Assembly (NCBI GenBank): GCA_012523975.1 | Contig: JAAYSF010000049.1 | Location: forward strand, 1-51,120 | DNA length: 51,120 nt | From: Veillonellaceae bacterium | Lineage (GTDB): Bacteria; Bacillota; Negativicutes; JAAYSF01 | Direction of reading: 5' to 3' | Part shown: positions 1 through 51,120 of the stretch, piece after piece | Numbering within the stretch: position 1 is the first letter of the stretch | How the letters are laid out: each line of letters starts with the position of its first letter | Notes under the pieces: generated by a model | Told to the model about the DNA's origin: nothing | What the model saw: the letters and a program-made list of their open reading frames with translations, nothing else | Database searches by the model: none | Translations under genes and position numbers: made by a program

Positions 1-83
1 CAGCCATATGTAAAGGTTGTAAAAAACTTAGTAGTCGAATTTTGTTCCTTATAATCTGCTTTAAAACTATCTGGCTTTGTCAC
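1..83 (-). CDS. N-terminal part of an unidentified protein, cut by the window start
   Basis: An open frame runs leftward from a GTG at 81-83 to the window edge, giving about 27 residues beginning MTKPDSFKADYKEQN. An AGGAG motif lies 10 bases upstream of the GTG and a good sigma-A promoter lies at 106-134, which together support a real gene start. An ATG at 88-90 would encode only seven codons and is not used here. Too little is visible to assign a family. It is transcribed in the same direction as its neighbours but is separated from the TauE gene by a terminator, so it is a separate unit. Confidence 0.5.
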   Translation of the reverse strand, partial: MTKPDSFKADYKEQNSTTKFFTTFTYG

Positions 84-105
84 TTTTCATCAACTCCTGT
101 AGATT

Positions 106-134
106 ATTATATCCTAAAAATTATACTTAAACAA
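106..134 (-). promoter_or_regulatory. sigma-A promoter of the left-edge gene
   Basis: On the minus strand TTGTTT is followed by a 17-base spacer and TATAAT, with the predicted start of transcription only about 15 bases before the GTG of the truncated gene. Confidence 0.6.
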
Positions 135-168
135 ATAACGGAAAGTTAGTCTTGACCTAAAAGAAACA

Positions 169-194
169 CCCCCAAACCGCTAAACGGTTGGGGG
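169..194 (-). terminator. terminator after the TauE pair
   Basis: A GC-rich hairpin pairs CCCCCAA/ACCG with CGGTTGGGGG (one bulged A). On the minus strand it is followed by a T-rich run, just after the stop codon of the second TauE gene. Confidence 0.75.
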
Positions 195-200
195 CTTAAA

Positions 201-581
201 TCATTTGTTTTCTGCCTTAGCGCGAGGCTTGGCAAATATCATTCTTCCACCCATTATTATAACAAAAACACCGAAAATCTTTTTCAGTTCCGCAGCAGGG
301 AGACTTTGAACGAAATTAGCACTTAACATGGCGCCTGCAATTGCGCCGAGACTCAATAGTGCAGCCGTTTTGTAGTCTACAAGTTTTTCTTTATGGAGAT
401 GCCATAAGCCAGAAGCTGCTGTGGGAATTATCACGAGTAGAGAAACCCCCTGTGCAATATGCTGCGAAACCCCTAAAATAAAAACCATCATTGGCACTAA
501 AACTATTCCGCCGCCAACCCCTAGCAAACCACTTAATATTCCTGCCGCCAAGCCTGCAAGTATTGAAACAGCTATGACCAT
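201..581 (-). CDS. half-size TauE/SafE (TSUP) family permease, second of a pair
   Basis: This 126-residue membrane protein belongs to the TauE/SafE (TSUP) family, whose members move anions such as sulfite or organosulfonates across the cytoplasmic membrane. It carries the family's glycine-rich repeat signature (GLLGVGGGIVLVP, residues 18-30) once, followed by further hydrophobic segments. Full-length members are about 250 residues and carry the repeat twice. The start at 581 follows a GGGGTGAG ribosome site; the frame stays open further upstream but inside the preceding gene. It overlaps the other TauE half by 10 bases, so the two are probably translated together and may form a heterodimer. 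The substrate cannot be told from the sequence. Confidence 0.8.
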   Translation of the reverse strand: MVIAVSILAGLAAGILSGLLGVGGGIVLVPMMVFILGVSQHIAQGVSLLVIIPTAASGLWHLHKEKLVDYKTAALLSLGAIAGAMLSANFVQSLPAAELKKIFGVFVIIMGGRMIFAKPRAKAENK

Positions 582-928
582 AACATTCTCACCCCTACTA
601 TTACTAATAGAGCGCCAAACATACGCTTTAACTGGGCCGCTGGAATATGCTTCATCCATTTAGCGCCAAGGCCTGCTCCGACAATACTACCTGCGGCAAG
701 CGTTATCGCAAGGACAACATCTATATTTCCATGATAACTATAAACAACACTGCTTACTATCGCAGTAGGAACAATAACCGCTAATGAAGTGGCATGAGCA
801 TTATGTTGAGCAAACCCTAATAATGACACTAAAATCGGCACTAAGATTATGCCGCCTCCTACGCCAAGTAACCCGCTCAGAATACCTGCTCCTAAACCGA
901 ATCCGACTATCTTTAGCTTTTGCAACAT
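572..928 (-). CDS. half-size TauE/SafE (TSUP) family permease, first of a pair
   Basis: This 118-residue hydrophobic protein is the partner of the TauE half that follows it. The signature GLLGVGGGIILVP is at residues 19-31, nearly identical to that of its neighbour, and the rest is made of membrane segments ending in MKHIPAAQLKRMFG, which resembles the neighbour's SLPAAELKKIFG. The ATG at 926-928 is preceded by GGGAG. The pair looks like one two-repeat transporter split into two genes, or an ancestral pair of unfused repeats. The function as an anion exporter is a family-level inference only. Confidence 0.8.
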   Translation of the reverse strand: MLQKLKIVGFGLGAGILSGLLGVGGGIILVPILVSLLGFAQHNAHATSLAVIVPTAIVSSVVYSYHGNIDVVLAITLAAGSIVGAGLGAKWMKHIPAAQLKRMFGALLVIVGVRMLWS

Positions 929-952
929 CTTTTAGCTCCCTTCTCAAATACT

Positions 953-1780
953 CTAATCAATAGTAAGACGTTTTACTGCAACATTTACTTCGTTAACTAG
1001 TAGTCCTGTCATATATTCGACAACGTCCTTAACCCTTTTCTGCGCAGTAGCTACTACCTCTCGCAGCGAAAAGCCATATTTTATAGTTACGTCAAAAGTG
1101 ATGGATATTCCTTTCTCTTTCTCTTGAAAGTTCTTGATTTGAATCTGTCCGGTACGAGTAATAGCGGGCTCACTGACAGCGACGTAGTCAACTATTGCCG
1201 AAATTACAGCATCTGATATTAATAGTTTACCATAATAACTAAAAGTTGGTCGTACGATTGATTTTTCACCTAGCTTTCGCCGCTTTTTTGATTGAGTTTT
1301 CTTAAAAAAAATCTCTAATGGGTCAATTAAATATCCTGAAAAGTGCGGTTTAAGTTCGATTGTAGGGACAGGAATAATATGTTTCCCCTCTTTTAAACGG
1401 CTTTCTCTTGCTTTCGCAATTTCAGCAGGCGTTGCAATGTCTTCAATGTTTATTACTTTATGAATAGAAGGTAATCCTAACACAGATACGATTTTCTCCA
1501 CCATGTTTTTAGAGGTTCCAAGTATAAGCATTCGTTCGGGTTTAACTCTTTCTATAGCCTCACAAACTTCACGAGCATGATCTTCTTCCATAAAGATTGC
1601 TCTTTTGACTGCCCGTATCTTACTTGGTTCTTTTTTAGCAGAATGGCCGGCTACAATCTTGCTATCTTTTATTAAAAGACCATCATCAACAATAGTATCA
1701 ATATTATATTCGTGAGCAACTATAAGCGCACGATGACTCTTTCCGGTTCCGCTTGGTCCAACTAGTGCAATAACTTCCAT
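953..1780 (-). CDS. P-loop ATPase fused to an Asp23/Gls24 domain
   Basis: The 275-residue protein has an N-terminal P-loop (GPSGTGKS, residues 8-15) in a nucleotide-binding domain of about 150 residues, a basic stretch near 164-173 (KKRRK), and a C-terminal domain from about 190 that matches the Asp23/Gls24 family (ITFDVTIKYG, then VVEYMTGLLVNEVNVAV). Stand-alone Asp23 proteins associate with the envelope and are linked to alkaline or envelope stress. The ATP-binding part suggests the Asp23 module is controlled by nucleotide binding, but no function is established by what is seen. The ATG at 1778 follows a strong GGAGG. It lies between the TauE pair and a coiled-coil gene, in the same orientation. 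Confidence 0.75.
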   Translation of the reverse strand: MEVIALVGPSGTGKSHRALIVAHEYNIDTIVDDGLLIKDSKIVAGHSAKKEPSKIRAVKRAIFMEEDHAREVCEAIERVKPERMLILGTSKNMVEKIVSVLGLPSIHKVINIEDIATPAEIAKARESRLKEGKHIIPVPTIELKPHFSGYLIDPLEIFFKKTQSKKRRKLGEKSIVRPTFSYYGKLLISDAVISAIVDYVAVSEPAITRTGQIQIKNFQEKEKGISITFDVTIKYGFSLREVVATAQKRVKDVVEYMTGLLVNEVNVAVKRLTID

Positions 1781-1817
1781 AGTAGCCTCCCTAATTTACC
1801 CTATTACATAAAAAATA

Positions 1818-1835
1818 AACACCTTTTCAGGTGTT
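1818..1835 (-). terminator. terminator after the coiled-coil gene
   Basis: AACACCT pairs with AGGTGTT around a short loop and is followed on the minus strand by TATTTTTT, immediately downstream of the stop at 1837. Confidence 0.75.
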
Positions 1836-1836
1836 G

Positions 1837-2106
1837 TCAAGTGGACCTAGAAAAGTTCTCTAACTTTTGCTCAAGTTCAGTGATACGCAAATTTCTATAC
1901 ATAATTATCCGGGCATAGCGACAATTACTCTTTTTTAATCGTTCATTTTTCGTCTCTAGAATTAGCAGTTGCTCACGTCTTTCATTTTCAAGTGATTCAA
2001 TTAGGTTCATCAATACACGCCGACTGATTCGTAAAGCTTCAACTTTATCCTCCAATTCACGTATGCGCTTTCTAAGTTCTTCAATCAGGCAGATGTCTCC
2101 TTCCAT
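1837..2106 (-). CDS. small coiled-coil protein of unknown function
   Basis: This 89-residue protein is almost entirely charged and heptad-like (EELRKRIRELEDKVEAL near the N-terminus, ITELEQKLENF near the C-terminus), so it should form a long coiled coil. No catalytic motif, signal peptide or membrane segment is visible. The ATG at 2104-2106 follows a strong GGGGAGGGG ribosome site, and a terminator follows the stop codon, so it looks like a genuine gene. It follows the PHP phosphoesterase gene with a gap of about 70 bases. I do not recognise a family; a structural or adaptor role is only a guess. Confidence 0.6.
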   Translation of the reverse strand: MEGDICLIEELRKRIRELEDKVEALRISRRVLMNLIESLENERREQLLILETKNERLKKSNCRYARIIMYRNLRITELEQKLENFSRST

Positions 2107-2176
2107 AACCCCTCCCCCTGAATAGTACTCGGCAAATTGCTAGTGGTGCTGGCTACATGATTATATTCTAAGGAGG

Positions 2177-3004
2177 TTATTTTAATGCCTGACTATGTCT
2201 TTGTAAACTCAGCGCCAATGCGTTGGGAACAGTAAATTCACCCAACTTTTCTGGGTATCTCGATGGTATACCATGAAAGTCTGAACCACCAGTCACTATT
2301 AGTTTATATCTTTTAGCAAGCTGTAAATATTTATTTCTTTGTTCCTGATTATGTTTAGGATGGTAAACTTCGAGACCGCAAACACCATATTCGATCATTC
2401 TCAAGACTATACTCTCATCACCGATTAACCCAGGATGAGCTAGGACTGCAATTCCGCCTGCCCCGTTAATTAGCTTAATTGCTTGTTGTGGCTTAAGCTT
2501 ATAGTGTGGCACATATCCAGGTCCGTTTTTACAAAGCAGTTTCTCAAATGCGTCACCTACGGTCTGAAAGTATCCCTTTTCCACTAAGATTCTCGCAATA
2601 TATGGACGTCCAATTGAAGCGGTCGCTTTTGTGCTTTTTAGAACTTCTTCTTTAGTAATATTGTAACCTAAATCATTCAGCTTAGTAACAATCTTTTCTA
2701 TTCGCTGGCGGCGATCATTTGTAATACTAATAAGCTGCTTCTGTAATTGAGCATCAAATGGGTCAATATAGTAACCCAATAAATGCACTTCATGGTCGGG
2801 CATATCAATACTAAATTCAATCCCTGGTATGACAACTGGACTATGATTTAAGCAGAAATCCTTTAGACTAATAAGCCCATCAATTGTATCATGGTCGGTA
2901 ATAGCTATGAACGATAACCCGCACTCAGCAGCCTTAATTAAAACTTCTTCCGGCGAAAGGCGACCGTCTGAAGCAGTAGTATGGATATGAAGATCAGCAG
3001 GCAT
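2177..3004 (-). CDS. PHP-domain phosphoesterase (RNase AM / nucleoside bisphosphate phosphatase type)
   Basis: This is a 275-residue stand-alone PHP-family metal-dependent phosphoesterase. Metal-binding motifs are visible in order: DLHIHT at residues 4-9, ITDHDT near 36-41, LAHPG in the middle, and GGSDFHG near the C-terminus. Related proteins (YciV/TrpH type) hydrolyse 3',5'-nucleoside bisphosphates or trim RNA 5' ends. The start overlaps the end of pepA by 11 bases and has no clear ribosome site of its own, which suggests translational coupling to pepA. The exact substrate is not decided by sequence. Confidence 0.85.
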   Translation of the reverse strand: MPADLHIHTTASDGRLSPEEVLIKAAECGLSFIAITDHDTIDGLISLKDFCLNHSPVVIPGIEFSIDMPDHEVHLLGYYIDPFDAQLQKQLISITNDRRQRIEKIVTKLNDLGYNITKEEVLKSTKATASIGRPYIARILVEKGYFQTVGDAFEKLLCKNGPGYVPHYKLKPQQAIKLINGAGGIAVLAHPGLIGDESIVLRMIEYGVCGLEVYHPKHNQEQRNKYLQLAKRYKLIVTGGSDFHGIPSRYPEKLGEFTVPNALALSLQRHSQALK

Positions 3005-4502
3005 TAGTAGATAGATTTTGTGCTATTTGGACTAAAGTTCGCACTCCGACCCCAGTAGCGCCCTTCACGTTATAGCCACTAACTTTGTCAATATCGCTTG
3101 TACCTGCAATGTCTATGTGGACCCATGGAAGATCGCCCACAAATTGTTTAATAAATACGCCTGCCGTAATTGTTCCTGCCATCCGCCCTCCGGAGTTTTT
3201 CAAGTCGGCTATATCACTTTTTATTTGGTTTAAATAGTCGTCATAGCTGGGTAACAGCCACATCTTTTCCCCCGTTTGTTTAGAAGCTCTTAGAATTTCT
3301 TTCGACCAGCCATCATTATTGCTAATTAGGCCTGATGTTATATTACCTAAAGCGACTACACACGCTCCTGTTAGAGTCGCTAAATCGATAATTCTTGTAG
3401 CACCTAGCTTACGGGCGTAGGTAACAGCGTCCGCTAAGAGCAGCCGTCCTTCGGCATCGGTACTAATAATTTCAATAGTTTTTCCACTCATAGAACAAAT
3501 CACATCACCAGGTTTAAAAGCATGACCGGATGGCATATTCTCAGTGCAGGGGATAATTGCCAGAATATTGACCTTAGGTTTCAAATGACCTATGGCCTGC
3601 ATTGCAGCTAGAACAGCTGCTCCTCCGGCCATATCACCTTTCATATCGCCCATCTTTTCACTAGGCTTAAGTGAAATGCCTCCGCTGTCAAATGTAATCC
3701 CCTTTCCAACAAATGCTATCAGATCATTGCTCTGCTGATTACCAATGTATTTTAAAGTAATCATTTTTGGCGGTGTAGTGCTTCCTTGCGCAACTGCAAG
3801 CATTGCATACATCTTATGTTTTTCCATATCGCCTTTATCTAAAACGTTAATTTCGAATCCAAATTGGCTAGCAATATCCTGAGCGATAGACGCCATTTGG
3901 CTAGGATTCATGTAGCAGGATGGATGATTAGTTAAATCCCTAGCAAAATTTACGCTGTCAGCAATAACTTTTGCATTATTGAGCGTAAGCAGCCACTCTT
4001 GATCACTTGGAAGATCTGGACCTACAAGAATTATTTTTTCAATAATATTGCTCTTGGCATCAGTTTTGTAATTGTTAAATTCATAGCTTCCTAAAATTGC
4101 TCCCTGAATAATTGATATTGCAGCATCACTTAAGTTGTGATGATTTCTATAAATAGCAGTAGCCACCGTTCTAGACTTCAGTTTTTTGGCAACGCGGATT
4201 GCGATCGCAGAAAGTTCACGAATTTTATCCAATGTCAGTTTATCCTTTTTGCCTAATCCGATTATTACTATGCGTTTAGAGCCATAATCAGCAGTGTTGT
4301 GGATAATAGTTGTTTCAGCTAATTGACAACATTCTGGCTGGTCTCGGACCATTAAACTAAGTAGAGTTGCTAATGGATTCCCATAAGCTCTAGCCATCTC
4401 CACACTATTTAGGGTTTCGTCAAGCAAACCTATTATTAGTGTGTCGCAGAAGACTTCTCCTGGTAAAACATTAGCACATGCAATCTGCAAACTCCTCACC
4501 AT
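2994..4502 (-). CDS. pepA: M17 leucyl aminopeptidase
   Basis: This cytosolic, two-metal aminopeptidase removes N-terminal residues from peptides. All family residues can be placed: metal ligands K267, D272, D290, D349 and E351, and catalytic K279 and R353 within the NTDAEGR-type motif (here STDAEGRLLLAD). At 502 residues it has the usual length, with a variable N-terminal domain and a conserved C-terminal catalytic domain from about residue 175. The ATG at 4500-4502 has GGAAG nine bases upstream, but the segment is rich in purines and a start a few codons later is possible. It is the first gene of a unit with the PHP protein. Confidence 0.95.
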   Translation of the reverse strand: MVRSLQIACANVLPGEVFCDTLIIGLLDETLNSVEMARAYGNPLATLLSLMVRDQPECCQLAETTIIHNTADYGSKRIVIIGLGKKDKLTLDKIRELSAIAIRVAKKLKSRTVATAIYRNHHNLSDAAISIIQGAILGSYEFNNYKTDAKSNIIEKIILVGPDLPSDQEWLLTLNNAKVIADSVNFARDLTNHPSCYMNPSQMASIAQDIASQFGFEINVLDKGDMEKHKMYAMLAVAQGSTTPPKMITLKYIGNQQSNDLIAFVGKGITFDSGGISLKPSEKMGDMKGDMAGGAAVLAAMQAIGHLKPKVNILAIIPCTENMPSGHAFKPGDVICSMSGKTIEIISTDAEGRLLLADAVTYARKLGATRIIDLATLTGACVVALGNITSGLISNNDGWSKEILRASKQTGEKMWLLPSYDDYLNQIKSDIADLKNSGGRMAGTITAGVFIKQFVGDLPWVHIDIAGTSDIDKVSGYNVKGATGVGVRTLVQIAQNLSTNAC

Positions 4503-4601
4503 CCTCTATAACTTCCATATCGTTAATATTAGTATTCCATAAATCAGCGTTACAAAAACAAGTAAACCTGTTCATAAGAACAGGTTTTTTGATCGTTTAC
4601 A

Positions 4602-4621
4602 AAAAAATCGCCTAGCCAGGC
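4602..4621 (-). terminator. terminator after spoVS
   Basis: On the minus strand GCCT-GGCT-AGGC forms a short stem directly followed by GATTTTTTT, six bases after the spoVS stop. A second, stronger hairpin (AACCTGTTC/GAACAGGTT) lies farther downstream at 4567-4588. Confidence 0.65.
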
Positions 4622-4627
4622 TATAAC

Positions 4628-4888
4628 TTAGCGCGGCTCAATAATTAGTTTCATAGCGGTGCGTTCTTCACCGTCAATTAAAATGTCAGTAAAGGCAGGG
4701 ATGCATATAAGATCTACGCCGTGTGGAGCAACAAACCCTCTTGCGATTGCTACTGCCTTAACCGCTTGGTTAAGTGCTCCAGCGCCGATGGCTTGCATTT
4801 CAGCTCCACCGCGTTCTCTTAGCACTCCAGCCAAAGCGCCTGCTACCGAATTAGGATTAGATTTTGCTGATACTTTTAAGACTTCCAT
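4628..4888 (-). CDS. spoVS: stage V sporulation protein S
   Basis: The 86-residue protein is a near-perfect SpoVS: it begins MEVLKVSAKSNPNSVAGALA and has the conserved centre GALNQAVKAVAIARG and end KLIIEPR. SpoVS is a small Alba-like nucleic-acid-binding protein that affects entry into and progress through sporulation in Bacillus. The ATG follows AAAGGAGGG. A sigma-H-like promoter lies at 4942-4968, consistent with the sigma-H control known for B. subtilis spoVS. It lies downstream of rny as in Bacillus, with ymdB missing between them. Confidence 0.97.
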   Translation of the reverse strand: MEVLKVSAKSNPNSVAGALAGVLRERGGAEMQAIGAGALNQAVKAVAIARGFVAPHGVDLICIPAFTDILIDGEERTAMKLIIEPR

Positions 4889-4941
4889 TTTTAGTACCCT
4901 CCTTTATAGTAAAGCAAAAATTATATAATTTTCATTGGTAT

Positions 4942-4968
4942 ATATTCGTTATTTGACCAGAAAATCCC
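4942..4968 (-). promoter_or_regulatory. sigma-H-type promoter of spoVS
   Basis: On the minus strand GGGATTT is followed by exactly 14 bases and GAATAT. This matches the sigma-H layout AGGATTT-N14-GAAT known from Bacillus spoVG, with one mismatch in the upstream element. It lies about 55 bases before the spoVS ATG. Confidence 0.6.
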
Positions 4969-5017
4969 TTTTTTTACATTAATAAAAATTCAAATAATTT
5001 AAATAAATTTAAAATAA

Positions 5018-5058
5018 AATGAACAGAGTAATTTATACAATTACTCTGTTCATTTTAT
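5018..5058 (-). terminator. terminator after the gene at 5055-5576
   Basis: A long AT-rich inverted repeat (AAAATGAACAGAGTAATT and its complement) closes on a five-base loop and includes the stop codon of the preceding gene. TTTTATTTT follows on the minus strand. Confidence 0.8.
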
Positions 5059-5576
5059 TTGTTGAAAACTAGCACTCGACCGTCTTCCCTAATCCCTATT
5101 AAGCTATTATTTCCATGGTATTGCTTCTTCATGCTTTCAAGCATAGTTTCAATAACTTCTTCTTGCATAACCAAATCTTCCTCAAGCAAACTATCATTGT
5201 AATCTATTACTAGACGGTCTTGAAATTTGTCGCGTAATAGGGTAATAATAAGCGCTATCTCAGCCTTTGTCAATGAACAGACATCGCGGATAATATGCAT
5301 CATTGTCATTTGTCCATATGTGCTAAATTCTATTTCTGCGATTTTCATGTTTGTATTCTCAAGTAAATGGTAAGCGCTGATACTATCGGTTAAAAGCTGC
5401 TTAAATTCCATACACTTAGTCTGTGTTGATAAATTAGACAATATGAAAGTTAACTTAAGAGAATTTGTTCTTGGGTCAAAATTTATTGTTCCAATTTCGG
5501 GATAGCACACTAAAATAGAAATCAGTAAATTTACGCCATCCGAAATGTTTTCATCATCTTGATGATATTTAGACAT
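5055..5576 (-). CDS. uncharacterised protein, possibly sporulation-related
   Basis: This 173-residue soluble, slightly acidic protein (MSKYHQDDENISDGVN at the start, LIGIREDGRVLVFN at the end) matches no family I recognise. There is no signal peptide, membrane segment or catalytic motif. The start chosen is the ATG at 5574-5576, preceded by GGTGAA; TTG at 5598 and ATG at 5592 are in frame but have no ribosome site. The gene has its own terminator and an upstream element (5631-5657) resembling the sigma-H promoter of the adjacent spoVS. It lies where ymdB is found in Bacillus but is not YmdB, because no phosphodiesterase motifs are present. Confidence 0.7.
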   Translation of the reverse strand: MSKYHQDDENISDGVNLLISILVCYPEIGTINFDPRTNSLKLTFILSNLSTQTKCMEFKQLLTDSISAYHLLENTNMKIAEIEFSTYGQMTMMHIIRDVCSLTKAEIALIITLLRDKFQDRLVIDYNDSLLEEDLVMQEEVIETMLESMKKQYHGNNSLIGIREDGRVLVFNK

Positions 5577-5630
5577 TAAAGGTTCACCATCCATTAGCAA
5601 AAATAAAAATGTTTTAGTAGACTATAAATA

Positions 5631-5657
5631 TAGTTCTCTAGATATTAGATAAATCCT
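5631..5657 (-). promoter_or_regulatory. possible sigma-H-type promoter
   Basis: On the minus strand AGGATTT, a 14-base spacer and GAACTA match the sigma-H layout except for C in place of T in the GAAT core. It lies about 55 bases upstream of the ATG at 5576. Confidence 0.4.
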
Positions 5658-5699
5658 TTTTAAAATTAATGGAAGCAATGATCCCTGTTTAATCATAAC

Positions 5700-5936
5700 C
5701 CCCCGTCAAATGGGTGGATTGCACTAAACCTTTTCAAGCGGTTGTCATTATGCGTTTTTCACATAAGGGCGTCTTTTTCGAATGATATAAAGGACAGATT
5801 TGGCAAGTAGGATATCCTGAACAGCTTGCTGTCGGTAATCATGAATACTATCCGTGTTTGTTGTACTAGGGCATGCATAAGACTTATGGTTTTGTTCAAG
5901 ATAAATGACGTGAGCAACTTTAAAATTCAGGAAGTT
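5700..5936 (-). pseudogene. remnant of an ISL3-family transposase N-terminus
   Basis: The otherwise empty interval between the unknown gene and rny decodes on the minus strand, from 5936 to 5751, as about 62 residues that resemble the start of ISL3-type transposases: NFKVAHVIYLEQN, then IHDYRQQAVQD, then LYIIRKRRPYV. These match the family's zinc-ribbon lead-in and its IHDYR and KRRY segments, although the zinc cysteines are largely lost (one remains in YACPS). Two stop codons follow at 5745-5750, and a shifted frame reads NRLKRFSAIHPF, like the next family segment (KRF...NPF). There is no start, no catalytic region and no visible inverted repeats, so it is a decayed fragment. Confidence 0.7.
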
Positions 5937-5962
5937 TCACTTTTATTCATTTTCTTAAAAAA

Positions 5963-6006
5963 AATGTTGAGGTATTACCAGGTATGAAACTGGTTACCCC
6001 AACATT
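5963..6006 (-). terminator. terminator after rny
   Basis: A long stem pairs AATGTTGAGGTA-TTACCAG with CTGGTTACCCCAACATT, followed on the minus strand by eight Ts, 16 bases after the rny stop. Confidence 0.85.
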
Positions 6007-6021
6007 TATTATAGAACCTTA

Positions 6022-7563
6022 TTATTTTGCATAATCGATAGCGCGTGTCTCACGAATTACAGTTACTTTTATCTGGCCTGGATACTCAAGCTCACTCTCG
6101 ATTTTCTTTACAATATCGCGTACTAAACGAACAGACGAAAGATCATCAATCTTATCCGGCTTTACCATGATTCGGATTTCACGACCAGCTTGAATAGCAA
6201 AAGATTTATCGACACCTTCAAACGATTCAGCAATGTCCTCTAACCGAGTCAATCGTTTTAGATAGCTTTCAAGGCTTTCCCTACGTGCACCCGGTCGAGC
6301 AGCCGATACAGCATCGGCCGCGGCAATCAATACCGCTTGAACTGTTTTCGGTTCTTCATCTCCATGATGAGCTCCGATAGCATTTATCACTTCTGCTGAC
6401 TCACGATATTTTTTTGCTAAATCAGCACCGATTGTTACATGAGGCCCCTCAACTTCATGGTCAACCGCTTTGCCAATATCGTGCAAGAGGCCTGCACGCT
6501 TGGCTAACATAATATCCACGCCGAGTTCCGCAGCCATTACCCCAGCTAAGTGGGAAACCTCTATTGAGTGTTTCAACACATTTTGACCATAGCTTGTACG
6601 GAATTTCAGTCGTCCCAAGAGTCTTATTAACTCAGGATGTAGTCCATAGACACCAGTTTCAAAGGTAGCCTGCTCACCAGCTTCTTTTATTCGCTGCTCA
6701 ACCTCTTTTTGGGCCTTTTCTACCATTTCCTCTATTCGAGCCGGATGAATACGCCCATCAGTTATTAATTTTTCTAAGGCAATCCTGGCAACCTCACGAC
6801 GTACTGGGTCAAAACCAGATAATATGACAGCCTCCGGAGTATCATCTATAATTAGATCAATACCGGTGAGAGTCTCTAAAGTACGGATATTTCGTCCTTC
6901 GCGGCCAATTATGCGGCCTTTCATCTCATCATTAGGCAATGCAACGACCGATACAGTTGTTTCAGCTACATGGTCAGCTGCACAGCGCTGTATAGCTAAA
7001 GAAATTATTTCACGAGCTCGTTTGTCCGCCTCTTCTTTTGCCTGTTGCTCTAGTTCTTTAATCATCATAGCAGTTTCATGCTTTATTTCTTCTTGAGCAC
7101 TGGCAAGAAGCATATTTCTTGCTTCTTCTGATGTAAAGCCAGACAGTCTCTCTAATTCAGCTAATTGCTTAGTGTATAACTCATTGACCTTTTCCTGACT
7201 TTTGTCTAGCTCGATTTCTTTACGATTAAGTACTTCTTCTTTTTTCTCGAGCGAGTCAATTTTCCGGTCAAGATTTTCTTCTTTCTGTAGTAAACGACGT
7301 TCTAGACGCTGCAATTCGGAGCGGCGTTCCTTTGTTTCGCGATCGAGTTCGTTCCGCAATTTATGAATTTCCTCTTTCGCTTCGACAAGGGATTCTTTCT
7401 TTTTAGCTTCTCCTGCTCGTTCAGCATCTTCAATTATTTTTCTTGCAGCATCTTCAGCAGAGGAAATTTGGGCTTCAGCGCTTTTCTTGCGCGCAAAATA
7501 ACCTATGCCGAATCCTAAAATAATAGCAATGATGGCCGTTAGCATACTTTCAATAATTTCCAC
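6022..7563 (-). CDS. rny: ribonuclease Y
   Basis: This membrane-anchored endoribonuclease starts mRNA decay in Firmicutes. In order: an N-terminal membrane helix (residues about 7-23), a long coiled coil (to about 150), a KH RNA-binding domain ([10 protein letters not shown] near 215-225) and an HD catalytic domain ([10 protein letters not shown] near 360). The length of about 510 residues is normal. The start is unresolved: the GTG at 7561-7563 lies inside the strong AAGGAGGTG ribosome site and cannot easily serve it. The next usable codons are an ATT at 7552-7554, ideally spaced, and an ATG at 7543-7545, 17 bases away. A sigma-A promoter lies at 7715-7743. The position between recA and spoVS matches Bacillus. 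Confidence 0.95.
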
Positions 7564-7591
7564 CTCCTTTTTATTAAATTATAATAAGGGT

Positions 7592-7616
7592 AAAGCCGAG
7601 TATTGTACTCGGCTTT
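7592..7616 (-). other. hairpin in the rny leader
   Basis: A perfect 11-base inverted repeat (AAAGCCGAGTA/TACTCGGCTTT) with a three-base loop lies in the rny 5' leader, about 30 bases before the ribosome site. The sequence after it on the minus strand is only partly T-rich (ACCCTTATTATAATT). It could be an attenuator, an RNA-stability element or a weak terminator. Confidence 0.45.
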
Positions 7617-7714
7617 TAAAAGCACCTAACCATTACTCCCCTAAAGCAATGCTTTGTTCTCTTAAAAGAATTTTACAAAAATAATGCTACCTTGATATAC
7701 GATTGACCAATATA

Positions 7715-7743
7715 ATTGTAAATGTTTTTGAAAGTAGTGTCAA
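7715..7743 (-). promoter_or_regulatory. sigma-A promoter of rny
   Basis: On the minus strand TTGACA is followed by 17 bases and TACAAT. Transcription from here would give a leader of about 140 bases that contains the hairpin at 7592-7616. Confidence 0.75.
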
Positions 7744-7807
7744 GTTAGCCATAATTTATTGTAAATGAAGCTTATGACAATTACATCATAGCCTTAGAGA
7801 ATGAAAA

Positions 7808-7837
7808 ATTAACCTAGGTAGTACACTCTAGGTTAAT
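7808..7837 (-). terminator. terminator of recA-recX
   Basis: ATTAACCTAG pairs with CTAGGTTAAT around a 10-base loop that overlaps the end of recX, followed by TTTTTC on the minus strand. Confidence 0.7.
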
Positions 7838-8314
7838 TATTACACTAGTAATTGAACTGGCAGAGAAACCCCTGCCAGCCAAGTACCTGCTTATCCGTAC
7901 TTTATCAATTGTTTTAGCCTGCTTAAAACGCTTTCTCGCTATTTTGAGCGCTACTTCTGCCTCAGAGGAGAAGTCATATTCTTTGATAATATCACGAATA
8001 ATGACTTCAGGTATCCCACGCTGTTTTAATTTCATAACAATAAAGTTTAGACTATACTTGCTACTTTTGCACAGGTTATCAAATAAGCACTCACAGAGCA
8101 CTTTATCATTAATATAGCCGTTGTTAAGCAAGTAGCTAATTACTTCATCAATTAGAGCAACATCGAAACCTTTCAAAAATAATTTATGCCGTACCTCTTT
8201 TTCACTATAGGCACGAAGATTTAGCATACGTATAGCAGCCAACCTTACTGCTTGACTATTTTGCGACAGCATTGTCTTCAGCTGTGCTAGATGGTTGGGG
8301 AGCCGTTCCGACAA
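7814..8314 (-). CDS. recX: regulatory protein RecX
   Basis: RecX binds RecA filaments and modulates recombination and the SOS response. The 166-residue protein has the all-helical three-repeat layout of the family, with [19 protein letters not shown] in the first repeat and [18 protein letters not shown] in the second. The chosen start is TTG at 8312-8314 with GAGAGG six bases upstream; it lies within the end of recA (59-base overlap). An ATG at 8272 is in frame but has a poorer ribosome site. The gene is co-transcribed with recA and so probably SOS-induced. Confidence 0.9.
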
Positions 8315-9293
8315 TTAGGGCCTCTCGGATCTTCTTATCAATAGCAGCTGCAATATCAATATTTTCTTTTAAGAATTCTTTAACGTTCTCGCGCCCTTGA
8401 CCTAATCTATTATCGCCATAGGAATACCATGCGCCGCTTTTGTTTATAATGTCGAGTTCTGTACCAAGGTCAACCAAGGTACCCTCATGAGATATGCCCT
8501 GGCCATACATAATATCAAATTCGGCCTGTTTGAATGGAGGCGCAACTTTATTTTTAACAACTTTAACTTTAGTGCGATTTCCCACAACCTCATTGCCTTG
8601 TTTCAAGCTTTCAGTCTTGCGCACTTCTAACCGAATGGATGCATAAAACTTAAGGGCCCGTCCACCAGTTGTCGTTTCAGGGTTGCCAAACATTACTCCC
8701 ACTTTTTCACGAATCTGGTTTATAAAAATAGCAGTTGTACGTGATTTACTTATAATGCCGGTTAGCTTACGAAGTGCTTGCGACATAAGCCTGGCGTGCA
8801 AACCTACATGGGCGTCACCCATTTCACCCTCAATTTCCGCTTTAGGTACTAATGCTGCAACGGAGTCAACAACAATTATGTCTATTGCGCCGCTACGTAC
8901 TAACGCATCTGCAATTTCCAAAGCTTGTTCACCATTATCGGGTTGGGAAATAAGGAGATTGTCTATATCAACACCTAGCTTTTTTGCATATACAGGGTCT
9001 AGTGCGTGTTCAGCATCAATAAATGCAGCAAAGCCGCCCATTTTTTGGGCTTGTGCAATTATATGTAAAGCGACTGTTGTCTTACCGGAAGATTCGGGTC
9101 CGTATATTTCGATTACCCTTCCTCTTGGTACACCGCCAACACCGAGAGCAACGTCTAATGATAAGGCCCCTGTTGGAATAACTTCAATATTCATCTTGGC
9201 TGCGGCCTCACCAAGTTTCATTATTGAGCCTTTTCCAAAATCCTTCTCAATCTGCCGCATGGCCATCTCCAACGCTTTTATTTTATCCATCAT
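8256..9293 (-). CDS. recA: recombinase RecA
   Basis: RecA forms ATP-dependent filaments on single-stranded DNA for homologous recombination and triggers LexA self-cleavage. The 345-residue protein carries the Walker A motif GPESSGKTT (about 65-73), the Walker B-type segment [10 protein letters not shown], and the DNA-binding loop following SQALRKLTG. Two ATGs are adjacent at the start; GAGGGGGG precedes them. The promoter at 9311-9339 contains an SOS box. recX overlaps its end, and cinA and a helicase gene lie upstream as a separate unit. Confidence 0.98.
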
Positions 9294-9310
9294 CTACCCC
9301 CCTCATATAT

Positions 9311-9339
9311 ATTTTACAAACATTTGTTCGTATAGTCAA
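9311..9339 (-). promoter_or_regulatory. sigma-A promoter of recA-recX
   Basis: On the minus strand TTGACT is followed by 17 bases and TAAAAT. The spacer holds the LexA-type operator, so repressor binding would block RNA polymerase. Confidence 0.8.
9317..9330 (-). promoter_or_regulatory. SOS box (LexA operator) of recA
   Basis: The minus strand reads CGAACAAATGTTTG, matching the Firmicute LexA consensus CGAAC-N4-GTTCG at 9 of 10 fixed positions. It lies wholly inside the recA promoter spacer. Confidence 0.8.
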
Positions 9340-9364
9340 TAGAAATGTTGTATTTTGACGTTTG

Positions 9365-10942
9365 TTATCTTCCTCTAGCTATTTCTACATTGATTTTGTA
9401 ACCTTTAATGGAACTTTTATGCATCACTGACAAGACTCTCTCAGCAACATCCTCTGGAACTTCCACAAATGTAAATTTATCATAGATATTAATAATACCA
9501 ATAATATTTCCTGGAATATCCGCCTCGCTGGCAATGGTTCTTACAATATCCTCAGGCCTAATTTTTTGAGCTCTTCCAGCATTTATAAATAACCTTACCA
9601 TGCCTGGTTGTGAGCCGTTATTAGCCAGCAATTGGCTTTGCTCGTCCGTCTTTTCCTTGAAGCCCTCTTGATACAACTTTAAGGAGGCGGCGGCAATATC
9701 AAGGGCATCATAAGCAGTCATTAAATCCGCTACTATAGTATGATAATCAGAAAATCTGTTTTGTTCAATGGTTTGCCTTAATCTGTTTTTAATTGTTTCA
9801 CGCTGTCTGTCTAAAATATCAGCAGCAGAAGGCAGTTGTTTTCTAATGATGCGTGTTTTTACCTGTTTTTCAATAATTTTTAATTGACGGTATTCGCGCG
9901 GTTCAATGAATGTGAATGCTATACCCTTTTTGCCAGCACGGCCGGTACGTCCAATACGATGAACATATGATTCCGGATCTTGCGGAATGTCATAATTAAT
10001 GACATGGGTTATATCTTCTATATCCAAACCACGCGCTGCGACATCAGTTGCCACTAGGATTTCCAGTTTGCCTTCCCGGAATTTTTTCATTACTCTATCC
10101 CGCTGCGCTTGACTTAAATCGCCATGCAGTCCATCAGCCATATAGCCTCTAGCCTGCAATGAGGCTACTAACTCATCAACGCCTTTTTTAGTCCGGCAAA
10201 AAACAATCAATTTACCAGCCGTTTCAATGTCAATCACACGGCACAAACCTTCGAGCTTTTCGCGAGTTTCATAATAGAATTGATCAATTAAAGGAATAGT
10301 TAGCTGTTCTTTGCTGATAGTAATATTATGTGGATCATTCATGTACTTACGGGCTAAATTTAATATAGCCATAGGCATAGTCGCTGAAAAAAGCAAGGTT
10401 TGCCTTCCTTCGTCTGGTATGCTCTGCATTATGTCTTCAATATCTTCAATAAAGCCCATATCGAGCATTTCATCGGCTTCGTCTAGAACTAGCATTTTAA
10501 CATGATCTAATTTTATTGTTTTGCGGCGTATATGATCAAGCAATCGACCAGGAGTGCCAATGACTACTTGGACTCCGAACTTTAAAGCTTTTATCTGCCT
10601 ATCTATTGACTGACCGCCATAAACAGGAACAGTCTTGATCCGTTTAAATCTGCCGATTTTTGCCAGTTCTTCCGACACTTGAATAGCAAGTTCGCGTGTC
10701 GGTGTAAGAACTAAAGCTTGTATATGACGGCTATCTGCTGATACCCTCTCCATTATCGGAATACCAAAAGCAGCAGTTTTTCCTGTTCCTGTCTGCGCCT
10801 GACCAATAACATCGAAACCCTCAAGTACAAGTGGAATAGTCTGAGTCTGAATTGGTGAAGGTTCTTCAAAACCCATTTCGGCAATCGCATTATATACTTT
10901 TTTACTTATTTGAATATTTCCAAACAAACCACTATCCTTCAA
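9365..10942 (-). CDS. DEAD-box ATP-dependent RNA helicase
   Basis: This 525-residue RNA helicase of the CshA/DeaD group unwinds RNA duplexes in ribosome assembly or mRNA decay. Visible motifs in order: Q motif (PSPIQTQTIP), AQTGTGKT, PTRELA, TPGRLLDH, VLDEADEML, FSATMP, VATDVAARGLDI and HRIGRTGRAG. The final 80 residues form a DbpA-like RNA-binding domain (VRLFINAGRAQKI onward). The start is a TTG at 10940-10942 with GGGGGA seven bases upstream. The cinA stop lies 12 bases before it, so the two are likely co-transcribed. I cannot say which of the CshA, CshB or DeaD names applies. Confidence 0.93.
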   Translation of the reverse strand: MKDSGLFGNIQISKKVYNAIAEMGFEEPSPIQTQTIPLVLEGFDVIGQAQTGTGKTAAFGIPIMERVSADSRHIQALVLTPTRELAIQVSEELAKIGRFKRIKTVPVYGGQSIDRQIKALKFGVQVVIGTPGRLLDHIRRKTIKLDHVKMLVLDEADEMLDMGFIEDIEDIMQSIPDEGRQTLLFSATMPMAILNLARKYMNDPHNITISKEQLTIPLIDQFYYETREKLEGLCRVIDIETAGKLIVFCRTKKGVDELVASLQARGYMADGLHGDLSQAQRDRVMKKFREGKLEILVATDVAARGLDIEDITHVINYDIPQDPESYVHRIGRTGRAGKKGIAFTFIEPREYRQLKIIEKQVKTRIIRKQLPSAADILDRQRETIKNRLRQTIEQNRFSDYHTIVADLMTAYDALDIAAASLKLYQEGFKEKTDEQSQLLANNGSQPGMVRLFINAGRAQKIRPEDIVRTIASEADIPGNIIGIINIYDKFTFVEVPEDVAERVLSVMHKSSIKGYKINVEIARGR

Positions 10943-10954
10943 TGTTTGATCCCC

Positions 10955-12196
10955 CTATATTGTTAGAGCATATCTTCTTATTATATCAAGAACTGCTTGA
11001 GATGTCCGATATTTTATATCGACCCTATCGCCGGAAAAATTATATTTCTCGCATAAGCTGCCTTTGACACCATCAATAGCCACATATACAAGACCAACCG
11101 GTTTCAAATCAGTCGCCCCGCCGGGACCGGCTATACCGGTTACACCCACCCCAACATCTGCTTTAAATTTGTTTTTTATCCCAATGGCCATAGCTTTAGC
11201 TGTTTCTAGGCTAACAGCTCCATAATTCTCAATTATCGCACGCGGAACACTAACCTCATTAACTTTTATTTCGTTGCTATAACAAACTATTGATCCTATT
11301 AAATAGTCTGAACTACCGGAAATATCGGTAAGCCGACTGCTGACCAAGCCTCCGGTACATGATTCAGCAAGCGCAAGGCTAAGTTTTTTCTTTTTTAACA
11401 ATTCACTGACAACTGCTTCCATTGTCTCCCCGTCAACAGCAAAGATATATTGACCTACAATACCTCTAATACGTTTTTCAATGTCAGCTATTAAACTAAG
11501 CGCTTGTTCTTTAGTTTCAGCTTGAGCAGTTATCCGAATTTGTATTTCGCCTTTTTTAGCCAAAAGCGCGAGAGTGGGATTTGTCTGATTGACAATAAGC
11601 TCTCTAATCTCTTCCTCAAGAAGTGACTCTCCTATACCCGATGTATGCAAAACCTTAGAGACAATAACACCCTGAAGACCAAATTTACTCGTCAAATAGG
11701 GTTTTATCGAGGATAGAAACATGTGTTCTAACTCATGAGGCGGTCCAGGTAGATTTATAATTACTTTATTGTTCTTTTCACAGATTATCCCCGGCGCTGT
11801 ACCTTTCTCATTATTTACTACCAGTGATCCCTCAGGAAGCATAGCTTGCCTTTTATTATTTTCCGGCATATTAACTTGCCGATAAGCAAAATAATCTCTT
11901 ATCTTTTGCAAACTTGGTTCATGAAGGATTAGGGAACAATCAACGATTTTAGCTGTTACTTCCTTTGTAATATCTCCCTGCGTAGGACCCAATCCCCCGG
12001 TAGTGATAACTATATCAGCTCTAGATAATGCTGTCCTTATTACTTTCTCCATTCGTTCCCGGTTATCGCCTACCACCGATTGAAATAATACATTGAACCC
12101 CATTGCGTTTAACTGTTTTGCTAAAAAAGGAGCATTTGTATTTAGAATTTGTCCAAGTAGCAACTCCGTTCCGGTACTTACTAATTCAACGATCAT
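10955..12196 (-). CDS. cinA: CinA-family protein (competence/damage-inducible)
   Basis: The 413-residue protein has the two-domain CinA layout: an N-terminal MoaB/MogA-like domain beginning STGTELLLGQILNTN with TTGGLGPTQGDIT, and a C-terminal PncC-type domain with LALAESCTGGL and GVTGIAGPGG. CinA proteins act as NMN deamidase and/or ADP-ribose pyrophosphatase in NAD salvage and lie next to recA in many Firmicutes. The ATG at 12194-12196 opens the family's conserved N-terminus. It lies about 100 bases downstream of rimO and directly ahead of the helicase gene. Confidence 0.95.
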   Translation of the reverse strand: MIVELVSTGTELLLGQILNTNAPFLAKQLNAMGFNVLFQSVVGDNRERMEKVIRTALSRADIVITTGGLGPTQGDITKEVTAKIVDCSLILHEPSLQKIRDYFAYRQVNMPENNKRQAMLPEGSLVVNNEKGTAPGIICEKNNKVIINLPGPPHELEHMFLSSIKPYLTSKFGLQGVIVSKVLHTSGIGESLLEEEIRELIVNQTNPTLALLAKKGEIQIRITAQAETKEQALSLIADIEKRIRGIVGQYIFAVDGETMEAVVSELLKKKKLSLALAESCTGGLVSSRLTDISGSSDYLIGSIVCYSNEIKVNEVSVPRAIIENYGAVSLETAKAMAIGIKNKFKADVGVGVTGIAGPGGATDLKPVGLVYVAIDGVKGSLCEKYNFSGDRVDIKYRTSQAVLDIIRRYALTI

Positions 12197-12237
12197 TTTT
12201 ATTGTTCACCTCCCAACATAGTTGAGTTTCTAAAAAG

Positions 12238-12269
12238 AAAATAGCAGGACATACGCCACTACTATTTTG
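12238..12269 (-). terminator. weak terminator-like hairpin after rimO
   Basis: AAAATAG pairs with CTATTTT around an imperfect inner stem, followed by CTTTTT on the minus strand. It lies between rimO and cinA. Confidence 0.4.
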
Positions 12270-12296
12270 ATAATTTCTTATTTGCAATTATACCTA

Positions 12297-13628
12297 TTAG
12301 TCGATTTTTTCGGCTACAAGATCATACGTGAACCCTTGGACAACGCGAACCTTTATTACATCCCCAGGCTTAGTATCATGAGCACCCTCTACATAGATAT
12401 AACCGTCGACATCAGGCGCCTCACGATATGATCGGCCAAAAACCAGCCCAGGCTGTTCAGGGTTAGAACCTTCGATGAGCACATCAAATACACTGTCTTC
12501 TATGTCTTGGTTCATTTGTTCAGATATTTGACACTGTAACGCCATTAACTCGTGATAACGTTCCTGTTTTACTTCATCGGAAATCTGGTTAGGCAAGGCC
12601 GCCGCTATGGTATCTTCTTCGCGCGAATAGGTAAAAATACCTACCCGATCAAATTTTTGCTCCGCTAAAAATTGCTTTAGTGTCTCGAAGTGGACTTCAC
12701 TTTCCCCAGGGAAACCAACGATAAAGGAGGTTCGAATAGTTACTCCGGGGATTTTCCCCCTTAGCTTAGTAAGCAGTGCTTCAATTTCTGCCTTGCTATC
12801 ACGGCGATGCATCGCTTTTAAAATATCATTATGAATGTGCTGCAAAGGCAAGTCAACATATTTGCAAATTTTAGGTTCATTAGCTATCAAATCAATTAGA
12901 TCATCTGAAAAGTATTTTGGGTAGCAATATAATAGTCTTATCCATAAGATTCCATCCGTCTTTACCAGTTCTCTAAGCAGCTCGGTCAGCCTTGGTTCAC
13001 CGTAAATATCTTTGCCGTAGCTAGTAGTGTCCTGAGCTATTAAATTAATTTCTTTAACTCCACGTGAAACTAGTGTTCTGACCTCAGCAAGAATTGACTC
13101 AATAGGGCGGCTTCTAAACTTGCCTCTCACACTGGGAATAACGCAATATGAGCAGCAATTGCTGCAACCTTCGGCGATTTTAACATAAGCGCTATAAAAC
13201 GGCGTAGTGGTAATACGCGACATCTTCTCGTCATAAATAGTATTGATATCATCAATTAATAAAACGCGATTACCAGCCAAAACAGCATCTACTGCCTCAC
13301 CAATTCTGTGCCACGCACCAGTGCCTATGATAGCGTCTATTTCCGGCAGTTCATCAAGCAACTCCTGTTGATAACGCTGTCCTAAGCAACCTGCTACGAT
13401 AATTGCACGACATTTACCTTCTGTTTTAAACTCACTCATTTGCAGTATTGTCGATATTGATTCTTCCTTTGCTGAATCAATAAAGGTGCAGGTATTGATG
13501 ATAAGTATATCGGCTTGGTGTGGATCATCGGTAATTGGAATCTTTCTATCTGCAAGCGCTCCAAGCATAATTTCGGTATCAACAAGATTTTTGGCACAGC
13601 CAAGGCTAATGAAACCGGCCTGAATCAT
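12297..13628 (-). CDS. rimO: ribosomal protein S12 methylthiotransferase
   Basis: RimO is a radical-SAM enzyme that methylthiolates the conserved aspartate of ribosomal protein S12. In the 443-residue protein, the N-terminal cluster cysteines are C11, C47 and C81. The radical-SAM motif is C155-x3-C159-x2-C162 (CSNCCSYC), followed by VIPSVRGKFRSRP. A TRAM domain closes the C-terminus (about 375-443). The start MIQAGFISLGCAKN is typical, and GGAGG lies upstream of the ATG. The related tRNA enzyme MiaB is less likely, because the start and the SRP segment fit RimO. Confidence 0.95.
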   Translation of the reverse strand: MIQAGFISLGCAKNLVDTEIMLGALADRKIPITDDPHQADILIINTCTFIDSAKEESISTILQMSEFKTEGKCRAIIVAGCLGQRYQQELLDELPEIDAIIGTGAWHRIGEAVDAVLAGNRVLLIDDINTIYDEKMSRITTTPFYSAYVKIAEGCSNCCSYCVIPSVRGKFRSRPIESILAEVRTLVSRGVKEINLIAQDTTSYGKDIYGEPRLTELLRELVKTDGILWIRLLYCYPKYFSDDLIDLIANEPKICKYVDLPLQHIHNDILKAMHRRDSKAEIEALLTKLRGKIPGVTIRTSFIVGFPGESEVHFETLKQFLAEQKFDRVGIFTYSREEDTIAAALPNQISDEVKQERYHELMALQCQISEQMNQDIEDSVFDVLIEGSNPEQPGLVFGRSYREAPDVDGYIYVEGAHDTKPGDVIKVRVVQGFTYDLVAEKID

Positions 13629-13653
13629 AAAGACTTCCTCCTAATGTCATTAA

Positions 13654-14688
13654 TTATTTTGAGCTTATTCTTACCGTCTGAATCCATTTATCGAGCAATC
13701 TATGCTTCTGTTCTAAGGTTACAATCTCCTTATTTTCTAATAGCTCGATGTTCTTTTGGTTAAATTCTTTATACTCAGGCAATTCCGGATTGGTTGGGAC
13801 ATAATAGAATTTGCTCTTCTGTAAAGCATTTTGAGCATTATTTTGCATTAACCAGTCAATAAATGTTTTAGCTTCAGACTTGTGAATAGATTTAGTTACT
13901 AATCCTGCCCCTGTTAGCAAATACGCTGTTCCATCGGTAGGATATACAATCTTTATAGGAAAGCTATCCTTAATGTAGCGACTAGCCTCACTTTGTACGG
14001 CTATGGCAACATCAGCTTCACACATGCCTACCATTCGAACGGGTGTCGCTAGAAATTTCGAATACTGAACAACCTGTGGATGCAATTTCTTTAAAAAGGC
14101 TAAAGTTTGAGTTTCACCATTTACTGAAGTCAATGTATATAAAAGATTTGCCGAAGCTTCGGCTGCCAAAAAATCTGTTATCCCAATTCTCAGTTTACTA
14201 TCTCTGGAGAGATCTCTCCAACTTGTAGGTATTTGAGGCGAGATCTTCTGAATGTCTTTATTGACTACAAAAATCATCGGATCATACCATAGCCCGTACC
14301 AATAGTTATTTTCATCCTTAAACCTCTTAGGGATAATATCAAGTTGCTCAGATGTCACTTGCTCAAGCAGATTATTCTTTTTGGCCTGCTCGAGTACTGT
14401 TTTGGTAGCAAGAACAATATCAGCTTGCGGGTTTAGAGACTCTGTCTTTAATTTTAGTATTAAATCATTTTCCGCTAATGGTACAACATTTATCCTTACA
14501 CTCTGGTATTTTTCATACTCCAAAGCTAAAACAGCTGCCTGTTCAACAGGCAGTGTAGTGTAAACAGTAATATTCTTCATACTTTCTGCTTTTTTTTCAT
14601 CAGCATACCCAGGTAGATAAATACTGCCAGCTAATACTATAATTAAAATAAAAAAAGACATTAATAATATTGGCAAGTAACGACGCAT
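13654..14688 (-). CDS. extracellular solute-binding protein, orphan
   Basis: The 344-residue protein has an N-terminal hydrophobic segment (about residues 5-27) that could be a signal peptide or anchor, followed by a type-2 periplasmic binding fold like iron- or anion-binding proteins (ITVYTTLPVEQAAVLALEYEK; NNYWYGLWYDPMIFVVN; AGLVTKSIHKSEAKTFIDWL). No lipobox cysteine follows the hydrophobic segment, which would be unusual in a single-membrane Firmicute. No ABC permease or ATPase gene is nearby. The ligand is unknown; a metal or organic anion is suggested only by fold. GGAG precedes the ATG. It lies just upstream of rimO, with 25 bases between them. Confidence 0.85.
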   Translation of the reverse strand: MRRYLPILLMSFFILIIVLAGSIYLPGYADEKKAESMKNITVYTTLPVEQAAVLALEYEKYQSVRINVVPLAENDLILKLKTESLNPQADIVLATKTVLEQAKKNNLLEQVTSEQLDIIPKRFKDENNYWYGLWYDPMIFVVNKDIQKISPQIPTSWRDLSRDSKLRIGITDFLAAEASANLLYTLTSVNGETQTLAFLKKLHPQVVQYSKFLATPVRMVGMCEADVAIAVQSEASRYIKDSFPIKIVYPTDGTAYLLTGAGLVTKSIHKSEAKTFIDWLMQNNAQNALQKSKFYYVPTNPELPEYKEFNQKNIELLENKEIVTLEQKHRLLDKWIQTVRISSK

Positions 14689-14770
14689 AGCTTACTCCTT
14701 TAAAAAACTAAATAATACTATACCTGTTATTTGTTCGCCATGCAAGCATAATTTCCTACCATCAACAAGT

Positions 14771-14798
14771 AAAACACGGGAATAAAGGCCCGTGTTTT
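14771..14798 (-). terminator. terminator after the gene at 14797-15189
   Basis: AAAACACGGG pairs perfectly with CCCGTGTTTT around an eight-base loop; TTTTACTTGTT follows on the minus strand. It overlaps the stop codon. Confidence 0.75.
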
Positions 14799-15189
14799 AA
14801 ATAACTGATACAATATCTGTATGCGCATGGATTACTTTATTATTAGAATTAAATAGTCTTATCCTCAGTTCATAATTTCCCTCTGTTGTAAAATCGACAG
14901 CCTCGAGTAAAATACTATTTACTTGACGGTATGTGCTATCTTTTAACGAAAAAGGTCCATTTTCTCCGCTAGCTATTATACGGCCATCAGGCGCAACAAT
15001 TTCTATCTTTTCTGAATATGAATCCTTGTCTTGATTTCCGCCACGCCATATTGTCAGTACGGTAAACGGTTGCGAATATCCCATAGTACATTGGCTAAAC
15101 TCATTATAAATATTGTGACGCCCCATTTCATCGGTTGTCACACCTTCACATAGCAAAGCAGCTTGTAAATACGGTTTGGTTCGTTCCAT
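14797..15189 (-). CDS. uncharacterised soluble protein
   Basis: This 130-residue protein begins MERTKPYLQAALLCEGV and appears beta-rich, with alternating short strands (FTVLTIWRGG, YELRIRLFN, VIHAHTDIVSVI), possibly a single sandwich domain. No signal peptide, membrane segment or catalytic motif is seen, and I do not recognise the family with certainty. The ATG at 15187-15189 follows GGAGGAAGG. A TTG seven codons upstream is in frame but lacks a ribosome site. It has its own terminator and is divergent from the membrane-protein gene at 15325. Confidence 0.65.
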   Translation of the reverse strand: MERTKPYLQAALLCEGVTTDEMGRHNIYNEFSQCTMGYSQPFTVLTIWRGGNQDKDSYSEKIEIVAPDGRIIASGENGPFSLKDSTYRQVNSILLEAVDFTTEGNYELRIRLFNSNNKVIHAHTDIVSVI

Positions 15190-15324
15190 TACCTTCCTCC
15201 GCTTGTTCAATTTAATCTTAGTTTAACCGATATCACTAATACTTATGTATGTCTGCTTAGGTTTTGCTTTTGGCAATCGGAATTATATGGTAAAATAAAC
15301 TTAAATTAGGAAAGGGGTTTTAGC

Positions 15325-15717
15325 ATGGATGAACGTCCAATCGGATGGTCTTTTTGGTCTAAGTTGAATCCAAACCTAACATTCCGGCTGTTGCTAATTA
15401 TTATATTTTTGATACTAATTGCTGTCGGCAACGCTTTTAGCGTTTACGACAGCTTGATAAAGCAAGATATTACCACCGCAAGTTATTCTTTCATATCAAT
15501 ATTGCTTTATATCATTCCGGCCTATGGTTTATTCAAACTAAGAAATTGGGCTCGTAGGTTTGAATTAGTCTTTTCATTTATTTTAATAGGGCTTGGAATA
15601 ATAATGCTGCTATTTGACAGTGTAATCAGCGGTTTATTTATTATAACTACTCACGGCTTAATAGCAATGTATCTATTAAGTAGTGAGTGTAAGCGCGCGC
15701 TGGGCATAAAAAACTAA
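15325..15717 (+). CDS. small four-helix membrane protein of unknown function
   Basis: This is the only convincing plus-strand gene in the window. The 130-residue protein has about four hydrophobic segments (roughly 20-40, 50-66, 78-96 and 100-118) with a positively charged stretch between the second and third (KLRNWARRFE), and a short C-terminal tail ending KRALGIKN. AGGAAAGGGG precedes the ATG. It shares a bidirectional terminator with ygiQ, which converges on it, and is divergent from the gene at 14797-15189. No family is recognised. Confidence 0.7.
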   Translation: MDERPIGWSFWSKLNPNLTFRLLLIIIFLILIAVGNAFSVYDSLIKQDITTASYSFISILLYIIPAYGLFKLRNWARRFELVFSFILIGLGIIMLLFDSVISGLFIITTHGLIAMYLLSSECKRALGIKN

Positions 15718-15746
15718 ACGGGCTAAGCTTTAGCCCGTTTAGTTTT
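15710..15746. terminator. bidirectional terminator between the membrane-protein gene and ygiQ
   Basis: A 17-base stem (AAAACTAAACGGGCTAA and its complement) has A-rich and T-rich flanks on both sides and overlaps the stop codons of both converging genes. Confidence 0.88.
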
Positions 15747-17609
15747 GCTTTTTTTACTTCGGTTGACTGATAAATGGCGTTGCTTTTTTCCCTGAGAATA
15801 TGATTGCTCACTTCGCCGCGGCGGCTTGATCAAGCATTTAGAATCATATCCAATTAAATCACGACGATTTGCCTTAATAAGAGCTTCATAGACTAAATGG
15901 TGATTCTTGGGATCACGAAACTGCATTAGAGCCCTTTGCAGTTTTTTTTCGTACGGATTCTTTGCGACATATACCTTTTCCCCAGTTAAGGGGTTAAGCT
16001 CTGTGTAATACATACATGTTGACAAACTGCCCGGAGTAGGAATGAAATCTTGGACTTGTTCAGGATGGTACTTCATATCCCGGATAAATTCCGCTAGTTC
16101 TATAGCTTCCTTTAAGCCTGCACCAGGGTGACTTGACATAAAGTAGGGTACCAAATATTGTTCTTTCCCTACCGCTTCATTAGCCAATTTGTACGCTCGG
16201 GCAAATTTTAAGTAAACATCTTTACCCTGTTTTCCCATAAGTGCCATTACTTTGGGTGAAATATGCTCTGGCGCAACCTTCAATTGACCACTAACATGAT
16301 GAGTACACAGTTCTTGCAAGAACGCTTCATAATTAGCTGAAGCCATTAGATGGTCATAACGTAGTCCGGATCTCACAAAAACTTTTTTAACTTTAGGAAG
16401 CGCCCTTAATTTTCTTAATAAGGACAAGTAGTCGCTATGATCAGAATCAAGGTTTTTGCAAGGTGCCGGAAACAAACAGTGGCGCCCTTTGCACGCGCCT
16501 CTTTCGGATTGATTTTGACAAGACGGAATACGGAAATTCGCTGTTGGTCCGCCAACATCATGGATATACCCTTTAAAATCAGGCTGCGTAGTAAACATCT
16601 GTGCTTCCCGTAAAATAGACTCTTCACTACGACTTTGAATAATTCGTCCTTGATGCGAACCGATAGCACAGAATGAACATCCTCCAAAACAGCCTCGATG
16701 GCTAACAATACTGAACTTGACTTCCGTAATTGCCGGGACCCCTCCAGACTGCTCATAAACAGGATGATAAGTCCTAGCGTAAGGTAAATCATAAATTTCA
16801 TCCATTTCCTGAACAGTCAAAGGAAGGGCTGGCCGGTTCTGAATAACATACTGGTCAGTGTATTTCTGTGCAATATTTTTCCCTCTTATCGGGTCTTGTT
16901 CTAAATATTGTACACGAAAAGCGTCAGCGAAAGCTTTCTTGCTCTGCTTAACATCATCGTAACTTGGGACTTCAAGATAATCCCATAATCCCTCAAGCGA
17001 ATCAGAAGTATAGCAGGTACCTTGCACTGTCGTTATATCAGATACTTTAATACCCTGATTTAATTGATCAGCAATTTCTTTTATCTGCTTTTCGCCCATT
17101 CCATAAACAAGAATATCAGCTCTGCTATCAATTAATATTGAGCGCCTGACACTATCCGACCAATAATCATAATGAGCAAACCGCCGTAAACTGGCTTCAA
17201 TTCCCCCAATAATCAGCGGAACTTTCTTCCATATTTCGCGTATTCGATTACAATATACTATGGTCGCTCGCTCCGGCCTATAGCCCGACTTTCCACCAGG
17301 TGAATAGTTGTCAGTACTACGGAACTTTTTAGCAGCAGTGAATTTATTAAGCATTGAATCAAGGTTCCCAGCTGATACCAAAACACCAAGCCGCGGCTTT
17401 CCCAACTTTTTAAAATCTTCAGTCGACCGCCAATCAGGCTGCGCTATTATTCCAACCCGATAACCGTGTTTTTCAAGCAGCCTTGATATAATAGCCGGTC
17501 CAAAGCTAGGATGATCGACGTATGCATCACCGCTGACAAACAAAAAGTCGAGCTGATCCCAACCGCGTTTTTCCATATCTTCTTTGCAAATAGGCAAAAA
17601 GTTGTTCAT
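15723..17609 (-). CDS. YgiQ-family radical SAM protein
   Basis: The 628-residue protein matches the YgiQ (UPF0313) family. It has an N-terminal cobalamin-binding-like region ([19 protein letters not shown]), an [17 protein letters not shown] segment, and the radical-SAM motif CFGGCSFC in [19 protein letters not shown], then [13 protein letters not shown]. The C-terminus is strongly basic ([20 protein letters not shown]), suggesting contact with RNA, but the substrate of the family is unknown to me. GGAG precedes the ATG. It follows rodZ by about 35 bases, in the same transcriptional direction. Confidence 0.9.
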
Positions 17610-17644
17610 TTATCTATATCTCCTAAATTGAGCAACTCTAAGGT

Positions 17645-18403
17645 TTATTTAGCAGCCTTAAAGTTCTTCTTAATTACTTCTCCTTTTCCGCCTAGTTTTC
17701 CAAGGTATTGGCCATTATGTGTAATTTCTACGCCTCTAGCGTTTCCAAATTGTACCGACAAATTATCCTGTGCCTCCCAAGTTAATGTATCGCCTATTTT
17801 AGGAATACCTTCATAAATCTCTTTTCCATCGGCTATAACTAAGGTCCAGCATGAATCAGTATACTTAGCATTTACTATGATAGGCTTCGCTTGAGCAGCA
17901 GGTTTATCGGTTATTGGCGGGTTTGGTACTGCCGGTTGTGAAGGAACCACTGGTGCCATTGGAGCCGGTTTTGGATCTGGCGCTTGTTGCGGCACAGTAT
18001 TACGATTGCCAATAGCCCACAATAAAGAGCCAATTAGAATAATTGCAGCTGCGCCAACAACAATAAGTTTGCTTTTTTTACCATTTTGACTATCAGTACC
18101 ATCCGCTTGACGTCCCGAACTAGGTTGATCGCTCTTGCTCTCATTTGCACTTTCCGCTTCTGATGTGGCCGATGCCTTAGACTGATGGTACAAATTTATT
18201 ACACTCTGAGAGTCCAACTTTAAGCAATTAGCATAATTACGAATGAATCCTTTTAAATATACTTCCCCTGGAATAACATTATAATTATCTGCCTCAATTG
18301 CCTCTAAGTATAACACCCTTATACTGGTTGCTTTTTCAATATCTTTAATTGATAGCCCTTTTTTTTCTCGCTCGCTGCGGAGTATCTCGCCCACCGTCGG
18401 CAT
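17645..18403 (-). CDS. rodZ: RodZ-like helix-turn-helix membrane protein
   Basis: The 252-residue protein has an N-terminal Xre-type HTH (GEILRSEREKKGLSIKDIEK, residues about 5-70), a Ser-rich linker, a single membrane helix (about 112-131), a proline-rich stretch, and a C-terminal DUF4115-type domain (SCWTLVIADGKEIYEG onward). RodZ links the MreB cytoskeleton to the cell-wall machinery and shapes the rod. GGAGG precedes the ATG seven bases upstream. The Bacillus relative YmfM lies at the same place between spoIIIE and pgsA/cinA. Here mnmH is directly upstream and pgsA is absent. Confidence 0.9.
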   Translation of the reverse strand: MPTVGEILRSEREKKGLSIKDIEKATSIRVLYLEAIEADNYNVIPGEVYLKGFIRNYANCLKLDSQSVINLYHQSKASATSEAESANESKSDQPSSGRQADGTDSQNGKKSKLIVVGAAAIILIGSLLWAIGNRNTVPQQAPDPKPAPMAPVVPSQPAVPNPPITDKPAAQAKPIIVNAKYTDSCWTLVIADGKEIYEGIPKIGDTLTWEAQDNLSVQFGNARGVEITHNGQYLGKLGGKGEVIKKNFKAAK

Positions 18404-18407
18404 ATGA

Positions 18408-19508
18408 TTACCTCCTAAATTCTTGGTTAAGATAACTTACTAGAGAATCTATCGTCTGATCAAGATTTTCAGCATCTATTACCATATCATAATTACCGTG
18501 ATTGCAAGTTTCATATCCATAAAGCGGATCATAATATTCAACCAGTAATGTACGAACTACTTCGTTAATTTTCCCTTGCGAAAAATCCTCAATCAGTTTC
18601 TGGGCATTTTTAACACCTAATCGCTTACTTATAGCTTTTATACTAGCTATAATACCTTCGTAATTCTCATTGTAAATCCCTGTATACTCAGCGATTAACC
18701 GTTGAATACGAGTTTCTATGTTAGCTTTAACCAAAATTTTTGTCCCTTTTTGCATAGCATTATAAAGAACATCAGGAAGATATATGTTGCCGATTCTTTT
18801 ACTCTCGCATTCTACCGCTATATATGGTTCACTGTTTAATGATTGAAGTTTTTTTAGTAAATTTGCATCAAAATTCTGCGCAGTCGCTGGCTTGCCAAGC
18901 CCAATCTGACCGAATACGGAGCCCCTGTGATTAGCCAGAGCCTCCAAATCAATAATCGGCATACCTCGTTTTTCTAATTTATTCAATAAAATCGTTTTGC
19001 CGACTCCCGTCGAGCCGCAGAGCACTACTATTCGAGGTATAAGGATGAATTTCTCTAATGAATCTAAAACATATCGTCGGTATGCCTTATAACCGCCTAA
19101 TAACTGATAAGCAGTAATACCCATTATTTCTAAGATAGTCACTAAAGATTTTGACCGCATCCCACCCCGCCAACAGTAAACTACAACGGTACCGCCCTTC
19201 TTATACATAGCACGAATTTGGCTTACCAAGTTGGGTAACTTAGTAGAAACGATCGCCAACCCCTTCATTTTGGCCTCATCGTTTCCGACTTTTTTGTATA
19301 TCGTACCAACCTCCGCTCTTTCTTCATTACTAAACAGCGGAATGTTAACAGCGCCTGGTATATGCCCCTGCTCAAATTCATTTGGGGAACGCATATCTAT
19401 ATAAATAACATTATCTAATTTAAGGGTTTCTTCAAGGGAAATTATTTTATGCAAGATATTCACCAACTCAAAATAATCGCTACTGCTATTAAGTAGTGTA
19501 CCCATCAT
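18408..19508 (-). CDS. mnmH: tRNA 2-selenouridine synthase
   Basis: MnmH (SelU/YbbB) converts 2-thiouridine at the tRNA wobble position to 2-selenouridine using selenophosphate, through a geranylated intermediate. The N-terminal rhodanese domain has its active cysteine at C112 in YCWRGGMRSKS, followed by the LLGGYKAYR motif. A C-terminal P-loop domain has GSTGVGKT at about 165-172. The 366 residues are the usual length. Two ATGs lie at the start, with no strong ribosome site, so the start may be wrong by several codons. It follows ftsK closely. Its presence implies that the organism makes selenophosphate; selD is not in this window. Confidence 0.92.
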   Translation of the reverse strand: MMGTLLNSSSDYFELVNILHKIISLEETLKLDNVIYIDMRSPNEFEQGHIPGAVNIPLFSNEERAEVGTIYKKVGNDEAKMKGLAIVSTKLPNLVSQIRAMYKKGGTVVVYCWRGGMRSKSLVTILEIMGITAYQLLGGYKAYRRYVLDSLEKFILIPRIVVLCGSTGVGKTILLNKLEKRGMPIIDLEALANHRGSVFGQIGLGKPATAQNFDANLLKKLQSLNSEPYIAVECESKRIGNIYLPDVLYNAMQKGTKILVKANIETRIQRLIAEYTGIYNENYEGIIASIKAISKRLGVKNAQKLIEDFSQGKINEVVRTLLVEYYDPLYGYETCNHGNYDMVIDAENLDQTIDSLVSYLNQEFRR

Positions 19509-19589
19509 CTAATCATCTGTATAAGCAAGAACGCCTGTTTTTGAAAAAACACCCATTATTTTTAGCCCTCTAATAAATTCCCCTTATCT

Positions 19590-21761
19590 CTAACGAGAAA
19601 AATAGCGGGAATACACTTGTTCTGAAGTCATAAGTATATCACGAGCTTTACTGCCTACATTAGGCCCCACAATCTTCATCTCTTCCATATAGTCAATAAG
19701 CCGTGCTGCCCGGGTATATCCAATCCTAAATTTTCGCTGCAGCATAGATACCGAGGCTTGTCCAGTTTCTAAAACTAGTCGTACAGCTTCTTCTAACAAC
19801 TCGTCTTGGATTTGATCCGTATTATTCTTATCATTGCCTTTACTGGCGTTTATCTCGCAGGTAGTTATTCCCTCATCATATTCAGGCTCACCATGCCGCT
19901 TTATATAACTAACCAATTCCTCTACTTCACTATCGGAAATAAATGCACCCTGTACCCTTAAAGGCTTCGGTATCCCCACTGGATAAAACAGCATATCGCC
20001 TTTTCCTAATAACTTTTCGGCACCAGCCATATCTAAAATTGTCCTTGAATCAATCTGTGAAGAAACAGCAAATGAGATTCTTGATGGAATATTGGCCTTA
20101 ATAATACCCGTTATAACATCAACGGAAGGCCGCTGCGTAGCCAAAACAAGATGTATTCCCGCAGCACGTGCCTTTTGCGCTAAACGGCAAATGGCATCCT
20201 CGACATCGACAGGCGCAACCATCATTAAATCCGCTAGTTCATCAATAATAATAACTACAAGAGGCAAGCTTCCTTCAGCGACTATTTCATTATACCTTGC
20301 AATATCACGAACACCATTGGCTGCGAAGACGGCATATCGCCGCTCCATCTCTTGGACCGCCCAGTTTAGAGCCGATGCAGCTTTCTTGGCGTCAGTAACA
20401 ACTGGTGTCATCAGATGCGGAATTCCATTATAATTTGAAAGTTCTACAACTTTGGGATCGATAAGTATGAACTTAACGTCGTCAGGACTAGCCTTAAAAA
20501 GTATACTTGCTATTAGCGTATTTATGCAAACGCTCTTGCCTGATCCAGTTGCCCCAGCAACTAAAAGATGAGGCATTTTGGCTAAATCAGCGAAAATCGG
20601 CTGGCCGGCAATATCCTTTCCCAGCCCCACAACCAAACGCGAGGAGGCCCGCTGAAAATCATCGCTTTCTAAAACTTCACGTAAGTGAACCCCAAATACG
20701 TCTTTATTTGGAACTTCAATTCCGATCGCAGCTTTACCAGGAATCGGCGCTTCAATTCTTACTCTTGTAGCGGCTAATTTAAGGGCTATGTCATCTGACA
20801 AATTGACAATTTTGCTGACTTTTACCCCAGGTGCCGGTTCTAACTCATACCTTGTAACAGCTGGACCTTGGCAAGTATTAATGATTTTAGCACTTACATT
20901 GAAATTTTCAAGTGTTTGCATCAATATTTCGGCATTTTGGGCAACTTCTTTGGGAGGCTTACTATTTTTAGTTTTACTGGCCTTTTTCAAAATCGAAAGT
21001 GGAGGAAGAAAGTAATCTGTTCTTGTCTCATACTGACTTGGTTCCTCCGTAAGCGTTTCAGATACAACTCCAGGCTCAATAATCTCATCTTTAGGCCTTA
21101 TCTGCTCAGAATCTTTGATTTGGATATCATACTCTTCCTGATCAAAAAATTTAGGCTTCGGTTCCCGGGGAGAAGCTAGAGTTTCTAACACTCCTTCATT
21201 TTCATCCTCAGGCTCAGTTGTCGATGCCAGCGCTTCACGGGCCATGATAATACTTTCAAATGCCTTCTTTTTAGCCGTCAACAAAGTATGAGCAAGTGAC
21301 CACGTTGTTGTCAAAATCAGCGCACAAATTGCTAAGGCAGCAAGGACAATTATAGCCCCATGGTAACCGAATAGCTTTCTTAAAGCAAACAGCGTAAATC
21401 CGCCAACTATTCCACCACCTGGAACGAGGCTTTCAGGCAATATTTCGTGCCCATATTGTATTGTCAAGTGGTGAAAGATCGCTAAAAAAATAACGTATAA
21501 GCTAATCCATCCCCAAAACTTAAGCGAATAATTAATCTTCTCATGACGCCAAATATAGCGGGAGCCTACAGCTAATAGTAACAGCGGAAGAATCGGCGCT
21601 CCAACGCCAAAAGCATGTTTTTGAATCTTCGCTAAAAATAGACCAACTGGTCCGACGTTTTGCCCTAAAAGACTTATAAGAGCCAAAACTCCAGTTGTTA
21701 TTAGCGCAATACCGCAAATTTCATACTTAAGTTCCGAAGGCAGCTGTGAAAATAGCTTCAA
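19590..21761 (-). CDS. ftsK: DNA translocase FtsK/SpoIIIE
   Basis: This motor pumps chromosomal DNA through the division or sporulation septum. It has about four N-terminal membrane helices (residues about 15-165), an acidic linker, an alpha/beta ATPase core with Walker [11 protein letters not shown] and Walker [13 protein letters not shown], and a C-terminal winged-helix gamma domain ([22 protein letters not shown]) that reads KOPS/SRS sequences. The start is given as TTG at 21759-21761, because the two GTGs just upstream lie inside the ribosome site GAGGTGGTGATC. tepA-ylzJ precede it, as in Bacillus. Confidence 0.95.
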
Positions 21762-21827
21762 GTTGATCACCACCTCTAAATAAATATGTTTTCTACCTCT
21801 TTAAGTAAATCCCTTTATTTCCCCATT

Positions 21828-21859
21828 AAAAAAGCACTCTCGTGAGAGAACGCTTTTTT
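21828..21859 (-). terminator. terminator after tepA-ylzJ
   Basis: AAAAAAGC and GCTTTTTT enclose an inner CTCTC/GAGAG stem; the T run lies on the minus strand, about 45 bases after the ylzJ stop. Confidence 0.75.
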
Positions 21860-21900
21860 AATAGATTTATTTTGTTGGAACGCCCTACGAAGGTATAGCA

Positions 21901-22119
21901 TTACATCATTGGCCGATATGACAAGATTACTCCAGGTTGAATGTCGCTTCGCAAGTAGTCCATTGGATTGCTTGACAAGATACGGACGACACGACACTGG
22001 TTTGAAGGCATTTTTTCTACCATCATCTTGATCCCAGCATATTCAACTTCTTCATAGGGGATTGAAACATCTTGCTGGCCAAACACCAATTCTAGCGGCA
22101 TTACCGTCCATAAAATCAT
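21901..22119 (-). CDS. ylzJ: YlzJ-like protein
   Basis: This 72-residue protein beginning [14 protein letters not shown] matches the small YlzJ family that follows tepA in spore-formers. Its function is unknown. The ATG overlaps the tepA stop by four bases (ATGA-type), so it is translationally coupled. The conserved features are the opening W-x-MP-x-E-x-V-F motif and a segment V-x-R-x-L-S-S-N-P-x-D-Y-L. Confidence 0.88.
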
Positions 22120-22892
22120 TGCTTCATCCCCTTAGTCTCCTTATTTGCTTGTATAAGTTCCTGCAGCTTGGTCATTGCGTCCGATATACCGCCAACCGCA
22201 TCAATTAGACCAAATTTTACAGCATCTCGGCCTACTACAGATGTTCCTATATCTCTAGATAATTCTCCGGTCTTATAAAGTAAGTCCTTCCATTTGCTCT
22301 CTTTTATTTTAGAATGACTTATGACGAATCGATTAACACGCTCCTGCATCTTCTCGAGATAATCAAAAGAGCTCTGAGCCCCTATTACTAAGCCTGTTAA
22401 ACGAATTGGGTGAATGGTCATACTCGCACTTTCAACAATGAAAGAATATGTGGCAGAAACCGCAATTGGCGCACCAATACTGTGCCCTCCCCCAAGCACA
22501 ATCGAAACTGAGGGCTTAGACATACTTGCAACCATTTCTGCAATAGCTAACCCAGCCTCAACATCACCCCCTACTGTATTAAGCAGCAGCATGACACCAT
22601 CAATCTCCGGATTCTGCTCTATTGCAACTAATTGAGGCATAATATGTTCGTACTTTGTCGTCTTGTTTTGTGGAGGAAGTACCATATGTCCTTCTATTTG
22701 ACCAATAATTGTCATAACATGGATATTTGTTTTTGCGGTTGGCACCTCAGTAGTACCCAACTCTTGAATATTCTCAACAGGACTGCTCTTTTTAGCCTGA
22801 CGTGTCTTTTTAGCAGGCGAAGGTGCAACTGGGGCAGGATGCTCAGGATTAACGCCTGGCGGCGCAGTCACGGGATTGTCATTATATAACAC
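22116..22892 (-). CDS. tepA: ClpP-class serine protease TepA
   Basis: TepA is a cytoplasmic ClpP-fold protease found next to spoIIIE in spore-formers and linked to spore-coat or secreted-protein processing. After a proline-rich, low-complexity N-terminus (about 50 residues), the ClpP fold shows [17 protein letters not shown], the likely nucleophile serine in GGGHSIGAP (about residue 138), and a histidine in MTIHP (about 161). The start is set at GTG 22890-22892, eight bases after GGAGG; an ATG at 22905-22907 includes the ribosome site itself. It is coupled to ylzJ and follows the RNase J gene. Confidence 0.9.
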
Positions 22893-22971
22893 AAAGATTA
22901 CCTCCATGTAGTTTATTCATTAATAGTATTGTCCATCAACGGCAATCCATACTTTATCCAAAATAAAAAAA

Positions 22972-22988
22972 CCGAAACTAAGTTTCGG
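22972..22988 (-). terminator. terminator of RNase J
   Basis: CCGAAACT pairs with AGTTTCGG around one base (in practice a small loop); seven Ts follow on the minus strand, right after the RNase J stop. Confidence 0.85.
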
Positions 22989-22996
22989 TCTAAGAG

Positions 22997-24661
22997 TTAA
23001 ACTTCCATTATAATCGGTAATATCATTGGTCTCCTACGGGTCTTTTCATATAAGTATTTTCCAAGAACATCCCGCACATTCGCTTTAATTGCAGCCCATT
23101 CAGTAATCCCCTCTGTTTCACACTTATCTAACGCCAGTTGGACTTTCTCTTTGGCATCATCCATTAATTCTTCTGACTCTCTTACGTATACAAATCCGCG
23201 AGAAACAATATCCGGACCTGCAAGAACACCGCCGCGTTGTTTGTCCATTGTTATTACAACTATTAGTATCCCATCCTTAGCTAGCTGACGACGATCACGC
23301 AAGACGATGTTACCTACGTCACCAACGCCAAGACCATCTACAAGTACGTTTCCGGCCATAGTTTTGCCAACAATAGCACCCTTCTCTGCTGTGAACTCTA
23401 ATATATTCCCATTCTCAGCAATGAAGATATTTGCTTTTGGCATACCAAGCTCTTGAGCAAGTGCTGCATGCTTTACTAAATGTCGGTATTCGCCATGAAC
23501 CGGAACAAAAAATTTAGGACGAATTAGATTATGCATTAACTTTAACTCTTCTTGACTAGCATGGCCAGATACATGAATTCCTGAATCTCTTTCGTAAATA
23601 ACCTCTGCACCTTGTCTAAATAAATAATCAATTGTCCGTGAAACTAACTTCTCATTACCCGGAATTGGAGTTGCAGATATAATTACAGTATCACCTGGTA
23701 CTATCTCAACCTTACGGTGATCAGACATAGCCATTCTTGTAAGAGCCGACATAGGCTCGCCCTGACTTCCGGTTGTTATTATTACAATCTCCGCTGCCGG
23801 ATAATTGTTGATTTCATCAATATCAATAAGGACCCCTTCAGGAATGCTAAGGTACCCAAGTTCTAAAGCAATATTAACTACATTGCTCATGCTCCGACCT
23901 AGAATCGCAACTTTGCGATTATATTTGCAGGTCATATCAATTGCTTGTTGAATACGGTGAATATTTGATGAAAACGTAGCTATTATAATTCGTTCACATG
24001 CGCTACGAAAGGCTTCGTCAAAAGTGCTTCCTACAGACTTTTCGCTCATCGTATATCCCGGTCTTTCAGCATTAGTACTATCCGCCATCAGCACTAATAC
24101 ACCATGGTCACCAAGTTCAGCAAATTTATGAAAATCAGTTACTTTCCCATCAACCGGTGTTTGATCAAGCTTAAAATCACCAGTGTGAACAATCGTTCCG
24201 ATCGGAGTCTTAATTGACAGACCTACTGAATCAGCAATGCTGTGGCTAACCCTTATAAAACCAATTGTAAAAGCGCCTAAACTAATTTGATCGCCTGGTT
24301 TGATTGCTATCAGGCTTGTACTAGATACATTGTTTTCCTTTAATCTGCCCTGCAAAAGGCCAAGTGTAAGTTTCGTGCCATAAATGGGAGCATTAAGCTG
24401 TTTTAAAACATAAGGCAAAGCACCAATATGATCTTCATGCCCATGCGTTAGAATAATTCCCCTGATAAGATCGCGATTATCAAGCAGATAGGATATATCC
24501 GGGATAACCAGATCAATACCTAGCATATCATCATCAGGAAACATTAAACCAGAATCAATAACAATAATATCGTCGCCGTAACGTATCACTGTCATATTCT
24601 TCCCAATCTCCCCTAGTCCGCCCAAGGGAATAATTTGAACTTTTTGTGGTATTTTTGCCAA
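22997..24661 (-). CDS. rnj: ribonuclease J
   Basis: RNase J is a metallo-beta-lactamase/beta-CASP nuclease with 5'-3' exonuclease and endonuclease activity. The metal motif HGHEDHIG lies near residues 73-80, the beta-CASP region contains STNAERPGYT, and VHGEYRHL and VSGHASQEEL are visible. The 554 residues match family length. The start is set at TTG 24659-24661 (MAKIPQKVQIIPLGGLGEIG), which fits the usual N-terminus; the earlier TTG at 24679 lies in the GGAGG ribosome site. Nine consecutive Ts separate ribosome site and start. A strong promoter lies at 24762-24790. In Bacillus rnjB occupies this position, after dapA. Confidence 0.95.
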   Translation of the reverse strand: MAKIPQKVQIIPLGGLGEIGKNMTVIRYGDDIIVIDSGLMFPDDDMLGIDLVIPDISYLLDNRDLIRGIILTHGHEDHIGALPYVLKQLNAPIYGTKLTLGLLQGRLKENNVSSTSLIAIKPGDQISLGAFTIGFIRVSHSIADSVGLSIKTPIGTIVHTGDFKLDQTPVDGKVTDFHKFAELGDHGVLVLMADSTNAERPGYTMSEKSVGSTFDEAFRSACERIIIATFSSNIHRIQQAIDMTCKYNRKVAILGRSMSNVVNIALELGYLSIPEGVLIDIDEINNYPAAEIVIITTGSQGEPMSALTRMAMSDHRKVEIVPGDTVIISATPIPGNEKLVSRTIDYLFRQGAEVIYERDSGIHVSGHASQEELKLMHNLIRPKFFVPVHGEYRHLVKHAALAQELGMPKANIFIAENGNILEFTAEKGAIVGKTMAGNVLVDGLGVGDVGNIVLRDRRQLAKDGILIVVITMDKQRGGVLAGPDIVSRGFVYVRESEELMDDAKEKVQLALDKCETEGITEWAAIKANVRDVLGKYLYEKTRRRPMILPIIMEV

Positions 24662-24761
24662 AAAAAAACACACCTCCAAATATTATTTGATTTTGAAAAG
24701 CTAATCAATGCCGCTCAATACGAAAGAAGCACAAAACCGGCCGTTCAACCTAGTTGATACA

Positions 24762-24790
24762 ATTATAACTTATTTTGCAACATATCACAA
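24762..24790 (-). promoter_or_regulatory. sigma-A promoter of rnj
   Basis: On the minus strand TTGTGA is followed by 17 bases and TATAAT, with a leader of about 95 bases before the RNase J start. Confidence 0.65.
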
Positions 24791-24810
24791 ATATATTTAT
24801 ATAATAGCTA

Positions 24811-24839
24811 AAAACCCATCCGGCAAACGGATGGGTTTT
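24811..24839 (-). terminator. terminator of the lysine/DAP operon
   Basis: A perfect 12-base stem (AAAACCCATCCG/CGGATGGGTTTT) with a five-base loop is followed by T-rich sequence on the minus strand, adjoining the dapA stop. Confidence 0.88.
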
Positions 24840-24842
24840 AGA

Positions 24843-25724
24843 CTATAGCGAGCCAACCTCGTGCATTATCTGTTTAATTTTTGCGATTTCACTGTCGATT
24901 GGGGCTATTAGCGGCAACCGCAGCGGGCCTGCTTTCTGCCCAATTAAATTAACGGCTGTTTTTACAGGAATTGGATTAGTCGTGATAAACATTACCTTAA
25001 AGAACGGAAGTAGTTCTTGATGAATGGTTTGAGCTTCAGTCAGTTTTCCTGCTTCAAAAGCCGCAATCATTTTCTGCATTTTATTACCCACGATATGAGC
25101 CGCAACACTAATTATACCAACACCGCCAAGTGCTAAAATAGGCAATGTAAGGCTGTCATCTCCGCTGTATACCATGAAATCTTTAGGCGTTGTCCGGATA
25201 ATTTCGGAAACCTGATCCAAATTTCCGCTTGCTTCTTTTACAGCTACAATGTTTTCGATCTCGGCAAGCCGTTTAATAGTATCAGGCAGAATATTAGACG
25301 CTGTTCGACCAGGAACGTTATAAACAATTAACGGTAGCGTAGTAGATTCTGCTATTGCTTTAAAATGTTGATAAAATCCTTCTTGCGGCGGTTTATTATA
25401 ATAAGGACCAACTAGCATAGCACCATGGACACCAATGCGCTCAGCCTCTTGCGTCAAGCTTATAGAAGCTCGCGTATCATTAGAACCCGTCCCTGCGATT
25501 ACACTTGCCTTATCACCAACAGCTTCCAGAACAGTTTTAAACAGTTTTAGCTTCTCTTCCCTGTCTAAAGTAGCCGCCTCGCCCGTGCTGCCGGCTACCA
25601 CAAGACCGTCTGAGCCGTTAGCCACTAAGTATTCTGCAAGCTCAGCCGCCCGCTGATAGTTTACACTATAGTCATCGTTAAAAGGGGTTACCATTGCCGT
25701 TAGAATCCGACCAAAACTCTTCAT
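24843..25724 (-). CDS. dapA: 4-hydroxy-tetrahydrodipicolinate synthase
   Basis: DapA condenses pyruvate with aspartate semialdehyde, the first committed step to diaminopimelate and lysine (and to dipicolinate in spores). The 293-residue TIM barrel shows the Schiff-base lysine K163 in AVKEASGN, the active tyrosine Y135 in VYNVPGR, and the GSTGEAATL motif near 45. GGAGGGG precedes the ATG. It is the last gene of the lysine-riboswitch operon and ends at a strong terminator. Confidence 0.97.
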
Positions 25725-25738
25725 TTTTCTTCCCCTCC

Positions 25739-26959
25739 CTAATCAGATAAATTGAATTTTCCATGAAGTGAAGTAACAGCTTTTTGTATATCGGATTTTC
25801 GTATTAATACCGAAATAGATGTATGGGAATCCACAGTTTGTAAAATACGAATACCATTAGCCGCAAGCGCCTCAACAAAACTGGCCATAACGCCTGGTAC
25901 TTCGCGCATACCGCCGCCAATTACAGATACCTTTGCACAACCCGAAACAACGTCAGCTTTATAGCCGATCTCAGCTAATTTAGCACGCGCTTTTTCCGCA
26001 ATACCTTCCTCAACGGTAAACATTATTTGGCCTGGGTGCACATTAATTAAATCTACGCTAATTCCATTATCAGCCATTAACTTAAAAACTCTAAAACTGA
26101 CTTGACCAGGGTCTTCATTAGTTACATCTATTTTGATTTGAGCGATATCACTCAAATATGTAACTCCTGTTGCAATGCGATCTGTCACCGTTGATCCTTC
26201 TGTAGTCTCTTTTGATATATTCGTAATTAATGTGCCTGGCGCATCAGAAAATGTTGACTTAACTACCAGAGGGATTCCCTTGGGCATAACTATTTCTACT
26301 GCACGCGGATGAATAACTTTTGCGCCCTGGTGCGCTAGCTGGCATACCTCTGAGTAACTTATGCGGTCAAGAATTTTTGCGTTACTGACAATTCTAGGAT
26401 CCGCCGTCATTATACCATCAACGTCCGTATAAATCTCAACTAAATCAGCGTTTAGCGCAGCTCCCAAGGCAGCTGCCGTTGTATCACTGCCGCCTCGTCC
26501 CAGCGTAGTCAATTCACCATCTAAACTGACACCTTGAAATCCACACACAACAGGAAGTTTACCGGCCTTTAACAAGTTAATCATCCTAGTTGGATCAACC
26601 TTTAATATACGAGCATTATTAAAATTGTTGTCGGTAGTAACTCCAGCCTGCCCCCCAGTAAGCATCACAGCATCGATGCCTTCAGCCTGAAGAGTTCCTG
26701 CCATGGTAACTGCTGAAATAATTTCGCCGCAACACATGATCTGATCAAGTTCACGAGGAGCTATATCCTGATAGGACTCACGCGCAAGACCTATAAGCGA
26801 GTCAGTAGCATAACTTTCTCCTTTACGTCCCATAGCTGATACGACGACAACAGGACTAAGGCCTTGTTCTAATGCTGCCTTAATTTTTTTGACAACTAGC
26901 GCGCGATTCTCCCGTGATGCTACTGAAGTTCCACCAAACTTTTGGACAACTATACGCAT
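25739..26959 (-). CDS. dapG: aspartokinase
   Basis: Aspartokinase phosphorylates aspartate, opening the diaminopimelate/lysine, threonine and methionine pathway. The 406-residue protein starts with the typical [15 protein letters not shown] motif, has [11 protein letters not shown] near 150, and carries two C-terminal ACT domains (from about 265) that bind the regulatory amino acid. The context (asd before, dapA after) matches Bacillus dapG, the diaminopimelate-sensitive isozyme. Which end product inhibits this enzyme cannot be read from the sequence. Only 14 bases separate it from dapA and 11 from asd. Confidence 0.95.
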
Positions 26960-26970
26960 TTAAAAACACC

Positions 26971-28002
26971 TCAAACTAAATTGTTATCAATCATGTATTC
27001 AGCGATTTGGAGTGCGTTGAGTGCAGCGCCCTTACGAATCTGATCGCCTACTACCCATAGGTTGAGGGCATTAGGTATCGATTTATCTTCACGAATGCGT
27101 CCAACAAACACTTCATCCAAATTTGAAGTAAATAACGGCATAGGATATTGCATTTCAGCCGGATTATCTTGTACTTCAACGCCTGGAAAAGCTGCAAGCA
27201 GCTCTCTGGCTTCAGCCGCCGAAAGCGGCCCTTCAAGTTCAATATTTATAGATTCCGCGTGGCTGCGATAAACTGGTACGCGAATAGTTGTTGCAGTGAT
27301 ACCTATATTATAGTCGTTAAGTATTTTATGAGTCTCATGAACCATCTTCATTTCTTCTTTGGTATAACCATCTTCAACAAATACGTCGATTTGAGGAAGC
27401 AGATTAAACGCAATTTGATAATGCTTGGGTAAACTTGCACTCGGGAGTATATTAGCTTTAACGGGACGGTTATTAATTACGCATTCAACCTGGTCAGTCA
27501 GTTCGTCGATTGCTTCCTTACCTGCTCCGGAGACTGCCTGATATGTTGAAACAACAATACGTTTTATTTTTACACGATCATATATAGGCTTTAGGGCCAT
27601 CATCATGATAATCGTCGAGCAATTCGGATTTGCAATTATACCTTTATGGTCTTTTATAGCCTCCGGATTTACTTCCGGAATAACTAGCGGGACATCGGGA
27701 TCCATACGAAAGGCGCTTGAGTTATCAATGACTACCGCTCCAGCTTTAACAGCATCTGCTGCAAATATTTTACTAGCTGCTCCGCCGGCAAATAAGGCAA
27801 TATCAACATCTTTAAAAGACTCCGAAGTAGCTTCTTCTACAGTGTATGTTTGACCTAAGAAATCAATAGTTTTTCCCGCAGAGCGCTTAGATGCAAGTAA
27901 CTTAAGACTGCTAAACGGGAACTTGCGCTCAGCAATCAAATTTAGCAACTCTTGACCGACGGCACCTGTAGCCCCTAGTATAGCTATATTACATTTTTTC
28001 AT
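26971..28002 (-). CDS. asd: aspartate-semialdehyde dehydrogenase
   Basis: Asd reduces aspartyl phosphate to aspartate semialdehyde with NADPH. The 343-residue protein has the nucleotide motif GATGAVGQELL at the N-terminus, the catalytic cysteine C128 in ANPNCSTI, and the substrate-site segment EGPLSAAEA. CAAGGAGG precedes the ATG. It follows dapB after 70 bases. In Bacillus the dipicolinate synthase genes spoVFA and spoVFB lie immediately upstream of asd; they are absent here. Confidence 0.97.
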   Translation of the reverse strand: MKKCNIAILGATGAVGQELLNLIAERKFPFSSLKLLASKRSAGKTIDFLGQTYTVEEATSESFKDVDIALFAGGAASKIFAADAVKAGAVVIDNSSAFRMDPDVPLVIPEVNPEAIKDHKGIIANPNCSTIIMMMALKPIYDRVKIKRIVVSTYQAVSGAGKEAIDELTDQVECVINNRPVKANILPSASLPKHYQIAFNLLPQIDVFVEDGYTKEEMKMVHETHKILNDYNIGITATTIRVPVYRSHAESINIELEGPLSAAEARELLAAFPGVEVQDNPAEMQYPMPLFTSNLDEVFVGRIREDKSIPNALNLWVVGDQIRKGAALNALQIAEYMIDNNLV

Positions 28003-28072
28003 TACTTTCGACCTCCTTGAAAGATGTTATATTATATCTAAAATGTGGTTTAAGATGTGCCTTTAGTAAAAA

Positions 28073-28864
28073 TTATAAAATGTGTTCAAGTCCAAATACC
28101 AAACCATCTAACGTCAAAACTTTCTTACATGCTAATACAACGCCTGGCATAAATGATTCGCGTGAAATCGAGTCGTGCCTAATCGATAAAGTTTGACCAA
28201 GTCCGCCAAAAATCACTTCTTGATGCGCTACATACCCAGGAAGGCGCACACTATGAATGCGAATACCTGACAATTCGCCGCCCCGAGCACCAGGCAGTTT
28301 TTCCATCTCAGCTGGATGTCCTTGTCTCAAATAACCTCGATTCTCAGCTATTAGTTCAGCTGTTCTTAGAGCCGTTCCTGAAGGAGCATCCAATTTTTGA
28401 TCGTGGTGCATTTCAATAATTTCAACATTCGGAAGGAATTTAGCCGCATCTTGCGCCAATTTCATCATTAAAATTGCACCAATTGAAAAGTTTGGAGAGA
28501 TTAAGGCATTAACTTTTGTATTTTTACATAAATTACGCAATTGTGAAACATCATCTTCTGAGAGACCAGTTGTGCCTACTACTGGACACACCCCATTCTC
28601 GATAGCGATCTTTATATTATTCATTACAGCCGAAGGGTTAGTAAAATCAACCATTACTTGGGGTTTTGTTTCATTAATCACCATCTGTAAATCATTACCC
28701 ACAATAATACCAGTTTTCCCAACACCAATTAAATCGCCAACATCGCTAAAATCCGAATTAACATCCACCGCACCTACAATACTAAGTTGGTCGTCCTTAT
28801 ATACTGCTTTTAAAACTTCACGTCCCATTTTGCCATAAGCACCGCAAACTAAGACTCTAATCAT
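28073..28864 (-). CDS. dapB: 4-hydroxy-tetrahydrodipicolinate reductase
   Basis: DapB reduces the DapA product using NAD(P)H. The protein (263 residues from the chosen start, MIRVLVCGAYGKMGREV) shows the Rossmann motif GAYGKMG, the catalytic EMHHDQKLDAPSGTA segment and VGTTGLS. The start at 28864 follows AGGAGGT. The frame is open for 18 more codons upstream, but those lie in the riboswitch terminator. It is the first gene under the lysine riboswitch. Confidence 0.97.
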   Translation of the reverse strand: MIRVLVCGAYGKMGREVLKAVYKDDQLSIVGAVDVNSDFSDVGDLIGVGKTGIIVGNDLQMVINETKPQVMVDFTNPSAVMNNIKIAIENGVCPVVGTTGLSEDDVSQLRNLCKNTKVNALISPNFSIGAILMMKLAQDAAKFLPNVEIIEMHHDQKLDAPSGTALRTAELIAENRGYLRQGHPAEMEKLPGARGGELSGIRIHSVRLPGYVAHQEVIFGGLGQTLSIRHDSISRESFMPGVVLACKKVLTLDGLVFGLEHIL

Positions 28865-28898
28865 AATTCCACCTCCTAATATCGATACAAAATAAATA

Positions 28899-28923
28899 GG
28901 CCGGTGAGTGTATCTCACCGGCC
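28899..28923 (-). terminator. lysine-riboswitch expression-platform terminator
   Basis: A ten-base GC-rich stem (GGCCGGTGAG/CTCACCGGCC) followed on the minus strand by TATTTATTTT lies between the riboswitch aptamer and the dapB ribosome site. It is placed to stop transcription when lysine is bound. Confidence 0.88.
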
Positions 28924-28982
28924 ATTCAGAATACCTGAAAGTCCTAGGAAAAGGGAAAACAAAATATATGTTTTCCTGCCCT

Positions 28983-29152
28983 AGATGAGATAGCGCTCCA
29001 CCAAAAGCTATGGTGACAGTCTTAAACCTATTCGACTTAAGACCAGTACGAAGTCTTGGTAAAACTTTCGCACTTCGGCGGTTAACCCTTTTCTTTCAGA
29101 TCATAGAAACCACTCTCCCTGAAAGTACTAATGTTACCCGCACCTCTACTGC
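28983..29152 (-). ncRNA. lysine riboswitch (L box) aptamer
   Basis: The minus-strand leader of dapB contains the lysine-aptamer core in order: AGAGGTGCG, AGTA, GCCGAAG, CTGG, CTGTCA and GGAGCGCTATCTC, with the paired helices of the five-way junction visible between them. A sigma-A promoter starts the leader about 30 bases upstream and a terminator ends it just before dapB. Lysine binding should lower expression of dapB-asd-dapG-dapA by premature termination. Boundaries are approximate. Confidence 0.93.
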
Positions 29153-29189
29153 ACCCTATGCAGGGGTATCATTCTATTGAATTACATTT

Positions 29190-29218
29190 ATTTTATAATA
29201 GGCTTCTATAAGTGTCAA
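29190..29218 (-). promoter_or_regulatory. sigma-A promoter of the riboswitch-dap operon
   Basis: On the minus strand TTGACA is followed by 17 bases and TAAAAT, giving a leader of about 320 bases that contains the lysine aptamer and its terminator. Confidence 0.85.
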
Positions 29219-29248
29219 TGCTTTTTAAATTTTTCCCAACCTATTTTT

Positions 29249-29908
29249 TTATTTAGCAGTATGACTTTCGATATCCGTTGCGCCATTTTGCCGTAATATT
29301 TGAGCCGCTGTATCTACTTTTCCTGAAGCAGTGCGGATTACGGCTAAAATTCCGCCTTCGGCAACGCTCTGCTCGTAGCGCTGGCTAGCCTCAGCAGGAA
29401 TACCCCAATCAATTAAACCACCGGCGATTCCGCCTGCTACTGCTCCGCCAATTGCTGCTGCAATAGGACCAGAGGCAATAACGGGACCGATACCTGGGAT
29501 GGCCATTGCACCGACACTTGCTACAACGCCTGCTCCTAAAAGCAGTCCTCCAATACCGCCAAGAGTTCCTCCCGTAAGGGCACCATCGGTAATATCGTCA
29601 TCATAAGTTTTATTTTGATTGTTTCCTTGTTTACCTTCTTTTGAAACGATATTAATTTCTTCGGTATTAAAGCCCTTATTCCGTAATTCCGATACTGCCT
29701 TTTCTGCATCACTTCTCGAATTGAAAACGCCAATTACTGCACGATTGTCCTGTCCACCTGCTGTAGTAGATTGGCTCGTTGCTTGCTGTGTATTGCCCGA
29801 CTGCGAAGCAATTGGGCGAACCCCTGCGGTCATCGAGTTAGTATTACTGGAAACCTGATTATTTGTCGTCTGATGTTGATTTTGACCTTTTGACTGATTA
29901 TTCACCAT
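29249..29908 (-). CDS. general stress protein with glycine-zipper region
   Basis: The 219-residue protein has a Gln/Asn/Ser-rich N-terminus (about 1-55), a small folded domain (AVIGVFNSRSDAEKAVSEL..., about 57-95) of the type seen in general stress proteins such as YflT/GsP17M, a glycine-rich hydrophobic region (about 110-170, several GGxxGG turns) likely to insert in or cross membranes, and a C-terminal piece resembling the first domain. AGGAGGT precedes the ATG at 29906-29908. It lies between ymxH and the riboswitch operon. The exact function is unknown; a role in stress or spore envelope is inference. Confidence 0.75.
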   Translation of the reverse strand: MVNNQSKGQNQHQTTNNQVSSNTNSMTAGVRPIASQSGNTQQATSQSTTAGGQDNRAVIGVFNSRSDAEKAVSELRNKGFNTEEINIVSKEGKQGNNQNKTYDDDITDGALTGGTLGGIGGLLLGAGVVASVGAMAIPGIGPVIASGPIAAAIGGAVAGGIAGGLIDWGIPAEASQRYEQSVAEGGILAVIRTASGKVDTAAQILRQNGATDIESHTAK

Positions 29909-29969
29909 AGTACCTCCTAACATTTAAAATGCTTATGGCAATTTAATGTTAGTTTGTCCTTCTGAAAAC

Positions 29970-30266
29970 TTAATATGTGTCAAAATTCCCACCATCACGA
30001 CCTTTGCTGTTAAATAATCCATCAAAAGAATCGCTTAAGTCCACGATAATTATATCATCGCCAATTCGCCTAATTGATCGCCATGGTATTGCTGATGCCC
30101 GACTATCACCTAAAATACTAAATAATCCGCCGCGCCTTGGAAGAACTAGAGAATGAATACGGCCGGTTCTAGCATCTACCGTAAGCTCGCAGTCATCAAT
30201 CACTCCTAATCTTGCGCCGTCCCCAAGATTAATAACTTCTTTTCCAGTAAAATCGCTTAAACGCAT
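29970..30266 (-). CDS. ymxH: YlmC/YmxH-family PRC-barrel sporulation protein
   Basis: This 98-residue protein starts MRLSDFTGKEVINLGDG and continues with a PRC-barrel fold (LGVIDDCELTVDARTGRI, IPWRSIRRIGDDIIIVDL). The family (YlmC/YmxH) is typical of spore-formers; its role is not firmly known. GGAGG precedes the ATG at 30264-30266. In Bacillus ymxH follows the M16 peptidase gene mlpA. Here dut and a small membrane-protein gene are inserted between them. Confidence 0.88.
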   Translation of the reverse strand: MRLSDFTGKEVINLGDGARLGVIDDCELTVDARTGRIHSLVLPRRGGLFSILGDSRASAIPWRSIRRIGDDIIIVDLSDSFDGLFNSKGRDGGNFDTY

Positions 30267-30277
30267 GTTTCTTCCTC

Positions 30278-30592
30278 CTAACAACTACCTTTAAAGAACT
30301 TTACTAACAGCGGTTGAAAAAGCGCGAGAAAAATTGCAGTACAAGCCAAAGGATCAAGAGCTACATTATAAACAATAATCTTTTCCGGTATTTCGATTTT
30401 TAGAAAAGATACCAGCATAATTAGTGATAGATATAATCCGCCAGCTACAGCAACTAGCTCCTGGATTGCTAAAGAAACGGGTGACGGTTTGGTCTCTACG
30501 CTGTCTAATATGCTTCGAAGGCGATTAACCCGCAATTTTATTGACCATGCTATGCCTAAACATATCAGCACCAATACTGCCCAGGCATACAT
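30278..30592 (-). CDS. small membrane protein of unknown function
   Basis: This 104-residue protein has an N-terminal membrane helix (MYAWAVLVLICLGIAWSI) and two or three more hydrophobic segments (about 45-62, 70-83 and 84-98), with a basic stretch after the first helix. GGAGG lies upstream of the ATG at 30590-30592. The longer reading from 30613 lacks a ribosome site. It is 11 bases ahead of ymxH and probably co-transcribed with it. No family recognised. Confidence 0.65.
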   Translation of the reverse strand: MYAWAVLVLICLGIAWSIKLRVNRLRSILDSVETKPSPVSLAIQELVAVAGGLYLSLIMLVSFLKIEIPEKIIVYNVALDPLACTAIFLALFQPLLVKFFKGSC

Positions 30593-30651
30593 AACATTAC
30601 CTCCAATCCTCATTAATTAAAAATATGTTACTAATAAAAAAGTATGTCAAA

Positions 30652-30689
30652 AAAATAAGGTTACCGAACTAAGTCAGTAACCTTATTTT
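30652..30689 (-). terminator. terminator after dut
   Basis: A 13-base stem (AAAATAAGGTTAC and its complement) overlaps the dut stop codon and is followed by seven Ts on the minus strand. Confidence 0.85.
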
Positions 30690-31129
30690 GCCCCAGTACT
30701 ACCAAAACCGCCTTGCCGCACAATACTGTTATGCTCATCATGGTCAGCTTTAAAATATTTGTAAAAAATCCCCTGAGCAATTCGCTCTCCTTTTTCAATT
30801 ATAACCGGATAATTGTTATAGTTAATGACTGCAACCATAATGTGACCTTCATTGTCATGATTATTATAATAATCGGAATCAATTATGCCCTGACCATTGA
30901 TCAAACCAAGCTTTTTTTTGACGGACAGGCCTGATCTTATGTGTATTCCTAAATATTCATCACCTGGCATTCTTGCCTTTAGACCGGTAGGTACTAATGT
31001 AACACCGCAAGGCGATAGCGTAACAGTCTCAGCTGCTGCTATATCGTATCCGGCACTGTTTGCCGTCTTACGCTTTGGTATTTCTACCCCAGCATCAAGG
31101 TAACTACTTATTATTTCAAATGCTCTCAT
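30683..31129 (-). CDS. dut: dUTP diphosphatase
   Basis: The trimeric dUTPase hydrolyses dUTP to dUMP, keeping uracil out of DNA and supplying dTMP synthesis. The five family motifs are visible in 148 residues: SAGYDIAAA, HIRSGLSVKKKL, GIIDSDYYNN (catalytic Asp), KGERIAQGIF and RQGGFGSTG. It follows the M16 peptidase by 20 bases and appears co-transcribed with it. Confidence 0.95.
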   Translation of the reverse strand: MRAFEIISSYLDAGVEIPKRKTANSAGYDIAAAETVTLSPCGVTLVPTGLKARMPGDEYLGIHIRSGLSVKKKLGLINGQGIIDSDYYNNHDNEGHIMVAVINYNNYPVIIEKGERIAQGIFYKYFKADHDEHNSIVRQGGFGSTGAK

Positions 31130-31148
31130 AACTCGGCCCTCTTATATA

Positions 31149-32402
31149 CTATATATTTGAAATCTTTGGTATATCTGATTCATTAATCGGTCCAAGTGCC
31201 GTAAGCCCAAAGCCTTCAGGAATAAACAGCTGCTCAGCAGCAAGTTTCACATCCTTCAAAGTAACTTTTTCTATCTTTTCAACAACTTCCTCTAAAGTCA
31301 CGTAACGTTCAAGCGTCGTTTCCATTTTGCCTAACCGTGACATTCGACTGCTTGAGCTTTCTAAGCCCAGGAATAAACCACCTTTTAGCTGTTCCTTGGC
31401 CCGCAATAACTCAGACTCCGTAATTCCTTCCTTTCTAATTGATTGCAGCGTCTCGGAAATTATTTCAATAACTTGAACGGTGTTAGCTGGGCGAGTCCCG
31501 GCGTAAACAGTAAATAAACCAACATCGCTATAATTTGTCTGATATGAATAGATAGAATAGGCCAACCCCTTCTCCTCTCTAATAGCCTGAAAGAGCCGCG
31601 AGCTTATTCCGCCTCCTAGAATATTATTAAGAGCATGGAGCTTATATGAATCAGGGGATTTTTGCGAAACTCCCTGCGTACTCAAGCAAAGATGAACTTG
31701 CTCTGTGTCCTTGGTCCGCACCGTTTGTGTCGGTATGAATGAAGGCTTAGCCGATTCAATTGCTTTCTTAGTTCCAGTCATACTTGCAAAAAACCGTTCA
31801 CTAAGCTGTACAAGCTTATCATGATCTACATTGCCCGCAGCAGCAATGACTAAATTATCCGGAGTATAAAACTGCTGATAATATTCTTTAACAAGCATCT
31901 CATTAAATAGACCAATAGACTTGGTACTGCCGAGGATACTTCGCCCTAACGGATGCCTGCTCCATATCTTACTTAAATGGATATCATGGACTAACTCATC
32001 AGGTGTATCTTCATACATATGAAACTCTTCTAAGACAACTTGTCGCTCGCGTTCAATATCCTCTTTTGCAAATTTTGATGACAAAAGCATATCACTAAGA
32101 ACATCTACCGCTAATTCGAGCTTACTGTCCAACACCTTCATATAATAGCACGTATGTTCCTTAGCAGTAAAAGCGTTTAATTGACCTCCAACCGCATCAA
32201 CAGTCTCAGCAATACATTTTGCTGATCTTTTATGGCTTCCCTTGAACATCAAATGTTCGATAAAATGTGAGATGCCATGATTATAATCCTGTTCGGAACG
32301 CGCGCCGGTCCCAACCCAAAGACCAATCGTTACAGATTTTACATATGGTATAGATTCGCTAATTACTCTTATTCCGTTTAATAACACTGATTTACGATAC
32401 AT
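31149..32402 (-). CDS. mlpA: M16 family zinc peptidase (MlpA-like)
   Basis: This processing-peptidase-like zinc metalloprotease (417 residues) has the inverted zinc motif HFIEH at residues 46-50 in the N-terminal half. The C-terminal half is an inactive-type M16 fold with the conserved GGGISSRLFQAIREEKGLAY segment. The Bacillus homologue at this position, between ylxY and ymxH, is MlpA (YmxG). Its substrate here is unknown. AAAGGAG precedes the ATG. Confidence 0.92.
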   Translation of the reverse strand: MYRKSVLLNGIRVISESIPYVKSVTIGLWVGTGARSEQDYNHGISHFIEHLMFKGSHKRSAKCIAETVDAVGGQLNAFTAKEHTCYYMKVLDSKLELAVDVLSDMLLSSKFAKEDIERERQVVLEEFHMYEDTPDELVHDIHLSKIWSRHPLGRSILGSTKSIGLFNEMLVKEYYQQFYTPDNLVIAAAGNVDHDKLVQLSERFFASMTGTKKAIESAKPSFIPTQTVRTKDTEQVHLCLSTQGVSQKSPDSYKLHALNNILGGGISSRLFQAIREEKGLAYSIYSYQTNYSDVGLFTVYAGTRPANTVQVIEIISETLQSIRKEGITESELLRAKEQLKGGLFLGLESSSSRMSRLGKMETTLERYVTLEEVVEKIEKVTLKDVKLAAEQLFIPEGFGLTALGPINESDIPKISNI

Positions 32403-32503
32403 AAAATACTCCTTTATTGGGATATGTTACATTTCCCGTCAAAACATAAAAACTCCTGCTTTTTTATATTATATTCCTCACAGCACTTAACATGTAAAAA
32501 AAA

Positions 32504-32533
32504 GATATATATATCAGCGAACAGGTATATATC
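32504..32533 (-). terminator. terminator after the amidase gene
   Basis: GATATATA and TATATATC pair across a 14-base loop, followed by eight Ts on the minus strand, close to the stop of the amidase gene. Confidence 0.75.
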
Positions 32534-32544
32534 TCTTTAGCATA

Positions 32545-33423
32545 TTATCGATTGATAAAATATTCTACTATCCCATTATAAATGCCTTGAGCAACATTAT
32601 TGCGGTAAGAGTTATCACTTAAACGAGCTGCTTCATTAGCATTTGAGATAAATCCCATTTCAACCAAAATACTAGGCATCGAAGTATTTCTCAGCACATA
32701 GAATGTCGCTGCTTCCGTACCCTTATTAACCGCACCAGTCTGATTTATAAGAGCGCTCTGTACTTTAGATGCAAGTTGACTGGACTCACCGCTGCGATAG
32801 AAGGTCATTGCGCCTGTTATATTGCTATTCGGGTTGCTATTAGTATGAATACTAACAAAAATATCAGCATCATTACGTTCAGCTATATCTACCCGAGCCT
32901 GTAACTCCTGACCTAATGAACTTCCTTTTGCTGCTACAGTACGATCACTATCGCGGGTCATAACAACCTTAGCTCCTGCTTGAACTAATTTATCACGTAA
33001 TTTTAAACCTACCGCTAAGTTGTTATCTGCTTCACGGGTATTATTGGCTACCGCCCCTGGATTAGTACCGCCGTGCCCTGGGTCAACAACTATAACCTTA
33101 CCCTTTAAACTTCCATTATGCTGTACAGTATCTTTACTTCCGGAGACAGGCGGCAACGGTATACTTGGCGCTGGCGCATTGGTTGAAGTGTCCTTATTCC
33201 CAAAAATATTTAGAACCGGCCCTAAAATCTTGTCAAAAACCAAATTAAAAAGTTTACCGAGCACCCCACCACCGCCTGAACTACGCTCCGACGCTGTTGT
33301 TGATGACATCAGCGACCCCAGCACATCATCGGCTGATGCAGCGTTTGTTGTACCTACAGGAATTACTAGCGCGAAAACCATCAATAAAAGTAATATATGT
33401 GTAATAATCTTTTTACCAGTCAC
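32545..33423 (-). CDS. secreted N-acetylmuramoyl-L-alanine amidase
   Basis: This zinc amidase (Amidase_3) cleaves the bond between muramic acid and the peptide stem in peptidoglycan. The catalytic domain occupies about residues 107-291, with VVDPGHGGTNPGA (zinc His), VSIHTNSNP and LVEMGFISN (catalytic Glu). A signal peptide (about residues 1-30, ending in TTNAASA) directs export; a Ser/Gly/Pro linker lies between. The start is set at GTG 33421-33423, six bases after an AGGAGGG ribosome site; earlier in-frame ATGs at 33439-33444 lie ahead of it. The position between ylxY and mlpA suggests a sporulation or envelope role, which is inference. Confidence 0.9.
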   Translation of the reverse strand: MTGKKIITHILLLLMVFALVIPVGTTNAASADDVLGSLMSSTTASERSSGGGGVLGKLFNLVFDKILGPVLNIFGNKDTSTNAPAPSIPLPPVSGSKDTVQHNGSLKGKVIVVDPGHGGTNPGAVANNTREADNNLAVGLKLRDKLVQAGAKVVMTRDSDRTVAAKGSSLGQELQARVDIAERNDADIFVSIHTNSNPNSNITGAMTFYRSGESSQLASKVQSALINQTGAVNKGTEAATFYVLRNTSMPSILVEMGFISNANEAARLSDNSYRNNVAQGIYNGIVEYFINR

Positions 33424-33600
33424 TAGCACCCTCCTATTCATCATTACATAAAAAATTTGTATCGGGCGTGGCAGCTTGTCCAAAAGAAGCATAGTAGGAT
33501 AGACTTCATTTGATAAATAATGCTCTGCCAACTTATCAATAACTTCAATTAGCAAAGTTATGTAAATATGTTACCATATAAAGCACTTTATATCAATAAA

Positions 33601-33628
33601 AAAAACAGGCAATTGTATGCCTGTTTTT
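33601..33628 (-). terminator. terminator after ylxY
   Basis: A perfect 10-base stem (AAAAACAGGC/GCCTGTTTTT) with an eight-base loop, followed by T-rich sequence on the minus strand. Confidence 0.85.
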
Positions 33629-33629
33629 G

Positions 33630-34343
33630 TTACTTTATTATATCAGATACTGTCACAATCTGATATCCTTGCTTCTTAATTTCCTTTATAAGCTCTGGTA
33701 ATGCTTTGGCTGTCGGCTCTGTTGGGTGAATTAGAATTATGGCGCCATTATGAATTTTTTTTAGCACTCGGCTTTTAACGATTTCAACTGGCGGACGTTG
33801 CCAGTCGATTGTATCTATACTCCACATTATTGTTTCGTAACCCAGTTCTTTAGCAGCTAATAGCACAGTATCATTGTATTCTCCATAGGGCGGAGCATAT
33901 AGTAAAGTCTTAACACCAGTTAGCTCATTAACCAAGTCTTGCGTTTTGATAATTTGCTCTTTATTTTTTTCTTTACTAAGTGAGTTAGGGTGAGGATGAC
34001 TATAACTATGATTTCCGAGCTCATGGCCGTGTCCGGCTAAATCTTTTAGGACATCAGGATAACGCTTAGCCCAGCTTCCGCCAATAAAAAAGGTTATTTT
34101 AACGTCGTTAGCTGCAAGCGTATTCAACATATCAGGCAGAAATTCTTCGCCCCAAAAAACATTGCAGGCAAAAGCCACTTTTGGTACTGCAGGATTCCCA
34201 TGAAAAATTGGCTGAGGCTTACCCGGTATCTCAGCACTCAATATCGGCTGCAATATGCCTGATAGGGCAGCAATAGCCAGGAAAAAGCCAACTGTAAACA
34301 CTATATACCAGTGCCGAACAGATGTTACGAATATCACTTTCAT
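33630..34343 (-). CDS. ylxY: YlxY-family polysaccharide deacetylase-like sporulation protein
   Basis: The 237-residue protein has one N-terminal membrane or signal segment (about 13-35) and a polysaccharide deacetylase (CE4) fold with HGHELGNHSYSHPH (the zinc HxxxH region), APPYGEYN, and ILIHPTEPT. The first CE4 motif, normally TFDDGP with the catalytic and metal Asp pair, reads FACNVFWGEE here, which is the YlxY variant, so ordinary deacetylase activity is doubtful. GAGGTGAT precedes the ATG. The position just after pnp matches Bacillus ylxY. Confidence 0.92.
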   Translation of the reverse strand: MKVIFVTSVRHWYIVFTVGFFLAIAALSGILQPILSAEIPGKPQPIFHGNPAVPKVAFACNVFWGEEFLPDMLNTLAANDVKITFFIGGSWAKRYPDVLKDLAGHGHELGNHSYSHPHPNSLSKEKNKEQIIKTQDLVNELTGVKTLLYAPPYGEYNDTVLLAAKELGYETIMWSIDTIDWQRPPVEIVKSRVLKKIHNGAIILIHPTEPTAKALPELIKEIKKQGYQIVTVSDIIK

Positions 34344-34394
34344 ACAATCACCTCTATGATAATCCTATTACTCAAAGAGGGATTTAATGAAAAA

Positions 34395-34422
34395 AAAACA
34401 TAAACCTGATGGTTTATGTTTT
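34395..34422 (-). terminator. terminator after pnp
   Basis: A 12-base stem (AAAACATAAACC/GGTTTATGTTTT) is followed by a run of Ts on the minus strand and overlaps the pnp stop codon. Confidence 0.85.
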
Positions 34423-36526
34423 AACTATTTTCATTTCGCTGTTTATCTTGTTCAGCCTTAAGCAGTTCTTTTCTCGATAGGTTAACTCTTCCTTGGCGAT
34501 CTATTTCAACAACTTTTACCATAATTTCATCGCCAACTTTTACTACGTCCTCAACTTTAGCCACTCTTTCAAGTGCTAATTGTGAAATGTGAACTAATCC
34601 TTCTTTACCGGGCAGTATTTCAACAAATGCCCCAAAATTCATTAATCGCGTTACTTTGCCGAGATATATCCCGCCAACTTCGACGTCTCTAACTAGCGTT
34701 TCGATAATGCGAACAGCCTTTTGTCCAGCTTCAACATCGACTGCGGCTATGAAAACCTTACCGTCATCCTCGATGTCAATTGTTACCCCGGTTTCATCAA
34801 TTATCTTTTTAATAGTTTTGCCGCCTGGTCCTATAACATCGCGAATCTTATCAGGATCTATTTCCATGGTAATGATTCTCGGAGCATATGGAGACAATTC
34901 CGGTCTTGGCTGACTTATTACTTCAAGCATCTTGCCAAGAATATGCTTGCGACCGCTCTTTGCCTGTTCAAGAGCAGCTGTTAATATTGCTTTATTAATA
35001 CCACCGATTTTAATATCCATTTGAATTGCGGTAACACCATTATCAGTACCAGCAACTTTGAAGTCCATATCACCTAAGGCATCTTCCATACCTTGAATAT
35101 CTGTTAAAATCGTGAAATTCTCGCCTTCTTTAACAAGTCCCATTGCCACTCCGGAAACTGGCCGTTTAATTGGAACCCCTGCGTCCATCAAGGACAAGGT
35201 ACTTCCGCATACGCTAGCCATCGAAGATGAACCGTTAGACTCCAATACCTCAGAAACCAATCGGATTGTGTAAGGGAATTCAGTCTCGGAAGGAATAACA
35301 GGCACAAGAGCCTTTTCTGCAAGTGCTCCATGGCCTATTTCGCGGCGGCCTGGTCCGCGTGAAGGCCTTGTCTCACCAACACTGAATGAAGGGAAGTTGT
35401 AATGATGCATATATCGCTTCGATTCTTCAACACCTAATCCATCAAGAATTTGTTCGTCTCCAATAGCACCAAGTGTTGCAATATTAAGAACTTGGGTTTG
35501 GCCTCTGGTAAATAATCCTGAGCCATGGGTTCGCGCAAGTACACCTACTTCACATGTTATCGGTCGAACCTCGTCTAGCGCACGTCCATCCGGGCGGATT
35601 TTATCAACTGTAATCATGCGACGAACAATACCTTTTAATATCTTTTGAATTACGTATTGAATTTCCTTGGCATTGTCCGGGTAGATTTCAGCAAATTGCA
35701 ATGCCGCATCTTGCTTAACAAGTTTTATAGCCTCTTCACGAGCAAGTTTATCAGCGTTTCGAACAGCTGCTTCAAGTCTGTCCGCTACATAGTCATGTAC
35801 TGCGCTTGCTATTTCCTCCGGAACCTCATACAATTTTATCTGACGTTTTTCTTTGCCTATCTGGGAAACAATTGTTTCCTGAAACTTAACTATTTCACCA
35901 ATAACATTATGACCAAATTCAATTGCGTCTAGGATAATCTCTTCTGAAACTTCCTTTGCAGCTGCTTCAACCATTAAAACAGCATCCTTTGTCCCTGCTA
36001 CAACTAAATTTAGTTCACTCTGCTCTTGCTGTTCTATTGTCGGATTAATAACAAACTCCCCACTAATCCTACCAATACGAACTCCACCAATAGGACCATT
36101 GAATGGAATATCAGAAATACAGAGAGCACAAGATGCACCAATCATGGCAGGGATTTCAGGCGAATTATTTTGATCAACAGACAGCACGGTAGCTACTACT
36201 TGGACGTCATTTCGAAATCCGTCAGCAAACAATGGTCTAATGGGCCTATCAATTAAACGCCCAGCCAAGATAGCAGATTCACTTGGACGGCCCTCGCGCT
36301 TAATAAATCCTCCGGGAATTTTTCCAACCGAGTATAGACGCTCTTCGTAGTCAACAGTTAACGGAAAAAAATCAATTCCTTCTCTTGGTTCAGCCGATGC
36401 TGTCGCTGTTACCAAAACTGCAGTATCGCCATACCGGACTAAAACAGCTCCGCTTGCTTGCTTGGCCATTTTGCCTGATTCAATTATCAAATTTCGGCCG
36501 CCAATCTGCATTTCAAAACTATGCAT
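34421..36526 (-). CDS. pnp: polyribonucleotide nucleotidyltransferase
   Basis: PNPase degrades RNA 3' to 5' with phosphate and can add tails. The 701-residue protein has two RNase PH domains ([14 protein letters not shown] at the start of the second; the acidic [12 protein letters not shown] segment is visible), then a KH domain ([15 protein letters not shown]) and an S1 domain ([19 protein letters not shown]). The start at 36526 ([11 protein letters not shown]) follows GGAGG. The frame runs 28 codons further upstream without a ribosome site. It follows rpsO as in Bacillus, but a terminator lies between them. Confidence 0.96.
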
Positions 36527-36628
36527 ATTTAGTTTTCCTCCTCTAAGAACCCCTATTCTTTTTCCAAATACTTCTTCGACATTTTTTTTATTATACCCTT
36601 TTTTAGCCAAGTTTAACCTTTAAAAATA

Positions 36629-36652
36629 AAAAAGCGGAAAATTCCGCTTTTT
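36629..36652 (-). terminator. terminator after rpsO
   Basis: An 11-base stem (AAAAAGCGGAA/TTCCGCTTTTT) followed by T-rich sequence on the minus strand adjoins the rpsO stop. Read-through would supply pnp. Confidence 0.85.
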
Positions 36653-36653
36653 A

Positions 36654-36920
36654 TTACTTTCTAAGATTCAGTTTCTGGAGAATGGTCCGATAACGTTCAA
36701 TATCATTGTCACGAAGATAGTTTAATAAACCTCTACGCTGACCGACCATTTTTAGAAGACCGCGACGAGAATGATGGTCTTTTTTATGCTCTTTCAAGTG
36801 ATCAGTCAAGTAGTTAATTCTCTCAGTTAAAATAGCAATTTGTACTTCCGGTGATCCGGTATCAGCATCATGTAGACGGTATTTCTCGATTAATTGTTTC
36901 TTCAATTCTGGTGTTAACAT
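36654..36920 (-). CDS. rpsO: 30S ribosomal protein S15
   Basis: S15 is an early-binding protein of the small subunit. The 88-residue sequence is typical: [14 protein letters not shown] at the start, [14 protein letters not shown], then [27 protein letters not shown] precedes the ATG at 36918-36920. The in-frame upstream ATG at 36992 has no ribosome site and belongs to the leader. A promoter lies at 37025-37053. S15 often regulates its own mRNA through the leader, which is about 100 bases here. Confidence 0.98.
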
Positions 36921-36974
36921 AATGGTCACCTCCTTTTCAGTAATATCCCCAATAGCCAAGACAATCGCTGGAGA

Positions 36975-37003
36975 TTCGACTATCCTCGCCATGGTTCGAC
37001 TAT
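36975..37003 (-). other. repeated element in the rpsO leader
   Basis: The nine-base sequence ATAGTCGAA occurs twice on the minus strand (36975-36983 and 36995-37003), 20 bases apart, between the rpsO promoter and its ribosome site. This could be part of an S15-binding leader structure, but no known leader fold was recognised. Confidence 0.35.
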
Positions 37004-37024
37004 GGTTGTTTTAGCAACATTGAT

Positions 37025-37053
37025 ATTCTATCATACCCTATAACTAATGTAAA
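37025..37053 (-). promoter_or_regulatory. sigma-A promoter of rpsO
   Basis: On the minus strand TTTACA is followed by 17 bases and TAGAAT, upstream of a leader of about 100 bases. Confidence 0.75.
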
Positions 37054-37062
37054 CAGAATTAC

Positions 37063-38001
37063 CTACATCACTTTACAGTTGTTGCAAAAATATTCTTGTG
37101 CAGTACAGATATCGCGGCGAATTTGATCAACAAGCTGCTCAGCACTCAAAAATTTTTTTTCACCACGAATGTATTCAAAAAATTCTACGCCGATTGTTTT
37201 ACCATATAGGTCGCCCGTATAATTAAACAGATAAACCTCTATACGGCGATCATGGCCATTAAATGTCGGATTAGTTCCAATATTAGCTATGCCACTATAA
37301 GTAGCCAGAGATGTGTATACCTTTACAGCATACACACCATCAGCTGGCGCTATTAGATCTGGTATAACGGCAAGATTGGCGGTTGGGTAGCCCAATGTCC
37401 TCCCCCGCTGCTCACCCTTTATGACCTTTCCTTTTAGCTTAAATGGCCTTCCTAAAAGTTTAGCAGCATCAGCCACTTTGCCTTCTTTTATTAGTTGTCT
37501 TATCAAGGTACTGCTTATGATTGTTCCATCTATTTCAAAGGCCTCCATTATTTCAGCCTTGAAACCATATTGTTGCTCAGCACTTTTTAATAATTCCGGT
37601 GTACCGGCACTTTTATAACCAAAACTATAATTAGGGCCAACTACCACATATTTGGGGTTTAAGTTTCGAGCTAGCTGACTTAAAAATTCTTCTGGCAACA
37701 TCCTAGCAAAATCGTGAGTAAAAGGGATATTAAGCAATACATCTACACCTATATCTGCAAGCAATTCTGATTTATAGTCAGGTGTTGAAATCTGTTGCGG
37801 GCAACGATTCGGCGCTACAATGGATAGCGGGTGATTGCTGAAAGTAAATACGACACTAGTGCCTCCCATTGATTTAGCTAGTTCTACTGCACGGGAAATG
37901 ATTTTTTGATGACCTAGATGAACACCATCAAATGTTCCTAATACCACAGCTATCTTGGGAAAGCGCTTAGTCAAATTAGTTATAGTTGTATAAATCTCCA
38001 T
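37063..38001 (-). CDS. ribF: bifunctional riboflavin kinase / FAD synthetase
   Basis: RibF (RibC in Bacillus) makes FMN and then FAD from riboflavin. The 312-residue protein has an N-terminal adenylyltransferase domain with LGTFDGVHLGHQK (residues 21-33) and VVGPNYSFG, and a C-terminal riboflavin kinase domain with RTLGYPTANLAV and GIANIGTNPTF. GGAG precedes the ATG. It follows truB by 25 bases, and rpsO downstream has its own promoter. Confidence 0.96.
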   Translation of the reverse strand: MEIYTTITNLTKRFPKIAVVLGTFDGVHLGHQKIISRAVELAKSMGGTSVVFTFSNHPLSIVAPNRCPQQISTPDYKSELLADIGVDVLLNIPFTHDFARMLPEEFLSQLARNLNPKYVVVGPNYSFGYKSAGTPELLKSAEQQYGFKAEIMEAFEIDGTIISSTLIRQLIKEGKVADAAKLLGRPFKLKGKVIKGEQRGRTLGYPTANLAVIPDLIAPADGVYAVKVYTSLATYSGIANIGTNPTFNGHDRRIEVYLFNYTGDLYGKTIGVEFFEYIRGEKKFLSAEQLVDQIRRDICTAQEYFCNNCKVM

Positions 38002-38026
38002 ATTATCTCCTCACGTCAATGCCAGT

Positions 38027-38899
38027 TTATTGTTGTTTTATGGAAGATAGAACTTTTACAGGTTTTAGCCATATAGAGTTTTCTTTCTTCCCAATACCAA
38101 CAAACGTTCCCACAGAATCGTAAATTTTGAAAAGACCTTTTCCATTCGTATTATATTCAATTGTTCGTCCATTTTTGAAAGCAGCCGCCTGCTGTGACTC
38201 CAACTCAATAGCAGGCAATTTGATAAAGCAGTCGGGAGAAACAATGGCTTCTAGCGGACCTTCCGATAATTCTTCAAGAGTTTTCGAGTCCTGCACAGTA
38301 AACTGACCAACCCTTGTTCGTAGCAAAAAAGTCATAGTTGCTAAGCAGCCTAGCTTCCGACCAATATCAATACACAGGGAGCGAATATAAGTTCCTTTAG
38401 AACAAGCCACATCAAATAATACTCTATTACCAACTATGTCAAGCAGTTCGATATTACTAATTGTTATTGAACGGGTTTTGCGCTCTATCGTCACTCCATT
38501 GCGTGCTAATTCATATAGCCTCTTCCCGTCAACTTTAATAGCTGAATACATAGGCGGAACTTGTTCAATATTACCAATAAATGAAAACAAAACTCTTTCA
38601 ATTTCTTTGCGATTAGGACATAAATCAGTACTATATTCGATTATGCTTCCAGTGTCGTCACCTGTATCAGTCTCATAGCCAAGAGTCATTTCAACCCGAT
38701 AGCTTTTATCATCGGCTGCAAGATATTCTAGAAGTCGCGTTGCTTGTCCTATCGCAATCGGAAGAACTCCGGCAGCCGCCGGATCAAGCGTACCAGCGTG
38801 ACCTACCCGTTTTATACTATAAGTTCTTCTTATATAGGATACTACATCATGGGAAGTCATGCCCGGCGGTTTTAATATACTTAAGAAACCGCCGTCCAT
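38027..38899 (-). CDS. truB: tRNA pseudouridine-55 synthase
   Basis: TruB makes pseudouridine 55 in the T arm of tRNA. The 290-residue protein has the catalytic aspartate D39 in GHAGTLDPAAAG, the start GGFLSILKPPGMTSHDVV, and SCSKGTYIRSLC-type sequence (here ACSKGTYIRSLCIDIG). A PUA-like domain closes the C-terminus. Its start codon overlaps the nrnA stop by one base. Confidence 0.96.
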   Translation of the reverse strand: MDGGFLSILKPPGMTSHDVVSYIRRTYSIKRVGHAGTLDPAAAGVLPIAIGQATRLLEYLAADDKSYRVEMTLGYETDTGDDTGSIIEYSTDLCPNRKEIERVLFSFIGNIEQVPPMYSAIKVDGKRLYELARNGVTIERKTRSITISNIELLDIVGNRVLFDVACSKGTYIRSLCIDIGRKLGCLATMTFLLRTRVGQFTVQDSKTLEELSEGPLEAIVSPDCFIKLPAIELESQQAAAFKNGRTIEYNTNGKGLFKIYDSVGTFVGIGKKENSIWLKPVKVLSSIKQQ

Positions 38900-39852
38900 T
38901 ATGCTGTTCCCCTGATTAATTTTTCCGCAGCCTTAACAACCTTTTCTTTAATCTCATCTATAGTACCGCCGCTAACAGTACAGCCGGATGCCCGCACATG
39001 GCCGCCTCCGCCAAAGGATAATGCCAACTCACTAACATCTACAGATTTTGACCGAAAGCTCACTCTAGCTGAACTTTGTTCAGTAAACTTAAACATTATC
39101 GCAATTTCAACTCCCTCAATATTGCGAGGATAGTTTATAAGACCCTCAGTACTATCTGCGCTGTCGTTTTCTGAATGTTCTACAGATACTGCGGCAATTT
39201 TCCCATTACAATGCAATTCCAAGGTTTTTAATACTTCTAGCGTATTCATTAGGCTGGCAAGCGGTTTTGTTTCCATATATTCTGATATAATATTGGGCTT
39301 CACACCACACTCAATTAGCTGAGCAGCACATCGATGTGTGTGTGAAGATGTATTTGCATATCGAAAAAATCCGCAATCAGTAGCAATTGCCGTGTATAAG
39401 CAAGTTGCCATATCAACGCTAATCAGTGCATTATCCATGTTTAAAAGATCTAAGATAATTTCACCTGTTGCTGCCGCCTTACTATCAATATACCAATAGT
39501 CAGCAAATTTGGTATTCGATATATGATGGTCAATGTTTAAAATCGGTACTTTAGCAATTCTCCCGACTTCGCCGATTCTCTCAATATCACTTGCGTCCAA
39601 TACAACAAGCAAGTCCGGAGAAATTGCTAATTCCGAAACCCGAGCAATATTCTCACTACCCGGTAGAAATTTATAAAGCTTTGGCACATCATCGTCAATT
39701 ATCATCTGGACTGATTTTCCACATGATATCAAATATTTATTAAGGGACAACATTGATCCTAAGCTATCCCCGTCCGGATGAATATGCGCGGTAATAAGAA
39801 TGTTATTGGCATTTTCTAATAAATTGGCAACTTGCCGCAGAGAACAATCCAT
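38899..39852 (-). CDS. nrnA: DHH-family oligoribonuclease / pAp phosphatase
   Basis: NrnA degrades very short RNAs and dephosphorylates 3'-phosphoadenosine 5'-phosphate. The 317-residue protein shows the DHH motifs AHIHPDGDSLGSM (about 22-34), VVLDASDIERIG, and NIDHHISN, then the DHHA1 domain with the GGGGHVRASGC signature near the C-terminus. It lies directly between rbfA and truB, with a one-base overlap to truB and none to rbfA, so the three are one translational unit. Confidence 0.93.
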   Translation of the reverse strand: MDCSLRQVANLLENANNILITAHIHPDGDSLGSMLSLNKYLISCGKSVQMIIDDDVPKLYKFLPGSENIARVSELAISPDLLVVLDASDIERIGEVGRIAKVPILNIDHHISNTKFADYWYIDSKAAATGEIILDLLNMDNALISVDMATCLYTAIATDCGFFRYANTSSHTHRCAAQLIECGVKPNIISEYMETKPLASLMNTLEVLKTLELHCNGKIAAVSVEHSENDSADSTEGLINYPRNIEGVEIAIMFKFTEQSSARVSFRSKSVDVSELALSFGGGGHVRASGCTVSGGTIDEIKEKVVKAAEKLIRGTA

Positions 39853-40212
39853 TTACTTCGCGCTCTCCTCCTGCTGCTTTATTTTAAGCAATAATTCCTG
39901 AATATGCGCACTGTATTCCAAGGATTCGTCTATATGCAAGGATAATTCTGGTGTAAACCGCATTCGAATCCTTTTTCCGATTTCAGACCGCATAAAACCT
40001 AGTGCTTTATGCAGCCCAGCCCAAGTAGTTGCCTTCTGCTCATCACTACCCATTAAACTAACAAATACCTTGGCACTTCTTAAATCAGCAGTAACTTCAA
40101 CATTTGTAACAGTTACAAATCCAACACGTGGGTCTTTAATCTCAGTTAATATGATTTTACTTATTTCTTGTTTTATAAATTCCTGAACTTTTTCTACTCT
40201 AAGTTGCCCCAC
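39853..40212 (-). CDS. rbfA: ribosome-binding factor A
   Basis: RbfA assists late maturation of the 30S subunit. The 119-residue protein is a KH-type fold with the typical motifs IKQEISKIILTEIKDPRVG and VTNVEVTADLRSAKVFVS, and RKIRMRFTPEL-type sequence (here GKRIRMRFTPELSLHIDES). It lies 21 bases after infB and directly before nrnA. The Bacillus gene ylxP, normally between infB and rbfA, is missing. Confidence 0.95.
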   Translation of the reverse strand: MGQLRVEKVQEFIKQEISKIILTEIKDPRVGFVTVTNVEVTADLRSAKVFVSLMGSDEQKATTWAGLHKALGFMRSEIGKRIRMRFTPELSLHIDESLEYSAHIQELLLKIKQQEESAK

Positions 40213-40233
40213 ATTTATTCCTCCGTTTCCGGA

Positions 40234-42900
40234 CTAGCTATTAGGCTTAATTTGTTCCATTGCATATACTTCAACAATATCTTGCTCCTTAATGTCACGG
40301 AACTTTTCGATGGTAAGGCCAAACTCATACCCTGAAGCTACTTCTTTCACATCATCTTTAAAACGTCGCAGTGATTCGATCTCTCCTTCATGAACAACTA
40401 CCCCGTCTCTAATTACACGCACTTTTGAAGTACTCGTGACTTTACCTTCAAGCACATACGCGCCTGCCACGACATTTTTATTAATTGTGAATACCTGCCG
40501 AATCTCCGCCCGCCCCTGAATAACCTCCTTATATTGAGGAGCAAGCATTCCTGTCATTGCAGCTTCGACATCATTAATGGCTTCATAAATTACGCGATAA
40601 GATCTGATATCGATTTTTTCGGTTTCGGCCGCCTTTCTAGCATTCGCATCTGGCCGTACATTAAAACCAATAATAAGTGCATTTGCGGCAGATGCCAGCA
40701 TTACGTCGGATTCGTTGATCGCCCCAACACCGGCGTGAACAACAGTAACTCGAACTTCTTTATTGTTTGTGTTTAAGGCTAGCAATGCCTGTCGTAATGC
40801 TTCGACCGACCCTTGGAGATCTGCTTTTATAACAATATTAAGATCCTTAATGTTGCCTTCCTGAATTTGTTTGAATAAATCATCCAGCGAAACTTTTTGC
40901 GAGTGCGCCAACTCATCGGTACGCTTTTTAGCAATACGTTTTTCAGCTACAGCTCGCGCAATTTTTTCTTCAACTGCAACCAGGACATCTCCGGCTTCAG
41001 GTACATCTGCCAAACCTAATACTTCAACAGGTGTAGATGGTTCAGCCTTTTTAACCTTTTCGCCACGGTCATTGATCATTGCCCGCACCTTGCCATAAGC
41101 AGTACCAGCTATGATTGAATCACCAATATGCAGTGTTCCTTTTTGCACGAGAACGGTAGCAACAGGGCCACGGCCTTTATCTAGTTTAGCCTCAATAATA
41201 GTTCCATAAGCGTTTCTGTTCGGATTAGCCTTCAGTTCCTGCATTTCAGCTACCAGTACAATCATGTCTAGCAAATCGCTTATACCCGTTTTCTGGTGAG
41301 CGGATACAGGCACAGTGATGGTATCTCCGCCCCAGTCTTCAGGTATTAGTCCATGCTCTGAAAGCTGTTGTTTGACACGATCTGGGTTTGCACCAGGTCG
41401 ATCTATTTTGTTTATCGCTACAATTATAGGTACGTTTGCCGATTTAGCATGATTTATAGCTTCAATTGTTTGCGGCATAACTCCATCATCAGCCGCAACG
41501 ACTAAAATAGCTACGTCGGTAACTTGAGCACCACGCGCGCGCATAGCCGTAAAAGCCTCATGGCCCGGTGTATCTAAAAAGGCAATTTTCTTTCCTTGTG
41601 AAATGACTTGGTATGCACCAATGTGTTGAGTAATTCCGCCTGCTTCCTGCGAGGTGACATGCGTTTTGCGAATTACATCCAACAGTGATGTTTTACCATG
41701 GTCAACGTGCCCCATAACGGTAACTACCGGAGGCCTCGGCACTAATGTGGCAGGATCATCTTCAATCTCTGGAATTTCGGTAGGATCTTCTTCGGGAGGC
41801 AACTCTTCAACTGTAGTTCCAAACTCTCCTGCAAGAATTGTTGCTGTATCAAAATCAACCTCTTGATTAATGCTAGCCATTATTCCAAGCATCATCAATT
41901 TTTTGATAACTTCACTAACTTCCCGTCCTAACTTTAACGCAAGCTCTTTGACTGTTATTGATTCGCCAATCTGAATGATTTTAGGTGTCGGAGATTCAAT
42001 TTTTGGGGTTGGCGCTTGACGTCCATGATGGCTTGAATTACGACGATTTGCATTCGTTTGGTTATTTCTTCTATTTCTATCTTGGCTTCTTGAATGATTG
42101 TTATATTGGTTTCGATCATTGGTACGATTACTAGTATTTGGAGTATTAGAAGCACTAGACTGTTGACGATGCTTCTGGCTACTTTGATTATGCATTTGGT
42201 TAGTTTGCTGTTGAGGACGCTGTTGTCCTTGCTGGTACTGACCTTGCGGACGTCGTTGTCCCTGCTGGTACTGGCCTTGCGGACGCTGTTGTCCCTGCTG
42301 GTACTGACCTTGCGGACGCTGTTGTCCCTGTTGGTACTGACCTTGCGGACGCTGTTGTCCCTGTTGGTACTGACCTTGCGGACGCTGCTGTCCCTGTTGG
42401 TACTGACCTTGCGGACGCTGTTGTCCCTGCTGGTACTGACCTTGCGGACGCTGCTGTCCCTGCTGGTACTGACCTTGCGGACGCTGTTGTCCCTGCTGGT
42501 ACTGACCTTGCGGACGCTGCTGTCCCCGCTGGTACTGACCTTGCGGACGCTGCTGTCCCCGCTGGTACTGACCTTGCGGACGCTGCTGTCCCTGCTGGTA
42601 CTGACCTTTAGGATCTACTTGACGTACATCGGTTTGCTCATTGAGATTTTTCTGGTTATCTCTAGGCTTCTGATTCTGCGCTCCGCTCATTGCTGGAGTG
42701 CTAGATTGCTTATTTGCACTGTTGGTATCGGTAACATCTCCTTTATGTGCAAACGTCCTCTTAATTACCGCTTTGGCATCTTCATCAACACAACTCATAT
42801 GATTCTTAGCCGTAACATTATTACGACCTAGTATATCTATTATCACTTTGCTCGTAGTATTAAACTCTTTAGCTAATTCATATATCCTAAATTTGGACAT
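40234..42900 (-). CDS. infB: translation initiation factor IF-2 with tandem repeat insert
   Basis: IF-2 is the GTPase that brings initiator tRNA to the ribosome. The 888-residue protein has a conserved first IF2_N domain (residues 1-55), a long low-complexity region (about 55-310), a second IF2_N domain (about 315-365), the G domain (GHVDHGKTS near 397-405, then DTPGHEAF and [11 protein letters not shown]), and the C-terminal beta-barrel and initiator-tRNA-binding domains. The low-complexity part includes twelve 11-residue repeats of the type [11 protein letters not shown] (about residues 97-230). GGGGGTGG precedes the ATG. It is in the rimP-nusA-ylxR-ylxQ-infB-rbfA operon. Confidence 0.97.
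42211..42610 (-). repeat. twelve tandem 33-bp repeats in infB
   Basis: The unit contains GGTACTGACCTTGCGGACGC on the plus strand and recurs twelve times with exact 33-base spacing, varying mostly at third codon positions and at a Q/R codon in three places. It keeps the reading frame and encodes a Gln/Arg/Pro/Tyr/Gly-rich, probably disordered segment. Confidence 0.95.
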
Positions 42901-42918
42901 TGATCCACCCCCATTTTC

Positions 42919-43239
42919 TTACTCTCCCATAGTCTTATCGAATAATGCCTTTGTTATAGCTTTACTAAATCCCGTATCGACAATAGCTACTGCAACCCGA
43001 CTTGCCTTACCAATAGCCATCCCCAAATCTATTTTGGTGACACATTCATAAATTGGTATTTTATAGAAATTAGTTAAATCGCGATAGCTTTTTTTTGTGT
43101 TTTCAGAAGCATCTTCTGCTACTATAACAAGTTTCGCCTTACCAGACCTAACCGCGTTTTCAACAGCAAGCTCACCGGAAACCAGCTTTCTCGCCTTCAT
43201 AGCTAATCCTAGCATTGACAGAAGTTTATGATTGTTCAT
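42919..43239 (-). CDS. ylxQ: L7Ae-family RNA-binding protein (YlxQ)
   Basis: The 106-residue protein belongs to the L7Ae/L30e kink-turn-binding family: MLGLAMKARKLVSGELAVENAV at the N-terminal half and KLVIVAEDASENTKK in the middle. In Bacillus the equivalent gene ylxQ (rplGA) lies between ylxR and infB, as here. Its ribosomal or RNA partner is unknown. It overlaps the ylxR end by 14 bases, so translation is coupled. Confidence 0.92.
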   Translation of the reverse strand: MNNHKLLSMLGLAMKARKLVSGELAVENAVRSGKAKLVIVAEDASENTKKSYRDLTNFYKIPIYECVTKIDLGMAIGKASRVAVAIVDTGFSKAITKALFDKTMGE

Positions 43240-43498
43240 AGGTTATGCTTCCGCGAAGTTGTTCATATACCGCCGGTGCTATTTCATGTTTCAGAGCACG
43301 TTCTAATCGCTTCTCCTTATAAGCTTTTGCGAAACACGGCTCACTGGCACAGATATAAGCGCCTCTGCCAGCCTTTTTGCCGGTTGAATCGATTAAAACA
43401 TCACCATCAGGTGTACGAACAACTCTTAATAGTTCTTTCTTATTCTTCATCTCCTGACACCCAACGCACATACGCTGTGGTATTTTTCTTTGTTTCAC
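43226..43498 (-). CDS. ylxR: YlxR-family (DUF448) RNA-binding protein
   Basis: The 90-residue protein starts with RKIPQRMCVGCQEMKNKKELLRVVR, the DUF448 signature, and has KKAGRGAYICAS in the second half. The family is small, basic and RNA-binding, encoded between nusA and infB, and reported to influence gene expression or nucleoid-associated functions. Two bases separate it from nusA. Confidence 0.93.
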   Translation of the reverse strand: MKQRKIPQRMCVGCQEMKNKKELLRVVRTPDGDVLIDSTGKKAGRGAYICASEPCFAKAYKEKRLERALKHEIAPAVYEQLRGSITYEQS

Positions 43499-43500
43499 TG

Positions 43501-44562
43501 TTATTCCTCCTGACTAGCGGAATACGCTTGGGCTTGAGATTCGCTTTTAATATCAATTTTCCAACCGGTGAGTTTAGCAGCAAGTCTAGCATTTTGTCCT
43601 TCTTTGCCAATGGCTAAAGACAACTGATAGTCAGGAACTACGACCTTCGAAACCTTTTCAATCTCATTTACTTCTACTGTTATAACCTTTGCTGGACTTA
43701 AGGCATTAGCGATATATTTAGCGGGATCTGCATTCCACTTCACGATATCGATTTTCTCGCCTTTTAATTCGTTAACTATAGCTTGCACTCTCATACCTTT
43801 ATGACCAACACATGCCCCCACAGGATCTACATTTTCGTCTCGAGAATATACTGCAATTTTAGATCGTAGTCCAGGCTCACGCGCGACCGATTTAATTTCA
43901 ACGATACCATCGTGAATTTCCGGCACCTCTAACTCAAAAAGCCTTTTAAGCAATCCTGGATGAGTACGGGATACAAGAATTTGTGGGCCTTTAGTTGTTT
44001 TCTTAACTTCATTTATGTATGTTTTAAGTCTATCACCATGTCTATAAATCTCACCCATTATTTGCTCAGAGGGAGCTAAAATCGCCTCAGCTTTTCCTAA
44101 GTCTATATATACGTTTTTTTGCTCGATACGCTGCACTATACCAGTTAAAATATCACTTTCACGATTTGAAAATTCTTCGTAAATAATTCCCCGCTCGGCT
44201 TCGCGAATACGTTGAACAACTACCTGCTTGGCGGTTTGAGCTGCTATTCTTCCAAAATCTTTTGGCGTTACTTCTATCTCTACAATATCGCCTAGTTCAT
44301 ACCGAACGTCAACCGCACGGGCCTCTTCTAAGTCCATTTCCAGTCTCGAGTCTGTTATCGTTTCCACAACATTTTTACGGGCATAAACATGAATCTCACC
44401 TGTGCTTCTGTCAAGCGAAACTCGGACATTTTGCGCCGATCCAAAATTTCGTTTGTAAGCTGAAATCAGTGCGGCCTCAATTGCGTCAAATAGCACTTCC
44501 GGGGCAATGCCTTTTTCTTTCCCTAATTGTTCGAATGCCAGCATAAATTCCGCATTCACCAT
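43501..44562 (-). CDS. nusA: transcription termination/antitermination factor NusA
   Basis: NusA binds RNA polymerase and nascent RNA to control pausing, termination and antitermination. In 353 residues the order is an N-terminal polymerase-binding domain (LFDAIEAALISAYKR), an S1 domain (SDILTGIVQRIEQKNVYIDLG), and two KH domains (DPVGACVGHKGMRVQAIVNEL and LSLAIGKEGQNARLAAKLTGW). No acidic C-terminal repeats are present, which is normal in Firmicutes. GGGGG precedes the ATG. Confidence 0.97.
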   Translation of the reverse strand: MVNAEFMLAFEQLGKEKGIAPEVLFDAIEAALISAYKRNFGSAQNVRVSLDRSTGEIHVYARKNVVETITDSRLEMDLEEARAVDVRYELGDIVEIEVTPKDFGRIAAQTAKQVVVQRIREAERGIIYEEFSNRESDILTGIVQRIEQKNVYIDLGKAEAILAPSEQIMGEIYRHGDRLKTYINEVKKTTKGPQILVSRTHPGLLKRLFELEVPEIHDGIVEIKSVAREPGLRSKIAVYSRDENVDPVGACVGHKGMRVQAIVNELKGEKIDIVKWNADPAKYIANALSPAKVITVEVNEIEKVSKVVVPDYQLSLAIGKEGQNARLAAKLTGWKIDIKSESQAQAYSASQEE

Positions 44563-44595
44563 GAATTCCCCCTATTCAATTTTTCACTCTTATTT

Positions 44596-45054
44596 TTAAA
44601 ATTCAATATGTAGCCTTACTTGTGAAGCTTTTTCCCTAGGCACATGCATTACAGTGCCATCGATATCAAGTTCAATATCACCATTTTGTAATCCCTTTAA
44701 GGTGCCAACAATACTTTTTTGTCCGTTTATCGGAGCAAAAGTGCTTATTTCTACTTTATCACCAATATGACGGACAAAATCACGCTCTTTCCTTAAGGCT
44801 CGATCCAATCCTGGTGAAGAAACCTCTAAATAATAACTTTCTTTAATTGGATCTAACTCATCAAGCTTCTTTTCAAGCTGTTCACTTACTGTTTGGCAAT
44901 CATCGAGTTCAACACCGCCGTCTCTATCCAAGAAAACCCGCAAGTACCAGTCACGTTCCTTTATAAACTCTACGTCAACCAGTTCCAAATCACTGCCGTT
45001 AATAATATCTAAAACCAACTCTTCGACTAGGCTTTCGATTTTTTCTCTAGACAT
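44596..45054 (-). CDS. rimP: ribosome maturation factor RimP
   Basis: RimP assists assembly of the 30S subunit. The 152-residue protein has the typical YLRVFLDRDGGVELDDCQTVSEQL segment, split here as VFLDRDGG and LDDCQTVSEQLE, and EVSSPGLDRALRKERDF in the middle. GGGAGG precedes the ATG. It is the first gene of the nusA-infB operon, and a possible promoter lies at 45112-45141. Confidence 0.95.
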   Translation of the reverse strand: MSREKIESLVEELVLDIINGSDLELVDVEFIKERDWYLRVFLDRDGGVELDDCQTVSEQLEKKLDELDPIKESYYLEVSSPGLDRALRKERDFVRHIGDKVEISTFAPINGQKSIVGTLKGLQNGDIELDIDGTVMHVPREKASQVRLHIEF

Positions 45055-45111
45055 CGAAATCCTCCCTTACTTAACTAAATTTAATCTTATTGTTACCTAA
45101 GACTACATGCA

Positions 45112-45141
45112 ACTATACCTATATTTGGCAGTAAAAAGCAA
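45112..45141 (-). promoter_or_regulatory. possible sigma-A promoter of the rimP-infB operon
   Basis: On the minus strand TTGCTT is followed by 18 bases and TATAGT, located between the polC terminator and the rimP start. Confidence 0.45.
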
Positions 45142-45152
45142 TAATAACATAA

Positions 45153-45176
45153 AGAGTGGGTTAGCTCACCCACTCT
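45153..45176 (-). terminator. terminator after polC
   Basis: A nine-base stem (AGAGTGGGT/ACCCACTCT) is followed by TTATGTTATT on the minus strand, about 80 bases after the polC stop. Confidence 0.7.
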
Positions 45177-45257
45177 CAAAACGCTTGCAACGATTATTAT
45201 ATTTATTATATCACTACCAAAGACTTTTTACAACATAAACTTCAGGACTAGGGTCGA

Positions 45258-48200
45258 TTATCCGAATAACATCATCTGATCTGTTTCCGGCAATCCGTCC
45301 AAGCAGCCATGACCTTTCAATATGTCAATCACCGCCTTGGATATACGACTACGTGCTCTTAGGTCTTCAATCGAAGAAAACGGACGACCACAACGAGCTT
45401 CCACTATGTTTCGAGCTGCCGTGTCCCCGAGTCCTTGCAGGGCAGCTAACGGCGGCAGCAGACCGTCTGCAGTAATAATAAATTTTGTGGCATCCGATGC
45501 ATAAAGATCGACCTTGTTAAAGACAAATCCACGTAAGTACATTTCTAAAGCCATTTCGCAAATCGTTTGGAGTCCTTTTTCCTTTGCAGTTAGGTTATTG
45601 CCTTTTTGCTCTAGCTCGGACAATTTATTGCGTATGGCATTCTCACCTTTTACGATGAGATCGGCATCAAATTCGGTAGCTCTGACTGTGAAGTATGACG
45701 CATAAAATGCCAATGGATAATGAACCTTACAATACGCAATTCGGAAAGCCATCATGACATATGCTACTGCATGGGCTTTAGGAAACATATATTTAATTTT
45801 TTGGCAAGATTCTATATACCATTCCGGTACTCCATTTTGACGAATCTTTTCAACATCCTCCGGCTTAATTCCTTTGCCTTTTCGAACGCCCTCCATAATT
45901 TTGAAAGCTAGCTGAGGCTCTACCCCTTTATGTATAAGGTAGATCATTATATCGTCACGTGCAGAGATAGCCTCTGATAATTTAGCTGTACCGGCTTTTA
46001 TTAAATCTTGGGCATTATTAAGCCAAACGTCAGTACCATGTGAAAAGCCGCTTATACGGACTAGTTCACTAAATGTTTTAGGAGTAGTATCTTCTAACAT
46101 TTGCCGGACGAATTTCGTACCAAACTCAGGTATGCCAAAAGTACCAACCTTACTGCCTAACTGCTCCGGTATTAATCCTAATGCCTTCGTTGAAGAAAAC
46201 AGACTCATTGTTTCAGCATCATCAAACGGAATAGTTTTTGCATCTATGTTAGTTAGATCTTCAAGCATCTTGATTACAGTAGGATCGTCGTGTCCTAGAA
46301 TATCAAGCTTAACCAAGCGGCTGCTTATCGAATGATAATCAAAATGCGTGGTAACAGTGGAGGAGTTTTTGTCGTCAGCGGGACGCTGTATGGGCGTAAA
46401 ATGGTGAACGTCCATATCGCGCGGAACAACCATAATGCCTCCAGGGTGCTGACCAGTAGTACGCTTAACTCCTGTGCAGCCCTTTAATAAACTGTTAATA
46501 TAAGCGTTTCGAGGATTTAAACCCTTTTCTGTAAAATAATTTTTTACATAACCATAGGCTGTCTTATCGGCGATTGTTGCAATTGTCCCTGCTCTAAACA
46601 CATTGTCCCGGCCAAATAATTCTTCAGTATATTTATGAGCCACAGGCTGATAATCACCTGAAAAGTTTAAGTCAATATCAGGAACTTTATCGCCGTGAAA
46701 ACCCATAAAGACAGCAAACGGTATATCATGCCCATTCTTTGTCATCTTAACATTGCAGTTGGGACATAATTTGTCGGGCAAGTCAAAACCGCCCCCATAA
46801 CTTCCGTCAGTTACAAAGTCCGAGTATCTGCAATTAGGACATCGCCAATGCGGAGGAAGAGGATTTACCTCTGTTATATTGGTCATTGTTGCAACAAAGG
46901 AAGATCCTACAGACCCTCTCGAACCAACTAAGTATCCATCATCGAGTGATTTTTTAACTAACTTGTGGGCAATCAAGTATAATACCGCAAAACCGTTATT
47001 AATTATTGAATCTAATTCGTTCTTTAAGCGGGCAGCTACTATCTCCGGTAGCGGACTGCCATAAAGCTCCTCAGCCCTGCAATACGACATCGAACGGATC
47101 TGTTCTTCTGCTCCAGGAATCTGAGGCGAATACAATTCGTCAGGTATTGGCTTAAATTTACTTATGGCTTGGTTTATAAGGCGGGGATTCTCTACAACAA
47201 CCTCATAAGCCTTCTCTTTACCTAAATACAAAAATTCATCTATCATCTCGCTAGTAGTTCTAAAATATAATGGCGGCTGATTATCGGCATCACTATAACC
47301 CTTACCAGCCATGAGTATCCGCCGATAAACTTCATCTTCCGCGTTTAAGAAGTGCACATCGCCTGTTGCAACAACTAACTTGCCAAGTTTTGCTCCAAGT
47401 TCACAAACTCTTTTATTAATTTGACGTAAGCCTTCGTCATCGGCAACTTTTCCTTCACGAACAAGAAACGCATTGTTACCAATGGGCTGAATCTCTAGAT
47501 AATCATAAAAGCATGCTATAGCAGTTAACTCTTCCTCGCTGGCTCCATTAACAATAGCATGAATTAGCTCACCAGCCTCACAAGCAGATCCAAGAATAAG
47601 ACCTTCGCGATATTCTATCAATACCTTACGCGGTATTCTAGGTGTGCGATGAAGATATTTTAAATGAGATATCGATACCAGTCGGTATAAGTTTTTTAAA
47701 CCTATTTCATTTTTAGCTAAGATAATAATATGCCGTGCTTGATTGATATCGTTATCAAACAAGTAACCTTCCATTCCATAAATAACTTTTATGCCCGCTT
47801 TTTCAGCTACTTCATGCGCTTCAGGAAATGCTTGCACAACACCATGATCAGTAATTGCTATCGCATCATGTCCCCATTTTGCCGCAGTAGTGATTAGTTT
47901 CTTGGCTGAAACAACAGCATCCATATTGCTCATTTGGGTGTGGGCGTGCAATTCGATACGAGTAATTTCAGCATCGTCAGTTCGCTCGGGTTTGTCAATC
48001 TTGCACATACTATCGGCAAAAATAACGAGATCATTATTTGCAAACTTATCAAACTGGACGGTACCTTTGACTTTCACCATTGTATTCTCACCCATAGCTT
48101 TTAAAACTTTATCAAACTGCTCTTTATCATCGAAGAAAACCTTGCCACTGATGCCGTCTGATGAATCGCTAATGTCAAATGTCAATAGGAATCGACCTGT

Positions 48201-48935
48201 TCTTAATTCACGGCTTTCCACCGAAGATAACTGACCTTCTAAAACAATGTTTCGTCCTTCATCTTGAACTAAGCAAATTGGCTGTGACTGATCTTTTATA
48301 TTTCGACCAAAAATAATAGGACTTGCCTGGCTGGTCTTTTTTTCAGAATCTGATTTAGTCTCGCTAATAGCTTCAAGGTACTCCGGGGTTAGCAAGTCAT
48401 CCTGATATGTTTCTTTATCTTCCCGAAAGCCAACCACACAGTTAACGTTTAAGTTACGGCCAAATTCTTCTAAAATCAAACTTTTAATATTGTGTATAAT
48501 TCCATATGTTTGTATAAGTTCTGACGATAACTCGCCCATTGTCTCTATAATTAATGTATCATTATCAATATTCCACTTAGCAGTTTCAAGCAAGTGCTGA
48601 ATAGCTGGATTGTCTATGGCGACTTTTTTTACAAAATCTCGCCATTCATCGGTGAGATAATTTTCTAACGATTTTATCTCTTGGACGAATACTATGTTTG
48701 TTAAACCACAGCTTTGACACAACTTACAACGAATTAAATCTGTCAGAGTTTTGGGAAGATGTACTGGTGACCTTAAATATATAGTCCAAACATTTTGTTT
48801 AGTGTTTACCTTGACTTTAACAATTCGGGATTTTCTGATAATTAACTTGTCTTCTTCTTGGATAGGTAGATTTATTATAAAGTCTTCAAACACTTTTATA
48901 TTTTCAGGAATTATGCAATAGTCATAGCTAGACAA
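45258..48935 (-). CDS. polC: DNA polymerase III PolC lacking the exonuclease domain
   Basis: PolC is the Gram-positive replicative polymerase. Numbering from the longest frame (1228 residues from 48944): N-terminal domain to about 215, OB domain about 220-320, PHP domain from about 330, zinc fingers at C702/C705 and C727/C730, and catalytic aspartates in PDIDLNFSGD (D756, D758). A clamp-binding QMMLF lies at the C-terminus. Normal PolC is about 1,430 residues, with a proofreading exonuclease inserted in the PHP domain. Here the PHP strands run straight on (MEGYLFDND to ARHIIILAKN, about 391-411), and no ETTG or HNASFD motif is found. The start is set at TTG 48933-48935, after AGGGTGA; the GTG at 48942 lies inside the ribosome site. 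Confidence 0.96.
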   Translation of the reverse strand: MSSYDYCIIPENIKVFEDFIINLPIQEEDKLIIRKSRIVKVKVNTKQNVWTIYLRSPVHLPKTLTDLIRCKLCQSCGLTNIVFVQEIKSLENYLTDEWRDFVKKVAIDNPAIQHLLETAKWNIDNDTLIIETMGELSSELIQTYGIIHNIKSLILEEFGRNLNVNCVVGFREDKETYQDDLLTPEYLEAISETKSDSEKKTSQASPIIFGRNIKDQSQPICLVQDEGRNIVLEGQLSSVESRELRTGRFLLTFDISDSSDGISGKVFFDDKEQFDKVLKAMGENTMVKVKGTVQFDKFANNDLVIFADSMCKIDKPERTDDAEITRIELHAHTQMSNMDAVVSAKKLITTAAKWGHDAIAITDHGVVQAFPEAHEVAEKAGIKVIYGMEGYLFDNDINQARHIIILAKNEIGLKNLYRLVSISHLKYLHRTPRIPRKVLIEYREGLILGSACEAGELIHAIVNGASEEELTAIACFYDYLEIQPIGNNAFLVREGKVADDEGLRQINKRVCELGAKLGKLVVATGDVHFLNAEDEVYRRILMAGKGYSDADNQPPLYFRTTSEMIDEFLYLGKEKAYEVVVENPRLINQAISKFKPIPDELYSPQIPGAEEQIRSMSYCRAEELYGSPLPEIVAARLKNELDSIINNGFAVLYLIAHKLVKKSLDDGYLVGSRGSVGSSFVATMTNITEVNPLPPHWRCPNCRYSDFVTDGSYGGGFDLPDKLCPNCNVKMTKNGHDIPFAVFMGFHGDKVPDIDLNFSGDYQPVAHKYTEELFGRDNVFRAGTIATIADKTAYGYVKNYFTEKGLNPRNAYINSLLKGCTGVKRTTGQHPGGIMVVPRDMDVHHFTPIQRPADDKNSSTVTTHFDYHSISSRLVKLDILGHDDPTVIKMLEDLTNIDAKTIPFDDAETMSLFSSTKALGLIPEQLGSKVGTFGIPEFGTKFVRQMLEDTTPKTFSELVRISGFSHGTDVWLNNAQDLIKAGTAKLSEAISARDDIMIYLIHKGVEPQLAFKIMEGVRKGKGIKPEDVEKIRQNGVPEWYIESCQKIKYMFPKAHAVAYVMMAFRIAYCKVHYPLAFYASYFTVRATEFDADLIVKGENAIRNKLSELEQKGNNLTAKEKGLQTICEMALEMYLRGFVFNKVDLYASDATKFIITADGLLPPLAALQGLGDTAARNIVEARCGRPFSSIEDLRARSRISKAVIDILKGHGCLDGLPETDQMMLFG

Positions 48936-49049
48936 CTCTCTCACCCTTTAGCACTAATAGAAAGACTTAGCTTACCCATGTGAAAGCTTATGTCGTCTTT
49001 CTCTTTCTTATTTCTTACCCAAAAGTTAGACTTTCTAGCAAGTCATAAG

Positions 49050-49079
49050 AAACTCGAACTCATTTTGGAGTCCGAGTTT
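49050..49079 (-). terminator. possible terminator of the nrdD-nrdG unit
   Basis: AAACTCG-A-ACTC pairs with GAGT-C-CGAGTTT around a six-base loop. The T run is better on the plus strand than on the minus strand, so function as a minus-strand terminator is moderately supported. Confidence 0.5.
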
Positions 49080-49100
49080 TTACCATTATCCAATGAACAA

Positions 49101-49145
49101 GACGCTATACGACTCCCATCCTCCTAAGCGGAAGCTAATAGCGTC
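49101..49145 (-). ncRNA. structured element downstream of nrdG
   Basis: GACGCTAT and ATAGCGTC form an eight-base outer stem. Inside it, CTTCC and GGAGG can form a second five-base stem on the minus strand. The element lies in the 250-base gap between nrdG and polC, which otherwise holds only the hairpin at 49050-49079. No known RNA family was recognised. Confidence 0.3.
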
Positions 49146-49198
49146 TAAGTCCCAGGATAAATTCGGTTAAACTTCAGCTGAAGCAAGTCTTACTTTAT

Positions 49199-49711
49199 CT
49201 AGACAGCCTTGGAATAGCCGCTTTCTATGTCAGCCTCAATTACCCGTCCGGCTGTCAGCGTTCTAGAGACATCAATGATTCTTTGATTAGCAGAACCCCG
49301 AAATGGAAGCCTCAGATCCCTTTGAGCCTGTATGAAAGGACCATCAACTAAAAAATCTATTACGCTTAAAACTGGTATGCGCTTAATTTCTTCAAAAGTA
49401 AATCCGGTGTATACCCAAATATCCAGTCTAGGATTGCGGCGTTTAACCAGAAATATCACTTTGAGTAAAGCTTCGGCCTGCATTAAAGGGTCTCCACCAC
49501 TAAATGTAATTCCTCTATGGAGCGGAGTAATTTTACTTAAAAGCATTTCAGCGAATTCCTTTTCCCCGACTTCGATTCCGCCTTCCATTGGTAACAGTTC
49601 TGGATTATGGCATCCATCGCAATGCCGGGGGCAGCCTTGCAAAAAAGCCGCAACCCGAATTCCTAAGCCATCAACTACTGACTCATTAATAATTTCCTTA
49701 TATCTTATCAT
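49199..49711 (-). CDS. nrdG: anaerobic ribonucleotide reductase activating protein
   Basis: NrdG is the radical-SAM activase that makes the glycyl radical on NrdD under anoxia. The 170-residue protein has the C27-x3-C31-x2-C34 motif (CPRHCDGCHN), FSGGDPLMQAEAL as the SAM-binding GGxP-type segment, and VDGPFIQAQRDLRLPFRGSANQR typical of the family in shorter pieces. AGAGGAA precedes the ATG. It follows nrdD after 26 bases. Confidence 0.96.
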   Translation of the reverse strand: MIRYKEIINESVVDGLGIRVAAFLQGCPRHCDGCHNPELLPMEGGIEVGEKEFAEMLLSKITPLHRGITFSGGDPLMQAEALLKVIFLVKRRNPRLDIWVYTGFTFEEIKRIPVLSVIDFLVDGPFIQAQRDLRLPFRGSANQRIIDVSRTLTAGRVIEADIESGYSKAV

Positions 49712-49737
49712 GTTTGACTTCCTCTGTCCGGTATGAT

Positions 49738-51120
49738 TTAGACATGCGAGATACGATTATCTAGCTCTGAGCGCTTAGCATCATTAAACCGATCTACTGT
49801 ACTTAAATATCCGGTAATACGACGAACTCGTCTAATATCAGACGTATTACATACTGGGCAGCTATCGCTGTCAATTACACCTAAATATCCACAGCTCTCA
49901 CAAAAATCTACCGGGAAATTAATTCCGGCATACCCAAAATCGCACTCTTTCATATAACGAATTATATCTTCAATTGCGCCAAGGTTATTTATCGGCGGCG
50001 CGCTAAATTCAACATAACTTATATGGCCGGCGTTAGTGTACTTATGATAGACACCTTCAAGCTTGACTTTTTCAAAAACACTTATTGGATATTCAACAGG
50101 GACATGGAATGAATTTGTATAATAATCTTTGTCAGTAACGCCCGCAATTAAACCATATTCCTGCCTATCCATTTTTATAAACCGTCCTGATAAGCCTTCG
50201 GCTGGGGTGGCCAATAAGGTATAATTCAAATTATATCGATCAGCTGCTTTATCGACCTTGTTACGCATAAAAGCAATAATCTCTTCGCCCAACGCCTGAG
50301 ATTCCTCATTTTCACCATGATGATATCCCGTCAGAGCGGTAAGTGCCTCAGCTAAGCCAATAAATCCTACCGATAGCGTACCATGCTTGATAACATCTTC
50401 AATTATATCATTAGGCTTAAGTTTTTCGGAATCTAAATAGAGGCCTTGTCCCATTAAAAACGGCATATCTCGAACTTTCAGCTTACATTGAACCTGATAA
50501 CGATGGTATAGCTGCTCACATGTCAAATCAATTAAGTCGGAAAGACTCTGATAGAACTTCATCAGATTGCGCTCAGCTTTTATTGCTAATCGAGGTAAGT
50601 TAATCGTAGTAAAACTTAAGTTGCCACGGCCATCTGTAACTTCTGGACCGCACTTGTTGGACATAACCCTGGTACGGCATCCCATATAACTTACCTGGTC
50701 GCCAAATGGCTTGTTAAACGAAGAATCCATAAAGCTAAAGGTGGGATTTAACCGCTGAGCGGCTACTCGAATAGCCAATTTGAATAAATCATAATTAGGC
50801 TCACCGGGATTTAGATTGACCCCGTCTTTTACTCGGAATATAATATTCGGAAAAATTGGATTCTCCCCGCGTCCTAAACCTTTCTCATACGCCAGTAGTA
50901 TGTTTTTGGTCACCATTCGGCCTTCCGGTGTTGTATCAGTTCCAACATTAAGGCTTGAAAAAGGAACCTGTGCACCAGCCCTACTATGCATACTATTAAG
51001 GTTATATATTAAAGCCTCCATTGCTTGATAAACTTCTTCTTCACTGGCCTTTGCCATAAAAGGAGCTATATCACGATCAAAAAAAGCAAAAGATTGCCCG
51101 CCATGCATATCGTTCTGTGA
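49738..51120 (-). CDS. nrdD: anaerobic ribonucleoside-triphosphate reductase, C-terminal part (cut by window end)
   Basis: NrdD is the class III ribonucleotide reductase, using a glycyl radical to make deoxyribonucleotides without oxygen. About 460 C-terminal residues are in the window; the frame is open through the right edge (SQNDMHGGQSFAFFD near the break), so the gene continues beyond. Visible features: VGFIGLAEALTALTGYH, the zinc site CESCGYLGV...CPVC near the end, and the glycyl-radical loop RRITGYLSTVDRFNDAK. nrdG follows directly. The pair shows that the organism can replicate DNA anaerobically. Confidence 0.96.
   Translation of the reverse strand, partial: SQNDMHGGQSFAFFDRDIAPFMAKASEEEVYQAMEALIYNLNSMHSRAGAQVPFSSLNVGTDTTPEGRMVTKNILLAYEKGLGRGENPIFPNIIFRVKDGVNLNPGEPNYDLFKLAIRVAAQRLNPTFSFMDSSFNKPFGDQVSYMGCRTRVMSNKCGPEVTDGRGNLSFTTINLPRLAIKAERNLMKFYQSLSDLIDLTCEQLYHRYQVQCKLKVRDMPFLMGQGLYLDSEKLKPNDIIEDVIKHGTLSVGFIGLAEALTALTGYHHGENEESQALGEEIIAFMRNKVDKAADRYNLNYTLLATPAEGLSGRFIKMDRQEYGLIAGVTDKDYYTNSFHVPVEYPISVFEKVKLEGVYHKYTNAGHISYVEFSAPPINNLGAIEDIIRYMKECDFGYAGINFPVDFCESCGYLGVIDSDSCPVCNTSDIRRVRRITGYLSTVDRFNDAKRSELDNRISHV

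Follow-up and report, generated by a model that had tools for sequence, protein, structure and literature searches.

An uncharacterised gene behind rny in Negativicutes with a predicted sigma-H promoter that tracks sporulation

On the minus strand of the 51,120-nucleotide stretch of a Veillonellaceae genome analysed here (the window), a small gene of no recognised family, referred to as X, lies next to spoVS. The question raised by this locus is whether X belongs to the early sporulation programme, as the layout of its promoter had suggested in the original prediction, or whether it serves the cell in some other way. The comparison of genomes described below gives a testable place in that programme to a family that is absent from Pfam and NCBIfam and common to many anaerobic spore-formers.

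Gene X and its neighbours

X is an intact reading frame of 173 amino acids (5055..5576, minus strand; ATG at 5576, stop codon at 5055-5057), recognised as the gene of an alpha/beta protein from its relatives and from an AlphaFold2 model. The start codon is preceded by a probable ribosome-binding site, GGATGGTGA (5584..5592, minus strand), with GGTGA at equal spacing in most relatives. Searches of X and its relatives against Pfam and NCBIfam gave no consistent family match, and these searches, like those against PDB sequences, returned only scattered matches at chance level; the original description of a 173-residue protein without recognised family holds. Literature searches on rny, ymdB and spoVS in combination, or on the gene itself, yielded no description of X. 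Of 380 genomes of the class, 241 carry X, as a single copy in all those listed but one. A scan of named genomes also placed it in Desulfotomaculum-, Desulfofundulus-, Moorella- and Thermincola-type organisms and in 'Candidatus Formimonas', and in a sample of 299 genomes from the Moorella phylum, which overlaps the class, 169 were found to have it.

The minus-strand gene order in the window is recA, recX, rny, X, spoVS, an aminopeptidase-like gene and a PHP-domain-like gene. The upstream neighbour, rny, encodes RNase Y (6022..7563, minus strand; assigned from its translation and from synteny), and the product of spoVS, with 86 amino acids (4628..4888, minus strand), matches Pfam PF04232 with an E-value of 2.6e-38. 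The leucyl-aminopeptidase-like gene 3′ of spoVS (2994..4502, minus strand) belongs to the conserved neighbourhood by synteny, its identity being taken from inspection of the translation only. Wherever the upstream sequence is long enough to judge (138 loci, with some genomes represented twice), rny lies directly 5′ of X, as it does in 39 of 40 further genomes, and the loss of spoVS or ymdB does not break the pairing. Judged from gene order, the constant neighbour of X is rny and not spoVS.

The usual order in relatives is rny-X-ymdB-spoVS, with ymdB directly 3′ of X, and in spore-formers that lack X, rny is followed by ymdB. The window and Sporomusa-type genomes lack ymdB at this position between X and spoVS, and a search with the YmdB profile found no match anywhere in the genome of the window or in 17 relatives of the same arrangement; a match is present in three other genomes (G001, G073 and G081). 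X had been thought to occupy the place of ymdB, a view that must be given up. Because the two genes coexist in relatives and ymdB is absent here, X did not replace ymdB; rather, ymdB was lost from the genome of the window.

Two predicted intrinsic terminators flank X on the minus strand. The first forms a hairpin 15 bp behind rny (5963..6006, about -20.6 kcal/mol, then a T-run) and separates X from rny transcription, and the second lies directly behind X (5019..5053, about -19.1 kcal/mol, then a T-rich run) and separates it from spoVS. With hairpins behind both rny and X, the latter is probably its own transcription unit; a terminator behind rny is found in 26 of 29 spore-formers. The gap between rny and X measures 445 bp in the window, compared with about 150 bp in near relatives, and the extra sequence of about 290 bp (5665-5960) sits between the terminator and the promoter. 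An Rfam search of the X region, this extra sequence included, gave no family match; elsewhere in the window, a lysine riboswitch (RF00168, 123 bits) lies at 28983-29156 on the minus strand. At three loci of asporogenous genomes (L035, L078 and L089) the gap widens to 1.2-2 kb, apparently through the insertion of other genes, and the end of the insert at L035 reads like NadC by eye.

X has diverged at about four times the rate of RNase Y, the ratio being 4.3 in genomes with sporulation and 4.1 in those without. In close pairs of asporogenous genomes the dN/dS of X is 0.02-0.08, indicating strong purifying selection, and X thus has a function independent of sporulation.

Sigma-H-type sites and sporulation

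Sigma-H-type sites were scored against the consensus RNAGGAWWW-N11/12-RNNGAAT, which has 13 specified positions. On the minus strand before X, a putative -35 element, AAAGGATTT (5651..5659), matches RNAGGAWWW in full at a position conserved across spore-formers, and a putative -10 element, AGAGAAC (5633..5639), departs from RNNGAAT only in its last base, C for T; AGAGAAT is the -10 element of X in most Sporomusa-type relatives. The spacer is 11 bp, the distance to the ATG is 56 bp, and 12 of the 13 positions agree. The same scoring gives spoVS a -35 element, AAGGGATTT (4962..4970, minus strand), and a -10 element, AACGAAT (4944..4950, minus strand), with a spacer of 11 bp, 55 bp to the ATG and, again, 12 of 13 positions. 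Both of the sigma-H-like motifs that had been noticed before these two genes are therefore present at the spacing described. A score of 12 was reached by 6 of 500 (X) and 9 of 500 (spoVS) dinucleotide shuffles of the 150 bp upstream, and the two strands of the window hold 13 sites at the 12/13 level in total. Since 1-2% of shuffles equal each site, the window alone makes a weak case, which is lifted above chance by conservation across species. Other sigma-H-like sites in the window that score 12/13 with intact GGA and GAA cores lie at 2053, 14759 and 43565 on the minus strand and at 50084 on the plus strand.

The genome of the window carries SpoIVA, three SpoIIP-like proteins, two SpoVS proteins and a SigH that matches TIGR02859 above cut-off (G000:C50:24530-25126, E 1.2e-112). 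The SigH profile was matched by all 75 genomes tested, by 67 of them above cut-off. The second SpoVS paralogue lies outside the window (G000:C17:24371-24619); two copies are found in most spore-forming relatives as well, and one or none in Selenomonadaceae-type genomes. Sixty-one X-bearing genomes of the class were examined, comprising 29 with SpoIIP or SpoIVA and 32 with neither (G082 being classed by SpoIVA alone), which are treated here as spore-formers and asporogenous genomes. The SigH profile is matched by every one of the 32 asporogenous genomes.

For each genome, the X site was taken as the best sigma-H match within 155 bp before X, with a threshold of at least 12 of 13. A site at this level precedes X in 25 of 29 spore-formers and in 1 of 32 asporogenous X-bearers of the class, with 0.4 genomes per group expected from shuffles (Fisher p 6e-12, a value that ignores shared ancestry). 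The spore-formers without a good site are L036 and L037, which are of one genus, L044 (11/13) and L048; at L047 a site of 13/13 lies 127 bp from the ATG. The asporogenous exception is the Propionispira-like G146, the first branch among Selenomonadaceae-type genomes. On the best rny tree the asporogenous genomes form five groups and the sporulation state changes five times, with two of these changes required by branches of good support; the X site is absent from all five groups, G146 excepted. Asporogenous genomes belong mostly to one clade, so that only a small number of losses are independent (two pairs on starred branches of the rny tree). In a replicate set of 40 further genomes, picked only for having X and all SpoIIP-positive, the X site reached at least 12 in 29, and several others scored 11 at the same distance.

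Control genes set these counts in proportion. Among spore-formers, a score of at least 12 was obtained for 69 of 90 sequences before X and 73 of 81 before spoVS, compared with 0 of 89 for rny, 0 of 44 for recX and 1 of 70 for ymdB, and the further controls pepA, php and recA gave 1 of 27, 6 of 69 and 8 of 73, respectively. No sigma-H-type site of that score was found before ymdB in 11 X-less genomes, which indicates that the site goes with X; the idea that the site was ymdB's own and predated the arrival of X is not supported by this count. The spoVS site is retained in 17 of 20 asporogenous genomes with spoVS at this place, showing that the scoring is not blind there. Sigma-A promoters, a possible switch, were seen before X in 13 of 32 asporogenous genomes, where 8.1 were expected, and the difference is not clear. 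As far as predicted sites can tell, the promoter of X comes and goes with sporulation, while that of spoVS persists without it.

The prediction that X and spoVS share an early sporulation regulon thus stands in part. Both genes have conserved sigma-H-type sites, the genome has a gene for SigH, and the X site is nearly confined to spore-formers. The gene itself is not so confined, because homologues are common in asporogenous relatives too, but its promoter tracks sporulation. The phylogenetic profile rules out a strictly sporulation-specific X, given the 32 X-bearing genomes without SpoIIP or SpoIVA; 11 asporogenous X-bearing genomes lack SpoVS, and most members of a large asporogenous family (f20) keep X. 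Conversely, SpoIIP was present in 17 of 20 X-less genomes tested from the wider group, and with many spore-formers there lacking X, the gene is not required for sporulation in general. The locus offers a clean case in which a gene appears to lose its sigma-H promoter along with sporulation and stays under selection, with the promoter of the neighbouring spoVS retained, and a comparison of this kind tells apart the sigma-H targets that belong to sporulation and those with other uses. Bacillus clusters are without X, so that screens in Bacillus cannot address such a separation through this gene.

Predicted fold

AlphaFold2 models of X from the window (mean pLDDT 88.8) and of a remote homologue that is 28% identical to it (pLDDT 85.5) agree on an alpha-bb-alpha-bb-alpha core followed by a helix and a C-terminal hairpin. 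Near-invariant residues are L17, L18 and P26-E27 in the first helix, R97-D98 and E106 further on, and G161, R163-E164, R167-V168 and V170 in the C-terminal hairpin. No enzyme motif or family is recognised in X, and Foldseek searches of the models against the PDB and viral models gave no match with E <=0.001.

The best VIA-align match of the window model was to YbjN/AmyR, of class I secretion-chaperone-like fold (6vu7_C; Z 6.7, rmsd 3.3, 107 residues), and this fold matched the two X models with Z of 6.7 and 6.0, among many rows of similar Z. YbjN and secretion-chaperone-like proteins are thought to work by protein binding without enzyme activity (PMC5398634). The match to X remains below Z 8, however, and YbjN as a true relative of X was rejected on sequence, the hhalign probability being 0.1 against one E. 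coli YbjN sequence. The DCoH (pterin-carbinolamine dehydratase) fold has the same alpha-bb-alpha-bb-alpha order and came out on top for the second model (2ebb; Z 7.0, rmsd 2.8, 87 residues), whereas the window model matched this type only through 4low_B, with Z 4.9. X differs from DCoH in having no Pfam match, no dehydratase active-site motif by eye, and an extra C-terminal helix and hairpin. On the models, both likenesses are below the level at which they would mean more than a common arrangement.

Possible roles of X

The reading judged likely is that X is a non-enzymatic, adaptor-like protein with a sigma-H promoter of its own, used at the start of sporulation, and with a role outside sporulation too. 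Its parts differ in strength. The gene, its synteny, the purifying selection on it, and the conservation of the predicted promoter with its loss alongside sporulation are apparent from the compared genomes, and it is highly probable from them that X has its own sigma-H promoter; we infer that transcription of X would depend on sigma-H and be timed accordingly. A role for X in sporulation has somewhat better than an even chance. The assignment as an adaptor-type protein is tentative, and because no fold match exceeded Z 7.0 it draws largely on the absence of other signals. In outline, X is a single-copy gene conserved directly behind rny in Negativicutes and several other anaerobic spore-forming lineages (Desulfotomaculum-, Moorella- and Thermincola-type), and in spore-formers it would be transcribed from its own promoter, between the rny terminator and, in the genome of the window, the X terminator. 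With such a promoter, X would be produced at the transition from growth to sporulation, simultaneously with SpoVS. The protein would most likely bind other proteins as an adaptor in some cell-wide regulatory step shared by non-sporulating bacteria, and a lineage losing sporulation could retain X while dropping the sigma-H promoter. A more far-reaching proposal, which is improbable, would couple the RNase Y/YmdB neighbourhood to the sporulation decision through X as a lineage-specific regulator: at the onset of sporulation sigma-H would raise the level of X, which would then redirect mRNA decay or some other process across the cell, and in lineages that lose sporulation the loss of one promoter would return X to a housekeeping protein.

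Several other explanations of the locus have to be weighed against an adaptor under sigma-H control. In Sporomusa sphaeroides, a relative, a sigma-H motif precedes 322 mapped start sites, acetogenesis genes among them, and SigH rises under H2/CO2 (PMC12456013). With sigma-H serving many metabolic genes in Sporomusa, its control alone is no proof of a role in sporulation, and X is functional without sporulation; the promoter could be real and X could serve stationary-phase or autotrophic metabolism, the loss of the promoter in asporogenous lineages following a change of life-style. This is rather unlikely, as asporogenous Selenomonadaceae-type genomes keep the sigma-H factor and mostly the spoVS site, yet have lost the X site, which occurs in lineages of varied physiology (as generally known) that share sporulation. 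The co-loss of the X site with sporulation is a stronger argument for a sporulation role than sigma-H control is. That the motif is a chance match, with X transcribed by read-through from rny or from a housekeeping promoter, would accord with the shuffles of the window but is very improbable, given that sequence and distance are conserved over a wide range of spore-formers, that such sites are rare before control genes and that the site is missing in asporogenous relatives with a single exception.

Gene order also invites explanations through the neighbours. RNase Y of Bacillus acts together with small partner proteins, the Y-complex proteins YlbF, YmcA and YaaT, and with rny so constantly upstream, X could be an accessory factor that acts on mRNA decay by binding the nuclease, with a greater effect once sigma-H has raised the level of X at the onset of sporulation. 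X resembles the Y-complex proteins in its link with RNase Y, in its case by gene neighbourhood only, and has no family match. An accessory role is unlikely: many genomes have RNase Y without X, the terminator and X's own predicted promoter divide the transcription units in spore-formers, and G542 (locus L203) keeps X intact, the local gene order being recA-X-ymdB, with no RNase Y found genome-wide, although this is one genome of unknown completeness with a local rny deletion inside one contig. An obligate partnership with RNase Y is weakened by this genome. The phosphodiesterase YmdB (TIGR00282-type) shares the cluster, and X, sitting where Bacillus has ymdB next to spoVS in a genome without ymdB, might be its functional substitute. 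X and ymdB stand side by side in most relatives, however, the two are of different families, with no PF13277 match among X and 53 relatives in the Pfam search, and ymdB was lost here while X stayed, so that substitution is the faintest of prospects.

SpoVS resembles X in its setting, with the same neighbourhood, the same type of promoter, a nearly equal distance from promoter to ATG and retention in non-sporulating bacteria. The two share no common family, X is twice as long, and the spoVS site, unlike that of X, mostly survives the loss of sporulation. In Bacillus thuringiensis, spoVS has been shown to be sigma-H-dependent (PMC8510167). The retained sites suggest that SpoVS may have a sigma-H-controlled role without sporulation. 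A near-perfect spoVS sigma-H site together with a SigH gene is found in asporogenous Selenomonadaceae-type genomes at L073, L075, L080, L085, L086 and other loci.
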